A stretch of 64,000 bases of DNA, taken from the NCBI RefSeq assembly GCF_000353285.1, contig NZ_KB731324.1, positions 5,102,577 to 5,166,576 on the forward strand, written 5' to 3'. Origin of the DNA: Leptolyngbya boryana PCC 6306. GTDB taxonomy: Bacteria; Cyanobacteriota; Cyanobacteriia; Leptolyngbyales; Leptolyngbyaceae. Positions 1 to 64,000 of this stretch are shown here, in pieces. Each line of letters starts with the position of its first letter. The first letter of the stretch is position 1. Below the pieces are notes generated by a model. That model did no database searches. It was given only the letters and a program-made list of their open reading frames with translations, and had not been told where the DNA came from. Made by a program: the position numbers and the translations under genes.

Positions 1-42
1 TGCTTTACATGCGATCGCGGTGTGTCTTGAGACGGTGAATTC

Positions 43-903
43 ATGCTTCTAACCCAGACTCTTTCGGATCAATATGTGCAGGTTGGTTCTGTTAGAACTC
101 GATTTTGGCAGGCGGGAGAAGGAAAACATACGATTCTGCTGTTACATGGGGCAGGAGGATCTGCGGAGTTCTGGTATTACAATCTCCCGGGTTTAGCTCG
201 ACAGCATCGTGTGATCGCGATCGATATGGTCGGATCAGGGCGCTCTGATAAACCCTCCGCTTCGTATTCGCTGACTTACCAGGCAGAATTTATTTTGGGG
301 TTCATGGATGCGATGTCGATTTCATCGGCAGTTTTAGTAGGACATTCGATGTCCGGTGGAGCGGCTTTACAGCTTGCATTCATGGCTCCTAAGCGGGTTG
401 AGAAATTAGTGCTCGTTGGCAGTTTTGGATTAGGGCAAGAAGTGACGCTTTCAGCCCGATTAGCAACCTTACCTTTTGCCGTGAGATCGCTCCAGCCAAG
501 TCCGAAGGTCATGCGTCCGATGTTGAAGCAGAATGTCTTTGATGTCGATACGATTCCACAAGAGTGGATTGATTTGCGCTATCCAATTTTCGCGCTTCCA
601 GGACGCAAGGAACCCTTGATCCAAATGGCGCGAACCAATCTATGTTTGCGAGGGGTTAGAGAAACTGTCTATCAGCCGATCGTTGAAAATCTGAAAAACA
701 TCATTGCGCCTGCACTGATTATCTGGGGAAAACAGGATCGCATTCTTCCGGTCGCTCATGCCCATGTTGCAGCGAAGCGACTGCCGAATGCAGAACAACC
801 ATTATTGCTCGATCGGTGTGGACACTATCCGCATTTAGAGCATCCAGCCCGGTTCAATCAAGCTGTACTCAATTTTCTGACTGGAACAAGTGGCAGTCAC
901 TGA
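43..903 (+). CDS. alpha/beta-fold hydrolase
   Basis: This 286-residue protein is an alpha/beta hydrolase of the single-domain esterase/C-C hydrolase type. The oxyanion-hole motif HGAGGS is at residues 35-40. The nucleophile elbow GHSMSG puts the catalytic serine at 102. A strand-end WGKQD places the acid at Asp232, and CGHYPHLEHP gives the base at His261. The full triad is present, so it should be active, but the substrate cannot be read from sequence. No signal peptide is visible, which suggests the cytoplasm. It lies alone, 247 bp upstream of the next gene on the same strand. Confidence 0.85.
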   Translation: MLLTQTLSDQYVQVGSVRTRFWQAGEGKHTILLLHGAGGSAEFWYYNLPGLARQHRVIAIDMVGSGRSDKPSASYSLTYQAEFILGFMDAMSISSAVLVGHSMSGGAALQLAFMAPKRVEKLVLVGSFGLGQEVTLSARLATLPFAVRSLQPSPKVMRPMLKQNVFDVDTIPQEWIDLRYPIFALPGRKEPLIQMARTNLCLRGVRETVYQPIVENLKNIIAPALIIWGKQDRILPVAHAHVAAKRLPNAEQPLLLDRCGHYPHLEHPARFNQAVLNFLTGTSGSH

Positions 904-1013
904 AGTCATAGAACCAAGGTCTTTTAATCCGTTTTCCTATCGTGTTCAGACGACGATGTATTCTAGCAAAGGCTGAATTATCGATCGAGTAAAAGATTGG
1001 CAAGATATTCCAG

Positions 1014-1034
1014 CACCTAGCGCATTGCTAGGTG
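1014..1034. other. Perfect 8-bp hairpin between two genes
   Basis: CACCTAGC and GCTAGGTG are exact reverse complements separated by a 5-nt loop. There is no T-run on either side, so it is not a classical Rho-independent terminator. It sits 111 bp after the hydrolase stop and 117 bp before the next start. It may be a transcript 3'-end stabiliser or a protein-binding palindrome; the sequence does not decide which. Confidence 0.4.
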
Positions 1035-1150
1035 TAAATCGTGCTGTCCGAGCCAGTCAGGGTGTATTTGTTAACGCGGTTTCGTTTGATATGATGACTT
1101 GCGTATCTACCGAGGTGAAAAAATTATGCCTGCATCATAAAAGTTAGACC

Positions 1151-2629
1151 ATGATCTTCGCATCGAATTGCTGCCCGGATTGCGGGGGTGTAGAAATCAA
1201 ACCCTGCAAAAAATTGCTTGCTCAATCTAAAACTCAACTCAACGATCGTCGTAGTATCGCGCCAGAACGCCTGACCACTGTTTTATCTGATCGCTTAGAA
1301 ACGATTCGACAAGACACGCAACAAGTCAAGCAAGTTTTTCTGGTCGCAAATCCAATTCAATTTGCCAATCAACCGATCTCAGCGGCATTGGTTAAGATTC
1401 GCAATCAAGCAGCCACAGAGCTAAAAACGCAAGGCTTTCCGGTTGTAATTGTACCAACCAATTTAGAACCCGCTGAAGCGATCGCTTGGATCAATCGCCG
1501 CGCCAAACCGGGAGACATCGCGTTATCGATCCGAACTGATGCTTTCTTGAACCCGAATACGAGAGGCGTGACTGCTTTTTATCGTGCAGGAGATGAGAAC
1601 CGCCGACAGAAAGCACAACAACTGCTGGATCAAATTCTGGTCAATGTTCCCGCTTGGATGAGTCGGGGCACAAAGCCGGATACTGAAACAGCATTGGGGA
1701 GCCTTGATTTTATTCGCCAAATGAAGATTCCTGCGATCGTATTAACGGTCGGGTTTACTTCTAGCCCAGAAGATCGAGCTATTATTCTGAATCGCTCTCA
1801 AGCGATCGCACAAGGCATTGCCCAAGGGTTAGCACTCTGGAATCAAACGATCGTGCCGATGAGTATCAATTTGAATGGGCAAGCTTCTGATCAGCAAGGT
1901 GTGATTGTGGAAGGAAACTCATACATTCCTATTGATCTGTTAGATCAGCTTGCCATTCGAGTCAAACGTCCTCAAAATGCTCGATTGATTATTTACAACA
2001 ATCAAACCTACATTAGAGCGATCGATCTCCGAAAAGTCGGCGTTTTTGTCGGCTGGAATTCCAGCGATCGAGGAGTGATTTTGCGAAACATGCTGCCTTT
2101 GAATCCAAATAAAATCAGCAGCATTATGGGACAGGGTTATCTTTCAAAAAATACGTTAGAAGCCTTTTTACAGCAGCACAATCCTCAAGCTCTCCAAACC
2201 TTCCCTAACATTGCCGAATTGTATTTAGAAGAAGCTGCGATCGAGGATGTCAACTCTGATATTGCGTTTACACAAGCCCTCATCGAAACCGATTTTTTTC
2301 GTTTTGGGAAAACCCTTCAGCCGACTCAAAATAACTTTGCCACTTTGCGAGAAGTTGGCAGTCCTTGGGAAAGTGCAGCCTTTCCGAATGCTCGCACCGG
2401 AGTACGTGCTCACATTCAATTGTTGAAAGCTTATGCCAGTTTAGAGCCATTCAGCCAAGACGTTGTGACGCCCCGATTCCGCTTTATCATCCGTGGCAGC
2501 GCCCCGCGAATTCAGCAGTTGAGCTTTTACTACTCTTCTGATCCTTCTTATGCAGAAGAAGTATTAGCAATACTGCAACAGCTTTATCAATATCAATTTG
2601 CGCGATCGCTCAGTCGGCAGAGCGGATGA
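1151..2629 (+). CDS. Amidase-fold / glucosaminidase-domain cell-wall protein
   Basis: The N-terminal half (about residues 60-235) resembles cyanobacterial N-acetylmuramoyl-L-alanine amidases of the amidase_3 fold, for example WINRRAKPGDIAL and the VGFTSSPEDRA region. The usual GHG zinc-ligand motif is replaced by VANPI and the usual EIHAD by SIRTD, so the zinc site looks lost. After a central linker, the C-terminal part (about 345-485) matches glucosaminidase-type domains: IAFTQALIETDFFRFG, NNFATLREVG and the GVRAHIQLLKAYAS helix. It probably binds or trims peptidoglycan. The start is uncertain: the first residues are Cys-rich, with no signal peptide and no clear ribosome-binding site. Confidence 0.75.
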   Translation: MIFASNCCPDCGGVEIKPCKKLLAQSKTQLNDRRSIAPERLTTVLSDRLETIRQDTQQVKQVFLVANPIQFANQPISAALVKIRNQAATELKTQGFPVVIVPTNLEPAEAIAWINRRAKPGDIALSIRTDAFLNPNTRGVTAFYRAGDENRRQKAQQLLDQILVNVPAWMSRGTKPDTETALGSLDFIRQMKIPAIVLTVGFTSSPEDRAIILNRSQAIAQGIAQGLALWNQTIVPMSINLNGQASDQQGVIVEGNSYIPIDLLDQLAIRVKRPQNARLIIYNNQTYIRAIDLRKVGVFVGWNSSDRGVILRNMLPLNPNKISSIMGQGYLSKNTLEAFLQQHNPQALQTFPNIAELYLEEAAIEDVNSDIAFTQALIETDFFRFGKTLQPTQNNFATLREVGSPWESAAFPNARTGVRAHIQLLKAYASLEPFSQDVVTPRFRFIIRGSAPRIQQLSFYYSSDPSYAEEVLAILQQLYQYQFARSLSRQSG

Positions 2630-2697
2630 TTCAGATCAGAATGATCTTTCGGCTGATATGATGGCTCACATCTTACCTTCAACTCTTGGCGGCTGTC

Positions 2698-3684
2698 ATG
2701 CGATCGCTTTATTTTCTCCTTCCTGGAACCGGAAAACGTTTTGCCTGCGGGGGTCTGTGGGCGGAGTTAAAGGCGTTTGAGCTTGCCAAGCAGATTTGCC
2801 CGGCTGAAATCGTCACATACCGCCAGCGTGAGCAAAATACACGTTTTTTAGATGATGTCCTTCAAGAAGATCTCAAGGATGTCATCTTTGTGATGAGTTG
2901 GGGATTTGATGTTGCGAAACTCGCAAAACGCTTGAAAAAGCACAACGCTATCTATCACGCACATAGTGCAGGATATGGTTTTACAGTTCCATCCAATGTC
3001 CCGATCGTAACTGTCAGCCGCAATACGTTAGGCTATTGGGGACAACGTGCGCCGCATTCACTAATTTACTATTTGCCAAATCAGATCTCTGATGAGTTTA
3101 GCAATCAGAATTTAAATCGCGATATTGATGTTCTAATTCATACTCGAAAATCATCAGAGTATCTCTTAAACCAGCTCATTCCTACTCTTCAAAAACGCTG
3201 CAAAGTGGAAATAATTAATACTCACGTGGATAGTCTTGCAGCCGTTTTCAATCGAACGAAAGTTTACTTATACGATTCTGCGGAATATTGGGCGCAGCAG
3301 AGAGTCAGCGAAGGCTTTGGACTGCAACCGATGGAAGCGATCGCATGTGGTTGCCAAGTATTTTCCAGTGTCAACGGCGGTTTATCAGACTATCTCGACC
3401 CAGGATTTAACTGTTATAAGATTGCGGCTTATTCGACTGAGTTTGATGTGCAGCGAATTTTAAGCGCGATCGAGCGACCTGCGCCTGTGATTCCTGAAAG
3501 CTTTTTGGCAGAATATCGCGGTCAAAATATTCTCGATCGCTTAGCAGTTATTTTGCGCGAAGTGAACGAGTTTTTTGATCACAAACAGACGCATCCCGCT
3601 ACGATTGAACCATTAACGCGATCGCGCTTAGCGAAACTCGCTCTCCAGCGAATCATCGCTAAAATTCAGAAGAAGCTTCAGTAA
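2698..3684 (+). CDS. Glycosyltransferase, GT-B fold (GT4-like)
   Basis: A 328-residue protein is obtained from the ATG at 2698 (MRSLYFLLPG); a TTG four codons upstream is also possible. The C-terminal half has the GT-B signature EGFGLQPMEAIACGCQVFSS followed by GGLSDYLDPG, matching the nucleotide-sugar-binding EX7E region of family 4 enzymes. The N-terminal half carries the acceptor-side fold with YHAHSAGYGF and VPIVTVSRNT. It probably transfers a sugar to a surface polysaccharide or glycolipid; donor and acceptor are unknown. The GST gene starts 5 bp after its stop, so the two are likely cotranscribed. Confidence 0.8.
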   Translation: MRSLYFLLPGTGKRFACGGLWAELKAFELAKQICPAEIVTYRQREQNTRFLDDVLQEDLKDVIFVMSWGFDVAKLAKRLKKHNAIYHAHSAGYGFTVPSNVPIVTVSRNTLGYWGQRAPHSLIYYLPNQISDEFSNQNLNRDIDVLIHTRKSSEYLLNQLIPTLQKRCKVEIINTHVDSLAAVFNRTKVYLYDSAEYWAQQRVSEGFGLQPMEAIACGCQVFSSVNGGLSDYLDPGFNCYKIAAYSTEFDVQRILSAIERPAPVIPESFLAEYRGQNILDRLAVILREVNEFFDHKQTHPATIEPLTRSRLAKLALQRIIAKIQKKLQ

Positions 3685-3688
3685 AATC

Positions 3689-4612
3689 ATGCCTCCAAAA
3701 TTGCTCATTCAACTGGTTCGTTTTGGCTGGACAACTCTATGGCGAATCATGATGTCCAAGCTTGCGCCAAGAGACGCATCAGGTGCTTATATTCGTCCTG
3801 AGAGTGAATTTCGGAGCCAAAGCCTGATCGCCGCGCCAGGACGCTATCGATTATTCGTAGGTCTGGGTTGTCCTTGGGCACATCGAACTTTAGTGACTCG
3901 CGCATTGAAAGGGCTAGAAGACATTATTTCAGTCTCGATCGTGATTCCTTCTCCAGAAAATGGAGGCTGGATTTTAGAAAAGCCTGAGCTAGGCTGTACT
4001 ACGTTGGCAGACCTCTATCGACGCGCAAAACCAGGCTATCAAGGTCGATCGACAGTTCCGGTCTTATGGGACTGTAAAACCAATACGATCGTCAATAACG
4101 AAAGTTCTGAAATTATCGTCATCCTCAACTCAGCCTTTAACGAATTTGCAAAGCATCCAGAACTTGATCTATATCCAGAAGCCTTACAACCAGAAATCGA
4201 TAGCTGGAATGAGAAAATCTATCACGCAGTCAACAATGGCGTGTATCGTTGCGGATTTGCTCAAACTCAAGCAGCTTATGAAACTGCGTGTCGAGAATTA
4301 TTTTCGATGTTAGATACGATCGATGAAGCACTTTCTACTCGTCGATATCTCTGCGGTGATACTTTAACCCTTGCAGATGTTCGCCTCTTCACTACTCTGT
4401 TTCGTTTCGATGTCGTTTACTATAGCCTTTTCAAATGTAGTATTCGCCGTATTCAGGATTATGATCATTTAAGTATCTATCTGAATGATTTCTATCAGCT
4501 TCCAGGCGTAGCAGAAACCTGTGACTTAGAATCTGTCAAACGAGACTATTACGGCAACTTATTCCCACTCAATCCTGGTGGAATTATCCCTTTAAGTGCT
4601 CAAAATCTTTAG
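3689..4612 (+). CDS. Xi-class glutathione transferase (glutathionyl-hydroquinone reductase type)
   Basis: The 307-residue protein has the thioredoxin-fold motif GLGCPWAHRTL near residues 58-68. The Cys-Pro-Trp-Ala active site is typical of xi-class GSTs, which reduce glutathionyl-(hydro)quinones. VPVLWD and the following NNESSEIIVILN form the glutathione-binding segment. The C-terminal all-helical domain includes RRYLCGDTLTLADVRLFTTL. Length fits the xi class rather than shorter canonical GSTs. The presumed nucleophile is the Cys of CPWA. It follows the glycosyltransferase closely and precedes an MBL-fold hydrolase on the same strand. Confidence 0.85.
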   Translation: MPPKLLIQLVRFGWTTLWRIMMSKLAPRDASGAYIRPESEFRSQSLIAAPGRYRLFVGLGCPWAHRTLVTRALKGLEDIISVSIVIPSPENGGWILEKPELGCTTLADLYRRAKPGYQGRSTVPVLWDCKTNTIVNNESSEIIVILNSAFNEFAKHPELDLYPEALQPEIDSWNEKIYHAVNNGVYRCGFAQTQAAYETACRELFSMLDTIDEALSTRRYLCGDTLTLADVRLFTTLFRFDVVYYSLFKCSIRRIQDYDHLSIYLNDFYQLPGVAETCDLESVKRDYYGNLFPLNPGGIIPLSAQNL

Positions 4613-4720
4613 CACTACAGATTGTCAAAAGACTTTCAGGACTTCAACTCTCTCGTTAGGAAGACGGTGTGCGATCGCAGATTTTCTAGGCTGGAAATCG
4701 TCGATCGCACCCAACGACCT

Positions 4721-5581
4721 ATGCGAATTCATCATCTTAACTGTGGCTGTATGTGTCCTATCGGTGGAGCGTTGTTTGATGGTTTCAGTCGGGGTTTAAC
4801 GTCACATCTTGTCTGTCACTGTTTGTTGATCGAAACGAACCAGGGGCTTGTTTTGGTGGATACTGGCTTTGGACTGCGTGATATTCAAGCACCTCGCAGT
4901 CGGCTCAGCCCATTTTTTATCGCGTTCAATAACATTCAATTCGATCGTCAATACAGCGCGATCGACCAAATCGAACGTCTAGGATTTTCGCCCGAAGAGG
5001 TTCGTCACATTATTCTCACGCATCTCGATTTTGATCATGCAGGCGGCTTAGAAGATTTTCCCAATGCAACTGTGCATGTGATGCAAACTGAGATAGAAGC
5101 CACTCGAGATCGCCAAGGTTTTATTGCTCATCGTCGCTATCGCCCCGGTCAATGGGATGAAGTAAAATCTTGGAAATTCTATGCGGCGAACGGCGAGTCT
5201 TGGTTTGGATTTGAAGCAGTCAGAGACTTAGAAGGATTGCCACCAGAAATTCTATTCATCCCCTTAACAGGACATACGCGAGGTCATGCTGGAGTCGCGA
5301 TCGAGACTTCCGAAGGTTGGCTGTTACATGCAGGCGATGCTTACTTTTATCGCGATGAAATGAAGCCAGAGTATCACTGCACACCTGGTTTAAAGGCTTA
5401 TCAATGGATGATGGAAGTCGATCGTAAAGCGAGATTGCTTAATCAAGATCGCCTGCGTCAGCTCACTCTGAGTAACGATGCCAAACTCTTTTGCAGCCAT
5501 GATGCGATCGAGTTCAAAGCTTATGCTGAGCAATCTGCGAATGAGAATCGTTCAAGTAGCAGTGTATCTGGGCGATCGTGA
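4721..5581 (+). CDS. MBL-fold metallo-hydrolase
   Basis: This metallo-beta-lactamase-fold enzyme has the metal motif HLDFDHAGG (HxHxDH-like, with the first His in THLDFDH), a second His in GHTRGHAG, the bridging Asp in HAGDAYFY and a final His in FCSHDAIEF. It resembles quorum-lactonase/RomA-like hydrolases, but the substrate is not determinable. I chose the ATG at 4721 (MRIHHLNCGCMCPIGG), where the fold begins. An upstream TTG at 4622 would add 33 residues without domain homology. It follows the GST gene by 108 bp and may share its transcript. Confidence 0.8.
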   Translation: MRIHHLNCGCMCPIGGALFDGFSRGLTSHLVCHCLLIETNQGLVLVDTGFGLRDIQAPRSRLSPFFIAFNNIQFDRQYSAIDQIERLGFSPEEVRHIILTHLDFDHAGGLEDFPNATVHVMQTEIEATRDRQGFIAHRRYRPGQWDEVKSWKFYAANGESWFGFEAVRDLEGLPPEILFIPLTGHTRGHAGVAIETSEGWLLHAGDAYFYRDEMKPEYHCTPGLKAYQWMMEVDRKARLLNQDRLRQLTLSNDAKLFCSHDAIEFKAYAEQSANENRSSSSVSGRS

Positions 5582-5592
5582 GCCTTTCGTGT

Positions 5593-5813
5593 CTTAGAGA
5601 ATGTTTGAAAAGATATCGTTCATTGCACTCACCCACCCCCGGACTGGAAGTCGGGGCTAGTTGAACGAAGTCCACTAAAGGGACTAAAAGCCCATCAAAA
5701 TCAGGTCTTCAGTCCTTTTCAAAGGACTTCGCACCGTTAGCCCCGGACTGGAAGTCCGGGGCGAGATAGAACGGAGCAAGGAAACGATTGATACTTCTCA
5801 AACATACTCTTAG
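5593..5813. repeat. MITE-like structured repeat, copy 1
   Basis: This 221-bp element has imperfect terminal inverted repeats of about 20 bp: CTTAGAGAATGTTTGAAAAG at 5593-5612, and its counterpart, reading CTAAGAGTATGTTTGAGAAG on the minus strand, at 5794-5813. Inside are four hairpins: CCCCG-GACT/AGTC-GGGG, AGTCC/GGGACT, AGTCCTTT/AAAGGACT, and a perfect GCCCCGGACT/AGTCCGGGGC. No coding capacity was seen. A second, partly truncated copy lies at 31869-32073. It looks like a non-autonomous transposable element or a structured RNA carried by one. Confidence 0.75.
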
Positions 5814-5880
5814 CAAATCAATAAAAAAGCGATCGCTCCACAAATGAAGCGATCGCTAACCTTTACTCAATCCAACCTAA

Positions 5881-8409
5881 CTACACCGAAGCTTGCTGTC
5901 GCTGATACAACGACCAATACAAACCTTTCTTGCGCAGTAATTCTTCGTGCGTGCCTTTCTCAGCAATTACGCCCTTCTCCATCACCAGAATTAAATCTGC
6001 TTTCTTCAAAGGCGCAAATCGGTGAGCAATTAAGAAGACCGTTCGATTGTCCGAAATCGACTGCAAACTCTGTAAAACCTGTTGCTCGGTTTCACTATCT
6101 AAAGCACTGGTCGCTTCATCGAGTACCAAGATCGGGCTATTCGATAAGAACAATCGCGCCAAAGCAATCCGCTGCCGTTGTCCCCCCGACAGTGCAGTTC
6201 CCCGCTCTCCTACATTCGTCTCATAGCCCTGCGGCAACTCACTCACAAAATCATGCGCCGCTGCCATTCGTGCCGCAGCTACAACCTGTTCAGCCGTAAT
6301 ATCAGGACGACCCAAACTAATGTTGTCGATAATGTTGCCATTGAAAAGAAAATCTTCCTGCAACACAACTCCCATCTGACTCCGCAGCGAGTGCAGATCG
6401 GCACTCTTGATATCAAAGCCATCGACGAGAATCCGTCCGGCTTCTGGTAAATACAACCGCTGCAAGAGCTTTGACAGCGTACTCTTACCAGACCCACTTC
6501 GTCCCACAACGCCAACCAGCATTCCCGGTTGGACATCAAAGGAAATTCCTTTCAGCACAGGCTCTTGATTCGGGTTGTAGCGGAAAAAGACTTGATCAAA
6601 TGAAACTTGCCCTTTCAACGTCGGCAACACCAACCCTGATCCCGGTTCTGCTTCCGGAGCAACATTAAGAATGTCGCCAATTCGATCGACCGACAACAAC
6701 ACCTGCTGCAAATTCTGCCAAAGCTGAACTAATCGCAACAAAGGCCCTGTCACCCGTCCAGACAACATCTGAAACGCCACCAACTGACCGACCGTGAGTT
6801 CTTGCTTAATAACTAAATGCGCCCCCACCCAGAGAATGAGTAAATACGAGAAATTGGTGAGAAAATCTCCCAAATTATTACTAATGTTCGAGGTCGTAGA
6901 CGCTTTGAAACTCGTGCGAATATAGCGGGCAAATAACCCCTCCCAGCGATCGCGCGAAGGCTTCTCGGCACTATGCGCTTTCACCGAGTGAATCCCCGTC
7001 ACCGTCTCCACGAGAAACGACTGACTATCCGCATTGCGGTTAAACGTCTCATTCAACCAATTCCGCAAGATTGGAGTCGTCGTTAACGTTAACGCTGCAT
7101 ACAACGGCAACACCGCTAAAGCGACCCCAGTTAACGGAATGCTGTAGAAAAACATTAAGGCTAGATACACCACAGCAAAAATCGAATCAAGCACAACCGT
7201 TAAAGCTGTCCCCGTCAAAAATTGCCGAATGTTCTCAAGTTCCTGAACCCGCGCAACGGTATCTCCGACCCGTCGCGACTCAAAGTATGCCAAAGGCAAC
7301 CGCATCAAGTGACGGAACAACTGAGCCGACAGACTTAAATCTAATCGTCGAGCCGTGTGCGTAAAGATAAACAACCGCAGAATACCAAGAACTGCTTCAA
7401 ACAACGCCACCGCCAGCAACGCCATCGCCATCACATCTAGTGTCGGAATGCTGCCCTGCACCATCACCTTATCAATGACGACCTGCGTAATTAGCGGAGT
7501 CGCCAAGCCCAATAGCTGCAACGTAAACGAAGCAAACAACACCTCGCCCAGCAGCACCTTATACTTCCAAACCGCAGGCAAAAACCAAGCGAGATTAAAG
7601 CGCTCTTGCTTCTGAACCGTCTCGACCTGCCAGAGTTGCCCGTCCCAGAACTGCTCCACGGTCGATCGATGAATCGCTTGCGGTGACATGATCGGATCAT
7701 GTGGATCAGAGATCACAAAGCGATCGCCCCGCACGCCATACACCACAACCCAATGCGGCTCCTCAGTATCCCCCCACAGCATCAGCGCCGGAAAATCCAA
7801 CAAGCGCGCATCTTGCCAACTCGACTGAATCCGGCGCAATTGCAGCCCGAGTTTCTCCGCCGCATCGACCACATTTGTCGGACGCTGCCCCCGCAACTGT
7901 CGCTGCACCCACTCCATCTGAACTGGATTCTGCAAATGGTTTGCCACCATCGTCAGACAAGCCGCCGCACTATTCATCCCAGGCACAAACGGGAAACCCG
8001 TTATCGTCTGCGGAGAAAGATCCGTTTGGGGCACGTAGCGCGCCCGTTGAATTGCCCAAAAGCGATCGATATCAGGAGTTTGTAACCCCTCCCACATCTG
8101 AGCGCTCCACAACACCGCCTGCACCTCACTGCTAGCAGCACGAGCTTTCCAGCCTGACAAATCCAACAAATCCCCAATCCATTCACCCGGATTTAAGACT
8201 CGTGAACTGTTGTCTTCTCCAACTAGGCGCACTTTTCCAGCCAGGATTAGCAATTGAATGCCCGCATCCTCACTCGACCAAAGCACGTCTCCTAACTTGT
8301 AGTGACGGACTTCGGCTCTTGATTTAAATTGCACCTGTTGTTCAGGATTGAGAAAACATAAGGGTGGAGATTCCCAGGGCAGATTGGCAGCAATATCGTT
8401 CGTCAGCAT
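5881..8409 (-). CDS. Type I secretion ABC exporter with cyclic-nucleotide-binding and degenerate C39-like domains
   Basis: The 842-residue protein has four parts. They are a CRP-like cyclic-nucleotide-binding domain (about 20-120), a C39-peptidase-like domain (about 128-262), a six-helix exporter membrane domain (about 275-560) and an ATPase domain (about 600-835). The ATPase has Walker A GRSGSGKST, signature LSGGQRQ, Walker B ILVLDEATSA and an H-loop in IAHRF. In the C39 domain the catalytic Cys is replaced by Ser147 (NSAAAC where DCGAAC is usual), while His219 and Asp235 are kept. It may therefore bind its protein cargo rather than cleave a leader peptide, as in HlyB-like exporters. It lies 85 bp downstream of a PpiC-type isomerase, probably in one operon. 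No HlyD-like adaptor is in the window. Confidence 0.88.
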   Translation of the reverse strand: MLTNDIAANLPWESPPLCFLNPEQQVQFKSRAEVRHYKLGDVLWSSEDAGIQLLILAGKVRLVGEDNSSRVLNPGEWIGDLLDLSGWKARAASSEVQAVLWSAQMWEGLQTPDIDRFWAIQRARYVPQTDLSPQTITGFPFVPGMNSAAACLTMVANHLQNPVQMEWVQRQLRGQRPTNVVDAAEKLGLQLRRIQSSWQDARLLDFPALMLWGDTEEPHWVVVYGVRGDRFVISDPHDPIMSPQAIHRSTVEQFWDGQLWQVETVQKQERFNLAWFLPAVWKYKVLLGEVLFASFTLQLLGLATPLITQVVIDKVMVQGSIPTLDVMAMALLAVALFEAVLGILRLFIFTHTARRLDLSLSAQLFRHLMRLPLAYFESRRVGDTVARVQELENIRQFLTGTALTVVLDSIFAVVYLALMFFYSIPLTGVALAVLPLYAALTLTTTPILRNWLNETFNRNADSQSFLVETVTGIHSVKAHSAEKPSRDRWEGLFARYIRTSFKASTTSNISNNLGDFLTNFSYLLILWVGAHLVIKQELTVGQLVAFQMLSGRVTGPLLRLVQLWQNLQQVLLSVDRIGDILNVAPEAEPGSGLVLPTLKGQVSFDQVFFRYNPNQEPVLKGISFDVQPGMLVGVVGRSGSGKSTLSKLLQRLYLPEAGRILVDGFDIKSADLHSLRSQMGVVLQEDFLFNGNIIDNISLGRPDITAEQVVAAARMAAAHDFVSELPQGYETNVGERGTALSGGQRQRIALARLFLSNSPILVLDEATSALDSETEQQVLQSLQSISDNRTVFLIAHRFAPLKKADLILVMEKGVIAEKGTHEELLRKKGLYWSLYQRQQASV

Positions 8410-8494
8410 GAGCGCAAATGAATTTTAGGGGCTGAAACCGTCGGCAAGGCACTCTAATCTATCCGAAAAGAGCCGTTTATTTATTCAAGTCAGT

Positions 8495-9256
8495 CTAGTC
8501 GCTAACCTGAAGTTTCACCGTCATTTTTTGAATTTTTTCTGCAATCCAACGATCGAATAATTCCGTCGTCAGCATTTGCTTGAGTTGAGGATTGTCGAGC
8601 GTTGCCGGGAGAATATCTTCAACCCGAAACAAAGCCCAGCGTCCCTCTAATTCAATCGGGCCGACTAAATCACCTTTTTCAGATGAATCGATCACAGCCC
8701 TGACTGTATCCGGCATTGTCCCACGACTGACCGGACCCATCATGCCATTTGCAATACGATCATCGGCAATTGAATGCTCGCGCGCTAACGCTTCAAAGTT
8801 TTCTCCCTCGCTAATTTGCAGCTTTAACTCTTCTGCAATTTCTTTGCTTTCGACAATAATCCGAGACAGCACGACGCGATCGAGAAACACTTTGCGCTCA
8901 ATAAAATACTCTTGCAGTCTTGGCTCGGTTGCCACGATCTTCAGCTTTTCATTCTTGAAATTGGTCGCAATTTGCTGATGGAACGTGGTGTAATCCAACC
9001 CGTTGCGACTGAGCCATTCTTGAAAAACGTTCGGATCGGTCAGTTTCTGTTGGAGGCGAAAATCGACCACAGCTTGCTCGATCACGGCTGGATTGATCTC
9101 CAGATCATCTCGATTTTTTACCTCGGTTTCCAAGACATATTGCCGGAGGATATCACCAATAAAGCCTTGCAGCTTACCGGAGGTTTGTAAATAGCGAAGG
9201 CACTCTCGGAGGCTGAGAGACTGCTCATCGATCGTCAGAAATGCGTTATTTTCCAT
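8495..9256 (-). CDS. PpiC-type (parvulin) peptidyl-prolyl isomerase
   Basis: This 253-residue protein has an N-terminal SurA-like helical chaperone region (about 1-120) and a parvulin domain (about 130-240). The parvulin part carries GENFEALAREHSIADDR, MMGPVSRGTMP and GPIELEGRWALFRVEDI. No signal peptide is visible, which is common for cyanobacterial isomerases encoded next to type I exporters. It may keep the exported substrate unfolded or deliver it to the ABC exporter encoded directly downstream (inference from order and spacing). Confidence 0.82.
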   Translation of the reverse strand: MENNAFLTIDEQSLSLRECLRYLQTSGKLQGFIGDILRQYVLETEVKNRDDLEINPAVIEQAVVDFRLQQKLTDPNVFQEWLSRNGLDYTTFHQQIATNFKNEKLKIVATEPRLQEYFIERKVFLDRVVLSRIIVESKEIAEELKLQISEGENFEALAREHSIADDRIANGMMGPVSRGTMPDTVRAVIDSSEKGDLVGPIELEGRWALFRVEDILPATLDNPQLKQMLTTELFDRWIAEKIQKMTVKLQVSD

Positions 9257-9610
9257 AAGGTAATCCGTGCTGATGCAATATCCAAATCGATGGTAACGTG
9301 CCTAAATCTACTGAAATTTTGCCGCAAGTCCGTAAAATCTCAGCGATTTACCGCAAACCATTGCGATTAAACTAAAACTTTGTTCATCTAGAGTCCGCAA
9401 TTTCAACTAATTCCCTGCCCCAATCCATGAAACTTTAAAAAAATACGCAGAGTAGGGAACCCTACATCGGCAAAATTTCACGTGTCCATTCTTCATCACA
9501 ATCACGATCGCGGTAAAATCATAAAAAGATCTAAAGTCCGACCGGAAAACCGGGTTTTGTGGCATGATCAATCAGTACCTATCTGCGATCGACAGGAAAT
9601 ATAAAAGATT
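9257..9610. promoter_or_regulatory. Divergent intergenic region, peroxiredoxin / isomerase
   Basis: This 354-bp gap has no convincing gene and must hold promoters for both flanking divergent genes. A small stem CCGG-AAAA-CCGG near 9541-9555 is followed by TTTT, about 60 bp before the peroxiredoxin start, and could act in its leader. A TAAAAT at 9513-9518 could be a -10 box, but no good -35 accompanies it. Confidence 0.35.
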
Positions 9611-10252
9611 ATGGCTCTCCGTTTAGGCGACACAGTTCCCAACTTTACCCAAGACTCGTCTGAGGGAACGATCAATTTTTACGACTGGGCAGGGGATAGC
9701 TGGGTTGTCCTCTTCTCGCACCCCGCTGATTACACCCCGGTTTGCACCACCGAACTCGGTCAAGTTGCAAAAATCAAGCCTGAGTTTGACAAGCGCAACG
9801 TCAAAGTGATTGCCCTCAGCGTCGATGATGCAGAATCCCACAAAGGCTGGATTAGTGACATCAATGAAACGCAAGCCTGCAGCGTCAACTATCCCATTTT
9901 GGCAGATGGCGACAAGAAAGTTTCCGAACTGTACGACATGATTCACCCGAACTCCAGCACGGGTTCGACGCTGACGGTTCGCTCTGTTTTCATCATCGAC
10001 AACAACAAGAAGTTGCGTCTGACCTTCACCTATCCGGCAAGCACCGGACGGAACTTTGACGAATTGCTGCGGGTGATTGATTCGCTGCAATTGACTGATA
10101 ACTACAGTGTAGCTACGCCTGCAAACTGGGTAGATGGCAATGACTGTGTGGTTGTGCCTTCGATCCCAACCGATCAGGCTCGTGAGAAATTCCCGAAAGG
10201 TGTCACTGAAGTGAAGCCTTATCTGAGAATGACTCCACAACCGAACAAATAA
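9611..10252 (+). CDS. 1-Cys peroxiredoxin (Prx6 family)
   Basis: The 213-residue protein reduces peroxides in the cytosol. The peroxidatic motif HPADYTPVCTTE puts the catalytic cysteine at 45, with the supporting Thr42. The long C-terminal region (about 165-213) with PANWVDGNDCVVVPSI and a second conserved block is characteristic of the Prx6/1-Cys subgroup rather than typical 2-Cys enzymes. Length fits the family. It is transcribed alone; a strong terminator lies about 25 bp after the stop, and the next gene converges on it. Confidence 0.93.
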   Translation: MALRLGDTVPNFTQDSSEGTINFYDWAGDSWVVLFSHPADYTPVCTTELGQVAKIKPEFDKRNVKVIALSVDDAESHKGWISDINETQACSVNYPILADGDKKVSELYDMIHPNSSTGSTLTVRSVFIIDNNKKLRLTFTYPASTGRNFDELLRVIDSLQLTDNYSVATPANWVDGNDCVVVPSIPTDQAREKFPKGVTEVKPYLRMTPQPNK

Positions 10253-10276
10253 GCTTTGATCGCTGTGATTTTCAAG

Positions 10277-10303
10277 CTGGGTAAGACATTACCCAGTTTT
10301 TTT
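10277..10303 (+). terminator. Rho-independent terminator of the peroxiredoxin gene
   Basis: CTGGGTAA, a GACA loop and TTACCCAG form a perfect 8-bp stem followed directly by seven T residues. It lies between the convergent peroxiredoxin and MarR genes. Confidence 0.92.
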
Positions 10304-10314
10304 ACGCCTCTTTC

Positions 10315-11241
10315 TTACACCTCAGCCAGGTTTGCGATCAAACGATCCACGCATTTTGACAACAACGTTTGCTCGTCTTCTGAGATATCCTGCATCATCA
10401 TCTGTAATAATTCCAAGGCAGCCATCGGCAAAGTTTGTCTGAGTTCTAGCCCAGCATCAGTGAGCCAAATGCGCCAAATGCGCCGATCCTGAGCGTCACG
10501 CTCTCGCCGGATTAGCCCCCGCTCGCTCATGCGATCGAGTACCCCGGTGAGTGTGCCACCGACTTGTTGCAAATTCTCGCCAATGCTGGAGGTCGCTTGT
10601 CCATCCTCTTGCCACAGACAGCACAGCACGACCCAATGAAATGGAGTCAGACCAAAGGGTTCAAGAAGATCTTGAAACCGACGAGTGCCCAATTGAGCAA
10701 TGAGCTTCATCCGATATCCCAAATTATTCGGCGCAAAAATCGCTTCCCACCCTTCAGCCGGATGGATGATCGGTGACTCTCCGAGATTTGCAATCATGCG
10801 ATCGACAATCGTTGACAACTGTTCGCGATTTGGTATCGAAATCCCTTGCAGCGCCGCATCGCGAAGCTCAGTTGCAAGAGGCGGCAGAATTTCTTCAAAT
10901 TTTCGTCCAGCATCGGTGAGCCAAATGCGCCAAATGCGCCGATCCTGAGCATCACGCTCTCGCCGAATTAGCCCTCGCTCACTCATGCGATCCAGAACTC
11001 CGGTCAGTGTGCCGCCAACTTGCTGTAAGCGATCGCCAATACTCGAAGTCGCTTGCCCGTCTTCTTGCCAGAGGCAGCACAGAACAATCCAATGAAACGG
11101 CGTAAGCTTATAGGGGTCAAGACGCTCCTGAAACTTGCGATTTGCGAGTTGCGATAGTAGTTTGATACGATAGCCAATTCCGTGCGGGGCAAGCAGGCAT
11201 TTGAGATGCATTGGGATCGGTTCAACCTGGGAAGAAATCAT
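10315..11241 (-). CDS. Tandem MarR-family regulator (two fused MarR domains)
   Basis: This 308-residue protein contains two complete MarR winged-helix domains (about 10-145 and 155-300) in one chain. Both carry LTPFHW(I/V)VLCCLWQEDG, the recognition segment with TLTGVLDRMSERGL and the wing RRERDAQDRRIWRIWLTDAG. MarR proteins normally work as homodimers of about 140-170 residues, so this is probably a covalent pseudo-dimer. The two central cores are almost identical in protein while their DNA differs at scattered positions. The corresponding bases are 456 bp apart. It converges on the peroxiredoxin gene. Its target is unknown and may be redox related (inference). Confidence 0.85.
   Translation of the reverse strand: MISSQVEPIPMHLKCLLAPHGIGYRIKLLSQLANRKFQERLDPYKLTPFHWIVLCCLWQEDGQATSSIGDRLQQVGGTLTGVLDRMSERGLIRRERDAQDRRIWRIWLTDAGRKFEEILPPLATELRDAALQGISIPNREQLSTIVDRMIANLGESPIIHPAEGWEAIFAPNNLGYRMKLIAQLGTRRFQDLLEPFGLTPFHWVVLCCLWQEDGQATSSIGENLQQVGGTLTGVLDRMSERGLIRRERDAQDRRIWRIWLTDAGLELRQTLPMAALELLQMMMQDISEDEQTLLSKCVDRLIANLAEV
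10461..11108. repeat. Intragenic direct duplication in the MarR fusion
   Basis: A segment of roughly 190 bp beginning at 10461 recurs from 10917 with a 456-bp (152-codon) offset. Both begin TGAGCCAAATGCGCC. Differences are scattered and mostly at synonymous positions, so the duplication is not brand new but has kept its protein sequence. Confidence 0.8.
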
Positions 11242-11531
11242 TGATGTTAACTAAACTAAAAAGCGCTGGATTAAGGGATGGACTTGGGGTGCAAAAATCG
11301 GAGCGTCAGACATCAAGGGCAGACCGTAGCCGTTAAACAGCTAACCGCTGAGTAGAGAAATTTTAACGCCATAGGGGTCTGTATGCACAAAAGCGTTGCA
11401 TAACTTTGACAGACTGTCGTATCCAAAACGGATATTGTAATTATCACCAAAAATGATTGATTCAGTCAGGTCTGCAACGCTTTATTACACGAAGTGCGTT
11501 GTAGACAAGGTTCAGAAATTCTCGCTTCGCT
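11242..11531. other. Intergenic region with spaced inverted repeat
   Basis: No gene was recognised in this 290-bp stretch. An 11-bp inverted repeat, AAAGCGTTGCA (11390-11400) and TGCAACGCTTT (11473-11483), encloses about 72 bp that itself contains small stems (ATCC/GGAT) and a TTTGACA box. It could be a MITE remnant, a small RNA or an operator. It lies between two minus-strand genes. Confidence 0.35.
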
Positions 11532-13001
11532 TTAATTAAGCTCAGTTTGTACATCTTGCCCTTGCAGAGGTTTGAGCGCGATCGTCGGCGGCTCAGTTGG
11601 AGGCAAAGACTGCGATCGTAGAACAATAGCCCCAATGATTAGCGTCAAAATGGGTATGCCGATCGACACCACACTCTTCAAGCTACTATTCATCCCCAGT
11701 AAATATTGAGCGCTACTTGCCAACCCAAACGCCAGAGTTGTTAGTCCAAACAGTCGCGCTTTCGGGATCAAGGCAGCAAATGTAATCAAAATCGAACAAT
11801 ACCAAGGCATTAACCACGAGGTCGCAAGAAGCATGAGGACTAAAGTTGTCCAGCCCATATCTTCTAACAACATCTGTGGCGTATTGTTCCAGCGTTTGTC
11901 GCTGCGATGGAGCTGCCAACCATAAAAGCCAAAAAATCCCGCCAGCGTCAGATTGGACAACAGGGCGAGAATCACGCGCTGCTGAGTAAGATCTAAGCGA
12001 TCTGGATGAAAAATGCGAACGAGATCGAGGAAAAATTTCGCGATCGCCATCAGCGAAGACTGATACTGCCCCGACACACCCGGATTGAGGATACTTTGCC
12101 AAGCCGCTAGATTCGGCATGACCGTGAACACCAGCCCCGTGACAATTGCACCAGATGCCACAATCATGCCGAGCAGCCACCGCCAATGTCCTTGACGCAG
12201 TAAGGTTACAGCCACCCAGGGAGTCCAAATTATTGGTAGTGTTTTACTTAAAAAGCCACCCCAAAGGGCGACAAACGCCATCCAGTATTGCTGTCTTGCA
12301 TAGGAAACCGCAAACAGCACGATGCTCGTCGAGACAAAAATATCAACATGCGCCGAACTCACCTGTTCCATTAACAGCAAGGGGTGGAGTAAATAGGCGA
12401 TCGTAATCCTGCCACGCTCCGGAATCGGCAACCAACGCCAAATTAAATAGCCATTCAAGAGATGCAGCAGTAAGCAAATTAGCTTAAAAATATAAAGTGC
12501 CACGATTGGACTCATCGTGACAAAGACGGCTGAGAAAGTGAAAACAGCTTGAGAAATCAGTCCATACGTCGAAGTTTGTGCCCAATCGACATAAGGCGAC
12601 AGTTCGGTAACGTATGCCCCGGCTCGGATCAAATAGGGATTGGCTCCATTGAGATTCATCAATCCCGAATGCAAATAGAGATAAGTATCATTGCCGAGCG
12701 GATAGGCAATGAAGGCAAGCATCCAGAAGGCAGAAGTCCGAATTAAGATTTGGCGAAAGCTCCAAGTGGAATGTATCCACGAGGTACTGAGAAGATTTGC
12801 CAGCCAGATCAGATAAATAATCGAAAGTGCCAGATAACTACCGCCGATCGCGAGTTGCGTTTTGAGGTCTGGAAACGTTGCGAATTTTCGCCCACCCGCC
12901 AGAACGTAATAGAATTTATCAATTCCTAGGGATAAAAGAACAACACTTAAAAAGGTTGTAAGGATTAACGCGATCGCCGTTAGTATTCTAGTTTTATTCA
13001 C
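11532..13001 (-). CDS. GT-C-type integral-membrane glycosyltransferase (polyprenol-phosphate-mannose-like)
   Basis: The 489-residue, strongly hydrophobic protein has about eleven or twelve predicted membrane segments, the first at residues 5-27. The extracytoplasmic loop near residue 100 has PLGNDTYLYLHSG followed by GANPYLI. An acidic residue near the first loop and an NPY motif are typical of GT-C enzymes that use polyprenyl-phosphate sugars. A second conserved region, QVSSAHVD, follows. It probably adds a hexose to a lipid-linked or surface glycan. It stands alone and is divergent from the WD40 gene. Confidence 0.7.
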   Translation of the reverse strand: MNKTRILTAIALILTTFLSVVLLSLGIDKFYYVLAGGRKFATFPDLKTQLAIGGSYLALSIIYLIWLANLLSTSWIHSTWSFRQILIRTSAFWMLAFIAYPLGNDTYLYLHSGLMNLNGANPYLIRAGAYVTELSPYVDWAQTSTYGLISQAVFTFSAVFVTMSPIVALYIFKLICLLLHLLNGYLIWRWLPIPERGRITIAYLLHPLLLMEQVSSAHVDIFVSTSIVLFAVSYARQQYWMAFVALWGGFLSKTLPIIWTPWVAVTLLRQGHWRWLLGMIVASGAIVTGLVFTVMPNLAAWQSILNPGVSGQYQSSLMAIAKFFLDLVRIFHPDRLDLTQQRVILALLSNLTLAGFFGFYGWQLHRSDKRWNNTPQMLLEDMGWTTLVLMLLATSWLMPWYCSILITFAALIPKARLFGLTTLAFGLASSAQYLLGMNSSLKSVVSIGIPILTLIIGAIVLRSQSLPPTEPPTIALKPLQGQDVQTELN

Positions 13002-13096
13002 GGAATTTTAAGATCGAGTAAATTCTCCTTAATATACTACTTCACGAATTTGGTGGCATCGCGTTTTAGAATTGTGAGCTTAGGAGTCAGAGAAAC

Positions 13097-14131
13097 GTGA
13101 GACAAAATCGCTGGGTACAGAAGTTGAGCATTGCTGGCGTTGCATTGATTGCGTTTCTAGCTGCAATGTTTTTGCTACTATGGCAGGCGACGAGTTCTCG
13201 TGGAGTCGCCAAGGTCTGCATGCCAATCTATGCGGCAGATGTGATGTGTTACGGACAGCGACAATTGATGACTTCACATAAGCCGACGACGATCACCGTC
13301 AGTCCTTTGGGTGGAATTTTAGCGGCAGGTTATGAAAGAGAGATCGAGCTATGGGATCTCAAGACTGGCAAAGCCCTACCCAGGTTACAGGATCACACGG
13401 ATTTAGTCAGCGCGATCGCGATTAGCCCAGATGAGAAAATTTTGGCAAGCAGTAGTTTAGATGGAACGATCAAGCTCTGGGATTTACCCCATCATCGTTT
13501 AGTTTCGACCCTGAATGCGGGACGGGCTTCTAATTTAGCGTTTAGCCCGGATGGGCGCATGTTAGCGAGTTCGAGTGGAGTGCATCGTTGGGCAGATGGG
13601 GTGTTTAGTCCGCTGGGGGTGCAGATGTGGGACATTGCGTCGCGGCAACGGGTGTATGGTTTGGGGACTCAGCCAGTCCGCGCGATCGCGTTTAGTCCAG
13701 ATGGGCATCTGTTAGCGGCAGGAGATCGGATGAAGACAGAACTCTGGCAGGTTCGAGATGGCGAACGACTGCAAACTCTGAATTCAGGCGAGGTGACAGG
13801 GCTAGTCTTCTGCCAAGATGGACAAACATTGATTACAGGAAGTAGTAAGCTCAAACTCTGGGATTTGCGGAATGGCAACCTGCTGCATGAGTTTGATGCG
13901 GGAGCTTCGGATATGGTACTCAGCCCGGATGGACAGACTTTAGCAACTTCATCGGGGGGATCGGTGCATCTGTGGCATCTATTTACAGAACAATCGTTGG
14001 GATCGTTGTATGCAACGTCCTTTAGTAGTTTGTTTGTGGAGTTTGCCTTGAAGGGACAAGCGATCGTGGCAGCGGGAACGGATGGAATTTGGCTTTGGCG
14101 AGATTTGCATTCTGAGACGGCAACTCCCTAA
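13097..14131 (+). CDS. Membrane-anchored WD40-repeat protein
   Basis: This 344-residue protein starts at GTG 13097, with AGGAG ten bases upstream. An N-terminal hydrophobic segment (about 12-33) acts as a signal anchor. The rest is a WD40 propeller, with repeated (I/F)SPDG(H/Q/R) and KLWDL or ELWDL blades, for example AISPDEKILASSSLDGTIKLWD, quoted here only as a landmark near residue 110-130. About six or seven blades can be counted. It is likely a scaffold at the cytoplasmic membrane or in the periplasm; no enzymatic domain is present. Confidence 0.82.
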   Translation: MRQNRWVQKLSIAGVALIAFLAAMFLLLWQATSSRGVAKVCMPIYAADVMCYGQRQLMTSHKPTTITVSPLGGILAAGYEREIELWDLKTGKALPRLQDHTDLVSAIAISPDEKILASSSLDGTIKLWDLPHHRLVSTLNAGRASNLAFSPDGRMLASSSGVHRWADGVFSPLGVQMWDIASRQRVYGLGTQPVRAIAFSPDGHLLAAGDRMKTELWQVRDGERLQTLNSGEVTGLVFCQDGQTLITGSSKLKLWDLRNGNLLHEFDAGASDMVLSPDGQTLATSSGGSVHLWHLFTEQSLGSLYATSFSSLFVEFALKGQAIVAAGTDGIWLWRDLHSETATP

Positions 14132-14181
14132 GTTTCATGAAGGGACTTGAACCAGAGGTTAGGGTTTGAATTAGCTCAGAT

Positions 14182-14219
14182 AAAAATGGCTTGAACGAGT
14201 CTAATCACTCGCTCAAGCC
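14182..14219 (-). terminator. Rho-independent terminator of the SH3b gene
   Basis: Read on the minus strand, GGCTTGAGCGAGT and ACTCGTTCAAGCC form a 13-bp stem with one mismatch and a 6-nt loop, followed by ATTTTTA. It lies 35 bp after the stop of the SH3b protein gene and may also terminate the convergent WD40 transcript. Confidence 0.85.
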
Positions 14220-14253
14220 GCAGATTTGAAACATTCGAGAAATAACCGGACGT

Positions 14254-14820
14254 TTACTGACAATTCAGAAGATTGCTACCAGGAACATTCACAAATCCGT
14301 TAGAAACCCAACCTGAAACGGGTTTTGCAATCTGCACCCATACCCGTCCACTTGCATCTGTCTTGGATGTCGTTGGCGTGGTTGAAACATTGACTTGAGA
14401 ATTGAACGCAACACTCCCTACAACCGCAGTTGACACATCTGGCCCTTGACGCACGATCAAACCTTGCGTTTGTGTGACACGGCGGCAGGTCGATGGGGAA
14501 GGATTTGGATTCGGGTTCGGATTTGGATTACCACCAGGGCAGAGTCTCAGCGTTACCGTTTGCACAAAGCCTTTAGAGGGAGCGCTCACAGCAAGAAAAC
14601 CATTTTCAGCTGTATTTTCCGCGATCGTCATTCTTTGGTTTTCAGGGACAGCGCGAACAACAGGACTAGCAGCAGAACGCTCTGCGAAAATGGCAGTAGA
14701 CTGCTTTGCACACCGAACTTGACCGACGAGTTGTGCTTGAGCAGCAGGCATGATGAAAGGGGCTGTCAGTCCAGCAATTGTTAGGGCGGAAACCGAATGC
14801 TGCCAAAGATTTAATTTCAT
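14254..14820 (-). CDS. Secreted protein with two bacterial SH3 domains
   Basis: The 188-residue protein has an N-terminal signal peptide ending near AAQAQ (residues 1-30). A first SH3b-like domain (about 32-95) is followed by an Asn-Pro repeat linker (PNPNPNPNPSP). A second SH3b domain (about 110-185) has GLIVRQGPDVSTAVVGSV and VWVQIAKPVSGWV. Such proteins bind the cell wall or periplasmic peptides. It has its own strong terminator and no obvious partner. Confidence 0.82.
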   Translation of the reverse strand: MKLNLWQHSVSALTIAGLTAPFIMPAAQAQLVGQVRCAKQSTAIFAERSAASPVVRAVPENQRMTIAENTAENGFLAVSAPSKGFVQTVTLRLCPGGNPNPNPNPNPSPSTCRRVTQTQGLIVRQGPDVSTAVVGSVAFNSQVNVSTTPTTSKTDASGRVWVQIAKPVSGWVSNGFVNVPGSNLLNCQ

Positions 14821-15011
14821 CGTATTAAACTCCTCACCTAGGGTAGAACCCTTTACCAGTGGACTATTTCGGGAATTATCCCACGGATAGCTCGAATTCT
14901 TGGCTTTTTCATAATGCTTTTAAACATTTCACAGAGATACCTCTCTTAAAGCGTAGTCATAATGAATTCAACTTGGTTATGATAGGGAGGTTATTCAAGG
15001 AATTTCATCTG

Positions 15012-15551
15012 ATGGTCAAAGTTGTTGGCATTGCTGGAAGTTTAAGACCGGGTTCTTACAGTCAACTCGCTCTGAAAGTTGCGATTCAACGGGTTGCCGC
15101 TTTGGGAGCAGAGGTAGAAATTTTGGATTTACGATCGCTGAATTTGCCGTTCTGTGATGGTGGGAAGGACTATTCGGACTATCCTGATGTGGCAAAAATG
15201 AAGCAGGTCGTCAGCGAAGCGGATGCGATTATTTTAGCGACCCCTGAATACCACGGCAGTATTAGTGGCGTGCTCAAGAATGCGCTGGATCTGATGGGGT
15301 TTGTCGAGTTTACGGGCAAGGTAACGGGTGCGATTAGTGTTTTGGGCGGGCAGTCGAATAGTAATTCGCTCAATGATTTGCGAGTGATTTTGCGGGCGAT
15401 TCATGCCTGGACAATTCCGGAGCAGATTGCAATCGGGCAAGCTTGGCAGGCATTTGGGGAAGATGGCAAGTTACTCGATGAAGACCTTTCGCAGCGGTTT
15501 GATGCATTTGCTCAGAGTTTAGTAGAGAACACTCGCAAACTTAGAGGTTAA
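15012..15551 (+). CDS. NADPH-dependent FMN reductase (flavodoxin-like)
   Basis: The 179-residue protein from the ATG at 15012 (MVKVVGIAGSLRPGSYS) matches the FMN_red family. The phosphate-binding loop is GSLRPGSYS, and ATPEYHGSISGVLKNALD is the second FMN-contact motif. It transfers electrons from NAD(P)H to FMN or quinone-type acceptors in the cytosol. An upstream in-frame ATG at 14859 would add 51 residues without homology and is unlikely. The weak AAGG of the leader supports 15012. Confidence 0.88.
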   Translation: MVKVVGIAGSLRPGSYSQLALKVAIQRVAALGAEVEILDLRSLNLPFCDGGKDYSDYPDVAKMKQVVSEADAIILATPEYHGSISGVLKNALDLMGFVEFTGKVTGAISVLGGQSNSNSLNDLRVILRAIHAWTIPEQIAIGQAWQAFGEDGKLLDEDLSQRFDAFAQSLVENTRKLRG

Positions 15552-15617
15552 TTGCGATCGGGTTTGAGTGGTGAATGTTCAAAAGAGTGGGGGTAGGGAG
15601 CTAATTAGGAAACAATT

Positions 15618-15638
15618 CCCCACTCCCCACTCCCCACT
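15618..15638. repeat. Three tandem CCCCACT heptamers
   Basis: Three exact head-to-tail copies of CCCCACT sit between the FMN reductase and methyltransferase genes. Heptamer tandem repeats of this type (STRR) are known from filamentous cyanobacteria. Related tracts occur at 31483-31514, 33901-33933, 56837-56854 and 60421-60448 in this window. Confidence 0.85.
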
Positions 15639-15721
15639 GATGCGACAGAGATTTCATAGATTGATTCGTCGAGCGATCGCTAACGGTAAAATTAAGACTG
15701 TTCATAAACTTAGTTTTTGAT

Positions 15722-16636
15722 ATGACCGTAACCAGTGAACCCAAGCTCAGACTCGCTTCTCGGCTTGTGAATGGAATTTTATCGATCAAACCTGTGTTTG
15801 ATTTGGCGAGATATCGTGCTCGAACGATGATGATCAAACGGGCAGAATCGATCGGGGTTCCCTGGACGAAGATTGTGGCTGATTTGCAAGCTCGCGATTG
15901 GTCAACGGAATTTAATCAAGTCAATAATCCTGATTTGAAATATCCAGAGTATTATGTGCGTTCTTTTCACGCCTACGAAGAAGGGAATTTAGGGTGGGAG
16001 CCTGCCACCGAAGTAGAAGTGGCTGCCTATGCGGTTCATGCAAGGATTTGGAGTGATTCGGGAAAAGATGGCGATCCCCGATTGCGTCAGAGCTATCACA
16101 ACGTTTTGCAAGCTGAAATTTCTGAATCTCCAAAAGCGATCGTGGATCTCGGATGCAGCGTGGGAATGAGCACCGTTGCGCTACAAGACGCTTTCCCAGG
16201 TGCAACGCTCACCGGAGTTGATCTTTCCCCTTATTTCTTAGCCGTTGCGAAGCATCGAGTCGGAGAACGGGAAAACATTAACTGGGTACATGCCGATGCC
16301 GCAGCAACAGGTTTACCCTCTGGCTCGTATGACTTGGTTTCGGCTTGCTTGTTGTTTCATGAATTGCCGAAAAGTGCCGCGATCGACATTCTCAAAGAAG
16401 CCAGAAGATTACTTCGTCCGGGTGGACATCTTGCCATCATGGATATGAATCCCAACTCTGAAATTTATGCCAAAATGCCCCCGTACATTTTGACATTACT
16501 CAAGAGTACAGAACCTTATTTGGATCAGTATTTTGGGTTGGATTTGGAGAAAGAAATCGTTGAAGCAGGTTTCTCTAAACCGACTTTGACCTGCAACACT
16601 CCGCGCCATCGGACTTTGGTTGCCCAAGCTTGCTAA
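15722..16636 (+). CDS. Class I SAM-dependent methyltransferase
   Basis: The 304-residue protein has an N-terminal helical extension (about 1-125) and a Rossmann methyltransferase core. Motif I is IVDLGCSVGMSTVAL (about residues 139-153), motif II has LTGVDLSPYFLAVA, and the acidic motif has WVHADAAATGLPSGSYDLV. The following LRPGGHLAIMDMNP is also typical. The SAM-binding residues look intact. The substrate is unknown; the long N-terminal extension resembles cyanobacterial methyltransferases of unassigned function. It converges with the large sensor kinase gene. Confidence 0.85.
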   Translation: MTVTSEPKLRLASRLVNGILSIKPVFDLARYRARTMMIKRAESIGVPWTKIVADLQARDWSTEFNQVNNPDLKYPEYYVRSFHAYEEGNLGWEPATEVEVAAYAVHARIWSDSGKDGDPRLRQSYHNVLQAEISESPKAIVDLGCSVGMSTVALQDAFPGATLTGVDLSPYFLAVAKHRVGERENINWVHADAAATGLPSGSYDLVSACLLFHELPKSAAIDILKEARRLLRPGGHLAIMDMNPNSEIYAKMPPYILTLLKSTEPYLDQYFGLDLEKEIVEAGFSKPTLTCNTPRHRTLVAQAC

Positions 16637-16653
16637 AGGCGCTAGTTTTCCTC

Positions 16654-19600
16654 TCAAGCCGCAGGAGTCGCGATCAGGGATGAGACGGCTTTGACCAATA
16701 CATCCGGTTCCGTTGGCTTTGAGAGGTGCATTTGAAAACCTGCGGCTAAGGCTTGCTGCTGATTGACCTCGCCAGCGTAAGCCGTTAGCGCGATCGCTTT
16801 AATCGTCCCTCCTTGCTCTGGTGACTGCTTTCTAATTTGCTGAATCAGAGAATAGCCATTCATTTCTGGCATCCCAATATCGCATAACAAGAGATCAGGA
16901 ATCGATTGGCTCATGAGACACAGTGCCTCTGCTGCCGAAGCTGCGACTGTCACTTTTGCGCCTGCTTGGATCAAGACAAATGATGCCAACTCTCGCATGT
17001 CTGCATCATCATCCACCACCAAGACGCAAATCCCGGTTAAATCTGCCGCAGCTTCTATATTCTCGATCTCAGAAGGGGTGTGCTCGATGTGGTTGAGCGG
17101 CAGACGAACAACGAAAGTCGCGCCTAGATTAGATCCGGGACTCTCTGCCCAGACGCTTCCACCATGCAATTCAACGAGCTGACGCACGATCGCCAGCCCC
17201 AACCCCAATCCCCCAAATTTTCGAGTCGTGCTGCCATCTTCTTGGCGGAAGTAATCAAATACATAAGGTAGAAACTCTGGATGAATGCCTCTGCCCGTAT
17301 CTTGAACTTGAATGTGCACATGAGCGCCAACCTGCTCTAAGCGCACCTCGACTTGCCCGCCTGATGGCGTGAACTTCACAGCATTTGACAAGAGATTCCA
17401 AACGATCTGTTGGAGACGGTTTGTGTCGCCTAAAACGGCTCCTGAAACCGGATTGAGCAGGGTTTGAATGTGAATCTGTTTCGCTTCAGCCGCTAGGTGG
17501 ACAGTTTCTAAAGCCGCCTCAACCGTCGTCGCCAGATTGACAGGCGCAATGTTTAACGTCATTTTTCCTTGCAAAATGCGGGAGACATCGAGCAAGTCTT
17601 CGATTAATTGCGCTTGCAGTTTCGCATTGCGTTCGATCGTTTCCAAAGCTTGGTTCGTTTTCGTGGCATCTAACCGTTTGCACCGCAGCATTTTTGTCCA
17701 ACCGAGAATGGGATTGAGGGGCGATCGCAATTCATGCGACAACACCGCAAGGAATTCATCCTTGATCCGGTTTGCCGATTCTGCTTTGGTGCGATCGCGT
17801 TGGGTGGCTTGATAGAGTTGGGCATTGTCGATCGCGAGCGAGGCACGACGCGCCAATTCCTCAGCTAATTGCAAATCTGTCATCGTGTAGCGTCGTCCAG
17901 ACTCAGCCGAGATAAAAGAGATGACCCCAATAATTCTCGCCTGAGTTCGGAGCGGCACAGCCATCACAGAACTAAACCCGACCTGCCGTAGAATCTCTAA
18001 ATGCTCTGGATTACGAGCAGCCTGAACGAGCATTTCATCTAGGATCTCTGGCACAAAATCAGGCTCTCCAGTTCGCAGGGTTAAGGCTGCACCACGAGCC
18101 GCATTCGGGTCGAGTGGATACTTTTCTTGCAGCTGATGTGCCCATTCCAGTTTGGTAGGATTGATGTGAGCAACGGCAATCTGGTCAATGGTGCCATCCT
18201 CCTCAACGATGTGAACCGTACACCAGTCGGCTAATTCCGGGACGGTTAGCTGTGCGACTCGCTCCAACGTCGTTTGATAATCTAGGGAAGACGCTAGCAC
18301 TGCACTAGTTTCGGAGAGAAACTGTTGGGCACGTTCTAACCTAACGCGTTCCGTGACATCGACCACATAGATCAAGACGCTTTCCACCTGGTGACTCGCG
18401 TTGACAGTCGGTAGATAGTAAACGTTGTAGTAACCGGGACGACGATCGTTGCGCCCCGGAGGATTTACGGCAAAGTTGGGTGAAATGAAGGGATCTCCCG
18501 TCGTGTAAATTCGCTCAAAGATTTCCACTAATCTGGGGTCGGTTTGACCAAACAGCGTCGAAATTGAATTGCCTAAATGTTGCTCACGGGTTAATCCGTT
18601 AATTTCAGCTAAGGATTCATTGATGGCAACATATCGTTGCTCGGCATCCAGTAAAGCTAAGCCAATCGGAGAGGTTTCAAAGATAGTCGCCAATTGCTGC
18701 TGTGCCGCTTCGGATTGGGCGCGAGCAAGGCGTTCGCGCTCTAACAGTTGTTCCCGTTCCTGCTCGGCTTGCTTGCGCTGCGTGACATCCAACACCAGCG
18801 ACAATACCGACAGCATCCGTCCCGATTTATCTCTGAGACTGGAGTTGTACCACTCGCAATGCACCACGTTGCGGTCTTTCGTGTAATTGCGGTTGTACGA
18901 GAGAATATGCGGTTCCTCGCCATAAACTAATCGCTGACAGACATCAGCAACCGATTCCAGGTCTTCTTCAAAGACAAACGGAATCTCCATTAAATGTTTA
19001 CCCAGTATTTCCTCAGCTTTCCAGCCCAAAATGCGTTCTGCACCAGCAGACCACCGAAGGACTCGAAAGTTATCGTCCCATTCCACAACTGCCATCGGCG
19101 TATTTTCGACGTGGAAATTGAGCTTTTGTAGCGTTTGATGCAAGGTCTCTTCCGCTTGCTTGCGCTCTGTAATGTCAATCACAACGCCAATCGAGTGCTT
19201 CGGTTGTCCTTGCGCATCATAGGAGAACTGTCCTCTCACATCGACCCAGTGAATCAAGCCGTCTGGCAAGCGCAGGCGATATTCGTGATGGTACTCTGTT
19301 CGTTCCGCGATCGCTTGCTGCCACTTTGTCTCTGTTTCTCCCAAGTCATCCGGATGCACGCGACTTGCCCAAAGTTCGTAGCTAGGCTTATCCTCATCAG
19401 GCTGTAGCCCCAGAATCGTGAAATGTCCTGATGACCAGAGGAGCGTATCTGCTTGCAAATCCCAGTGCCAAGTGCCCATCCGTCCCACTTTCAGCGCAAG
19501 TTGTAGGTGAGCTTCACGCTCTCGCAATTCTGCTTCTGCTCGCGATCTCTCTACAGCTAGCCAGGTTTTTTCAGCGATACGTTCCAGTAATTTCCCGTCT

Positions 19601-21969
19601 TCTGATGTCCACTGCCGAGGAGTAGCATGGTGCAACATCAACAATGCAAGGAACCGTCCTGCCTTCACGAAGGGGACGCACAGCAACGATTTGGTTTGTA
19701 TTTCAGCAAAAGCAGCGGCTCTTGCTCCAGCAGTTCGAGAATCGCGATCGACATCATCAATCACAATCGTTTTGCCTTGCTGCAATTCAGCAATAATCTC
19801 AGACCCAAACAAACTCATCGGCAGTCTACCAACGACGCTCCTGACTTCATTGCAGTAGTCGCGATCGACAAGAACATATTCCTGGATTGGATCAATTTCA
19901 CCATAAGTACAGCGAGTGACATTGAAATGGTGCCCAGTGGAGCTAACCACCTGCCACATAATTTCTTCAGAGTCTTGCAGGGCACGAATTGCATCATTCA
20001 ATTCGATCAAGAACTGCTGTTGTCTTTCTTTGCGCTGAAGTTCTACCAGTAAGGCTTCTGCCTGCTGACGGGCTTGTACTTGAGCCGTAACTTCGATTCC
20101 ATGAATCAAGATGCTATCGATACAACCATCAATGTCTCTTAGCGGCAGAAACACGAAATTGAAAAATCCTTCGACGACATTGCCGTCCCCATTCGGGTTC
20201 CAACGAGACAAGTACTCATCTCCTTGAATAATTTCCCCAGTCTGATAGACCCGATCGTAAATCTCAGAATATCCCTGAGCTGCCATTTCAGGAAATACTT
20301 CGTGTGCTCTCTTCCCCAAAATGTCTTCGGAACGTCCGGAGACAGCCAGAAACTTAGAGTTTGCCAGTTCAAAGACGTGATCAGAACCCGACAACACGGC
20401 AAACATAGCAGGCACTTGCATCAGAATGTCTCGCAGTCGCTGACGTTCATTTTCAGCTAATCGACGGCTAGCCTGCTCTTGTTTGAGAAGTCGATCGCGT
20501 TCAGCTTCGATTTGCTTGCGTTCGGTAATGTTGAGCGAGACCCCTAGCATCCGAATCGCATGTCCCGCATCATTGAGATAGACGCGCCCCTGACTTTTGA
20601 GCCAGCGAATTGCACCATCAGGACTGATCACTCGGTATTCCTGAGAAAAGGAGTGGTCACTCGCGATCGCCTGTTCCATCGCTTGCCTGACAAGGTGTCG
20701 ATCGTCGGGATGAATTACCGCACGAAATGCTTCTGCGGTGCCCACATGCATCCCAAAAATCTCCAGCGCATTTGGAGAACACACCACTTGATTGGTCTCC
20801 AAATCGATATCCCAAGCAATCATGGCGGCGGATACGAGGGCAAGCTGTAAGCGTTCTTCTGTCTGCCGCAGGTTTTCTTCAACCTGTTTGAGGTGAGTGA
20901 CATCTTGAAAGACCGCAACGGCTGCCAGGATTCGTTGCTGCTTATCTAAGATTGGACTGGAACTAACTGAAATAATGCTATGGCTACCATCTTCCTGGCG
21001 TAGCTCCATTTTCTCTTGCGTAATGACTTCCCCGGTTTTGAGCGATCGCACCAAAGGATACTCATCTGGTGCATAAATTTGTCCATTCGGGCGAAATGCT
21101 GCAAATGGAGTCACGGGAACATAGTCCTCTAGCTCATGGGACTGTTCAAAGTCATATTTGACAATTTGGTTGGCTTGTTCGTTTGCAAGCACCAACTTAG
21201 CAGTAGTAGCATCCGCGATGAAAACTCCCGCAGGCATCTGGTGCAGAACTGCTTCAAATTGCGCCCTTTCCGTTTCCAACGCTTGGAGTAATCGTTCCCG
21301 TTCTGCCTCTGCTTGCTTGCGTTCTGTCACATCCCGAAAATAAACGGCGAGTCCTTCTTGCGAGGGATAAGCATTGACTTCTAGCCAGGATTGAACGGGT
21401 TCGCCAAACTCTTCCCAGGTCAGTGCGACTTGTTCTGCTACGGCTTGATGCATTGCTCGATAGGCGATTCCGCCAATGAGTTCAGGAAAAACTTCATTCC
21501 AAACATGTTTACCCAGCAATTCTTCGGGTAATCGGTGCAGAATTCGAGCCGCTGCCCGATTGACATAGGTGTAGCGCCAGTCTCGATCGAAGGCAACGAA
21601 AGCATCGGCAATACTTTCTAGAATGGTTTCTACCTTGCGTTCATTGGTTTGGGCACTTATATTGAGCAAGCCTTCTAAGCGTGCCTCTAACTCCTGCTTC
21701 TGACATTTCAGAGCAGCAATTTCCTGCTGTTGCTCAAAAATTTGAGCTGGAAGCAACGCCGTTGAAGCGTTTGCATAGGTAGATTCGTTAGAATGCTCTG
21801 CTTCTAGACTGCGAGCAAAGTGTTCAATGACTTCAGAGCGAGACATTCCCCGTTTTTGTGCTTCTTTATCGAGCGATCGCCAAGCTGTACGGGTAAGAGA
21901 AATGCTAATGCGTTGTTTGGTTTCTGCATCCCAATTTTGAACAAACTTACCGGTAGCATCGCGCTTCAT
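16654..21969 (-). CDS. Hybrid histidine kinase with N-terminal ribbon-helix-helix domain, seven PAS and two GAF domains
   Basis: This 1771-residue protein begins with a ribbon-helix-helix-like segment (about 16-56: RISISLTRTAWRSLDKEA, then RGMSRSEVIEHFARSL) and a short coiled coil (75-102). Four PAS domains follow (about 110-635), then a GAF domain (655-800), three PAS domains (810-1220) and a second GAF domain (1230-1385). The transmitter has the HisKA motif SHELRSPL (His near 1411) and an ATPase with N-box WNLLSNAVKF, DTGRGI and GLGLGLAIV. A receiver domain ends the protein, with CDIGMPEMNG (Asp near 1697) and SKPTEPD. No membrane segment is visible, so it senses cytosolic signals. The DNA-binding-like N-terminus is unusual for a kinase. 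Confidence 0.92.
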   Translation of the reverse strand: MKRDATGKFVQNWDAETKQRISISLTRTAWRSLDKEAQKRGMSRSEVIEHFARSLEAEHSNESTYANASTALLPAQIFEQQQEIAALKCQKQELEARLEGLLNISAQTNERKVETILESIADAFVAFDRDWRYTYVNRAAARILHRLPEELLGKHVWNEVFPELIGGIAYRAMHQAVAEQVALTWEEFGEPVQSWLEVNAYPSQEGLAVYFRDVTERKQAEAERERLLQALETERAQFEAVLHQMPAGVFIADATTAKLVLANEQANQIVKYDFEQSHELEDYVPVTPFAAFRPNGQIYAPDEYPLVRSLKTGEVITQEKMELRQEDGSHSIISVSSSPILDKQQRILAAVAVFQDVTHLKQVEENLRQTEERLQLALVSAAMIAWDIDLETNQVVCSPNALEIFGMHVGTAEAFRAVIHPDDRHLVRQAMEQAIASDHSFSQEYRVISPDGAIRWLKSQGRVYLNDAGHAIRMLGVSLNITERKQIEAERDRLLKQEQASRRLAENERQRLRDILMQVPAMFAVLSGSDHVFELANSKFLAVSGRSEDILGKRAHEVFPEMAAQGYSEIYDRVYQTGEIIQGDEYLSRWNPNGDGNVVEGFFNFVFLPLRDIDGCIDSILIHGIEVTAQVQARQQAEALLVELQRKERQQQFLIELNDAIRALQDSEEIMWQVVSSTGHHFNVTRCTYGEIDPIQEYVLVDRDYCNEVRSVVGRLPMSLFGSEIIAELQQGKTIVIDDVDRDSRTAGARAAAFAEIQTKSLLCVPFVKAGRFLALLMLHHATPRQWTSEDGKLLERIAEKTWLAVERSRAEAELREREAHLQLALKVGRMGTWHWDLQADTLLWSSGHFTILGLQPDEDKPSYELWASRVHPDDLGETETKWQQAIAERTEYHHEYRLRLPDGLIHWVDVRGQFSYDAQGQPKHSIGVVIDITERKQAEETLHQTLQKLNFHVENTPMAVVEWDDNFRVLRWSAGAERILGWKAEEILGKHLMEIPFVFEEDLESVADVCQRLVYGEEPHILSYNRNYTKDRNVVHCEWYNSSLRDKSGRMLSVLSLVLDVTQRKQAEQEREQLLERERLARAQSEAAQQQLATIFETSPIGLALLDAEQRYVAINESLAEINGLTREQHLGNSISTLFGQTDPRLVEIFERIYTTGDPFISPNFAVNPPGRNDRRPGYYNVYYLPTVNASHQVESVLIYVVDVTERVRLERAQQFLSETSAVLASSLDYQTTLERVAQLTVPELADWCTVHIVEEDGTIDQIAVAHINPTKLEWAHQLQEKYPLDPNAARGAALTLRTGEPDFVPEILDEMLVQAARNPEHLEILRQVGFSSVMAVPLRTQARIIGVISFISAESGRRYTMTDLQLAEELARRASLAIDNAQLYQATQRDRTKAESANRIKDEFLAVLSHELRSPLNPILGWTKMLRCKRLDATKTNQALETIERNAKLQAQLIEDLLDVSRILQGKMTLNIAPVNLATTVEAALETVHLAAEAKQIHIQTLLNPVSGAVLGDTNRLQQIVWNLLSNAVKFTPSGGQVEVRLEQVGAHVHIQVQDTGRGIHPEFLPYVFDYFRQEDGSTTRKFGGLGLGLAIVRQLVELHGGSVWAESPGSNLGATFVVRLPLNHIEHTPSEIENIEAAADLTGICVLVVDDDADMRELASFVLIQAGAKVTVAASAAEALCLMSQSIPDLLLCDIGMPEMNGYSLIQQIRKQSPEQGGTIKAIALTAYAGEVNQQQALAAGFQMHLSKPTEPDVLVKAVSSLIATPAA

Positions 21970-22133
21970 AAAGAGTCATCCGTAGGCGTAAACGGCGTAC
22001 TTTATTAAATCCGAGGTGCGCTTCCTTACAAATCTCCCCTTAGAGTGAGCCTTTCCGTTTCAAACAAAGATTGTAGATAGTTGCGCCAAATCGAGCTAAT
22101 GGCGTGAAGAAAGACAATTATTCACATCAAAAA

Positions 22134-22859
22134 TCAAACCTCTTGTGCGACTTCATCCCACAACGATGTGGTCTGTCTCAAACTCAGATGATTGCCATTT
22201 CCGAGAATGAGATGATCGAGCAATGGAATTCCCAAAAATCGAGCACCTTCGAGCAATTGGCGTGTCAAATTGATATCCTCTGCACTCGGTTCCGTATTAC
22301 CCGACGGATGATTGTGCGCCACGATTAACCGTGTTCCCCCTTGCCGAATTACTTCTCGAAAAATCTCACGCGGATGTGCTAACGTCTCGGTTGCAGTCCC
22401 GATCGTAATCACTTGAGTTGCAATTAAGCGATGCTTCACATCGAGAATCAGCACGGCAAATCGCTCTTGAGACTGCCACATCAGTTCATGACTCAAAGCA
22501 GCAGCAGCCACAGCCGGATCATCAATGACTGTTTTTTCGGGGGGTCGAGATTGATAGACTCGTTTGCCAAGTTCGATCGCGGCTAAGATCGTTGTCGCCT
22601 TCGCAGTTCCAACTCCTGACACTTTCGTCAGTTCTGAAATTGTCACTTCTCGCAATGCACTCAACGGATCGCGCTGATGCTGACTCAGGGTTTGCAAAAT
22701 ATATTGCCCTAGCCCTACAGCAGAAAGTTTTCCTGACCCCGTACTCAGCAAAATTGCTAGAAGTTCAGCCGTTGCAAGTGTTTTTGCACCTTGAGCGATC
22801 AGGCGTTCGCGAGGGCGTTCACTCTCTGGTAGGTCAGCAATCCGAATTGAATACGTCAT
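22134..22859 (-). CDS. radC: RadC-family JAMM protein
   Basis: The 241-residue protein has an N-terminal helix-hairpin-helix region ([16 protein letters not shown]) and a C-terminal RadC/JAMM domain. The metal-binding motif [14 protein letters not shown] provides the His-x-His-x10-Asp ligands. RadC was named for DNA repair, but its biochemical role is unproven; the fold is that of metallo-peptidases/isopeptidases. Length and architecture match the family. It is divergent from the peptidoglycan-binding gene. Confidence 0.93.
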
Positions 22860-22968
22860 GAACCGCGAAATATCACAATTTCTTCATTAATCCCTGACGG
22901 TAAATACAATGAGACACTAGCAGAACAAGCGATAATTTCTTCAGATAAAACGTAAGGGAATGTAAAAC

Positions 22969-23850
22969 GTGAGACGGATTTCTGGATGGGTGATGGGGAG
23001 CTTGGTGTCAGGAATGATTCTATGTCCAGCGGTTAATGCAGCGCGATCGCAAGACTACACCGTGGCACAATTTCTCTCAGTTCTCAATGGATTAGGGTAT
23101 GCGGTTCCACTGAATGCGCCAATCGACGATCCGAGAGTTCGGCAAGGCATTCGTGAGTTTCAGTTTCAGTTTCAACTCCCAGTTGATGAAACGTTGAACA
23201 TTCCCACTCAAGACAAAGCAGCAGATATTGTGCGCACGCTACAACTTGGCTTAAATCGGACAGTTCGTCCCAATCCCGAGCTTCCGGGGAGCCAGTTTTA
23301 CGGTAAGCAAACCGAAGAAGCAGTGAAAAAGTTTCAGCAGCAAAATCGCTTACCTGCGACTGGAATTGCCAATCTTGAAACTCGACGGCGATTGAATGAC
23401 CTGCTCAATGATGCAGTTCCAAGAACAGAATCCCAAAACTCGCCACCTTCTCAACCTGCACTCCAATCTCCGGCGCTGAGCATTTATACTGATGCACAAA
23501 TTAAAGCCATCCTGGCGGGGTTTGGCTATGACATCAATCAGAAAGCTCCGTTAACTGATGCCCCAACTCGGCGAGCTATTCGAGAGCTTCAGCAAATTTA
23601 TGGGCTTTCTGAAACGGGATTGGTCAATCGCGCTACTGAAGAAAAGCTTTCGAGCGTGATGCGAAATCTGCGGAATAATTTGAAAGCGATTTTGCGGAGT
23701 GATTTCGCGATCGCACAATATTACGATTCAGCCACCCAAGCCGCGATCCGACAATTTCAAGCCCGTTACGGATTGAGAGTTACGGGTCTGGCAAATTTAG
23801 AAACTCGCAGTCGGCTCGACGATGAAGCGCGCAGATTGAGACGAAACTAA
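22969..23850 (+). CDS. Exported peptidoglycan-binding-domain protein
   Basis: This 293-residue protein uses a GTG start and has a signal peptide (about 1-26). Two homologous halves follow. Each has a divergent helical unit (SVLNGLGYAVPLNAPIDDP; AILAGFGYDINQKAPLTDA) and a classical PG_binding_1 unit (EEAVKKFQQQNRLPATGIANL; QAAIRQFQARYGLRVTGLANLE, cited only as landmarks). The halves are joined by a Pro/Ser-rich linker near 150. It likely anchors to the cell wall and has no catalytic domain. Its 3' end overlaps the converging uracil-DNA glycosylase gene by 4 bp. Confidence 0.82.
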   Translation: MRRISGWVMGSLVSGMILCPAVNAARSQDYTVAQFLSVLNGLGYAVPLNAPIDDPRVRQGIREFQFQFQLPVDETLNIPTQDKAADIVRTLQLGLNRTVRPNPELPGSQFYGKQTEEAVKKFQQQNRLPATGIANLETRRRLNDLLNDAVPRTESQNSPPSQPALQSPALSIYTDAQIKAILAGFGYDINQKAPLTDAPTRRAIRELQQIYGLSETGLVNRATEEKLSSVMRNLRNNLKAILRSDFAIAQYYDSATQAAIRQFQARYGLRVTGLANLETRSRLDDEARRLRRN

Positions 23851-24548
23851 TCTGCACCTCTGAGTTGATCGAGTTTTGCTCGCACTGCCTGAATATCTTG
23901 CCACATCAGCCATTTCGGTTGACCTTTCTCACGAGATTGGTTTCTGAGCAGATAAGCCGGGTGGAAGATTGGCATGTAAAAGCGATCGTCTTTTTCGATC
24001 CACTGTCCCCGAACTTTGGTGATTCCCTGTTTGATTCCGACTAGGGCTTTCATCGCTGTTGCCCCAGTTAAGAGAATAATTTTCGGATCGACCATGCGAA
24101 TTTGTTCGGCCAAGTAGCCACTGCAAGCCGCTGCCTCATCCGTCGTTGGCGTGCGATTTTCAGGGGGACGACATTTGACGACGTTACAGATAAAGACATC
24201 TTCTTCGGTCGTGAGATTCACTGAAGCCAGAATGCGATCGAGCAACTGCCCCGATTTTCCGACAAAGGGCATTCCCGTCTCATCCTCAGTCTGTCCAGGC
24301 CCTTCCCCGACAATCATGATCGGCGCTTTCAGATTGCCACGTCCAATGACTGCATGAGTTCGAGACGCACCCAAGTCGCAGCGATGACAGCGATTACAAT
24401 GTGCGCCCATCGCTTCCATCGTTTGATACGTCCCTGTTGGAATCGGAATCTTGGCACTCGTCGGAATCAACTCCGGGTCAAAACTGGGTGGAGCAGAGGG
24501 TTCAGCAGCAGGGATATCAAACAGGCTAATTTGTTCGTCGTTCGCCAT
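23847..24548 (-). CDS. Uracil-DNA glycosylase, family 4 (Fe-S type)
   Basis: The 233-residue protein has the family-4 motif A GEGPGQTEDETGMPFVGKSG and motif B HPAYLLRN. Cysteines in CNRCHRCDLG and further Cys residues near CNVVKCRPPENR and in the CSGYL region could hold a 4Fe-4S cluster. It removes uracil from DNA arising by cytosine deamination. The N-terminal 40 residues are a Pro-rich extension. The stop region overlaps the convergent peptidoglycan-binding gene by 4 bp. Confidence 0.9.
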   Translation of the reverse strand: MANDEQISLFDIPAAEPSAPPSFDPELIPTSAKIPIPTGTYQTMEAMGAHCNRCHRCDLGASRTHAVIGRGNLKAPIMIVGEGPGQTEDETGMPFVGKSGQLLDRILASVNLTTEEDVFICNVVKCRPPENRTPTTDEAAACSGYLAEQIRMVDPKIILLTGATAMKALVGIKQGITKVRGQWIEKDDRFYMPIFHPAYLLRNQSREKGQPKWLMWQDIQAVRAKLDQLRGAD

Positions 24549-24673
24549 GAATCGGATCGCGCAGAAATTTATTAACCCATAAATTCTAAAGGGAATTGCG
24601 ATCGGATTGCGGCAATCGAAAGAAAGAAGACAGAGTTGAAATTCTGGATCTATGCTGAAGATATCCTTCAGGC

Positions 24674-24680
24674 AGGAGGA
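24674..24680 (+). promoter_or_regulatory. Strong Shine-Dalgarno (AGGAGGA) of the phosphoribosyltransferase
   Basis: AGGAGGA lies four bases before the ATG at 24685. It decides that start over the ATG at 24652. Confidence 0.75.
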
Positions 24681-24684
24681 ACCG

Positions 24685-25341
24685 ATGTTTTCTTCTCAAT
24701 TGTCTTCGGATACCGTTTTATTTGACGATCGCAAAGATGCGGGGGAACGGCTGGCGCATTTGGTGTTGGAACAAGCGCAGTCGGTCGATGGATCATTTAT
24801 CGTTTATGCGTTGCCCCGAGGCGGGGTGGAAATTGGTGCGGCGATCGCGCAGGTTTTACATTGTCCACTGGATATTTTGGTGGCGAAGAAGATTACGCGA
24901 CCTGAAAATCCAGAATTAGCGATCGGGGCAGTGACCGCAGATGGACAAGTCTTAAGGTCGGTTCATTCGAGAATTCCAGGGTGGGAGGATGCGCTAAATC
25001 GCGCTTTGGCGAAAGCAAAAGGTCAGTTTGAGCAATTTCGCGATCGTCCGAATGTCACGGCAACGGGGAAAATTGCGCTGCTCGTCGATGACGGGATTGC
25101 GACAGGAATGACGATTTCAGTCGCAGCGAAATCGCTACGAAAACAAGAGCCAAAAGAGATTTGGATCTGTGCGCCAGTTGCGCCGCAAGTGATGATCCGC
25201 CAACTTGAAGGGATTTGCGATCGCGTTTTAGTACTGGCAACCCCGGAACCGTTTTTAAGTGTGAGTCGATTTTATCGATCGTTTCCGCAGGTGGAGATGG
25301 AAAGTGCGATCGCGGACTTGAAAAGAACTTTGCAAAGCTGA
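24685..25341 (+). CDS. Phosphoribosyltransferase-domain protein
   Basis: The 218-residue protein has the PRPP-binding loop ALLVDDGIATGMTI, the hallmark of type I phosphoribosyltransferases. The early loop VYALPRGGVEIGAAIAQVL and LVAKKITRPENPELAIGAV match the stand-alone cyanobacterial/actinobacterial PRT family of unknown substrate. The start at 24685 is set by the Shine-Dalgarno AGGAGGA. A small membrane-protein gene follows after 12 bp, probably in the same transcript. Confidence 0.85.
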   Translation: MFSSQLSSDTVLFDDRKDAGERLAHLVLEQAQSVDGSFIVYALPRGGVEIGAAIAQVLHCPLDILVAKKITRPENPELAIGAVTADGQVLRSVHSRIPGWEDALNRALAKAKGQFEQFRDRPNVTATGKIALLVDDGIATGMTISVAAKSLRKQEPKEIWICAPVAPQVMIRQLEGICDRVLVLATPEPFLSVSRFYRSFPQVEMESAIADLKRTLQS

Positions 25342-25353
25342 TAAAAGTTAGTG

Positions 25354-25680
25354 ATGACTAACTCTTTGACGCGAGGGAGACAGATGCGGCAGTGGCGCAG
25401 TTTTTGGCACACGATCGAGTTTATGAGTCAGGATAATCCGCCTCAATTAGTTGAAACGTTGATGTTGGCGTTATCGATGCTGCTGTTTAGTGTCTGGATT
25501 TTTAATTCAGAATTGGCGTATTTGTTGCTGGGATTAGTGTTTACGGTGGGAGCTTGTGCGTCGATTTTGGTGCGCGAGGCGTTGATTCCAGCAGTACGTC
25601 CGCGTCCAACGCAGGTAATGGCGACTTTGCTGTTAGGAGTGAGCTTGTACGGGTTTGCGGATTTGCTGTTTGCAAGATAA
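25354..25680 (+). CDS. Small membrane protein of unknown function
   Basis: This protein of about 108 residues has two or three hydrophobic segments: LVETLMLALSMLLFSVWIF, then LAYLLLGLVFTVGACASILV, and a final segment in QVMATLLLGVSLYGFADLLF (landmarks only). The start could be GTG 25351 or ATG 25354. I do not recognise the family. It follows the phosphoribosyltransferase by 12 bp, which suggests cotranscription. Confidence 0.65.
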   Translation: MTNSLTRGRQMRQWRSFWHTIEFMSQDNPPQLVETLMLALSMLLFSVWIFNSELAYLLLGLVFTVGACASILVREALIPAVRPRPTQVMATLLLGVSLYGFADLLFAR

Positions 25681-25703
25681 TTCGCGCGGTCAAAGGCGCG
25701 AAT

Positions 25704-26858
25704 TCATATCAAGTCTTGGTAGGTTTTGATGACTTGTTGGGCGATCCCATCCCAACTGTAATTTTGTTGTGCAAAAATTTGGGCGTTTTTACCGCGTTGG
25801 ATTTGTTCTACGCGATTTGCTAGTGCTTCTTTTAAAGCTTGCGTTAGGCTCTCCACATTGCATTGAGCGATCCAACCAGAGCGCGATCGCTCAATGTCTT
25901 GCCAGATATGAACCTGATCTGAAATCACGACAGGCGTTCCAACACTCATCGCTTCTGCGACTGCAATGCCGAAATTTTCGTAGTAAGACGGTAAGATAAA
26001 CAAATCTGCTGCTTCGAGTAGCGCAGTTTTCTCACTGCCTGTGACGAAGCCGACGATCGAGGTTTTGTCTTTGAGTTGAGACTGTTGAATGCGATCGCGA
26101 ATCGTTGCTTCGTAGCTTGGATCTTGAGGGTTGCCGCCAGCTAGGACAAAGTGAAAGTCTGAGTCGAGATTTTCCAGCGCGGGGAGTAAGAGATCTAATC
26201 CTTTTTTGGGATCGATTCGAGACATGAAAAGCAGAATTGGCTTGTTCGTGGGAATGCCATATTTCTCATGAATTGAATTCGATGCAGAAAGCGGCAAGCT
26301 GACTCCTAATGGCAACACGACATCGCGAGTCACTGTATTGAATCGCTCTGAAGTTTTCGCTTCTTGCTCGCTGGTGAAATGAATTGCTGCGGCTCCGGCT
26401 AAGTTGGGACGTTCTAGCACTGCTGCATAAAGACGCTTGAGCTGGCGTTTTTTCTGTAAGTCAGCCGGATCGAGGGTTCCGAGAGGTCGAAGAATGTAAG
26501 GTAGCTGCTGCGATCGCGCAATGGCGGCCGAGCACGAACTCACAGGAGAGAAGAGTGCGTGAATGTGTGCAAGATCGTAAGCTTTGGCGTTTTTGTGAAG
26601 CCATTGGAGAAGCTCGATCGAGAATTTATACCGTCGAAATGGGGAGCATCGAAAGTAGTAAATTTCATAGCCGTTTTGAGCAACGGGAACACCTAAAGGG
26701 ACATCCAGTGGGGCTTGTCCGACATCACCGTTAGAGTTGGTTGTCGCGATTGTAATCTCGACACCAGCTTTTGCCAGTGCGCTTGAAAGCCCCAGCACCA
26801 TTTGACTAGGCCCGCCATAAACTAAAGAGATTGATGGAACGATTTGTAAGATTTTCAT
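25704..26858 (-). CDS. hpsP: GT4 glycosyltransferase, HpsP-like
   Basis: The 384-residue protein from the ATG at 26858 (MKILQIVPSISLVYGGPSQM) is a GT-B glycosyltransferase. The N-terminal domain has VYGGPSQMVLGLSSAL, and the C-terminal domain has LLFMSRIDPKKGLDLLLPAL and ENFGIAVAEAMSVGTPVVIS with the EX7E pair. The opening motif and the order GT2-GT4-GT4 match hormogonium polysaccharide genes hpsN-hpsO-hpsP as I know them. The symbol rests on that resemblance, not a search. A toxin-antitoxin pair separates it from hpsO. Confidence 0.8.
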   Translation of the reverse strand: MKILQIVPSISLVYGGPSQMVLGLSSALAKAGVEITIATTNSNGDVGQAPLDVPLGVPVAQNGYEIYYFRCSPFRRYKFSIELLQWLHKNAKAYDLAHIHALFSPVSSCSAAIARSQQLPYILRPLGTLDPADLQKKRQLKRLYAAVLERPNLAGAAAIHFTSEQEAKTSERFNTVTRDVVLPLGVSLPLSASNSIHEKYGIPTNKPILLFMSRIDPKKGLDLLLPALENLDSDFHFVLAGGNPQDPSYEATIRDRIQQSQLKDKTSIVGFVTGSEKTALLEAADLFILPSYYENFGIAVAEAMSVGTPVVISDQVHIWQDIERSRSGWIAQCNVESLTQALKEALANRVEQIQRGKNAQIFAQQNYSWDGIAQQVIKTYQDLI

Positions 26859-26865
26859 GTGATTT

Positions 26866-27123
26866 TTAACCCCGCAGGAGTTGGTCATATTCCGCATGGG
26901 TTCCAATCCAAAACCATGCAATGTCGTCACCTTCTTCAAGTGCTAGTGCGCGATAGTGTAGCCCGATTCTGACTGACCAGAATTGCCCGACTTTTTTGAA
27001 GTGCAATAATGGATAGCGAGAATCCTGCTTGAGTAATTCGTAACAGCGATCGGCAAGTTCCTGAATTTCTTCGGGCAATTGTCGATAGCAGTACCAGAAA
27101 TCAGGAGTCGCGCGATATCTCAC
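26866..27123 (-). CDS. RelE/ParE-like toxin
   Basis: The 85-residue protein has the fold signature of ParE/RelE toxins. It has an N-terminal helix pair (DFWYCYRQLPEEIQELADRC), a strand around YPLLHFKKVGQFWSVRIG with the characteristic basic/aromatic core, and a C-terminal IAWFWIGTHAEYDQLL with the His-x-x-Tyr/Asp ending. It could be a ribosome-dependent nuclease or gyrase inhibitor. It overlaps its presumed antitoxin gene by 4 bp, the usual coupled arrangement. Confidence 0.8.
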   Translation of the reverse strand: MRYRATPDFWYCYRQLPEEIQELADRCYELLKQDSRYPLLHFKKVGQFWSVRIGLHYRALALEEGDDIAWFWIGTHAEYDQLLRG

Positions 27124-27338
27124 AGGTCAGTACAGTTCTCTTCTCGTAAATGTTGTCGCGCTCGTTCAGCTAAGTGATTGAGCTTTCCGGCTGCTACATC
27201 TTCTTCAAATTGCCGATCCCACAGTTCTGCATCAAATTCAGCAAACCAGATCCGAAAAGCAGCGAGTTCTTCGGCAGACAATTGACGCACAGCCAGTTCG
27301 ATTTCTTCTAAGTTCTTCATATGCTCAAACTTGGTCAT
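27120..27338 (-). CDS. Antitoxin partner of the RelE/ParE-like toxin
   Basis: This 72-residue acidic helical protein (LEEIELAVRQLSAEELAAFR, then WDRQFEEDVAAGKLNHLAE) precedes the toxin with a 4-bp overlap. The pattern of an N-terminal helical segment followed by DAELWDRQFEEDVAAGKL is common in antitoxins paired with RelE/ParE toxins. A second in-frame ATG at 27320 (MKNLEEI) is an equally good start. Confidence 0.75.
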   Translation of the reverse strand: MTKFEHMKNLEEIELAVRQLSAEELAAFRIWFAEFDAELWDRQFEEDVAAGKLNHLAERARQHLREENCTDL

Positions 27339-27368
27339 CTATGGGATTCATTCTACCGATCCTATTTT

Positions 27369-28532
27369 TCAAAGCGATCGATAAAACTCCAACAACTCCT
27401 TCGCTAACGCCCGATTCGTATATTTCGCCATTGCTCTCTGATACCCTCGCTGTCCCAAATCCGTAGCGAACTCACGATCGTCGATTAATCGTGCTAGTCG
27501 ATCGCTCAATTGCTCGACATTTCCTTCTGGAAATACCAAGCCGGCATCGGCAATCACATTCGGAATCTCGCCTGAATTCGAGCCAATCACTGGAACCTGA
27601 CAAGCCATTGCTTCGATCAAGACATGTCCGAATTGTTCCTTCCAGCCAACTGAAGTTAATGTTTTAAACTGATACGTTGTTTCAGAAGGTAAAACTAAGG
27701 TATTCATCAAATTGATGTAGCGATAAACCTCGGCATGAGGAACACTTTCGATCCAAATCAAGCGGTCGCTAAATCCGAATTTTTCAGCTTGTTGTTGGAT
27801 TTCTGCTTTGAGTTCACCTCGTCCGAGTAGAAGCAGTTTCCAATTGCGATCGCGAAGATTCTCCAATGCTTTCACTAACGTCAAAATCCCTTTCTCAGGC
27901 ACAAATCGCCCAACAAATCCCACGACAAAGTCGTCCGGCTGAATCCCGAATTTTGCAGAAAGTTCCGGCTGAGACTGAGGGCAAAAGAGAGATTCATCAA
28001 CACCAAGCTGCGGCATGATGCTCATTTTTTTTGTGTAACCGCGATCGCGTAAAATCTTGGCTCCGTCCTGATTTCCAACCACGATTCCGTCTGTATTTTT
28101 GAGATTGTATGTCTCAAGTAATGACACCGGAAACTGCAACGTATAAGGCAAATTCCACCAGGTAAAAAAGAGATTCTTGGCTTTCAAATTTAAGAGTCGA
28201 TTCGCAGTAATAAACTGTGCATATGCAAAAGACTTAGACCCTTGCTCAACTTGAATAATATCGGGTCGAAACGACTTCAGTAGCGAAATTAAATCGGCTC
28301 CAAATGTGAGTAAGCCCTGATTATTTTGACTGAAATTAGAAATAGGAACAACTCGAAACGATCCTTCTTCGCGATAGCGAGTTTCGATTGTATCTTTCAT
28401 CACGCCACCCGGTTTCCAACGTTTGGGAACGACGATCGTGACTTCGATTCCCGGTTCTAAATTTGCTAAAACTCGCAGCTTTTCACAATTGAGATCGACG
28501 ATATAAGAATGACTCGCAACCAGAATTTTCAT
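27369..28532 (-). CDS. hpsO: GT4 glycosyltransferase, HpsO-like
   Basis: The 387-residue GT-B enzyme begins MKILVASHSYIVDLNCEKLR. The donor-binding domain has GFVGRFVPEKGILTLVKAL and EQFGHVLIEAMACQVPVIGSN (EX7E). It should act at the cytoplasmic face in exopolysaccharide assembly. Its start overlaps the end of the upstream GT2 gene by 4 bp (ATGA), so the two are coupled. The hpsO symbol is by resemblance and gene order. Confidence 0.8.
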   Translation of the reverse strand: MKILVASHSYIVDLNCEKLRVLANLEPGIEVTIVVPKRWKPGGVMKDTIETRYREEGSFRVVPISNFSQNNQGLLTFGADLISLLKSFRPDIIQVEQGSKSFAYAQFITANRLLNLKAKNLFFTWWNLPYTLQFPVSLLETYNLKNTDGIVVGNQDGAKILRDRGYTKKMSIMPQLGVDESLFCPQSQPELSAKFGIQPDDFVVGFVGRFVPEKGILTLVKALENLRDRNWKLLLLGRGELKAEIQQQAEKFGFSDRLIWIESVPHAEVYRYINLMNTLVLPSETTYQFKTLTSVGWKEQFGHVLIEAMACQVPVIGSNSGEIPNVIADAGLVFPEGNVEQLSDRLARLIDDREFATDLGQRGYQRAMAKYTNRALAKELLEFYRSL

Positions 28533-29506
28533 CGTTTCACCTCATCTCGTCGGCTATAAATTTGTCCGTCATCCCAGAGCGATCGAATGAGTGTCGCGAT
28601 CGCGCTAAGAAATCCCAATGAATAAAAGCAAAATCTCGTGATGATTTTGAGCGGTGAACCACTTTTGTGACAAGGCGGACGACCCAACACATGACAGTCA
28701 AACAATCGGAAAAAGAAACGCGCAGCTTGCGAAACGGTTAGATTGTTCAATCCCATCAAAAAATGATTGTGATAGAAGGTCATCTGATATTTCAGCGACT
28801 TCGTACTGATATCGTGACAGCCGCCCGTTTCCTCACCCAAATGCACTAATGAAGCTTCTGGGTCATACCAAATCATCAAGCCCGTCTTCCGCAATTTCAA
28901 ACAGAAGTCAGACTCTTCCCGAACGGCACTTCCCCGAAACCGCTCATCAAACCAAATCTGATGTTTCTCAAATACTTCGCGGCGATAAGACATATTGCAC
29001 CCACGCGCGCTCAAAACCTGCTGCGGTTTCACAGTATGGACTAGATTTAAGTGATACCAAGCGATTCCAGGATCGTGTGCTTCGGGTGGTAAGTCTTGAA
29101 TCTCTAGCCCTGGTGCAAAATCAGCCAGCTTCATACGATCGAAGACTCTGCCCGCAACTGCACCAATCTCTGCTCTCTGATAGTTCTTGGCATGTGCGGC
29201 TAGATATCCCGGTTCTAACTGCACGTCGTCATCAATGAAGAGAAGGATCTCACCTTGCGATCGCCGCACCGCATAGTTTCTCGCCCCTGGTAAGCTTGCC
29301 CAATCGAGCTTAAACCACTGGATTTTCCCAACTTCTGCTAGGTCTTCGAGGAACTTTTGCACATCGGGTTCATGTACAGGAGTTTGATCGACGACTAGCA
29401 CTTCGTAGTGAGGATAATCTTGTTTTAGAACATCAATGATTGTGTCGCGCAGAGGTTCTTCACGCCCATACGTGGGAATGACGACCGAGATAAAGGGCTG
29501 AGTCAT
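28529..29506 (-). CDS. hpsN: GT2 glycosyltransferase, HpsN-like
   Basis: The roughly 325-residue family-2 enzyme begins MTQPFISVVIPTYGREEPLR; an upstream ATG at 29524 adds six residues. It has the GT-A motifs VLVVDQTP, GARNYAVRRSQGEILLFIDDD (landmark; the DDD metal motif is at its end), ARGCNMSYRREVF and EESDFCLKLRKTG (ED motif). A C-terminal hydrophobic stretch (about 285-310) may associate with the membrane. It is the first gene of the hps-like operon. The symbol is by resemblance. Confidence 0.82.
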   Translation of the reverse strand: MTQPFISVVIPTYGREEPLRDTIIDVLKQDYPHYEVLVVDQTPVHEPDVQKFLEDLAEVGKIQWFKLDWASLPGARNYAVRRSQGEILLFIDDDVQLEPGYLAAHAKNYQRAEIGAVAGRVFDRMKLADFAPGLEIQDLPPEAHDPGIAWYHLNLVHTVKPQQVLSARGCNMSYRREVFEKHQIWFDERFRGSAVREESDFCLKLRKTGLMIWYDPEASLVHLGEETGGCHDISTKSLKYQMTFYHNHFLMGLNNLTVSQAARFFFRLFDCHVLGRPPCHKSGSPLKIITRFCFYSLGFLSAIATLIRSLWDDGQIYSRRDEVKR

Positions 29507-29577
29507 AACGGGGCTAGCAAACAACGCCGTTAGTGTTCCCAGAGTTGCAGACTCTAAACCCTAGACGAAAGAGGAAT

Positions 29578-30030
29578 TCAAGACAATAACTTTGGATCGT
29601 CTTTCGGTGGATGCCATCCAACTTCTACCCAAGATTGTCGAGAATTTTGAATAAAGCCCTGATTGTGGTCATCATCATTCAGATCAAGTCTTTTACAGGT
29701 TGCTCGACCTATCGGAGTGACTCCTAAGATTCTCAAGCCATCGGCAGTCCAAATAAAATGCTTCTCCCAATCCTGAGTTCTGGGATTAAACAGAGGAACT
29801 TCTTGATTGGTTTCTGGATCAATACCCGTGATGAAGTTGTAGCGATAGAAGTTACAGCGTTGACACGCATAGGCAAGGTTATCGATCGCATCAGAACCGC
29901 CTAAAGATTGAGGAATTAAATGATCGATCGTGAATGGGGTCGCGCTGGTGCGTTCTAGGGAGTGGCAATATTCGCAGAGGAATTTGGCTCGTCGCCGGAC
30001 AGATTGTCGAGTGAAGTCGTTGATTGCCAC
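29578..30030 (-). CDS. HNH endonuclease
   Basis: The 150-residue protein has a zinc-binding CEYC near residue 19, the catalytic segment TPFTIDHLIPQSLGGSDAIDN and a second CQRCN. This is a complete HNH fold with the His-Asn-His-like metal site. The C-terminal part (FNPRTQDWEKHFIW) is common to cyanobacterial HNH proteins of unknown target. Its 5' end overlaps the preceding gene by 76 bp. No start downstream would keep the first zinc pair. Confidence 0.85.
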   Translation of the reverse strand: MAINDFTRQSVRRRAKFLCEYCHSLERTSATPFTIDHLIPQSLGGSDAIDNLAYACQRCNFYRYNFITGIDPETNQEVPLFNPRTQDWEKHFIWTADGLRILGVTPIGRATCKRLDLNDDDHNQGFIQNSRQSWVEVGWHPPKDDPKLLS

Positions 30031-30263
30031 AATTCGGAAGCCAGTTTGGTATTCACAAAGCTAAAAATGCGATTGAGTTCTAATAATCCCATCATTTCGG
30101 CTTCTTCTTCTTCTGAAAGCGTTCGCTGTTTCCGTCCTTCAAGCAAAAACTCTAGCCGTGCCTGAAGTTCATCAGTGAAATAGAAAGGACGGAAGCGATC
30201 GCTCGGATTCAATTTAATTCCATCGAATAGCCAAGACGAGGGCTGCTTCATAACCTGATTCAT
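29955..30263 (-). CDS. Hypothetical partner of the HNH nuclease
   Basis: This 102-residue protein has a good Shine-Dalgarno (AGGAGAT) before the ATG at 30263. The middle is helical and acidic (LEFLLEGRKQRTLSEEEEAE, then MMGLLELNRIFSFVN) and the tail is low complexity (SGDEPNSSANIATP). The family is not recognised. The 76-bp overlap with the HNH gene suggests translational coupling. It may be a regulator or antidote of the nuclease (inference). Confidence 0.65.
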   Translation of the reverse strand: MNQVMKQPSSWLFDGIKLNPSDRFRPFYFTDELQARLEFLLEGRKQRTLSEEEEAEMMGLLELNRIFSFVNTKLASELWQSTTSLDNLSGDEPNSSANIATP

Positions 30264-30314
30264 GATGATCTCCTGCGAAAGCAGACATACTATTTTTGGT
30301 AATTTTCTATAGCT

Positions 30315-30391
30315 ATTTTAGTATTTTCTTTGTCGGCAGCTTCGGAGAGAATGCCTGATCGCACGTTCGCCAGAATACTAATTTTAGTATT
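30315..30391. promoter_or_regulatory. Candidate operator between HNH pair and TIR-STAND gene
   Basis: ATTTTAGTATT occurs twice (30315-30325 and 30381-30391), and AATACTAA (30374-30381) abuts the second copy to make a near-palindrome AATACTAATTTTAGTATT. The repeat set lies in the 227-bp divergent region and could bind a regulator of both units. Confidence 0.4.
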
Positions 30392-30490
30392 GATAACGAT
30401 GAGTGCAATTTGACACGATCGCTAAATTTCTCGTGGATAATAAGCAGGTGGATTCCACTCGACGTTTGCCCCAGACGATGAACTGCCCCG

Positions 30491-31657
30491 ATGACTTCAC
30501 CTCTTTCATTGTTTTATTCCTATTCTCATCAGGATGAGGATTTGCGCGATCGACTTGAGACGCATCTTGCAACGCTGAAGCGACAGAATTTGATTCAGCA
30601 GTGGCACGATCGTAAGATTTTGCCGGGTGAGAAATGGGCGGGAAAAATTGATGAAAATTTGGAGTCGGCAGAAATTATTTTGTTGCTGATTAGCTCTGAC
30701 TTTATTGCGTCGGCCTATTGTTTTGAGTTGGAAATGACGCGGGCGATCGAGCGACATAAGGCAAAGGAAGCGATCGTAATTCCGATTGCGCTTCGTCCTG
30801 CGGATTGTACAGGGCTACCGTTTGCTGAGATTCAAGGATTGCCGAAGAATTTTAAGCCTGTAACGACTTGGAACAATCAGGATGAGGCGTTTTTGAATAT
30901 CGTGACTGGAATTCGGGCAGTGGTTCAGCACATTCAGGCACGAAAAGCGGTGCGATCGCTGAAAAATCCGTTTGAGCCGCTGAGTGGCAGGGTCGATGAT
31001 CCGATGCAGTTTTTTGGACGCGATCGTGAATTGCAGCGAATTTTTGAATTGTTGGAAAGTCGCAATAGTGTGGCGGTGATTGGCGATCGAGAAATTGGCA
31101 AATCGTCTTTGCTGCGGGCGGTTTATCGCGATTGTCAGACACGGTTGGGGCGAGTGCCGATTTATCTGGATTTGAATTCGATCGAGAGTGATGAAGATTT
31201 TTATGAGGAGTTGTGTCATCAAGCAGGGGTGGCGACTTGTCAGGGGGCGCGGCTGAAGCGATCGCTCTCTGCTAAGCGGTTGGTCTTGCTGCTGGATGAG
31301 GTGGAGAAGATGACGTGGCAGGGGTTTACGCATGGACTGCGATCGCAGTTGCGGGGATTAGCAGAGGGGGCGGATGCGCCGTTGCGGTTGGTGTTGGCGG
31401 CGGGGAGTTCGCTGGATCGGTTGTTTCCAGATGGGCAGGATGGGATGACTTCGCCGTTGGCGGGGATTTGTTTGGAGGAGAGAGTGGGGAGATGGGGAGA
31501 TAGGGAGATGGGGGAATTTGTGGCAAGAAGGCTGCGGGGATTGCCGATTCAGTTTACGTCGGAGGAGATTGAGCGATTGATTGAGGAGAGTGGGGGGTAT
31601 CCGAAACGGTTGATGCGGGGAGGGTACGAGTTATTTCGGCAGTATCAATACAGGTAG
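30491..31657 (+). CDS. TIR-STAND NTPase
   Basis: The 388-residue protein has a TIR domain (about 5-140) and a STAND-type P-loop NTPase (about 170-380). The TIR part has SLFYSYSHQDEDLRDRLE, WHDRKILPGEKW and SAYCFELEMTRAIERH, with the presumed catalytic Glu at 81. The NTPase has FFGRDRELQ, Walker A GDREIGKSS (Lys204) and Walker B LVLLLDEVEK (Asp269-Glu270). Bacterial TIR domains often hydrolyse NAD+ after infection sensing, so an abortive-defence role is plausible (inference). A purine-rich mini-repeat is inserted in frame near residues 332-341. There is no C-terminal sensor-repeat domain, which is unusual. No Shine-Dalgarno was seen. Confidence 0.85.
   Translation: MTSPLSLFYSYSHQDEDLRDRLETHLATLKRQNLIQQWHDRKILPGEKWAGKIDENLESAEIILLLISSDFIASAYCFELEMTRAIERHKAKEAIVIPIALRPADCTGLPFAEIQGLPKNFKPVTTWNNQDEAFLNIVTGIRAVVQHIQARKAVRSLKNPFEPLSGRVDDPMQFFGRDRELQRIFELLESRNSVAVIGDREIGKSSLLRAVYRDCQTRLGRVPIYLDLNSIESDEDFYEELCHQAGVATCQGARLKRSLSAKRLVLLLDEVEKMTWQGFTHGLRSQLRGLAEGADAPLRLVLAAGSSLDRLFPDGQDGMTSPLAGICLEERVGRWGDREMGEFVARRLRGLPIQFTSEEIERLIEESGGYPKRLMRGGYELFRQYQYR
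31483..31514. repeat. GGGGAGATGGGGAGA mini-repeat inside the TIR-STAND coding region
   Basis: This purine-rich tract, the complement of the CCCCATCTCCCC class, is read in frame as RVGRWGDREMGEF near residues 331-343. It mirrors the insertion in the neighbouring NTPase gene. Confidence 0.7.
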
Positions 31658-31678
31658 GGGAGTGTTTTTGCTGAGAAG

Positions 31679-31819
31679 ATGACGAGATTTGTGATGAATG
31701 GCTTGGCGTTCGTCGGTAAGGTTGGAAGGTTCGTGACGAATTGCGCGATCGACGTTGAGAAGATTGCGGGGTTCACGGAGAATGTTGCGAACGTCGTGAT
31801 GACAGAGATGATGTTCTGA
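31679..31819 (+). CDS. Possible 46-residue small protein downstream of the TIR gene
   Basis: An ATG 22 bp after the TIR-STAND stop opens a frame starting MTRFVMNGLAFVGKVGRF and ending VVMTEMMF. GAGAAG directly precedes the start, too close for a classical Shine-Dalgarno. The DNA has repeated TTCGTGACGAA-like words, so it may be degenerate repeat DNA rather than a gene. Confidence 0.2.
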   Translation: MTRFVMNGLAFVGKVGRFVTNCAIDVEKIAGFTENVANVVMTEMMF

Positions 31820-31868
31820 GTGTCGATCGTATAGTTTGTTGAATCGAGAAGATGTTTGTCAGAGAAGG

Positions 31869-32073
31869 CTCAAGAGGATGTTTGAAACGTTTCGTTCATC
31901 GCATTCACCCGCCCCCGGAATAAAATTCGGGGCTAGTTGAATAAAGTCTACTGAAGGGACTAACAGCCAATTAGAATGGGGTCTTCAGTCCTTTTCAAAG
32001 GACTTCGCACTGTTAGCCCCGACTTTCAGTCCGGGGCGAGCTAGAACGGAGCTACACAACCAAACAAGGAAAC
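31869..32073. repeat. MITE-like structured repeat, copy 2 (right end altered)
   Basis: This copy matches copy 1 at 5593-5813 along most of its length. It shares the left terminal sequence (AGAGGATGTTTGAAA), the AGTCCTTT/AAAGGACT hairpin and the GCCCC...GGGGC stem. The first hairpin has GAAT/ATTC where copy 1 has GACT/AGTC, a compensatory pair change. The right terminal inverted repeat is missing, and a short insertion follows GAACGGAGC. Confidence 0.7.
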
Positions 32074-32157
32074 TACCCGAATTATTTCACTTCGCAAAGC
32101 TTTTCCCTACGAGCGAAACCTCTACGAACAATATCTCAAGAACGAATTAGGAGAAAG

Positions 32158-32397
32158 TTACGACTCAGCATACTGCATCGAAAAATTAGCGGTATCGATT
32201 TGGTCTTGCTCAGTCCAGTAGTCGCGTTGCTCGATCGCAGGTAAAATCTCGCGCACAAATCGATTCAGAACCATTGTAGCGAGGTGGAGTTGTTCTGTTG
32301 GAGAGAGCGTTTGAACAATCTCGTCATAGGCTTTTTGAGCCATTGGAGAGAGAGCTTGAATCATTTCGTTGTAATCCTCTTGAGCATCAGAGGACAT
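32158..32397 (-). CDS. Small helical protein of unknown function
   Basis: The 79-residue acidic, helix-rich protein has a good Shine-Dalgarno (AGGAGA) eight bases before its ATG. The sequence repeats a short motif: IQALSPMAQKAYDEI and VQTLSPTEQLHLATM. The family is not recognised. It is divergent (64 bp) from the glycine-zipper NTPase gene and could be its regulator or an orphan antitoxin-like protein (inference). Confidence 0.6.
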   Translation of the reverse strand: MSSDAQEDYNEMIQALSPMAQKAYDEIVQTLSPTEQLHLATMVLNRFVREILPAIEQRDYWTEQDQIDTANFSMQYAES

Positions 32398-32461
32398 ATA
32401 AAATTCTCCTAGTCGTCATTCAGACAGCCTAACATTTCTATCGATCTCGATCGCCCAATCT

Positions 32462-35290
32462 ATGAGCCAATCTCAACCCGTTCCTAAGCTTGATCTCGCC
32501 CCAAAGCTGCGTCGTCCGCTCTCGCTGTGGAACCCGTTGGATTATGTGCGCTTGTTGTACTGGGTGTTCTACTTTCCGCAGGCACTCCGATGGTATGTAA
32601 ATGAATTTGCTTGGAAGGAGACAGACTTCAGTGATACCAAGCTTTGGCGCGAGAAGCTGCAATGGGTTTTTAACAATCCCATTCAAGCAAGACTATGGCT
32701 ACAAGGGCTGATTCTGCAAATTGCGGCTCCTTTACTAATCTGCTACGTGCTAGAGATAGCAGGACTATCTGTAAGTTGGTCTGGCGTGGCTTTTGGCATG
32801 GCTTTTGGCATGGCTTTTGGCATGGCTTTTGGCATGGCTTTTGGCATGGCTGGAGGCGTAGCTGGAGGCGTGGCTGGAGGCGTGGCTGTTGGCGTGGCTG
32901 GAGGCGTGGCTGTTGGCGTGAGCGTGGCTTTTGGCATGGCTGGAGGCGTGGCTGGAGACGTGGCTTTTGGCGTGGCTTTTGGCGCGGCTGGAGGCGTGGC
33001 TTTTGGCGTGGCTGTTGGCGCGGCTGGAGGCATGGCTGTTGGCGTGGCTGGAGGCGTGGCTGTTGGTGTGGCTTTTGGCGTGGCTTTTGGCGTGGCTTTT
33101 GGCATGACTTTTGGCACGGCTTTTGACATGGCTGTTGGCGTGGCTGTTGGCGTGGCTGCTGGCGTGGCTTTTGGCGTGGCTTTTGATGTGGCTGTTGGCG
33201 TGGCTGTTGGCGTGGCTGTTGGCATGGCTGTTGGCATGGCTTTTGGCGTGGCTGCTGGCGTGGCTGCTGGCGTGGGTTTTGGCGTGGCTTTTGGCGTGGC
33301 TGTATTACGCCCTGAAAACTGGCTGTGGGGGTTGCGTCCTAGAATACGAAAACTTCGACAGCAACGTTGGTTACTCTCTCACATCACGCCTTTCCCCCTT
33401 CCTGCGGTTGAACAGCAAGTATTTGCCTGGATACAGCAAGATTGGAAAGCTGGCTTAAACGTTGCTAATGAACTCCTAAAGTACACTTTGCAATTTATAG
33501 CTGTCATTCGAGCGGTGAATTCTGCTCTTGCAAGAACTTCTCCTACAACTGCGATCGCTCAAGTTGCCTCTCTCTCTGACACGATTTGGGATCAAACAAT
33601 CGTCAAATACGTTTCTGTTTCACTTAATGCAGCCCTAAAAGCTGAATTCATTAACAAGCTCTTCATCCTGCCAAAATTTGTCAAACGAAAATTACTCAAA
33701 AATATAAACACTAATTTCCAGATTGATTCACCTACCCGTGCTGCTGCGGTCGGTTTTTGGTTTCTCTACCAAAACCATGCCAAAGCCGCGATCGAAGCCT
33801 TCCAAGTCGTCGAAGATCTTCCCCACGGCAAAGAAATGCTTCTGCTCGCCACGATTCTTGATCGTGCCCAAATCTCAGACCTCAACGAAATCGCCTCTCT
33901 CCCCATCCCCCCATCTCCCCACTCCCCACTCCTCCGCCCCGAAAGCTGGAACGCGATCGCCGCCATCCGCCGCGCCTCCGAAGATATCCGCGTCGTCTGC
34001 AATGCCGCCTCTCGAACCGCTAGAGCTTTCGCCTCAAACCGCGCTTTAGGCGATCTCAACTCCATCCTCGAAGCCCCCGACCAACTCCCCAAAGCAGAAC
34101 GAGACTTGATTTTATCGATCGCCCGAACCTGGCGCGATTCTCTTCTCAAATCCGTCGGCGAAATCGGCAGAATCGAAATCCTCAAACCCGTCCAAAACCC
34201 CTACGTCACAGGCGACCCCGTAGAAGGCAGCCTTTTTGTTGGACGCGATGACATTCTCAAACAACTCGAAGAACTCTGGTTCATGAGCGACCAGCTTCAA
34301 TCCGTCGTCCTCTACGGTCATCGCCGCATGGGCAAAACCTCACTGCTTCGCAACATCAACGATCGCCTCGGCTCCAACACTCAGCTAATCTACGTCAACC
34401 TCCTCAACCTCGGCGAAGTCACCCAAGGCGCAGGCGAAGTCCTCCTCTCCATCTGCGACGAAATCGCCCAAGCCACAAACCACCCCGCCCCGTCTGACAC
34501 CGATCTGATCAATCTCCCCTATCCCACCTTCCGCCGCTACCTGCAATCCCTCATCCAATCCCCCGAGTCCAAAGGACTGATCATCGCCCTCGACGAATTT
34601 GAAAAACTCGAAGACCTGATCAAAGCCAACAAACTCAGCCCCGACTTTCTCAGCTACCTGCGCGGACTCGTCCAAATGAGTCCCAAAATTGCCTTTGCCT
34701 TCGCCGGACTCCACACCCTCGAAGAAATGACCGAAGACTACTTCAGCCCCTTCTTTGCCAGCGTCATCCCGATTCGTTTGAGCTTCCTCGATCGAGCTTC
34801 CACCCGCCAACTCCTCGCCAACCCCTCCGACGACTTCCCCCTCGACTACGCCCCCGATCTCTACGACGAAATCTTCGACCTCACCGCCGGACAGCCCTAC
34901 CTCGTCCAACTCCTCGGCTTCCAACTTGTCCGCCGCTACAACGCCCAAGTCTTCGAGCAAGGACGCGACAGATCCCACCAATTCTCGATCGACGACCTCA
35001 CCGCTATTACCGAAAGCTCCGACCTCTACGACAACGGACGCTACTACTTCACCGGAGTCTGGCAACAAGCCGCCCAATCTCCCCCCGGACAGCAAGACAT
35101 CCTCAAAGCGATCGCTCACCAAGGTCTATCCCGCGATGTTCTCTTACAACACTTCGACCCCGCGCAATTTGATACCGCGATCGAAGCCCTTCGCCGTCAC
35201 GATGTCGTTCACGAAGTGAATCAAACTTGGTGCATCAAAGTCGAACTCTTTCGGCGTTGGGTCGTGAAATATGCGATCGAAAATCATTAA
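32462..35290 (+). CDS. STAND NTPase with a long GxAx glycine-zipper membrane repeat
   Basis: This 942-residue protein has four parts. They are an N-terminal region with a hydrophobic helix (about 78-104), a repeat tract of about 43 tetrapeptides (G-V/M-A-F/V/G/A; residues 108-281), a helical middle (about 300-575) and a STAND/archaeal-type NTPase (about 588-870) with a winged-helix-like C-terminus. The NTPase has FVGRD, Walker A GHRRMGKTS (near 620) and Walker B LIIALDEFEK (near 705-714). The C-terminal DILKAIAHQGLSRDVLLQHF looks like a winged helix. Glycine every fourth residue gives continuous GxxxG packing motifs, known in pore and channel helices. A membrane-acting effector is therefore plausible (inference). 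XisI follows after 21 bp. Confidence 0.85.
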   Translation: MSQSQPVPKLDLAPKLRRPLSLWNPLDYVRLLYWVFYFPQALRWYVNEFAWKETDFSDTKLWREKLQWVFNNPIQARLWLQGLILQIAAPLLICYVLEIAGLSVSWSGVAFGMAFGMAFGMAFGMAFGMAGGVAGGVAGGVAVGVAGGVAVGVSVAFGMAGGVAGDVAFGVAFGAAGGVAFGVAVGAAGGMAVGVAGGVAVGVAFGVAFGVAFGMTFGTAFDMAVGVAVGVAAGVAFGVAFDVAVGVAVGVAVGMAVGMAFGVAAGVAAGVGFGVAFGVAVLRPENWLWGLRPRIRKLRQQRWLLSHITPFPLPAVEQQVFAWIQQDWKAGLNVANELLKYTLQFIAVIRAVNSALARTSPTTAIAQVASLSDTIWDQTIVKYVSVSLNAALKAEFINKLFILPKFVKRKLLKNINTNFQIDSPTRAAAVGFWFLYQNHAKAAIEAFQVVEDLPHGKEMLLLATILDRAQISDLNEIASLPIPPSPHSPLLRPESWNAIAAIRRASEDIRVVCNAASRTARAFASNRALGDLNSILEAPDQLPKAERDLILSIARTWRDSLLKSVGEIGRIEILKPVQNPYVTGDPVEGSLFVGRDDILKQLEELWFMSDQLQSVVLYGHRRMGKTSLLRNINDRLGSNTQLIYVNLLNLGEVTQGAGEVLLSICDEIAQATNHPAPSDTDLINLPYPTFRRYLQSLIQSPESKGLIIALDEFEKLEDLIKANKLSPDFLSYLRGLVQMSPKIAFAFAGLHTLEEMTEDYFSPFFASVIPIRLSFLDRASTRQLLANPSDDFPLDYAPDLYDEIFDLTAGQPYLVQLLGFQLVRRYNAQVFEQGRDRSHQFSIDDLTAITESSDLYDNGRYYFTGVWQQAAQSPPGQQDILKAIAHQGLSRDVLLQHFDPAQFDTAIEALRRHDVVHEVNQTWCIKVELFRRWVVKYAIENH
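32783..33304. repeat. 12-nt tandem repeat encoding GxAx units
   Basis: About 43 degenerate copies of a 12-nt unit (GGCGTGGCTTTT, with GTT, GGA or GCT as the last codon) encode G-V/M-A-x. One irregular step occurs near GVSVAF. Because the unit is a multiple of three and lacks stops, several other frames stay open across it; these are artefacts. The + strand is nearly free of A. Confidence 0.95.
33901..33933. repeat. CCCCAT/CCCCACT mini-repeat inside the NTPase coding region
   Basis: The tract CCCCCCATCTCCCCACTCCC and neighbours are read in frame as PIPPSPHSPLLRP (near residues 481-493). It is of the same type as the intergenic heptamer tracts. It appears to be an in-frame insertion into a loop between helices. 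Confidence 0.7.
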
Positions 35291-35311
35291 CAACATAGAG
35301 GAAATCAGACA

Positions 35312-35656
35312 ATGGATAAACTAACTGAATATCCCAAGCTGATTAAACAGATCTTGTCAGGCTATGTAGAACTCTGCAATCGCCGTCCGAATCCAGAAAT
35401 CGAAACATTCTTAATTGTGGATGAACAGAAAGCTCACTACATCTGGATGAATTTAGGTTGGCAGAACGGAACACGGGTTCTTGGATCAACGGTTTACATT
35501 CGACTGCGAGATGAAAAAATTTGGATCGAAGAAGATTGGACAGAAGAGGGAGTCGCGACCGATCTCGTGCGGGCTGGAGTCGATCCAGCAGATATTGTCT
35601 TAGCCTTTCATGAACCTAAGATGCGCCAGTATACAGATTTTGCAGTTGCATCCTAA
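35312..35656 (+). CDS. xisI: XisI-like protein
   Basis: The 114-residue protein matches the XisI family, known as a factor controlling excision of the nitrogen-fixation fdxN element. Recognisable blocks are DEQKAHYIWMNLGWQNGTRV, YIRLRDEKIWIEEDWTEEG and LVRAGVDPADIVLAFHEPKM. XisI is normally encoded beside XisH, but no xisH is found here. It lies 21 bp after the glycine-zipper NTPase stop, on the same strand, so cotranscription is likely. Confidence 0.88.
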   Translation: MDKLTEYPKLIKQILSGYVELCNRRPNPEIETFLIVDEQKAHYIWMNLGWQNGTRVLGSTVYIRLRDEKIWIEEDWTEEGVATDLVRAGVDPADIVLAFHEPKMRQYTDFAVAS

Positions 35657-35658
35657 AC

Positions 35659-37062
35659 TCACTTGTTAAAGATCAAATCGAGTCGTTGTTGTGAGGATTT
35701 GAGAGCAGCTTCGGGAGTCGCACGATCGAGTAATGTCGCTTCGATCGCGCGTCCCAAATTGTCAGAAATCCGATTATATCCAGGGAAAATCGGACGCGAT
35801 TTACCAAATTTTGCTTGATTTAGGAAGACATCAACCGCCGGCTGCTTCGAGCGAAACTCCTTGTAAGCTTGGCTTTCACGAGATTTTAAATTAGTTGGAA
35901 GATAGCCAGTCCCGATCGCCCATTCGGTCTGAAACGCTTCGCTCATGACAAATTCGGCAAATTTTAATGCGGCTTGTTCTCGTTCTGGCTTGGATTTGAA
36001 GAGGAATAAATTCTCGCCTCCAATAACGGTTGCAGGTTGCTTTCCAGACGGAATCGGTAACACTCCGAAATCAACTTTTGTAGCTTGCAGTTGCCCAAGT
36101 GTCCAAGGCCCTGAAAGCTGCATTGCGACTTTGCCAGCAAGGAAGCTGTCTAGTTCATAGCCGCGTTCGGGTTGAGAGAGAATTGCGGAGCCATCTTGCA
36201 TTAAGTCGCGCCAGAAGTTGAGAGCAGCGATTGCTCCCGAATTTACAATATTTAACTGCCTTAAATGAACTGAACTCACATCTGCTCGTCCATCCATTAT
36301 CATCTGTTGACCGATATTTGATGAAGAGTTTGAGGATTGCTGCTTTGTTGTTTCATTTAATTTTTTCAAAACGACTTCAGCAATTTGAGGAGTTGCCAGT
36401 TCCCCACCGCCGCTAAACATAAAGGGAAGCCAAGTAAAAACTGTCCATTCACCTTTGCCTAGCGGTAAAAGCATTCCGAATCGGTCGGCTTTTCCATCTC
36501 CGTTTGTATCGCGGGTCAGTTGTTTAGCGACGGTGCGAAATTCTGACCAAGTTTTCGGCAAGGCTTTCACCCCTGCGGCTTTGAACAGACTAGGACGATA
36601 GTAGATTCCAACATTGTTTGTACTAAAAGGAACTGACCAAGTTTTGCCATCAAACTTGGTTGTATCAGATAGAGCCGGATCAAGATCAGCTTGGACAGGC
36701 GGATGAAAATCGTCGAGCGATCTCAGTGCATTCAATTCAACCAATTGCCCAGTAATCATCGGCGCAAACCACAACATATCAGGAGCCGCATTCCCAACCA
36801 CTGCCGACAGAATTTTGGGCATTTGTTGGTCGCCTTGTCCGACGTAGAGCGATTCGACTTGAATATTGGGATTTTGCTGATTAAAGCGATCGACGAGTTT
36901 TTGCAGCACATCCCGATTCGGAGGCGGATTCACCCCTTGCCACAAAGTCAGGTAAATCACGCCCGATGCCTGAGTCGATTGGCAACTGCTGAGGCACAGA
37001 CTGAGACAGACCATTCCCATGAAGAAGATTGATTTCAGCAGGCTTGCAAACCGAGACGGCAT
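35659..37062 (-). CDS. Sugar-binding lipoprotein of an ABC transporter (family 1)
   Basis: The 467-residue solute-binding protein has a lipoprotein signal (LSLCLSSC, lipobox Cys near 27). The mature domain begins VIYLTLWQGVNPP and has the calcium-like loop RDTNGDGKADRFGM, seen in sugar-binding proteins of the MalE/UgpB group. It should capture a sugar or glycoside in the periplasm. It is divergent from a second sugar-binding lipoprotein with only 15 bp between their starts. It may serve the permease pair encoded beyond that gene. Confidence 0.85.
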   Translation of the reverse strand: MPSRFASLLKSIFFMGMVCLSLCLSSCQSTQASGVIYLTLWQGVNPPPNRDVLQKLVDRFNQQNPNIQVESLYVGQGDQQMPKILSAVVGNAAPDMLWFAPMITGQLVELNALRSLDDFHPPVQADLDPALSDTTKFDGKTWSVPFSTNNVGIYYRPSLFKAAGVKALPKTWSEFRTVAKQLTRDTNGDGKADRFGMLLPLGKGEWTVFTWLPFMFSGGGELATPQIAEVVLKKLNETTKQQSSNSSSNIGQQMIMDGRADVSSVHLRQLNIVNSGAIAALNFWRDLMQDGSAILSQPERGYELDSFLAGKVAMQLSGPWTLGQLQATKVDFGVLPIPSGKQPATVIGGENLFLFKSKPEREQAALKFAEFVMSEAFQTEWAIGTGYLPTNLKSRESQAYKEFRSKQPAVDVFLNQAKFGKSRPIFPGYNRISDNLGRAIEATLLDRATPEAALKSSQQRLDLIFNK

Positions 37063-37077
37063 GATTAGGATGAAAGA

Positions 37078-38346
37078 ATGACTTCAGATTACAAGTGTAT
37101 GAGGAAATTGCTTTCTTGTTCGATCGCGATCAGTTTAGTTTTCTTCACGTTAGGCTGTCGATCGCAGTCGGATCGCAAAATTGAAATTACATTAAGCGGA
37201 TGGCAAAGTAATCCGAATGAAGGGAAATTACTCGACAAAGTTATTCGAGAATTTGAGGCGAAGAATCCAACGATTCGAGTCAAACGAGAAGTGATTAATA
37301 GCCAATATATGGATGTAATCCGAACTCGTTTAATTGGTGAAGTTGCGCCAGATGTCTTTTATCTCGAAGCATTTGAAGCACCGACATTAATTAAATATGG
37401 CGTATTAGAACCGCTCAATTCATATATCAAACCAGATTTTAAACTGGACGATTTTGAACCCAATCTATTAAACGCATTTAAGCAAGGTAATACCGTTTAC
37501 GGAATCCCAAAAGACTTTTCAACACTCGCTCTTTTTTATAATTCAACTGAGCTAAAAAATGCTGGATTCTCGAAACCTCCAAAAACTTGGAGCGAGTTGA
37601 CAGATTATGCGAAGAAATTAACGATCGATAAAAACAAAGATGGAAAAATCGATCAGTACGGAATCGGAATCGCTCCGGAATTGCCGCGTCAAGCTTTTAT
37701 GATCAAAGCCTTTGGCGGCAGTCTAGTTGATCAGAATAACAACGCTGCATTTGCAAGTTCAAATGGCATTCAAGGCTTGCAGCTTGTAATCGATCAGTAT
37801 CGCCGCGATCGCTCTGCTGCGCAACCCTCGGATGTCGGCGCAAACTCAAACAGCGAGGCTTTTGGGCAAGGTCGGGTTGCAATGGCGATCGAGGGTGCTT
37901 GGGCAGTCCCTTACTTAAAAGAAACATTTCCAAATCTGGAATTTCAAACTGCAGAGATTCCTACGATTAATAACCGAAATGGAACAATGATTTTCACAGT
38001 CGGATATGTAATGAATCGCCAATCCAAGCATAAAGATGCAGCTTGGAAATTGATTCAATATTTAACAAATCAATCCGGAATGAAAGCTTGGGCAAATCAA
38101 GGCGTTGCGCTGCCTTCTCGTCGCTCAGTTTTAGCAGAATTAAAATACGATCGTAATCCAATCTATGCGCCACTTGTCGCAGGCGCAAAATATGGAACAA
38201 TCTGGCAAGCAGGCGAAACTCTGCCAACGATTATGACTAATTTTGATAATCAGTTTGTTAGTGCCTTATTAGGACAACAAACTTTGCCCAATGCAATGAA
38301 TCGCGCTCAGGAAACTGCCAACCGTGAAATCTATTTATCAAACTAA
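37078..38346 (+). CDS. Sugar-binding lipoprotein of an ABC transporter
   Basis: This 422-residue family-1 solute-binding protein has a lipoprotein signal ending FFTLGC (Cys 27). The mature part has ITLSGWQSNPNEGKLLDKVI, a calcium-like loop DKNKDGKIDQYGIG and GQGRVAMAIEGAWAVPYLKE. The start at 37078 is supported by AGGA seven bases upstream; ATG 37099 is a weaker alternative. The gene overlaps the first permease by 23 bp and forms one operon with both permeases. No ATPase gene is present here. Confidence 0.88.
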   Translation: MTSDYKCMRKLLSCSIAISLVFFTLGCRSQSDRKIEITLSGWQSNPNEGKLLDKVIREFEAKNPTIRVKREVINSQYMDVIRTRLIGEVAPDVFYLEAFEAPTLIKYGVLEPLNSYIKPDFKLDDFEPNLLNAFKQGNTVYGIPKDFSTLALFYNSTELKNAGFSKPPKTWSELTDYAKKLTIDKNKDGKIDQYGIGIAPELPRQAFMIKAFGGSLVDQNNNAAFASSNGIQGLQLVIDQYRRDRSAAQPSDVGANSNSEAFGQGRVAMAIEGAWAVPYLKETFPNLEFQTAEIPTINNRNGTMIFTVGYVMNRQSKHKDAAWKLIQYLTNQSGMKAWANQGVALPSRRSVLAELKYDRNPIYAPLVAGAKYGTIWQAGETLPTIMTNFDNQFVSALLGQQTLPNAMNRAQETANREIYLSN

Positions 38347-39223
38347 GAAACTTAGAGAAGCTGTATCAGGTTATGCATTTATGACCCCAACTATCATTAT
38401 TTTGGGTGTCTTTTTGATGCTGCCTGTCATTTATGCGATCGTTCTTGCTTTCTACAAAGTTCAATTGCTCGGCGAAGTCAATTACAACTTTACCGGATTG
38501 AAGAATTTTATCCGAATTCAAGATGATGAAAGAGTTCGCATTGCTTTACTTAATACGATTCAATATGTCTTGATTGTTGTCCCAATTCAAACAATTCTCG
38601 CACTGATTTTAGCGCTGTTATTGAATGCAAAGATCCGAGGAAAAAGCTGGTTTCGAGTTGCATTTTTTCTGCCCACAGTCACGTCATCGGCTGTGCTAAC
38701 GCTGATCTTTATGTGGATTTACAACTCGAACGGATTACTAAATGGATTTCTAAGCGCGATCGGGCTGCCTACTTACAACTGGTTAGGCGATCCACAAGTT
38801 GCACTCAAAGGCATCATGTTGATGAATATTTGGGCAACTGCACCGCTATTTATGGTGATTTATTTAGCCGCACTTCAAGACATCCCGGAGAGCTTATATG
38901 AAGCCGCTTCAATTGATGGAGCAACAGCCTGGGAAAAGTTTTGGTGTATCACATTGCCCTTTCTAAAACCTGTCACATTCTTTGTGATCACGATGGGAAT
39001 TATTGGGACATTTCAACTATTTGATCAGTCTTATATTTTCTCAAACGGATCGGGTGGCCCTGACAATGCAACTTTAACCATTGTTCTTTTGATTTATCAG
39101 TACGCCTTCAAAAGTTTAGACATGGGATATGCGCTGGCATTAACTCTAATTCTTGCTTTGGTGATCATGACTGCAACTTTGATTCAGCGCGCTTTATTTA
39201 AAGAAGAGAGATTAGATTCATGA
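38324..39223 (+). CDS. Sugar ABC transporter permease (MalF/UgpA type)
   Basis: The 299-residue protein has six predicted membrane helices and the EAA loop PESLYEAASIDGATAWEKF, which docks the ATPase. A GTG start at 38324 overlaps the binding-protein gene by 23 bp. The next permease gene starts within its stop codon (ATGA overlap). The substrate class fits sugars or compatible-solute glycosides. Confidence 0.9.
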   Translation: MKSIYQTKKLREAVSGYAFMTPTIIILGVFLMLPVIYAIVLAFYKVQLLGEVNYNFTGLKNFIRIQDDERVRIALLNTIQYVLIVVPIQTILALILALLLNAKIRGKSWFRVAFFLPTVTSSAVLTLIFMWIYNSNGLLNGFLSAIGLPTYNWLGDPQVALKGIMLMNIWATAPLFMVIYLAALQDIPESLYEAASIDGATAWEKFWCITLPFLKPVTFFVITMGIIGTFQLFDQSYIFSNGSGGPDNATLTIVLLIYQYAFKSLDMGYALALTLILALVIMTATLIQRALFKEERLDS

Positions 39224-40044
39224 AAACAAAATGGTTGATTTGGGTGATGTATGCGGGGCTGATTCTTTATGCGATCGTCACTTTTATTCCCTTTCTCTGG
39301 GCACTTTCCGCTTCATTCAAACCCCTCGCTGAAATTTCCGGGAGCGGCTCAAACTTTATCCCAAAGAATTTCACATTCGAGAATTATCAGCAGATTTTTT
39401 CGCGCGAACCTTTGTTCGGAAGATGGCTATTAAATAGCGCGATCGTAGCTGTGATCGTCGCAGCTTTCAATCTTTTATTTAATTCAATGGCAGGCTATGC
39501 CCTGGCTCGAATTCGATTTCCAGGAAATCGCTTATTTTTCTTTCTAATTCTGGCTGTATTAGTTGTCCCGGCTCAAATTACACTCTTACCTAAATTTCTC
39601 ATTCTCAAATCGTTAGGCTGGCTGAATTCCTACCAGGGTTTAATTATTCCAACTGCCGTTAATGCCACATTCATTTTCATGATGCGACAGTTTTTTATTA
39701 ACTTTCCAAAAGAGTTAGAAGAAGCTGCTGAACTGGACGGACTGAATCGATTTGAGACATTCTTTCAAATTGTTTTACCGCTTGCAAAACCTGCACTTGC
39801 GGCACAAACTATTTTTATTTTTATGGGGTCGTGGAATGAATTTCTGCTACCGCTGGTCGTCATGTCTAACCCCGAAATGTTTACTTTACCAATCGGTCTA
39901 AATGCCTTCAAAGGTCAATACATTACCTACTGGAATTACATCATGGCAGCCTCAATGGTATTCACTCTACCTGCTCTCGCAATCTATGCCTTTTTCAATC
40001 GCTATTTCATTCAAGGTGTCACCTTCACAGGCGGCAAATCCTAG
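39220..40044 (+). CDS. Sugar ABC transporter permease (MalG/UgpE type)
   Basis: The 274-residue permease has six membrane helices and the EAA loop PKELEEAAELDGLNRFETF. Its ATG overlaps the stop of the first permease by 4 bp, so translation is coupled. It forms the inner-membrane heterodimer with that protein. The motor ATPase must be encoded elsewhere, as is common for shared MsmK-like ATPases. Confidence 0.9.
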   Translation: MKTKWLIWVMYAGLILYAIVTFIPFLWALSASFKPLAEISGSGSNFIPKNFTFENYQQIFSREPLFGRWLLNSAIVAVIVAAFNLLFNSMAGYALARIRFPGNRLFFFLILAVLVVPAQITLLPKFLILKSLGWLNSYQGLIIPTAVNATFIFMMRQFFINFPKELEEAAELDGLNRFETFFQIVLPLAKPALAAQTIFIFMGSWNEFLLPLVVMSNPEMFTLPIGLNAFKGQYITYWNYIMAASMVFTLPALAIYAFFNRYFIQGVTFTGGKS

Positions 40045-40100
40045 CCGAAATTTCTGCTCATCCGATATCCTAAGAATCGCACCGTTTCGATTTTCAGGTT

Positions 40101-40898
40101 ATGGCAGGACATAGTAAGTGGGCAAATATTAAGCGGCAAAAAGCGAGAGTAGACGCGAAAAGAGCCAATGTCTTTACCAAGGTTTCGCGCGAAATTATTG
40201 TAGCGGCTCGAAATGGTGTACCTGACCCCGCAGGCAATTTTCAGTTGAGAACCGCGATCGAGAAAGCCAAAGCCGCCGGAATCCCAAACGACAATATTGA
40301 ACGAGCGATCGCTAAAGGTGCTGGCAAACTCGGTACAGATGCGCCACTCGAAGCAATTCAGTATGAAGGCTACGGGGCAGGCGGAGTTGCTGTTTTAATC
40401 GAAGCGCTAACCGATAACCGCAATCGAACTGCGGCTGATTTGAGAGAGGCATTTAGCAAAAACGGCGGAAACTTAGGTGAAACTGGCTGCGTGAACTGGA
40501 TGTTTGAGCAAAAGGGAATTGTCGAACTGTCCTTTGCTCCTCAGAAACGAGGTCGTAAGCTCGAAGCAGTAGAAATTGACGAAGACGCACTTCTCGAAGC
40601 CTGTCTTGAAGGCGGTGCAGATGCCTATGAATTGATTGAAACCGAAGACGGTCAAGCCGCAGAAGTGTTTACCGAAGTCGGAAATTTAGAAGCGCTCAGC
40701 CAAGCTTTGAAAGAACAAGGGTACACCGTAGCGCAGGTTGAACTGCGTTGGATTCCTCAGAATACGATCGAAGTTACCGACCCCGATCATGCGCGATCGC
40801 TCCTCAAACTCATGGACGCACTCGATAGCTTAGATGACGTTCAGAACGCCACCGCCAACTTCGACATTGCTGAAGACCTGATGTTGGCAGCCCTGTGA
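40101..40898 (+). CDS. yebC: YebC/PmpR-family protein
   Basis: The 265-residue protein begins with the family hallmark MAGHSKWANIKRQKARVDAK. It also has AGIPNDNIERAIAKG and YEGYGAGGVAVLIEALTDN. The three-domain length is typical. YebC proteins are described as DNA-binding regulators, and some as translation factors helping ribosomes through proline stretches. It lies 56 bp after the transporter genes and is probably a separate unit. Confidence 0.93.
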   Translation: MAGHSKWANIKRQKARVDAKRANVFTKVSREIIVAARNGVPDPAGNFQLRTAIEKAKAAGIPNDNIERAIAKGAGKLGTDAPLEAIQYEGYGAGGVAVLIEALTDNRNRTAADLREAFSKNGGNLGETGCVNWMFEQKGIVELSFAPQKRGRKLEAVEIDEDALLEACLEGGADAYELIETEDGQAAEVFTEVGNLEALSQALKEQGYTVAQVELRWIPQNTIEVTDPDHARSLLKLMDALDSLDDVQNATANFDIAEDLMLAAL

Positions 40899-40910
40899 AC
40901 TCTCAACTTC

Positions 40911-40968
40911 TAAAAAAAAGCCCCGATGGAGATTTGGATGCCCCCATCCATCGCCCTTCGGGGTATCT
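40911..40968 (-). terminator. Minus-strand Rho-independent terminator (possibly bidirectional)
   Basis: On the minus strand a CCCCGAAGGG...CCATCGGGGC stem with an inner GGATG/CATCC hairpin is followed by eight T residues. On the plus strand it follows the yebC stop by about 20 bp but has only A residues before it. No minus-strand gene is visible just upstream of it. This hints at an unannotated minus transcript. Confidence 0.6.
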
Positions 40969-41175
40969 GTGCTCTATTCGATGAATAGAATAAAGTTTTA
41001 CCCTCTCCTGCACTTCGCCCACAACGTTCGCCTGACTGGGTGATTCTCAAAATTACTCAAATCGTATCTCAGCGCAATTACGGAATTTTCCCTAAAATGT
41101 GAGGCGGAAGAAATTGCCGATCGCACTTGCTCGTCTTGGAACTCTACGCGACAATAGGATGTAAAGTTTCGTATC

Positions 41176-42393
41176 GTGCGCTCAGATATGCAATTGCCTG
41201 AATTTGATATTGCGATCGTCGGAGGCGGAGTTGTCGGGACAACCTTCGCTTGTGCCTTGAAAGATTCCGGATTCCGAATTGCACTGATCGAAGCCGAACT
41301 CACATCGCAAGCTGTATCCCGCGCTCAAGCCTACTCAATTTCGCTCCTCTCCAGTCGAATTTTTGAAGGTATGGGCATTTGGCAAGAAATTCGCTCTCAG
41401 GTCGAAACCTACAAGCGGGTTCAGTTAACCGATGCAAATTCTCCCAATGCTGTGAAGTTTGCACCCAATGACATTGGGACAGAAACGCTCGGCTATGTCG
41501 CTGAGCATCGCGTATTAATTTCCGCACTGCATCAATTGCTCAAATCTTGCTCGAATGTCGAGTTGTTCTGCCCTGCTAAAGTCGTGAAAACTGAATTTCA
41601 AGCGAACGGAGCAACCCTTGATGTGATACTAAATGGAGAGATCCAGCAGATCCGATCGCATTTAGTTATTGCAGCAGATGGATCACGATCGCCCCTCCGT
41701 CAACAAGCCGGAATCAAAACATTTGGCTGGCAGTACGGGCAAGCTTGCGTTGTTGCCACGCTCAAACTCGAATCACCTCACGACAACACAGCTTACGAAT
41801 GGTTCTGGAGTACAGGTCCTTCTGGAATTTTGCCGCTGACTGACGATCGCTATCGAATTGTTTGGACAACCAACAGAGCCGAAGCTGAGAAATTAGTGGC
41901 ATTAGACGATCGTCAATTTATCGAAACGTTCCAACAACGCTACGGCTCAAAATTTGGCACACCCCAAATCGAAGGAAACCGTTATCTATTCCCGATTCAA
42001 CTCATGCACAGTCGGCGCTATGTCCTGCCGCAACTCGCATTAATTGGCGATGCAGCCCATAGTTGTCATCCCTTAGGAGGGCAAGGCATCAACATGGGAA
42101 TTCGAGACGCGGCAGCGCTGGCTCAAGTTCTACAAACTGCACAAAAACGCGGTGAAGACATTGCCAGTTTGAAAGTGTTGCGGCGATATGAGCGCTGGCG
42201 ACAGTGGGAAAATCTCATCATCTTGAGCATTACCGACATCCTCAATCGGACATTCTCGAATCAGATTTTTCCGATTGTTCAACTCCGTCGGTTTAGCTTA
42301 TGGTTTGTGCAGAATATCCCGCCGATACGATCGCTGGTCTTTCGCATTATGTCCGGCTTAACAGGACGTGCTCCCCAACTTGCCCAACGATAA
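41176..42393 (+). CDS. UbiH/Coq6-family FAD-dependent hydroxylase
   Basis: The 405-residue flavoprotein has the N-terminal GxGxxG FAD motif DIAIVGGGVVGTTFACALKD, the middle motif LVIAADGSRSPLRQ (DG box) and the C-terminal LIGDAAHSCHPLGGQGINMG (GD box). It belongs to aromatic-ring hydroxylases of quinone biosynthesis; in cyanobacteria a role in plastoquinone or related metabolism is plausible. The start is GTG 41176 or ATG 41188. Confidence 0.88.
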   Translation: MRSDMQLPEFDIAIVGGGVVGTTFACALKDSGFRIALIEAELTSQAVSRAQAYSISLLSSRIFEGMGIWQEIRSQVETYKRVQLTDANSPNAVKFAPNDIGTETLGYVAEHRVLISALHQLLKSCSNVELFCPAKVVKTEFQANGATLDVILNGEIQQIRSHLVIAADGSRSPLRQQAGIKTFGWQYGQACVVATLKLESPHDNTAYEWFWSTGPSGILPLTDDRYRIVWTTNRAEAEKLVALDDRQFIETFQQRYGSKFGTPQIEGNRYLFPIQLMHSRRYVLPQLALIGDAAHSCHPLGGQGINMGIRDAAALAQVLQTAQKRGEDIASLKVLRRYERWRQWENLIILSITDILNRTFSNQIFPIVQLRRFSLWFVQNIPPIRSLVFRIMSGLTGRAPQLAQR

Positions 42394-42409
42394 CCATAGC
42401 TTTGAAAAA

Positions 42410-43783
42410 TTAGATTTGAGAGTGAATCCGCTGGTGAATTGGAACTCGGATCAAAAACTCAGCACCTTCTCCTTCACGGGAGAAATACTCTAGCTTCCCG
42501 TGATGTTTTTCTACAATCAACTGATAGCTAATTGACAGTCCCATGCCTGTACCTTTGCCAATCGGTTTGGTTGTGAAAAACGGATTGAAGATTTTTGCTC
42601 GAACTGTTTCAGAGATGCCAGAACCATTATCTGCGATCGTAATTTCCACTGAATCTCCGATCACGCAGGTTTGAATTGTAATTTGAGGTTGGCTGACTTC
42701 TTCTAAAGCATCGATCGCATTACTGAGAAGATTCATAAAGACTTGATTGAGTTGCCCTGCCAAACATTCAACCTGAGGGAGTTGCCCGTAGTGGCGCACG
42801 ATTTGAATTTCTGGACGGTTGGGCTGTTGTTTCAAGCGATGCTGCAAAATTAAGAGCGTACTTTCAATTCCCTCATGCAGATCGACTCTTTTGAACTCAG
42901 CTTCATCAAGTCGAGAAAAATTACGGAGCGACAAAACGATTTCTTGAATCCGATCTGTTCCAATCTGCATCGAGTCTAGAATCTTCAGCAAATCTATTTG
43001 AATAAAGTCAAGGTCTGCGTCATCTGAAGCCTCCTGAATTTCTATGACAGGATTTGGATAATGCTGTTGATAGAGATGCAAGATGTGGAGAATATCAGCG
43101 ATGTATCCTTGTAAGTGCGAGAGATTGCCATAGATAAAAGAAACCGGGTTGTTAATTTCATGAGCAACGCCTGCTACGAGCTGCCCTAAAGAAGACATTT
43201 TTTCAGCTTGAATCAGTTGAGCCTGCGTGTCCTGTAATTCTCTCAGCAATCGTTGTAATTGTTCTGACTCTCTTTGCAGACGAGTATTGGTTTCACGTAA
43301 TTCTTGAGTTCGCTGAGCGACCTGTTCTTCTAGGTGTTTTTTGCTGCCTTGGAGTTGACGCTCTGCTAGATATTGCTGAGTTACATCTCGCAAAACTAAT
43401 ACTGACCCCTCTTCATGCTCCAAGATACCCTGCTGATCGATTTCAACAAATGCCCAGGAAATCTCTAGAATATGCGTTTGCTCAGACGCTTGAAATTCAT
43501 AACACTGTGTTCCCCTTTGATGAGTTTCTAAAGCGATCGTGACAGGATGCTGGCTCATTTCCACAGCTTCGCCTTCTAGCCAGAGTGGAAGCTTATGCGC
43601 AAGTGAAGCACTCAACAGCATCAACCTCGGTTGACCCAAAAGCACCTCTAATGCTTCATTGCACCACTTAATTCGCCCCTTACCATCTGTCCAGACAATG
43701 CACTCCTTAACAGCACTAAGAGCGATTTCCATCTTACTGAGGGTAGAACGAAGGTGTCTCAACTGATAATCTTCGTTAGCCAT
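42410..43783 (-). CDS. PAS sensor histidine kinase
   Basis: The 457-residue soluble kinase has a PAS domain (about 20-135; [20 protein letters not shown]), a coiled coil (145-205) and a transmitter. The phosphoacceptor motif is [16 protein letters not shown]. About 70 residues separate this from [19 protein letters not shown], the long form found in cyanobacteria. The ATPase has [23 protein letters not shown] and [15 protein letters not shown]. The Cache kinase at 61517-63382 is a close relative. A PAS protein encoded upstream on the same strand is separated by an inserted IS element. No receiver domain is attached. Confidence 0.9.
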
Positions 43784-43828
43784 CTACTTTAATTCCGTGT
43801 TAAGGATGCTCAAGTGCATTGCAGCAAG

Positions 43829-43839
43829 GATTTTCTCCC
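43829..43839. repeat. Left target-site duplication of the IS element
   Basis: GATTTTCTCCC here is repeated exactly at 45109-45119 on the other side of the IS. An 11-bp duplication fits the IS4 family. Confidence 0.88.
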
Positions 43840-45108
43840 TTAAGGGGTGACGACACGACTGAACGGTAGAAAGGATGCCGGATAGCAGCATTGAGAGACA
43901 GAAAAAATGAGGTGATTCCACTTGTTTCACCCCATCAATCTAAAAGATGTTGCCCTCATTCTATCAAACCTGTTTACAATCGCAATTAACGGAAGCGCAA
44001 TTTGTGACGCTAGAAATCTTGGTCGAACTGTTGCAAAAAGAGCGAAGAATTACGATTGAACGGATAGCGACCCTGTTTCCGCAACCGATTCTATTTGAGA
44101 GCAGACGGCGGAATATTCAGCGATTCTTGAGTCTGCCGCAACTGACTCCACAAGCGATCTGGTTTCCGATTGTCAAGCAGTGGATCAAACGACATTACTC
44201 AGGTAGAACTCCGCTTCACCTGGTGGTTGACCGGACGCAATGGCAAAACCATAACTTGATCATGGTGAGTCTTGTATACCAGAAGCGGGCAATCCCATTG
44301 CACTGGATGTGGCTGAACAAGCAAGGACAGAGTTCGCTGGCTGAACAACGAAAAGTGTTATGTCCGGTATTTCATCTGTTGAAAAAGTATCGCTTCATTT
44401 TGCTCGGAGACCGTGAGTTTCACAGTATCGAGCTTGCTGCTTGGTGTGTGGAAAAACAAGTCAAATTCGTGTTCCGTTTACCGAAAAGTACGACCATCAA
44501 ACCGAATGACAGCGATGCGTTTACTCGCCTCGACGATTTGCCACAAACGCCCGGAATCACTGAGCAATATCTGCACATTCAAGTCACGCAAAATCGCGGG
44601 TTCGGCAAGCATAATTTAGTCTTGCGCCAAAAACGCGCCTACCGTCAATCGAATTCTGATGCTTGGTATCTGCTGACCAATCTCGTCGGTGCCGAACAAA
44701 CTCTGAAAGCTTACTCTAATCGCTTCTCCATTGAGCCGCTGTTCAAAGACTACAAATCCGGTGGCTATCATCTCGAAGATTGCCATGCCGATTCACGCCG
44801 ATTCAATGCACTACTGGTTCTGATTGCCATTGCTTATTCGCTCTCAACGCTTCAGGGACGACGCATTCGCCAAAAGCAAGTGCAATGCTACGTCGGTCGA
44901 GTCAAGGAGCCGAAGCGAACCCGAAACCGACATAGCAATTTCTGGATTGGCTTGTATGGCAGGTTGTGGATTGAACCCTTGCAATTGTGGTCAACTCTGG
45001 CGACCAAGTTGATGGCACTCAAGCCGCAAAAACGTCCCTTTTTTCAGCGAGGTCTCAATGCCATTTCCTTGATCCAGTCTGCTCTCTAGCTTCGTTGTCA
45101 CCCCTTGA
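43840..45108 (+). mobile_element. Complete IS4-family insertion sequence, about 1269 bp
   Basis: The ends are TTAAGGGGTGACGAC and, on the complementary strand, TCAAGGGGTGACAAC, imperfect inverted repeats with 13 of 15 matches. They directly abut 11-bp duplications of GATTTTCTCCC. One transposase gene fills the element. It sits between the PAS protein and the histidine kinase genes, which are both on the minus strand. Confidence 0.9.
43947..45089 (+). CDS. IS4-family transposase
   Basis: The 380-residue DDE transposase has the first Asp in LHLVVDRTQW, the second in FILLGDREFHS and the Glu in the YREK signature YSNRFSIEPLFKDYK (Y-2-R-3-E-6-K). That signature is specific for the IS4 superfamily. 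The frame is complete and uninterrupted, so the element may be active. It is transcribed opposite to the flanking sensor genes. Confidence 0.95.
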   Translation: MLPSFYQTCLQSQLTEAQFVTLEILVELLQKERRITIERIATLFPQPILFESRRRNIQRFLSLPQLTPQAIWFPIVKQWIKRHYSGRTPLHLVVDRTQWQNHNLIMVSLVYQKRAIPLHWMWLNKQGQSSLAEQRKVLCPVFHLLKKYRFILLGDREFHSIELAAWCVEKQVKFVFRLPKSTTIKPNDSDAFTRLDDLPQTPGITEQYLHIQVTQNRGFGKHNLVLRQKRAYRQSNSDAWYLLTNLVGAEQTLKAYSNRFSIEPLFKDYKSGGYHLEDCHADSRRFNALLVLIAIAYSLSTLQGRRIRQKQVQCYVGRVKEPKRTRNRHSNFWIGLYGRLWIEPLQLWSTLATKLMALKPQKRPFFQRGLNAISLIQSAL

Positions 45109-45119
45109 GATTTTCTCCC
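45109..45119. repeat. Right target-site duplication of the IS element
   Basis: This is an exact copy of GATTTTCTCCC at 43829-43839. Confidence 0.88.
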
Positions 45120-45154
45120 CCAACATCTACTTCTACACTCAGGCTCGATGATCG

Positions 45155-45541
45155 TTATAGTGGACGCAAAGTTGCTGCAAATAACCATTGTTCGCCCTGC
45201 TTTTCTGCAACGATAAAATGCTCAGACTCAATTTCTTGATTGTCTTTCGTGACAGCCTTTAGGTTTAAGGGGTGATTCAGGACTTTTGAGTGTCCCGTTG
45301 CTGAAAAGCGTGCAAATCCTAAGTTGTGAGCATCTTGAAAAAATGGCGGGAGAATTACGGTGAGCGGTTGTCCAATAATTTCTGTTGATGTCCACCCAAA
45401 AATGCGTTCAAAGTGTGAATTGACATCAACCACATTTCCTTGCTGATCGGCAACAACCACCGCTAAGTCACCTTGCTTTAGTTCTGCAATGGTAGGAGGA
45501 GTTTGAAGCATTTGAATATACCAAATGAGTACTGAATTCAA
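45155..45541 (-). CDS. Single PAS-domain protein
   Basis: The 128-residue protein is essentially one PAS domain: AVVVADQQGNVVDVNSHFER, IFGWTSTEIIGQPLTVILP and HPLNLKAVTKDNQEIESE. It has no transmitter or DNA-binding domain. In the reconstructed pre-insertion sequence it lies about 90 bp upstream of the PAS histidine kinase, on the same strand. It may thus have been a co-expressed signalling partner (inference). Confidence 0.8.
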   Translation of the reverse strand: MNSVLIWYIQMLQTPPTIAELKQGDLAVVVADQQGNVVDVNSHFERIFGWTSTEIIGQPLTVILPPFFQDAHNLGFARFSATGHSKVLNHPLNLKAVTKDNQEIESEHFIVAEKQGEQWLFAATLRPL

Positions 45542-45764
45542 CGAATTATACTCTGGGTTCCAGAATTGTAATCACCATAATTTATCAGGTAAATCTTCTA
45601 CTTAACCATCATGAGGACACCTTGTATTAGAAGTACTTCTTTATACTAAATACATAGATCGCCTGGTTAAAGCATCCCTGGCGTGGGCATTATTGAGTTC
45701 GAGCTAAAGATGAGAGCAGTTCCCGATTGAGCCATAGGATGTCTAACAACCGTAAGACGATCGA

Positions 45765-47627
45765 ATGAAGATAAACTCACTGAATCAGGCAGATACCACG
45801 GGAGATCTGATTGCGATTATTGGTGCAGGCGCTAGAGGCTTAAGTGTTTTAGAACGAATTGTTGCATTCGCCAGAGCCGATCAGTTTTTAGCTCCGATTG
45901 TTGTTAAGGTTTTCGATCGTGATCCCTTTGGTGCGGGCTGCCACTCAGTCCATCAGCCCGAACATTTGTTGGTGAATACAATTGCTAGTCAAATCACTGT
46001 CTTTTCTGATCCAACTGTTCAAGGCTCAGGATTTCAGCTTGCAGGTCCTTCCTTCTATGAATGGCTTTGCGATCGAGATCGCTCTAGTTCTCCCCCTGAT
46101 CCAAATGCCTACTATCCAAGAAAGCGACTGGGAGAGTATTTAGCCTGGAGCTTTGACTACTTGTGCAGCTTAGCACCCACCACCGTTAAGATTGTCACAG
46201 TTTCAAAGTATGTCGTCGCAGCATCGCCGATCGTGGCTTCAGAAGGGACAATCTGGAAATTAAAAGATGAGTCGGGTGACACTCATTTTGTTCGATACAC
46301 TTTTCTCACCACAGGTCATGAGCAGGAGCCATTAACTCCAGAGCAATCCGAACAGCGATTGTTTCCGGTCTATCCTCTAGATCCAGCGGTTCAAGGAATT
46401 CAGCCTGATGAAACGGTCGCGATCGAAGGTCTAGGACTCTCAGCGTGTGATGTGATCTCGATGCTGACGATCGGACGAGGCGGTAAATTTAATCGCGAGC
46501 AAAATGGTCAAGTCTGCTATCAAGCTTCGGGTCAGGAACCAAAAATGATTGGCTTTGCCAGATCCGGGCTGCCGATTACGGCGCGCGCCCGGAATGAGAA
46601 AGAAGTGCGTGAGCAGTATCAAGCTCGCTTTCTCACCCGATCAGCGATCGCTCAACTCAAAGCAAAACATGGGCAACTCGATTTTCAAACGCAAGTTCTC
46701 CCATTGCTCTTAGCGGATATGGAATTTGTATACAGCAGAACTTATGTGCAAAAACACAAAGGTTTTACTGCTGCTCATCAGTTCTCGAATTCCTATCTTG
46801 CTGCCACACAGAGACAACGGCGATCGCTGATCGCTGCTGAGATTCCATTGCATCAGCACTTTGACTGGCAGCGCTTAGTCAATCCAATTCCCCCTCAAAG
46901 CTTATCGACATATGAGCACTACAAAACCTGGTTAGACAGCTACTTGCACGAGGATTTAAGTTCCGCGAACGAAGGCAATCTCTCGAACCCGTTTAAAGCA
47001 GCTTGCGATGTGCTGCGAGATCTGCGAGATAATTTGCGCTACGTCGTTGATTTTGGGGGACTGACTGAAGACAGTCACCGTTGGTTTGTCCAGACCTTTC
47101 TTCCTGTTATGAATCGCCTAGCAGTTGGTCCACCCAAAGCAAGACTTGAAGAAATGCTTGCCCTGCAATCCGCCGGAATTCTCAAACTTGATTTAGGACC
47201 TCATCCACGCTGTCAGTTTGATCAAACTCGGCGGCGATTCGTGATTCAAGGCATGTTTGAGCAGGTTGAAGCCCACGCGTTAATTCGTTCTCGAATTGCG
47301 ATGCCTCCTCCTCAAGCCAGTGCGAACCCCCTGCTTCGCCAGTTGATTGCAGATGGAATCTCTCGACCTTTTATGAATGGGCAGTTTCATCCGGGTGGCT
47401 TAGATGTCTCCAGCGATCTGAATCTGATTAGTCCAGCGAATGTTATATATCCGAACTTTTGGGTTTTAGGCACGCCGATCGAAGGACCGAAATTTTACAC
47501 GTTCATCTTGCCGCGCCCGTTTGTCAATTCGACAGCGCTCTTAGATGCCGATCGCGTTGTCCAAGCACTGCGTGATCAACTCACAATCACCAAGTCAGGT
47601 TCAGTCGCTGTATCAGCGTTAATTTGA
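45765..47627 (+). CDS. FAD/NAD(P)-binding protein
   Basis: This 620-residue protein has an N-terminal Rossmann motif LIAIIGAGARGLSVLERIV and a second glycine-rich site TVAIEGLGLSACDVISML. This resembles large FAD-NAD(P)-binding oxidoreductases such as those beside siderophore or natural-product genes (NAD_binding_9 type). The region VYSRTYVQKHKGF and the C-terminal NVIYPNFWVLGTPIEGPKFY are also characteristic. The substrate is unknown. The MFS gene begins within its stop region (TTGA), so the two are coupled. Confidence 0.8.
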   Translation: MKINSLNQADTTGDLIAIIGAGARGLSVLERIVAFARADQFLAPIVVKVFDRDPFGAGCHSVHQPEHLLVNTIASQITVFSDPTVQGSGFQLAGPSFYEWLCDRDRSSSPPDPNAYYPRKRLGEYLAWSFDYLCSLAPTTVKIVTVSKYVVAASPIVASEGTIWKLKDESGDTHFVRYTFLTTGHEQEPLTPEQSEQRLFPVYPLDPAVQGIQPDETVAIEGLGLSACDVISMLTIGRGGKFNREQNGQVCYQASGQEPKMIGFARSGLPITARARNEKEVREQYQARFLTRSAIAQLKAKHGQLDFQTQVLPLLLADMEFVYSRTYVQKHKGFTAAHQFSNSYLAATQRQRRSLIAAEIPLHQHFDWQRLVNPIPPQSLSTYEHYKTWLDSYLHEDLSSANEGNLSNPFKAACDVLRDLRDNLRYVVDFGGLTEDSHRWFVQTFLPVMNRLAVGPPKARLEEMLALQSAGILKLDLGPHPRCQFDQTRRRFVIQGMFEQVEAHALIRSRIAMPPPQASANPLLRQLIADGISRPFMNGQFHPGGLDVSSDLNLISPANVIYPNFWVLGTPIEGPKFYTFILPRPFVNSTALLDADRVVQALRDQLTITKSGSVAVSALI

Positions 47628-48844
47628 TTGCACTCTATACCTCCAGTCATCAAGTGAAGAGTTTTTATCGATCGAACTTTTGGTTCGCTGGTTTAGCGGC
47701 AACCTTTACAGGTAACGGTATTGGGCGATTTGCTTACATCACACTGATGCCTGTGCTGATTCAAGCTAACTGGTTTTCTCAAGAAGCAGCAGCCCAATTT
47801 GGCGTTGCAGCATTATTAGGTTATCTATTGGGGCCTTTCCTGATTCGGCGTTTTGGCTCGCAAGTAAACCGTGCAACTTTGATGCGGATAGCGATGCTGT
47901 GTTGTTCTAGCAGCTACTTTGCCTGTGCTTTTCCGCAAATGGGGTTTGGATGGTTTTATAGTTGGCGATTTCTTTCAGGCGTGGGTGGAGCGATTTTGAT
48001 GATTTTGGCTGCTCCTATGGTTCTTCCCCACGTTCGCCAGGACAGGCGGAGTCGCGTTGCTGGAGTCATCTTTTCGGGGATTGGGTTAGGTGCTGCCTTG
48101 TCTGGACTGCTGATTCCAGTATTGGTACAGATTCATATCAAGGTTGCTTGGGTGGCGATGGGGCTAGCTTGCGCTGGGCTAACACTGATGACCTGGAAAA
48201 CCTGGGCTGAACTGGAGGTTGCTCCAAATCCCTCCACGGTGACTCCGCCTGTGATGAAATCGCACTCTCTGAACCGGGGAATCGGGTGTCTCTTGATTGC
48301 CTATGCGCTGAATGCGGTCGGTTTTTTGCCGCATACCTTGTTCTGGGTTGATTTTCTAGTTCGAGATTTAGGGTTCTCACTGGCATCAGGAGGACTGTCC
48401 TGGGCATTATTCGGCATTGGTGCGGCTGTCGGCCCGCTCTTGACCGGAGTGATGGGAGATCGGTTGGGAGTGCGTCGGTGCTTGGTGCTAGGTTTTGGGC
48501 TGAAAGCACTGGGGGTTATGATACCTCTGTTGACACAAAAGCTTTGGATGTTGCATGGTTCTGCGTTTTTAGTTGGGATGTTTACGCCAGGGATTGTGAC
48601 ACTGGTTTCGACGTATTGTTTGCAGTTAGTGGGTACACAGGAACATCATCGGGCTTGGGGAGCGATGACGTTCTCGTTTGCTTTGACGCAGGCGATCGCG
48701 GGTATGGGGATGGCAATTCTACTGCGTCAAGTGAGTTCTTATCTTCCTCTCTATGCGATCAGTGCGATCGCGCTGGTCATCTCGACGGTTTGTATCCTGT
48801 GTATTCCTCAACCCGCTTCGATTCGCGCTCCAGAGTCCATTTAA
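47624..48844 (+). CDS. MFS transporter (YbfB/YjiJ-like)
   Basis: The 406-residue protein has about twelve membrane helices and begins at a TTG overlapping the preceding stop by 4 bp. The first transmembrane segment contains NGIGRFAYITLMPVLI, typical of the YbfB/YjiJ subfamily. An MFS loop-like RRFGSQVNRATLMR follows helix two. It is likely an exporter of the product made by the neighbouring oxidoreductase (inference from coupling). Confidence 0.82.
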   Translation: MIALYTSSHQVKSFYRSNFWFAGLAATFTGNGIGRFAYITLMPVLIQANWFSQEAAAQFGVAALLGYLLGPFLIRRFGSQVNRATLMRIAMLCCSSSYFACAFPQMGFGWFYSWRFLSGVGGAILMILAAPMVLPHVRQDRRSRVAGVIFSGIGLGAALSGLLIPVLVQIHIKVAWVAMGLACAGLTLMTWKTWAELEVAPNPSTVTPPVMKSHSLNRGIGCLLIAYALNAVGFLPHTLFWVDFLVRDLGFSLASGGLSWALFGIGAAVGPLLTGVMGDRLGVRRCLVLGFGLKALGVMIPLLTQKLWMLHGSAFLVGMFTPGIVTLVSTYCLQLVGTQEHHRAWGAMTFSFALTQAIAGMGMAILLRQVSSYLPLYAISAIALVISTVCILCIPQPASIRAPESI

Positions 48845-48847
48845 GCG

Positions 48848-49486
48848 ATGAAACTTTATCTGAATACGACTTCTCCCTTTGCCCGATGGGTATTAGTTTG
48901 CGCTCTAGAATATGCAGTTCCCGATTTGGAATTAATCTGGGTCAACCCGTGGGATACTCCCGAAACGCTAACTAGAGTGAATCCATTCTCTACGGTTCCA
49001 GTGTTGCAGATGAATCAAACTGAAGCTTTATATGAAAGTAGTATTATTGTTCGCTATCTGATTCCAGCCTCGATCGCGCAATCACCCTCTCTACAAGAAT
49101 TGCAGCGATTAGCCCTGGGTAAAATGCTGCTGGAAACTGCTTTTCGTCATACCAGTCTAAAACGCTATGCTCCAGCGGGTCTGCCTCCCCATCCTTTGAT
49201 TGAACAGACGGAACGAGGACTGACGCGAGTCTTACAAACTTTATCGGTTCAAGATTTACCGAGCTTTTCAGCCCAACAGCGACCAGATGTAGCAAGTTTA
49301 CAGATCGCGATCGCGTTAGATTACATTTCCTTTCGCTGTCCAGACTTATTTGTCTCTTCCGTCGCTCAATCGCTACAGGAGCAACTTCATGCCTATCAGT
49401 TGCGTCCTAGTTTTGAGTTCACGACTCCTTCCGCACTGGCAGCTCAATCCGCATCTATCCCGCTCGATGAATCGAGCTGTTCATAA
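48848..49486 (+). CDS. Glutathione S-transferase-like protein
   Basis: The 212-residue protein has a thioredoxin-like N-terminal domain (MKLYLNTTSPFARWVLVCAL; NPFSTVPVLQ; LYESSIIVRYL) and an all-helical C-terminal domain. The Ser-Pro-Phe-Ala segment occupies the catalytic site position, so a Ser-type GST is likely. It begins 3 bp after the MFS stop. The three-gene order suggests metabolism, conjugation and export of a small molecule. Confidence 0.82.
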   Translation: MKLYLNTTSPFARWVLVCALEYAVPDLELIWVNPWDTPETLTRVNPFSTVPVLQMNQTEALYESSIIVRYLIPASIAQSPSLQELQRLALGKMLLETAFRHTSLKRYAPAGLPPHPLIEQTERGLTRVLQTLSVQDLPSFSAQQRPDVASLQIAIALDYISFRCPDLFVSSVAQSLQEQLHAYQLRPSFEFTTPSALAAQSASIPLDESSCS

Positions 49487-49580
49487 AAACGGTGAGCAAG
49501 ATTAAGCAAACATGTGAGCAGGCAGGCAACAGAGAGACGGAATGGTAAAAAGGACGTAAGTCGTTGTTCAATCAGTCGCG

Positions 49581-50273
49581 ATGCCGAAAGCCGTTGTTTT
49601 ATTGTCCGGTGGTCTAGATTCAGCAACCGTCGCTGCCCAAGCGATCGCAGATGGATATGATGTGATCGCGCTTTCATTTCGCTATGGTCAGCGCCACGAT
49701 CGCGAACTGCAATCTGCTCAGGATATTGTCCAGCATTTGAAACTCTTGCAGCACTTCATTGTGGATGTGAATCTTGCCCAATGGGGCGGGTCAGCTCTAA
49801 CAGATTCAGCCATTGAAGTTCCAATCACAGGCGTTCAGCCTGATGAGATTCCGATTACTTATGTGCCTGGGCGAAACACGGTGTTTATTGCGATCGCGCT
49901 GTCTTTGGCAGAAGCTCAAAACGCAGCAGCAATCTATTTAGGCATTAATGCTATCGATTATTCAGGTTATCCAGATTGCCGTCCTGAATATCTTGCCGCG
50001 TTTCAGACGCTCGCTCAACTCTCGTCTAAAGCAGGATTAGAAGGGAATGCGCCGAAATTAATTGCACCCTTGATTACCGATTCCAAGACCGACATTGTGA
50101 AACGGGCGGTGAAATTAGGCGTGCCGATCGAGAAAACTTGGTCATGCTATCAAGGCGAAACCGAACCTTGTGGAATCTGTGACTCTTGCCGAATTCGCGA
50201 TCGCGCCTTGATCGAAGCAGGCTATCCAGAATTCGCAACAGCATCAGGAAGAGAATTCTATCAAAACTATTAA
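49581..50273 (+). CDS. queC: 7-cyano-7-deazaguanine synthase QueC
   Basis: The 230-residue protein makes preQ0 for queuosine synthesis. It has the ATP PP-loop [14 protein letters not shown], the family motif [11 protein letters not shown] and the zinc site [15 protein letters not shown] (four cysteines). [14 protein letters not shown] and [15 protein letters not shown] are also typical. Length is normal. It is a separate gene about 95 bp after the GST. Confidence 0.95.
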
Positions 50274-50708
50274 GAAAACAATTCAAAATAAGTGCTTGAA
50301 ATCATGAATAAAAGCTTAAATCTAAATGAAAGTAATCTTCCATTCATTGATGAATAAAGTTGTGATGAAATCTAAAAAAATGGATCGTCGATTGCATCTA
50401 AGATCGACTAGATTTTTGCTCAACGATTCTTGAAAGTATTGGTGTAAGCCATTTGTAGCGCAGGTAACCTTCAGAATTCATCTTTTTTAGTGAATGACCA
50501 GTCTGAGTGTTTCTAAGGAAATTGAAGATTCGTTCTATAAAGTTTACAGGAAAGATTTCTAAAAGCTTAAAAGCTAAGAAAAACCGAAGCATAAAAAACA
50601 ATAAATGAGGATTCAAACCTAATCCTTGAAAGATTTTCAGCGAATTTCATCTAAAAAGAACCCAATTCGGCAGCCGCTATATTAAAACTCTAGCTTTGTA
50701 ACTCTGTC
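50274..50708. other. 435-bp AT-rich intergenic region
   Basis: No RNA gene was recognised here. On the minus strand a 72-codon frame starting at TTG (50398-50616, containing LAFKLLEIFPVNFIERIF) could be a gene remnant, but it has no good start or recognised family. Confidence 0.45.
50398..50616 (-). pseudogene. Possible remnant open frame, unrecognised
   Basis: The 72-codon frame begins with TTG. It encodes an aromatic, basic protein (FNFLRNTQTGHSLKKMNSEG, KWLTPILSRIV) that looks like the C-terminal tail of a larger protein. It has no clear Shine-Dalgarno and may be non-coding. Confidence 0.2.
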
Positions 50709-51095
50709 ATGGTTTTTCCGTCCACTTATATCCTACTGTTAGCTCCTCAACTTGAAGAATTAGACGGATTGGAATCGTTACTTCAACAAGTAGTACTCGA
50801 CGTTGAAATTGTAGAGAACGCCGATCAAGCGCTTGCGAAGGTTACTCAGAATCCCCCTTGCTTGATCATTTTGCAAGAGCATCTCCGCTCCGAAACCGTC
50901 ATTCATCAACTCAGACTGCTCTCTAATGCCGATCGCACAACCCTTGTCATCGTCACCGAAACCGATTCTCCAAGCTGGCTCCATCAAGAACAACGACCAG
51001 ACGTAGATGGGTTCTTGGTCAAACCCCTCAGTACTGAGGTTCTGTTCTCCTTAATTCACTCCGCCTCTGCCAGACACTACTGTCATCCTGTTTGA
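50709..51095 (+). CDS. Pseudo-receiver (response-regulator-like) protein
   Basis: The 128-residue protein has a receiver fold (YILLLAPQLEELDGLESLL; GFLVKPLSTEVLFSLI). The phosphoacceptor position is LIILQE instead of LILLD, so the key Asp is missing, and the early acidic pair is also absent. The switch Lys of VKPL is kept. It probably works by protein contact, not phosphorylation. No output domain is present. Confidence 0.78.
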   Translation: MVFPSTYILLLAPQLEELDGLESLLQQVVLDVEIVENADQALAKVTQNPPCLIILQEHLRSETVIHQLRLLSNADRTTLVIVTETDSPSWLHQEQRPDVDGFLVKPLSTEVLFSLIHSASARHYCHPV

Positions 51096-51895
51096 GATCT
51101 GCCCATTGACAGATTTCTCTAATTTATCTTCAGAAAGGTATAAAAATATCTGATTCTCTGTCCCTGTTCATCAGAGAAAGCTGACGAACAATAAATCCTC
51201 GTTATCTATAATTAAGTGGCATCAGATCTCGGTAATTTCACGCTTTTCGTCGAATTCAATCCCCAATTCTGGTGAGTACCCTGATTAATTAAGCTAATCT
51301 TTGGTATGTTTCAGTCTTCAAAAGATCGGCTACCGTTATCAACAGAGATAGATAGATTTACATCTTTTGGAGGACGCATCAAGAAATTAAGCGGAGATTA
51401 CATCAAGATTTTGCGCTAGATTTAAATTAGATTCGATGCCCCCTGCAAGAGACCCCAATCTTCTGCAATCTGGAGAATGCCTGTGCAAACCCAACAAAAG
51501 AGCCGCTACATCAACGGTAATGCGCTCTATCGAAATGGCAACGTGAACGCCAAGCACAGCACATTTAACCAAAATTGCAAATAAAGAAATCAGAAAGAGG
51601 GTGCAACTTTTGTGAGAAAGGCTACAATCGGGGAGACATTCCAAACATTTAGAAATAATGATCTCAAAAAATCGCGAGATGCCAACCGTATTTCCTCGGA
51701 AAATAAAAGTGGCAAGAGATTTTGAATGATCATTGACGCGATCGCTCTACTGCATACCAGCCAGATTGAATCGTGAGAGGTTTCTCGCGAAAGTCGTCGC
51801 CTCTGGTCAGTTAGACTGCATCGACCAGATCAGCCTCTGGAATTTCAGTGCTGGGACATTTTACTTCATTACTTAAGGAGCATGAGGAACGCGGC
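51096..51895. promoter_or_regulatory. Long leader region upstream of sigA
   Basis: About 800 bp separate the pseudo-receiver from the sigA start. A TACAAT (-10-like) is at 51623-51628, and a TTGACG is at 51732-51737 with only a poor -10 partner. Several promoters and a long untranslated leader are likely. A 35-codon frame is noted separately. Confidence 0.4.
51477..51584 (+). CDS. Possible 35-residue small protein
   Basis: The frame MPVQTQQKSRYINGNALYR... ends NQNCK. GGAGA directly abuts the ATG, too close for efficient initiation. Asn-rich composition is unusual. It could be a leader peptide of sigA or chance. Confidence 0.22.
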   Translation: MPVQTQQKSRYINGNALYRNGNVNAKHSTFNQNCK

Positions 51896-53023
51896 ATGAC
51901 CCAAGCCAAAGACTTACTTGTTGAAGAAGCATTCGACCCTTCAGAAGTGCTAGACGTAGACGTAGATCTAGACGACCTTGAGGATCTCGACGATTCCGAT
52001 CAAGCGGATGACGATGAAGAGGGGAAACCCGGTAAGGGACGTGCCACTCGTCGCCGGACTCAAGCTAAGAAAAAGCATTACACCGAAGATTCGATCCGGT
52101 TGTATTTGCAAGAAATTGGTCGGATTCGCCTGTTGCGCGCCGACGAAGAGATCGAATTGGCACGGAAGATTGCTGATTTGCTCGAACTCGAGCGGATTCG
52201 GTTCCGACTTGCAGATAAGTTAGATCGCGAACCAACCGACGCAGATTGGGCACAAGAAGTCAAAATGCCGCTGCAACAGTTCCGACATCGCCTGCATTTG
52301 GGTCGTCGCGCCAAAGATAAGATGGTGCAGTCGAACCTGCGACTGGTTGTATCGATCGCGAAGAAGTATATGAATCGCGGCCTGTCGTTCCAAGATTTGA
52401 TTCAAGAAGGCAGCTTGGGTCTGATTCGGGCGGCTGAGAAGTTTGACCACGAAAAAGGGTACAAATTCTCGACGTATGCGACCTGGTGGATTCGTCAGGC
52501 GATTACGCGAGCGATCGCGGATCAGTCGAGAACGATTCGCCTTCCGGTTCACTTGTACGAAACCATTTCTAGAATTAAGAAGACAACGAAATTGTTGTCT
52601 CAAGAAATGGGACGCAAGCCGACTGAGGAAGAAATTGCAACTCGGATGGAAATGACCATTGAGAAGCTGCGTTTCATTGCCAAGTCTGCTCAGTTGCCGA
52701 TTTCGTTGGAAACGCCGATCGGGAAAGAAGAAGATTCTCGCTTGGGTGACTTTATCGAATCGGATGGCGAAACTCCGGAAGATCAAGTTTCTAAGAATTT
52801 GCTCCGTGAAGATCTCGAAGGCGTTTTGGCAACACTCAGCCCCCGTGAGAAGGATGTGTTGCGCCTGCGTTACGGTTTAGACGACGGTCGGATGAAGACC
52901 CTCGAAGAAATCGGTCAAATCTTCAATGTGACTCGCGAACGGATTCGTCAAATCGAGGCGAAGGCGTTGAGAAAACTACGTCACCCGAATCGGAATAGTG
53001 TTCTGAAGGAATACATTCGATAA
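51896..53023 (+). CDS. sigA: Primary sigma factor SigA (RpoD)
   Basis: The 375-residue group 1 sigma factor directs housekeeping transcription. The N-terminus is acidic ([15 protein letters not shown]). Region 1.2 has [16 protein letters not shown], region 2 has [20 protein letters not shown] and region 4 has [19 protein letters not shown]. The start [13 protein letters not shown] at 51896, preceded by GAGGAA, fits cyanobacterial SigA better than the upstream ATG at 51848. It has its own terminator. Confidence 0.95.
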
Positions 53024-53044
53024 GGTTTAAAGTTCTTTGGTTGC

Positions 53045-53076
53045 AAGCCCGATGGCATTGGTCATTGGGCTTTTTT
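53045..53076 (+). terminator. Rho-independent terminator of sigA
   Basis: AAGCCCGATG and CATTGGGCTT form a stem followed by TTTTTT, about 22 bp after the sigA stop. Confidence 0.88.
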
Positions 53077-53142
53077 ATTGGGGAGTTAGGAGGCAAAGGA
53101 TCTGTCGCGCTAATAAATTGATTCGGTATTACACAAATATTT

Positions 53143-53625
53143 TCAAGTGGGTACGAGGCGCTGATAGGTTTCAAAGCGATATCCATCTTGCTGATCGAGG
53201 TTCAGCAATTCAAAATCTGAAAGACGATCGCGCCATTCGCAAAAGAACACATCACCGGAATAATTCCCTTCGACGATCGTTAACTCCATGCGATCGACTA
53301 CATCTAAAGCCTGCCGATAAATCGATGCACCACCGATGATAAATCGTTTCGCATCTGTACATTCCAAGGCTTGCGACAGCGATCGCACAAATTCCACTCC
53401 CTCTGCCTGTAAACTCTGCGAAGAGATGATAATATTTCGACGGTCAGGGAGGGGACGTTTTCGGAGATCAAATTCCCAAGTTTTTCGACCCATAATAACG
53501 GTATGATGCAGCGTGAGTTGTCGGAACCGTTTGAGATCTTCAGGAATTGACCACGGGAGTTGACCACGATCGCCAATGACCCCATTGGTTTGCGCGATCG
53601 CGGCAATCAAGATAATTTCAGACAT
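53143..53625 (-). CDS. folA: Dihydrofolate reductase
   Basis: The 160-residue enzyme reduces dihydrofolate to tetrahydrofolate with NADPH. Recognisable parts are IAAIAQTNGVIGDRGQLPW (substrate/cofactor loop), LPWSIPEDLKRFRQLTLHHT, VIMGRKTWEF and the adenine-site FIIGGASIYRQAL. The acidic catalytic residue falls in PEDLKRF. Length is typical. It is convergent with sigA and divergent from pipX. Confidence 0.95.
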   Translation of the reverse strand: MSEIILIAAIAQTNGVIGDRGQLPWSIPEDLKRFRQLTLHHTVIMGRKTWEFDLRKRPLPDRRNIIISSQSLQAEGVEFVRSLSQALECTDAKRFIIGGASIYRQALDVVDRMELTIVEGNYSGDVFFCEWRDRLSDFELLNLDQQDGYRFETYQRLVPT

Positions 53626-53782
53626 CTAACAGATTTGGGTCTATTCACTACGACGCTTTTCCACCTGGTTTTGCGGTCGATAATTTACTCAATTCATCAC
53701 AAACGAGATAAATTGTTGCAATTGATGATTACAATCTGTGAATCCTATAGCAAATTATCCACTTGTTTCTTATGGACTGTAA

Positions 53783-54052
53783 ATGGATACAGAGAATTAT
53801 CTAAATCACCCAACATTTGGGTTGCTCTTCCGGGTGTGTTTGGTGGAAGAGAATCGAGAATTATTCAGTACGCTTTACGCGCAAAGATTATTCTTCTTGG
53901 TGTTTAACAGTTCTGACGGATTGGAATTTGAGCCGATCGGACGCACCGATGCGAAGATGCTCGTTGAAGCTCGCATGAGAATCTTACGACGAACCGGGAT
54001 GAACAAGGAGTACGATCAACTTCAGATAATCCATAAACGCACTTTCCAATGA
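53783..54052 (+). CDS. pipX: PipX, PII-interacting coactivator
   Basis: The 89-residue protein is cyanobacteria-specific. It coactivates NtcA and is sequestered by the nitrogen regulator PII. The N-terminal Tudor-like domain is recognisable from NYLNHPTFGLL, RVCLVEENRELFSTLYAQRL and FFLVFN...LEFEPIGRTDAK. The C-terminal helices have EARMRILRRTGMNKEYDQL. Its stop overlaps pipY by 4 bp, the known operon arrangement. Confidence 0.94.
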   Translation: MDTENYLNHPTFGLLFRVCLVEENRELFSTLYAQRLFFLVFNSSDGLEFEPIGRTDAKMLVEARMRILRRTGMNKEYDQLQIIHKRTFQ

Positions 54053-54708
54053 CCGATTTGATCGATCGTATTGCCCAATTTCGCGCCTCAATTCCACCCC
54101 AGGTTCGAGTCATTGCCGTGACGAAAACGGTTTCGATTGAGGCAATGCGAGCAGCCTATGCTGCCGGAATTCGAGATTTTGGCGAGAATCGCGTGCAGGA
54201 AGCGGAAGTAAAACGCGCAGCACTGGCTGATCTCACTGATGTGACTTGGCATTTGATTGGGCACTTACAGAGTAATAAGGCGAAAAGCGCGATCGAGTTG
54301 TTTGACTGGATTCAATCAGTGGATAGCTTGAAATTGGCACAAAGGCTCGATCGTTTGGCGCAAGAACAAAATCGTCATCCGCAGATTTGTTTGCAAGTGA
54401 AGCTGTTAAGCGATCCCAATAAAGCAGGATTCTCTGTGGAGGAACTTTGGCAAGCGTTGCCCCAGCTTGCTGCTTTACCGAATTTGCAGATTCGGGGCTT
54501 AATGGTTATTCCGCCCCTTGATCTAGAGCCATCTGAAACATTGAAAGTCTTTCAGCATGCAAAAGAGTTGGCAGAAAAGATTCAGATTCAGAGCCATCTT
54601 CAACTGGATCAGCTTTCAATGGGCATGTCAGATGACTATGGTTTAGCCCTACAAGCAGGTGCAACAATGATTCGCCCAGGACGGATCTTATTCGGGGCAA
54701 GACGCTAA
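54049..54708 (+). CDS. pipY: PipY (YggS/PLPBP-family pyridoxal-phosphate protein)
   Basis: The 219-residue PLP-binding protein has the PLP lysine in VIAVTKTVS, the motif DFGENRVQEA, WHLIGHLQSNKAK and the C-terminal LSMGMSDDYGLALQAGATMIR. It keeps vitamin B6 and amino-acid pools balanced. It begins inside the pipX stop (ATGA), so the two are cotranslated. Confidence 0.95.
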   Translation: MTDLIDRIAQFRASIPPQVRVIAVTKTVSIEAMRAAYAAGIRDFGENRVQEAEVKRAALADLTDVTWHLIGHLQSNKAKSAIELFDWIQSVDSLKLAQRLDRLAQEQNRHPQICLQVKLLSDPNKAGFSVEELWQALPQLAALPNLQIRGLMVIPPLDLEPSETLKVFQHAKELAEKIQIQSHLQLDQLSMGMSDDYGLALQAGATMIRPGRILFGARR

Positions 54709-55350
54709 AATATTGTGCCAATTTTCAATATCTATGAGAGCGTATATAGTCCGCGAGCAGTGAAATCATGCCTAACGAATTGAAACTGCAAATATATGAT
54801 TCCGGCTAGTAACAAATACTACTAAGCCTTCTGGTGAATTCTCGCAAAGTGAAGCGATAAATTTGGCTTGTATTTTAATTGGCTAGGTTACATCAGACTG
54901 GATATATACGCCGGAATTCTAATGAAAAGCGATCGCTTTTTCGATCAGGAAAATTCTTGGTGCTAGGCGATCAATGCGGAAATCTCAACAGTTTGGAGTG
55001 GCTGGAAGGGTTTACGGCTCCGAATTGCAACAAAATTCAAAGAAAATTTCGGAAAATTGATCCAACTTTCAAAAGTATCGATACAATTGCACCCGGAGGG
55101 CAAAAAACTCCAAGGAAAGTATGCAACTCTGATGGCTGGATGTATACTAATTCATCAATCTCGTTATTTGTGCAGCAGTATAAGAACTTATCTAAGCTGT
55201 CAAACAACAAAATTGAATTTGCTTTCCGGCAAAGCAGCTTGGAAATGACAATCCAGTAATCAAATTGAATTCAGTGGTGACTCTGCTACTCTCAATGATT
55301 TGACCGTAACTTTTCAGAAAACTCGAACTTATTCGGATGGAGCGTGAACA
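54709..55350. other. 642-bp intergenic region before sepF
   Basis: No convincing gene was found. A frame of 126 codons (54879-55259) lacks homology, has unusual codon use and no ribosome-binding site; I treat it as spurious. The region probably holds the sepF promoter and leader. Confidence 0.45.
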
Positions 55351-55953
55351 GTGAGTATTTTCAGCAAATTACGTGATTTTGTCGGACTCAACGAACCGGT
55401 TGAGTACGAATACGAATATGACGAGATGGACGGGCAAGAGTATCAGTCTCTCTATCAAGAAGAGGCGGCTCCCGCGCCTGCTCCTACAGCAGCAGCTGAA
55501 GAACCCCAATCGCGACGGGATCGTTTTCGCAGTCGAGCTGTGGGAATTGGTAATGAAACAACTGGTGTAGGAACTGCTATGAACAATGTGATTGGAATGC
55601 CCGGTGCTGCAAATGGAATTTCGGAAGTTGTGGTGGTTGAACCCCGCACGTTTGAAGAAATGCCGCAAGTGATTCAGGCTTTGCGTGAGCGCAAGTCTGT
55701 GGTGCTGAATTTGACCATTATGGATCCGGATCAAGCTCAACGCGCAGTTGACTTCGTGGCAGGTGGAACTTACGCGATCGACGGTCATCAAGAGCGCATT
55801 GGCGAAAGCATCTTCTTGTTTACGCCAAGCTGTGTGCAAGTCAGTACGCAAGCAGGTGTCTTGAATGAAGTGCCTCAGCCTGCTCCGGCTCGCCCGCGTA
55901 CCTCGACTCCGACTCCGGCTTGGGGGGCTGAACCAAGAGCTGTTCAAGGTTAA
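55351..55953 (+). CDS. sepF: Cell-division protein SepF (Cdv2)
   Basis: The 200-residue protein helps align FtsZ filaments and tether them to the membrane. It starts with an amphipathic helix (GTG start, [13 protein letters not shown]), followed by an acidic/Pro-Ala linker. The SepF domain (about 90-175) has [39 protein letters not shown] and [14 protein letters not shown]-like text (written [12 protein letters not shown] in the frame). The tail is Pro-rich. It is followed directly by proC, a conserved order. Confidence 0.94.
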
Positions 55954-56028
55954 TTGCAGCACTGGATCAAGGGCGAAAGATATGGTAGATCTGTAGCCCT
56001 CTTATCCATTTCGTGCGAGGGCAGTAGA

Positions 56029-56826
56029 TTGGTTAGAAAATTTGGCATGATTGGCGGCGGGATGATGGGCGAAGCGCTCTTGTCCCGCCTTGTTGCTCAG
56101 AAGGTGTTTGAGGCAGACGCGATCGTTGTGAGTGAGCCTTCTCAAGCGAGACAGGAACTTTTAGCGCAACAGTACAACGTTCACGTCACGAATGAGAATC
56201 GGCAAGCGGCAGAGTCGGAGATCGTGCTGCTGGCAGTTAAGCCTCAGATTTTTCCCAAAGTTGCTCAGGAGTTAGCAGGACAAACGCGATCGGCGTTAGT
56301 GATTTCGATTTTGGCAGGCACAACCTTGAAGCAGTTGGAGGCAGCGTTTCCAGGGCAGCCTGTGATTCGAGCGATGCCGAATACGCCAGCCGCAGTTGGA
56401 GCGGGCATGACTGCAATCGCGGGCGGTCAACATGCTGAGAAACATCATCTAGAGCAAGCCACTGAGATTTTAGGCACCGTTGGCAAAGTCGTAGAAGTGC
56501 CAGAGTCGATGCTGGATGCAGTCACAGGATTATCGGGATCGGGGCCAGGATATATTGCGATCGTGATTGAAGCGTTAGCAGATGGCGGTGTGGCAGCAGG
56601 ATTGCCCAGAGCGATCGCGATGGAATTGGCAATTCAAACCGTCAAAGGAACCGCGCAGCTTTTAGACGAAGAGGGAATTCATCCGGGAGTCTTGAAAGAT
56701 CGAGTGACGAGTCCAGGTGGAACGACGATCGCGGGAATTGGAGAGTTAGAGAGAAATGGGGTGCGATCGGCGTTTATTCAGGCAGTGAAGGTGGCGACAG
56801 AGCGATCGAGAGAGTTGGGGCAATAA
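56029..56826 (+). CDS. proC: Pyrroline-5-carboxylate reductase ProC
   Basis: The roughly 265-residue enzyme makes proline from pyrroline-5-carboxylate using NADPH. The Rossmann motif is FGMIGGGMMGEALLSRL. The middle has AMPNTPAAVGAGM, and the signature region has VTGLSGSGPGYIAIVIEAL and RVTSPGGTTIAG. I chose TTG 56029 (reading MVRKFGMIGGG) because GAGG lies nine bases upstream and the family starts there. A TTG right after the sepF stop would add 25 unrelated residues. Confidence 0.93.
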   Translation: MVRKFGMIGGGMMGEALLSRLVAQKVFEADAIVVSEPSQARQELLAQQYNVHVTNENRQAAESEIVLLAVKPQIFPKVAQELAGQTRSALVISILAGTTLKQLEAAFPGQPVIRAMPNTPAAVGAGMTAIAGGQHAEKHHLEQATEILGTVGKVVEVPESMLDAVTGLSGSGPGYIAIVIEALADGGVAAGLPRAIAMELAIQTVKGTAQLLDEEGIHPGVLKDRVTSPGGTTIAGIGELERNGVRSAFIQAVKVATERSRELGQ

Positions 56827-56836
56827 GTTGGGCAAT

Positions 56837-56854
56837 TAGGGAGATGGGGAGATG
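56837..56854. repeat. GGGAGATGGGGAGATG mini-repeat
   Basis: This purine-rich tract just after proC belongs to the same class as the repeats inside the TIR and NTPase genes. Confidence 0.6.
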
Positions 56855-57001
56855 AATTTTGGAAGTTCTATCTTTCTCTCTATCTTCCTGACCTTCATTT
56901 TCCCTTAACGTTCGCTACAGCACTCGTCAGAATTTGTTATCCTCAAGGGCAATTGCCGACATAGGCGCTTCCTCAATCCTCAAGATGAAAGGAGAACTGT
57001 T

Positions 57002-57859
57002 ATGGCGACCTTGGATGAGATTAGAGCCGCGATTGATAGCTACCCTCCTGTTCTAACTTCTGGCGCATTGATGCGGATTGCAGAAAAAGAAGGATGGCGG
57101 GAAGATCGCAGTGAGGGGGGTCATCGGGTTTTTATCTATCCAGATGAGCCGAGCTATGGGCACATCACTTTTAAGTGCCATCAAGAAGGAGCGGATTGTA
57201 ATCGGATTGTGACGCGGCGAAGATTGACTGAAATCTATCAACCCGCATTAGATCGCGCTGCAGAAGATGCGGAACGACAAGAAAGATTGAGACAGACGAT
57301 TAATCAGCTAGAAAGTGTGCTCGCCCAGTGTGAAGCGGATTTTTCGTTGAAAGCTCACCGAAAGTTGGAAGAACTGCAAAAAAGAATCGATCAATACGAA
57401 AGTGATTGTCTAGATGAATGCGAACAGACCATGCAGCAGTTTGTCGATGATTGTCAGCAGGGAGCCTTGGCTGAGAAAGAACAAGAAGTACAACAACTGA
57501 GTCAAGATCTCGTTCTTGCTCGCCAGCAAGTCGAACAATTACAAGCTGAACAACGATCGCTGAATCAATCTCTCTCAGTTGCAGAGCAAAAAGGTGATGA
57601 GTTGCGTCAATCCTTGGCGATCGCTCATCGCACTGTAGAAACAAAAGAACGGGATTTAGCGATCGCTCAATCTCAGATCGCCGCGCTCAAGCAAGCTTTG
57701 CAGGAGAAAGAGGCACAAATTGAACTAACTAAGAATCAAGCTCATAGCCGTTTTGTTCGGCTGAAGCGAAGCATGATGTTGGTCTGCTTCGTGTTGATGG
57801 GATTAGTCGGAGCATTGATGTTCCGAGCCTGGTTCTCGGCTGTCCCAATTCAGCGATAA
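57002..57859 (+). CDS. HicA-like domain fused to coiled coil and membrane anchor
   Basis: The 285-residue protein has an N-terminal domain (about 18-80) resembling HicA toxin folds: RIAEKEGWREDRSEGGHRVF, then YGHITFKC and a basic C-terminal helix RIVTRRRLTEIY. The middle (about 90-250) is a long coiled coil rich in Gln/Glu. The C-terminus (about 256-276, MMLVCFVLMGLVGALMFRAW) is a membrane anchor. The HicA catalytic His appears to be in EGGHRVF. The function is unknown; it could be an envelope-linked scaffold or nuclease. Confidence 0.75.
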   Translation: MATLDEIRAAIDSYPPVLTSGALMRIAEKEGWREDRSEGGHRVFIYPDEPSYGHITFKCHQEGADCNRIVTRRRLTEIYQPALDRAAEDAERQERLRQTINQLESVLAQCEADFSLKAHRKLEELQKRIDQYESDCLDECEQTMQQFVDDCQQGALAEKEQEVQQLSQDLVLARQQVEQLQAEQRSLNQSLSVAEQKGDELRQSLAIAHRTVETKERDLAIAQSQIAALKQALQEKEAQIELTKNQAHSRFVRLKRSMMLVCFVLMGLVGALMFRAWFSAVPIQR

Positions 57860-57860
57860 A

Positions 57861-57894
57861 ACAAAACCCCGCTTTCCAGAAGGACGCAACGGGG
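57861..57894 (-). terminator. Terminator between HicA-like gene and amino-acid ABC gene
   Basis: CCCCG (57867-57871) and CGGGG (57890-57894) form a short stem; the minus-strand continuation is TTTTGTTTT. It likely ends the minus-strand ATPase transcript and may act weakly for the plus-strand gene. Confidence 0.6.
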
Positions 57895-58030
57895 CAAAAG
57901 ACGCAGTTAGGAGGTATCTATATAGCCTTCACCTTAACCAAAGAAATTCCGAAATCCCGTTCTCTTAAGGTGTTCTTAACGTCTCGGAATAAATTTGGTA
58001 GGGAGATGGGAAGCGGTTGACTAGTAAAAG

Positions 58031-58786
58031 CTAAATCATTTGAGCTTGCCGCATACGGCTGAGAAAAGTATGTAGTCGATCGCTGTTTGGATTTGTCAAA
58101 ACTTCCCGTGCTAGTCCTTCTTCAACAACTCGACCTTGATCAAGGAACATTACTCGATTCGCGACATCTCGCGCAAACTGGATTTCATGAGTCACAACCA
58201 CCATTGTCATGCCTTCTTCAGCTAATCGACGCATCACTGCTAGGACTTCACCGACTAGCTCAGGATCAAGGGCGCTCGTTGGCTCATCAAAGAGCATAAT
58301 TTGAGGCTCCATACAGAGACTTCTGGCGATCGCAACTCGCTGCCGTTGTCCGCCTGAAAGCTGCTCTGGATACATCTCTGCTTTGTCTGCTAAGCCAACT
58401 TCTTGAAGATAGTACTTTGCCCGCTCTTTGCTCTCGCTTCGAGAAATCTTGAGAACTTGTTGAGGAGCTAAGGTGAGATTCTCTAGCACACTCAAATGTG
58501 GAAAGAGATTGAACTGTTGAAAGACCATTCCGATTCGCGATCGCACCTCTTTCAACTCCCGTGATGAAAGCTGTGGCTTAGAAATTTCTAAATCACTGAT
58601 CACAATCTTTCCGCGATCGACCGTTTCCAATCGATTCAAACATCGCAGCAGAGTACTTTTACCGCATCCCGACGAACCAATAATCGATAGAACTTCACCC
58701 GCATCCACATAGCCACTGATACCTTGCAGTACAGGCAGCGATCCGAAACTCTTCTCTAGGTTGTCAAACTGAATTGCGTGCTTCAT
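58031..58786 (-). CDS. Polar amino-acid ABC transporter ATPase
   Basis: The 251-residue protein from the ATG at 58786 (MKHAIQFDNLEKSFGSLPVL) is a GlnQ/ArtP-type ATPase. Walker A is GSSGCGKST, the signature is LSGGQRQRVAIARSL, Walker B is IMLFDEPTSALD and the switch His is in VTHEIQF. It should power the fused binding-protein/permease encoded divergently next to it. The pair resembles the BgtA/BgtB basic-amino-acid and glutamine system of cyanobacteria; I leave the symbols unassigned. Confidence 0.93.
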   Translation of the reverse strand: MKHAIQFDNLEKSFGSLPVLQGISGYVDAGEVLSIIGSSGCGKSTLLRCLNRLETVDRGKIVISDLEISKPQLSSRELKEVRSRIGMVFQQFNLFPHLSVLENLTLAPQQVLKISRSESKERAKYYLQEVGLADKAEMYPEQLSGGQRQRVAIARSLCMEPQIMLFDEPTSALDPELVGEVLAVMRRLAEEGMTMVVVTHEIQFARDVANRVMFLDQGRVVEEGLAREVLTNPNSDRLHTFLSRMRQAQMI

Positions 58787-58894
58787 GGGAGTAAAATAAA
58801 ACGCGATCGAGAAGGCTGACATGTCCCTCCAGACAGAATTATCGCGATTGAGAATCATTCATTAATATATAGGAAAAAACTAAACGTACTTCCT

Positions 58895-60388
58895 ATGAAA
58901 TGGCGTGCAATTGCTTTAGCTCTGATTTGTACATTGTTCGTTGTCTTGAATCCGCTGCGATCGCTCAGTCAGCCCGTCCTCAATATTGCGGTCGAGCCTG
59001 TGTATGCCCCATTTGAGTTTCGTAACGGAGCGGGAGAGCTTCAAGGATTTGATATTGATTTGATTCGAGAGATTGGTAAAGTCGCCGGGTTTGGGGTGCG
59101 ATTTCAGAATATTTCTTTTGATGGAATTATTCCATCCTTACAGGCGGGAACAGTTGATGCAGCGGTCGGGGCAATGACGATTACACCTGCAAGGTCAGAG
59201 GTCGTTTCATTCTCGCGCCCTTACTTTAAGGCAGGACTCGCGATCGCGTCTCCAAAAAGTCAGCCTATTGGTTCGCTAGAAGAACTGAACGGCAAAACGA
59301 TCGCAGTGCAAATCGGAACGACAGGAGCGCAAACTGCACAGAAGATTCCGAATGCTCAGATTCGGACGTTTGATGCCTCTGTGATAGCTCTGCAAGAACT
59401 GAAAAATGGCAATGTTGCGGCTGTGGTTCATGATGCGCCGATTCTGCAATACGCGCTCAAAACGGGGAACTTGCAAAATATTCAGGTCAGTGGTCAGCTT
59501 TTGACAGAGGAGTACTTGGGCATTCCAACTCCGAAAAACTCCCCGAACTTAGAGCGAATCAATCAAGGGTTAGGCACGATTCTCAGCAATGGAACATACC
59601 GAACGATTTATCGCAAATGGTTTAATACAGAGCCACCTGCTTTACCCGAAGCAGTTCCAAATGCGACGAATCAGACCCAGTCGAACTGGTTCACAACCAT
59701 TACGAGCGCACTTCCGCTTCTTTTAGCAGGAACGTTGATTACGCTGCAACTGGCTGTGATTTCGATTGCCATTGGTTTAGTTGCTGGTTCATTGATTGGG
59801 ATTGCTCGTCTTTCAAAAACAAAGCCAGTTCGGTGGTTAGCCAGAGCTTATGTTGATTTCTTTCGAGGTACACCGTTGCTGGTTCAGATTTTTATGATCT
59901 ATTTCGGCATTCCGGCTTTGATTCAAGAACTGGGGATAGAGTTTAGCTTCGATCGCTTTATTGCTGCTGTCGTTGCCTTGAGTTTGAATAGTGCCGCTTA
60001 CATTGCTGAAATTGTACGCGCGGGAATTGTCTCGATCGAGGTAGGACAAACCGAAGCAGCAGCGTCTTTAGGGCTGGATACTACTCAAACTCTACGGTAT
60101 GTGATCTTTCCGCAAGCCTTGCGTCGGATGTTACCGCCCTTGGGAAATACGTTTATCTCGTTGCTCAAGGACACAACTTTGGTCGCGATTATTGGATTTG
60201 AGGAGCTTTTTCGCCAAGGACAGTTGATTGTTGCTGAGAACTATCGACCCTTTGAGCTTTATGCGATCGTGTCTTTGATCTATCTTGCCTTGACCTTACT
60301 GTCATCTCAACTCTTTAGCTATCTGGAGCGACGTATGAATCCAGTACATCACGTTCAGAAACGCGATCGAGCCGTTGTACCCCAATAA
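58895..60388 (+). CDS. Fused amino-acid binding protein and ABC permease (GlnH-GlnP)
   Basis: The 497-residue protein has a signal segment (1-25), a periplasmic binding domain (about 28-245; VYAPFEFRNGAGELQGFDID) and a permease domain with about five helices (about 265-485). The permease part has RGTPLLVQIFMIYFG and the EAA loop EVGQTEAAASLGLDTTQTL. The fusion tethers the binding protein to its channel. It is divergent from the ATPase gene with a 108-bp promoter region. The BgtB-like role is an inference. Confidence 0.92.
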   Translation: MKWRAIALALICTLFVVLNPLRSLSQPVLNIAVEPVYAPFEFRNGAGELQGFDIDLIREIGKVAGFGVRFQNISFDGIIPSLQAGTVDAAVGAMTITPARSEVVSFSRPYFKAGLAIASPKSQPIGSLEELNGKTIAVQIGTTGAQTAQKIPNAQIRTFDASVIALQELKNGNVAAVVHDAPILQYALKTGNLQNIQVSGQLLTEEYLGIPTPKNSPNLERINQGLGTILSNGTYRTIYRKWFNTEPPALPEAVPNATNQTQSNWFTTITSALPLLLAGTLITLQLAVISIAIGLVAGSLIGIARLSKTKPVRWLARAYVDFFRGTPLLVQIFMIYFGIPALIQELGIEFSFDRFIAAVVALSLNSAAYIAEIVRAGIVSIEVGQTEAAASLGLDTTQTLRYVIFPQALRRMLPPLGNTFISLLKDTTLVAIIGFEELFRQGQLIVAENYRPFELYAIVSLIYLALTLLSSQLFSYLERRMNPVHHVQKRDRAVVPQ

Positions 60389-60420
60389 AATCTGAGAAGA
60401 CGATCTGCTACTAGTTCATC

Positions 60421-60448
60421 CCCCACTCCCCATCTCCCTACTCCCCAA
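60421..60448. repeat. CCCCACTCCCCATCTCCC mini-repeat
   Basis: This intergenic pyrimidine-rich tract is of the same class as the CCCCACT heptamers and the tracts inside two coding regions of this window. Confidence 0.65.
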
Positions 60449-60577
60449 GCTGAATGCGCTTACCCCCGCCCCCTTCAAAACCCAGAACAAAGCCCCTATT
60501 GCCGATCAAGCCTGAGTTTGTCAAATTGCAAATCAGTTCCGGGCAATCTATAAAGAGTAAATTCCCTGGGATCTGTT

Positions 60578-61471
60578 ATGACAGTTCGTAGACGGTTTAT
60601 TCTTCAGACTGGAACCAGTTTTCTCATGACCACAGGCGTGCAGGGCTGTCTTCAGACTTCTCAAAACCCGCTACAAGGTCAGCCCACGCTCAAAATTAGT
60701 CAAGCGCTCACCCATCAGATCCAGCGTCGAGGCTATCTCCAAGTTGCGACTGAGGACAATTATGCTCCTTTCGAGTTTTTACTCAACGGTAAACCAGCGG
60801 GCTTTAACCACGCACTGTTTGCACGGCTTCAGCAACTTGTGCCTTTTAAAATTCAACAAAGTATTGTGCCCTGGCAGGGTATTCTGCCTGGTGTGAATTA
60901 TGGCAAATACGATGTCGCACTCACCGCCGTTGGGATCACTGACGAACGCGCCAGATTTCTCGACTTTACAATCCCGATCGCAGAATCCACGATCGCCTAT
61001 ATCAAACGTAAAGGAGACTCCTCGATTCAAAGTCTTCGCTCCCTCTCTGGGAAAACCCTGGGAGTACAACAAGGAGGAATCTCGGCGGCGGCTGTACCCG
61101 ACTTATCAGCCGAGTTAGAAAAACAAGGCGGCAAGATCGGACAAGTTAAAGAGTATCGAGGATTTACAGAAGCATATCAGGATTTGGTTAATCAAAAATT
61201 AGATGCAGTGCTGCATAATATTGTGTCGTTGTCTCTACTCGTCGATGAAAAACCTGCCATTTTTGAGATGGGAGAGCGAGTTGGGCGCAAATCATATGCA
61301 GCTTGGGCAGTGAAGAAAGGCGATCGAGAATTACTAGATTTTTTGAACCAATTTTTACAACAGCAACAGCAGCAGGGAGAACTGAAAAAGCTCCAGCAAG
61401 ACTGGTTCAAAATGACATTTGAAAACCTTCCCAATGTTCCTTTGTTACCTGGCGATCGCCCCATCTCATAA
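60578..61471 (+). CDS. Amino-acid-type solute-binding lipoprotein
   Basis: The 297-residue protein has a twin-arginine-like N-terminus (TVRRRFILQTG), a hydrophobic core and a lipobox-like Cys (TTGVQGC). The binding domain has LQVATEDNYAPFEFLLNGKP, VALTAVGITDERARFLDF and a C-terminal polyglutamine stretch. It is not beside transporter genes but 45 bp before a Cache histidine kinase. That suggests a periplasmic receptor that signals through the kinase (inference). Confidence 0.85.
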   Translation: MTVRRRFILQTGTSFLMTTGVQGCLQTSQNPLQGQPTLKISQALTHQIQRRGYLQVATEDNYAPFEFLLNGKPAGFNHALFARLQQLVPFKIQQSIVPWQGILPGVNYGKYDVALTAVGITDERARFLDFTIPIAESTIAYIKRKGDSSIQSLRSLSGKTLGVQQGGISAAAVPDLSAELEKQGGKIGQVKEYRGFTEAYQDLVNQKLDAVLHNIVSLSLLVDEKPAIFEMGERVGRKSYAAWAVKKGDRELLDFLNQFLQQQQQQGELKKLQQDWFKMTFENLPNVPLLPGDRPIS

Positions 61472-61516
61472 AATCTCTTCCTGTCTGAATTCGCACTCTT
61501 CCTTGTCTTATTCCTC

Positions 61517-63382
61517 ATGCGTTTTAATCCCCCAAATCTAGCTGCTCATCAACGCAATTTACTGGTTCGCTTATTGATTGCTAGCGTGATACTCCTTGTG
61601 AGTAGTGGAGCGTACTACAGCTATCAATTAGTGCGCAATTCGATGCTCGAAAGTTTGAAGAAAAATGTTTTTCTCGAACTATCGCAGGGGCGAGATAGCC
61701 TCGATCACTGGCTCTCCAATCAGAAAATTCACATTGAAACTCTGGCAAATACGGAGCAAGTGAAATCGATGAATTGGGAAACGACTGAACCTTACTTAAA
61801 GGCGGAAACATTACGATTAAGTGATGTCTACGCGATCGCAGTGGGTAAACCGGACGGATGGCGCAATGTTGTGGGAGGTAAGCCTGCTAATGTATCCGAT
61901 CGCGCATATTTTCAGAAAGTGATGCAAGGGATTACAAATGTCAGTGATCCGATTATCAGCCGAGCAAACAATACCCCTACCTTGGCGATTGCCGCTCCCA
62001 TTCGCCAGGGATTTGATACGAATAGTACGCCGATCGGAGAGATTCACACTCTAGTCCGCTTAGATCGCGTTAATCGAGTGGTAAGCAGCGTGAAATATGG
62101 CAATCACAGCTATGCTTTTGCGATCGACTCTCAAGGGCAGATTGTTACGCATACGAGCCATACTGATAATCACGCTCATGTGCACTTTCATGAGAGTGAG
62201 TTGTTGAAAGCGCTCCCTCAGATGAGCAAAAGCAAAGAGAGCGTTGAGTTGGTAAAGGTCGCCAATCAGATGTACTATCTGGCTTATCTCCCCCTTCAGG
62301 AGGTAGAGTGGGCATTGGCATTGGTCATTCCCAAAGAGGATATCGAGTCGCAGGTGCAATTTCTCGACATGATTGCTCTAATTGTGGCGGGAATGGCAGT
62401 GGCTCTGTTAGCCATTCTGGTGCAGGTGCAGGCGATGGAGCAAAGACATCTTAAGAAATCCAATGAACTTCTCGAAAAGCGAGTAGAAGCACGTACCAAA
62501 GAGTTGTCGGATGCAATGACAAAGCTTCAGCAGTCGCAACTGCGGATGATTCAGAGCGAGAAGATGTCTGCACTGGGTAATTTAGTCGCAGGGGTGGCGC
62601 ATGAGATTAATAACCCTGTCAATTTTATTCACGGCAATATTACTTATGTGGATGAGTATACTCAAGCTCTCTTGCACTTGATTCAGCTTTATCAAGAGCA
62701 GTTTCCCGATGGGTCTAAGTCGATTCAAGAGTATTTAGCAGAAATTGATTTTGAGTTTCTCGCGCAGGATTTAGAGAAGACCCTAGCTTCTATGCGGATC
62801 GGAACCGATCGCATTAAAGAAATTGTGCTTTCTCTGCGTAATTTCTCACGGTTAGATGAAGCAGAAGTCAAACCCGTCAATCTGCATGACGGAATTGATA
62901 GTACTTTACTGATTTTGCAACATCGCTTAAAAGCAACACCGGATCAAGCTGCTGTAGAAGTGGTGAAGGACTATGGAGATTTGCCATTCGTTGATTGCTA
63001 TGCGAGCCAACTGAATCAGGTTTTTATGAACATTTTGGCAAATGCACTAGATGCGATGGAAGACCAGCGCGGTCTGTCTCACTCTCAGCCTTGTACGATT
63101 CGGATTAAGACGAAAAAGCTGGAGCACGGGAGAGTTCAGATCGCGATCGCAGACAATGGCCCCGGAATTCCTCCAGAAGTTCAGCCCCGTATCTTTGATC
63201 CGTTTTTTACGACAAAATCGATCGGTAAAGGAACGGGAATGGGGATGTCGATTAGCTATCAGATTGTGACTGAACGACATCAAGGCAAATTGTACTGTGT
63301 GTCTGAAGTGGGCAAAGGAACAGAGTTTTTCCTTGAGATTCCGATTCGTCAGGGGGCGGTGCTCGCTGCTACAGTTTCTTGA
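61517..63382 (+). CDS. Membrane sensor histidine kinase with Cache domain
   Basis: The 621-residue protein has a membrane helix at about 15-35, a periplasmic double-Cache region (about 40-285; VYAIAVGKPDGWRNVV, AYFQKVMQGITNVSDPIIS) and a second helix (about 288-310). A coiled coil precedes the transmitter. The phosphoacceptor motif is [16 protein letters not shown], and after a 70-residue insertion comes [19 protein letters not shown]. The ATPase has NQVFMNILANALDAM, ADNGPGIP and KGTGMGMSISYQIV. It is closely related to the kinase at 42410-43783. Cotranscription with the binding lipoprotein is likely. Confidence 0.92.
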   Translation: MRFNPPNLAAHQRNLLVRLLIASVILLVSSGAYYSYQLVRNSMLESLKKNVFLELSQGRDSLDHWLSNQKIHIETLANTEQVKSMNWETTEPYLKAETLRLSDVYAIAVGKPDGWRNVVGGKPANVSDRAYFQKVMQGITNVSDPIISRANNTPTLAIAAPIRQGFDTNSTPIGEIHTLVRLDRVNRVVSSVKYGNHSYAFAIDSQGQIVTHTSHTDNHAHVHFHESELLKALPQMSKSKESVELVKVANQMYYLAYLPLQEVEWALALVIPKEDIESQVQFLDMIALIVAGMAVALLAILVQVQAMEQRHLKKSNELLEKRVEARTKELSDAMTKLQQSQLRMIQSEKMSALGNLVAGVAHEINNPVNFIHGNITYVDEYTQALLHLIQLYQEQFPDGSKSIQEYLAEIDFEFLAQDLEKTLASMRIGTDRIKEIVLSLRNFSRLDEAEVKPVNLHDGIDSTLLILQHRLKATPDQAAVEVVKDYGDLPFVDCYASQLNQVFMNILANALDAMEDQRGLSHSQPCTIRIKTKKLEHGRVQIAIADNGPGIPPEVQPRIFDPFFTTKSIGKGTGMGMSISYQIVTERHQGKLYCVSEVGKGTEFFLEIPIRQGAVLAATVS

Positions 63383-63471
63383 GCATTGTGCAGTTGTCGA
63401 TAGGAATTGATAGGCTTGCAATGAAATCGAATCTTTGAGTTTATCGATCAGCAAACTTGAACTTCCTTATC

Positions 63472-63774
63472 TCAAAGCAGAAATCTCAATCGTACAAATG
63501 AAGTAAATTTTGCAATGGTTGCCACGACTTGTAGGATCTCTGTTGAACTATCGATCTGCTGCTTCAATTGCTGCATCTGTTCCACGTCCGCATCTGTACA
63601 AATTATCCCCTCTTTCAAGATTGCTAATCTAGCTTTAGAAAACAGAGCCATTGCGCGATCGCGTTCCTTCTTTAACTGCACCTGCTCATCAAAATCTGCT
63701 TGTCGATAACGAATCTCGATTTTACTCAACAGCTCAGATGCTTGCTGAAAGAAAAGCTCATTTTTCTCGGACAT
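63472..63774 (-). CDS. Small coiled-coil protein of unknown function
   Basis: The 100-residue protein from the ATG at 63774 (MSEKNELFFQQASELLSKIE) is helical and charged, with a likely coiled coil at about 5-85. GGAG lies nine bases before the start. It begins 2 bp after the stop of the upstream gene, so the pair is cotranscribed. The family is not recognised. Confidence 0.65.
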   Translation of the reverse strand: MSEKNELFFQQASELLSKIEIRYRQADFDEQVQLKKERDRAMALFSKARLAILKEGIICTDADVEQMQQLKQQIDSSTEILQVVATIAKFTSFVRLRFLL

Positions 63775-63776
63775 CT

Positions 63777-63998
63777 CTATTTCTCCAAATTCCGAATCCC
63801 AACTTCTGCACCGCGATCGGGAATTCGACTTCCAGCGGCGGCATTGGCTCGATCGAGTAATTTCTGCGCTACTCCACGCCACAACGGGTCAGTTTGAATT
63901 TCCGAGACAATTCGCGTTGCTTTCGTTCTGAGGGTTGTATAGTCTCGTCCTGTAAAGGTAGATGCAGTCGTCAAAATTCTGGGAATCAAAGCATTCAT
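63777..63998 (-). CDS. Small protein at the window edge, possibly partial
   Basis: This 73-residue frame begins MNALIPRILTTASTFTGRDY two bases from the window end. It may start here or be the C-terminal part of a longer gene. It has no recognised domain; the C-terminal half is basic and helical (WRGVAQKLLDRANAAAG). It is directly followed by the coiled-coil gene. Confidence 0.5.
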   Translation of the reverse strand: MNALIPRILTTASTFTGRDYTTLRTKATRIVSEIQTDPLWRGVAQKLLDRANAAAGSRIPDRGAEVGIRNLEK

Positions 63999-64000
63999 CT

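Follow-up and report, generated by a model that had tools for sequence, protein, structure and literature searches.

Gene content of the locus

The sequence analyzed here, referred to below as the window, is a stretch of 64,000 nucleotides from Leptolyngbya boryana PCC 6306 (contig NZ_KB731324.1, positions 5,102,577 to 5,166,576), and all coordinates are window positions. Two genes on the plus strand, designated A and B, encode a TIR-ATPase and a glycine-zipper NTPase. The features of the two genes and of the interval between them are as follows.

30491 to 31657, plus strand: protein A, a TIR-ATPase of 388 aa and proposed effector arm (ORF, Pfam, predicted structure)
30491 to 30955, plus strand: TIR domain, aa 1 to 155, with candidate catalytic Glu81 at 30731 to 30733 (Pfam, relatives, fold)
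30959 to 31654, plus strand: short STAND-type ATPase, aa 157 to 388, consisting of a nucleotide-binding domain (NBD) and a three-helix lid without a winged helix; Walker A at 31082 to 31105, Walker B Asp269, and GxP at aa 369 to 371
31872 to 32052, no strand assigned: dispersed, MITE-like repeat of ~180 bp between A and B, outside the system
32462 to 35290, plus strand: protein B, a glycine-zipper NTPase of 942 aa, probably membrane bound, the partner of A
32462 to 32776, plus strand: conserved N-terminal segment of B, aa 1 to 105, no Pfam match
32782 to 33303, plus strand: 12-bp repeat in 43 copies, encoding the hydrophobic tract of B with Gly at every fourth residue
33401 to 34156, plus strand: all-helical middle domain of B, aa 314 to 565, no Pfam match, candidate sensing region
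34223 to 35281, plus strand: complete NBD-HD-winged helix module of B, aa 588 to 940, Walker A and B intact

The gap between A and B in the window is 804 bp and also holds a small reverse ORF. Counting itself and matches of every length, the ~180-bp repeat occurs 57 times in the genome, and 17 other copies span at least 160 bp at 79 to 89% identity; a second copy lies at about 5596 to 5777. This repeat explains part of the length of the gap.

Several other genes lie near the pair. A gene of the XisI family (PF08869, 2e-40) is located immediately 3' of B (35312 to 35656, plus strand), and at a related locus (L123) a 112-aa ORF that appears XisI-like by eye lies immediately 5' of B. An HNH endonuclease ORF with weak similarity to PtuB (29578 to 30263, minus strand) and an overlapping 102-aa ORF, which had no family match above the cut-off, form a small unit divergent from A. 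A ParE-like toxin gene (26866 to 27338, minus strand) and the 72-aa ORF upstream of it are possibly a toxin-antitoxin pair.

Domains and fold of protein A

The ORF of protein A begins with ATG and has no internal stops. Pfam placed TIR_2 (6.5e-14) and TIR (8.8e-9) matches within aa 8 to 128 and nSTAND1 (1e-7) and AAA_22 (3e-7) matches within aa 169 to 312. The nSTAND1 match (PF20703) scored 32.4 bits, above the cut-off of 27.1, and covers only profile positions 11 to 158 of 379. This profile matched the ATPase at an E value of ≤0.01 in all 35 aligned members of the A family, with scores under the cut-off in several of the relatives. The host genome (7.26 Mb) contains 21 TIR_2 matches.

An initial annotation of this locus had described the TIR Glu and both Walker motifs as intact, and comparison with relatives agrees. 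Loss of the catalytic Glu was looked for in close homologues, and Glu81 was retained in 28 of the 29 TIR relatives compared. Gly198, Gly203, and Lys204 of Walker A and Asp269 of Walker B are identical in 35/35 aligned members (window counted), as is Gly369 of the GxP motif, and P371 is present in 34/35. Walker B Glu270 is a Glu in the window but in just 22 of the 35.

The predicted structure of A (mean pLDDT, 92.4; pTM, 0.68) runs from the TIR domain through a five-strand P-loop domain to three lid helices, of which the final one spans aa 371 to 387, and there reaches the C terminus. Neither Pfam nor the predicted structure revealed a winged helix, TPR, WD40, or other repeat sensor in A, and the earlier description of a 388-residue ATPase protein lacking a TPR or WD40 sensor holds for this intact ORF. 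Among the features of a canonical STAND NTPase, A has a P-loop NBD of the ORC/CDC6 clade with Walker A and B motifs and GxP; a winged helix after the helical domain and C-terminal repeats on the same chain are absent. A also combines the TIR fold with the catalytic Glu, the structural signature of a TIR NADase, and NAD+ cleavage is predicted. The top Foldseek match of A was the plant TIR-NLR RPP1, with a TM score of 0.40 and an rmsd of 18, so the two-domain arrangement of A is not matched. Aligned separately with VIA-align, aa 154 to 388 superposed on ORC2 and CDC6 (ORC/CDC6-type ATPases) and on 2qen with Z scores of 17 to 19, and the TIR domain superposed on the RPP-type TIR 7xoz (Z, 16.5; rmsd, 1.9 over 133); these matches of a predicted structure are evidence of a common fold only.

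A short ATPase family with exchanged N-terminal modules

Searches with A returned many TIR relatives joined to other parts and fewer relatives of its ATPase. A total of 41 A proteins were compared, comprising the 35 of alignment A3 and L138 to L143. Rows left out were L090 to L092 (same genomes as L041, L040, and L042), L144 (on the contig of L048), L122 (a large NACHT-like protein with no B), and L115 (where an intact B follows a fragment of A of only 111 residues). Eight of 15 matches were weak Chloroflexota matches (E values of about 1e-16 to 1e-18); since B was present in none of the five that were fetched, these were taken as a different ATPase.

The C terminus lies 0 to 14 residues past the lid in 39 of the 41 A proteins, and the other two continue into B. 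An NPF motif opens the ATPase module in nearly all members. Because the relatives end at the same place as A, the short length is the norm for this ATPase family, and the possibility that A is a truncation or pseudogene was ruled out. One relative (L106) has a stop within the upstream part of its frame.

The module ahead of the ATPase is swapped among relatives and can be TIR, trypsin-like, CHAT, EAD4, or a short unassigned segment. By Pfam, the 41 proteins include two TIR, four trypsin-like, three CHAT, and one EAD4 type. Two more have an EAD10-like N terminus below the cut-off (one of them also with NNH2 just over it), two have a sigma-region-4-like N terminus (L101, over the cut-off; L093, just below), and two have HTH_31 below the cut-off (L141 and L143). 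The remaining 25 have no N-terminal domain over the Pfam cut-off, and 23 of these, scanned individually, had no N-terminal Pfam match. HTH_26 was found below the cut-off at the N terminus of L040, and L096 lacks an N-terminal module. Many of the N termini without a Pfam domain were judged HTH-like by eye. The catalytic triad of the trypsin-like modules and the His and Cys of the CHAT modules are likewise visible by eye. A Trypco1 gene lies immediately upstream in all four trypsin-type loci (L107, L108, L109, and L121), and trypsin-like peptidases of other conflict systems are likewise found with Trypco1 according to PMC7159879. On a tree of the ATPase (33 rows; L096 and L123 left out), 13 module changes were needed, a count that includes HTH-like labels assigned by eye and a topology in which many forks are weak.

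Protein B

No Pfam match was found ahead of the ATPase in window B, and the only NCBIfam match, far below the cut-off, was to low complexity. Residues 101 to 280 are hydrophobic (GRAVY, 1.67; 77% G/A/V), and 75% of the glycines there have another four residues on, compared with 27% when shuffled. A tract with Gly at every fourth residue is present in many B relatives; few glycines occur in this region in L093 and L100 to L103, and hydrophobicity there is low in L102 and L103. The predicted structure of B (mean pLDDT, 75.1; most of aa 118 to 274 below 50) has a helical domain at aa 314 to 565, followed from about aa 588 by an NBD-HD-winged helix module in which model and fold match put the winged helix at about aa 843 to 940. 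In a fold search, aa 576 to 942 matched 2qen, RPP1, CED-4, and NRC4 with Z scores of 18 to 23. The Walker A Lys and Walker B Asp of B are conserved in each of the 29 aligned rows extending into the ATPase, and mean column identity in the helical domain is 69% (9 rows). No ligand-binding repeat was recognized in B. Three short relatives of 483 to 536 aa (L116, L118, and L119, the last two from one genome) have the hydrophobic tract and helical domain without the ATPase, and no A match was found near them.

Pairing of A with B

A relative of B lies downstream on the same strand, or within the same ORF, in 40 of the 41 A loci, in both Cyanobacteriota and Chloroflexota (34/35 loci of alignment A3 and 6/6 further Chloroflexota loci). 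B or its visible part is the next gene-sized same-strand ORF downstream of A in 36 of the 41; at L098 a 203-aa ORF with no Pfam match intervenes, and at L123 2.1 kb with several ORFs separates the two. A and B are fused into a single ORF in two genomes (L110, 1,120 aa; L112, 793 aa), and neither fusion retains the hydrophobic tract of B or the first half of its middle helical domain. The sole A locus without a visible B (L107) is at a contig end; in that genome, a B (L120) occurs close to where a different contig begins. At four loci (L043, L048, L140, and L142) the contig ends after the N-terminal part of B. In one Chloroflexota locus (L138), B is split into three frames and A is intact. Of 29 measured loci other than the window, 23 have an A-B gap of −77 to +166 bp and 6 have a gap of 351 to 2,081 bp; the overlaps are approximate because start codons were taken as the first in frame. 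Searches that start from A or from its ATPase alone lead to B.

When 386 cyanobacterial genomes were scanned with one profile for each protein, 27 contained A, 29 contained B, and 26 contained the two together, compared with about 2 expected under independence. The sequences behind the B profile (A2) were B's adjoining A, so the B count may favor linked B's. In one of the 26 genomes (G063) A is only a fragment; in the one A-only genome (G052) a weaker B adjoins A (L114, 4.5e-10). Among the B-only genomes, G276 and G350 have B's of 483 to 536 aa in which the ATPase is missing, and G301 is interrupted by a contig end. Distances among the A proteins and among the B proteins of the 26 pairs were correlated (Mantel r = 0.78; 0 of 5,000 permutations as high). 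Taken together, the partnership of A and B is well supported.

No third gene common to all A+B loci was found. Small divergent genes upstream of A recur solely within groups (7 and 4 loci). A protein of 226 to 260 aa is encoded divergently upstream of A at L046, L093 (with one ORF between), L101, and L103, and the three of these four proteins that were scanned had no Pfam match. The pair adjoins LepA in five loci and isocitrate dehydrogenase in four (genes recognized by eye). These contexts are not plainly defensive, and the defensive role proposed in the initial annotation is neither supported nor excluded by them.

A proposed switch divided over two chains

NLR-type receptors are mostly described as one chain that carries effector, switch, and sensor, and the A+B arrangement looks like an immune receptor divided into two proteins. 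We favor, with a probability of roughly 0.55, the reading that A and B are two subunits of an NLR-like switch, with A as the effector arm and B as the membrane arm and probably the sensing arm. The hydrophobic N-terminal tract would place B at the membrane, and B would hold the helical domain and the sole complete nucleotide-binding and winged-helix module. A would contribute the effector, here TIR, on a short NBD and lid lacking its own winged helix and sensor. A trigger read by B, directly or via its helical or membrane part, may open the B ATPase, and opened B could then recruit the NBD of A into a mixed assembly in which TIR domains cluster. Cleavage of NAD+ by the clustered TIR domains, or their production of a TIR-derived signal, would then stop the infected cell in a putative antiphage response.

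Since the N-terminal module is exchanged while the ATPase of A and B stay constant, the core would seem to relay the same event whatever the output. This event may be clustering or unmasking, and for the window version TIR clustering and NAD+ cleavage, leading to NAD+ depletion, are expected. The earlier suggestion that the missing sensor is supplied in trans by the glycine-zipper NTPase finds agreement as to the partner, from the pairing, the two fusions, and the correlated divergence; as to the sensor, B contains no recognized ligand-binding repeat. Judging from the alignment, conservation of the helical domain argues against its being a sensor, as sensors are often fast evolving.

Other observations also count against the divided switch. 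TIR types are just 2 of the 41 A proteins, and the 25 N termini without a domain over the Pfam cut-off, several of them HTH-like by eye, would suit adaptors or DNA binders as well as effectors. The two fusions lack the hydrophobic segment, so membrane anchoring is not required everywhere. In some genomes the pair lies beside housekeeping genes, and the short, ATPase-less B's occur without A.

A fuller version of the switch reading, offered tentatively and with the odds somewhat against it, is a two-gene immune receptor whose effector arm is interchangeable (a TIR, protease, CHAT, or adaptor module joined to an NBD without a winged helix) and whose membrane arm, with a complete NLR motor, is constant; the two arms would co-assemble at the membrane. 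The glycine-zipper tract, encoded by a slippage-prone 12-bp repeat, would be a length-variable part of the membrane arm.

It is doubtful, in our estimation, that B is instead the killer and A its trigger. Here the N-terminal enzyme or adaptor of A would activate B (through a TIR product, trypsin or CHAT cleavage, or an adaptor), and the glycine-zipper segment would permeabilize the membrane. The Gly at every fourth residue in the hydrophobic tract of many B's, the proteases among the A modules, and the short B's that retain tract and helical domain, lack the ATPase, and have no neighboring A are consistent with such a role. However, some B's have few glycines in the tract region, the tract is missing from both fusions, and proteolysis is not an activity of TIR or HTH-like modules.

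A membrane-linked signaling or transcription switch of ordinary physiology, in which TIR, protease, and HTH are outputs unrelated to defense, is unlikely. It would accommodate the sigma-region-4-like N termini, the HTH_31 or HTH_26 matches below the cut-off (L141, L143, and L040), the LepA or isocitrate dehydrogenase neighbors, and the single A match in each positive genome. The distribution of A is patchy (27/386 genomes), however, and TIR, trypsin with Trypco1, caspase-type peptidases, and EADs occur in conflict systems according to PMC7159879 and PMC8195603. That A is a Thoeris ThsB with an extra domain is very unlikely: the PADLOC ThsB model PDLC00420 matches A strongly (4.6e-57), but only in its TIR part, no ThsA was recognized by eye among the ORFs at 24 to 38 kb of the window, and a Thoeris identity is unsupported beyond the TIR. 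Despite the 804 bp with a small ORF and a dispersed repeat between the window genes, the idea that A is a stand-alone TIR-STAND protein with B as a chance neighbor was rejected, as it is contradicted by the pairing across two phyla, the mostly short gaps, and the two fusions.

Comparison with known systems

None of the PADLOC (2023) models searched covers the A+B pair as a system. The best match of A was ThsB, to the TIR alone; the commonest match of the A family was the candidate PDC-S01, which matched the ATPase in 19 of 35 members (2.8e-8 at best), and the best match of B was 4.3e-5. A genome search for STALD, made with ThsA in view, was empty, but its control was likewise silent and the result carries no weight. 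The pair is undescribed among the literature matches listed, and family members may be present in the source data of PMC8195603 and PMC7159879.

Relative to Thoeris, A shares the TIR subfamily of ThsB but has its TIR fused to an ATPase, with no ThsA recognized nearby. Plant TIR-NLRs and bacterial Avs and bNACHT proteins are single polypeptides with a C-terminal LRR, TPR, or WD sensor. A resembles them in the order of TIR and STAND NBD and B in its full NBD-HD-WHD module; in A+B, however, these parts are divided over two genes, with the effector carried by a short ATPase and the complete motor, together with a hydrophobic segment, by a second one, an arrangement common to two phyla. Paired NLRs of plants pass the signal between chains, and A+B, with its varied N-terminal modules, may serve as a simple system in which to study interchain STAND signaling. 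It is also a named gene pair that the PADLOC models leave uncovered.

Published nSTAND1 conflict proteins resemble A in their nSTAND1-matching ATPase and in similar N-terminal effectors and EADs. They carry a C-terminal FGS or lectin-type domain according to PMC8195603 and PMC10907252, whereas A lacks such a domain and instead has B as its partner.

Of the published systems compared, the nSTAND2 two-gene operon comes closest, and A+B departs from its description on several points. Both consist of two adjacent genes that each encode a STAND NTPase, with a variable effector on one. The nSTAND2 operon includes one inactive NTPase, and GT4 or HEPN domains are its most common effectors (PMC8195603). 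Both A and B, by contrast, have kept Walker A and the Walker B Asp. The eroded NTP-binding motifs of the nSTAND2 effector NTPase were not found in A, in which only the Walker B Glu varies. TIR, trypsin, and CHAT are found among the modules of A, where the nSTAND2 operon has mostly GT4 or HEPN, and further differences are the absence of a winged helix from A and the hydrophobic tract and helical domain of B.
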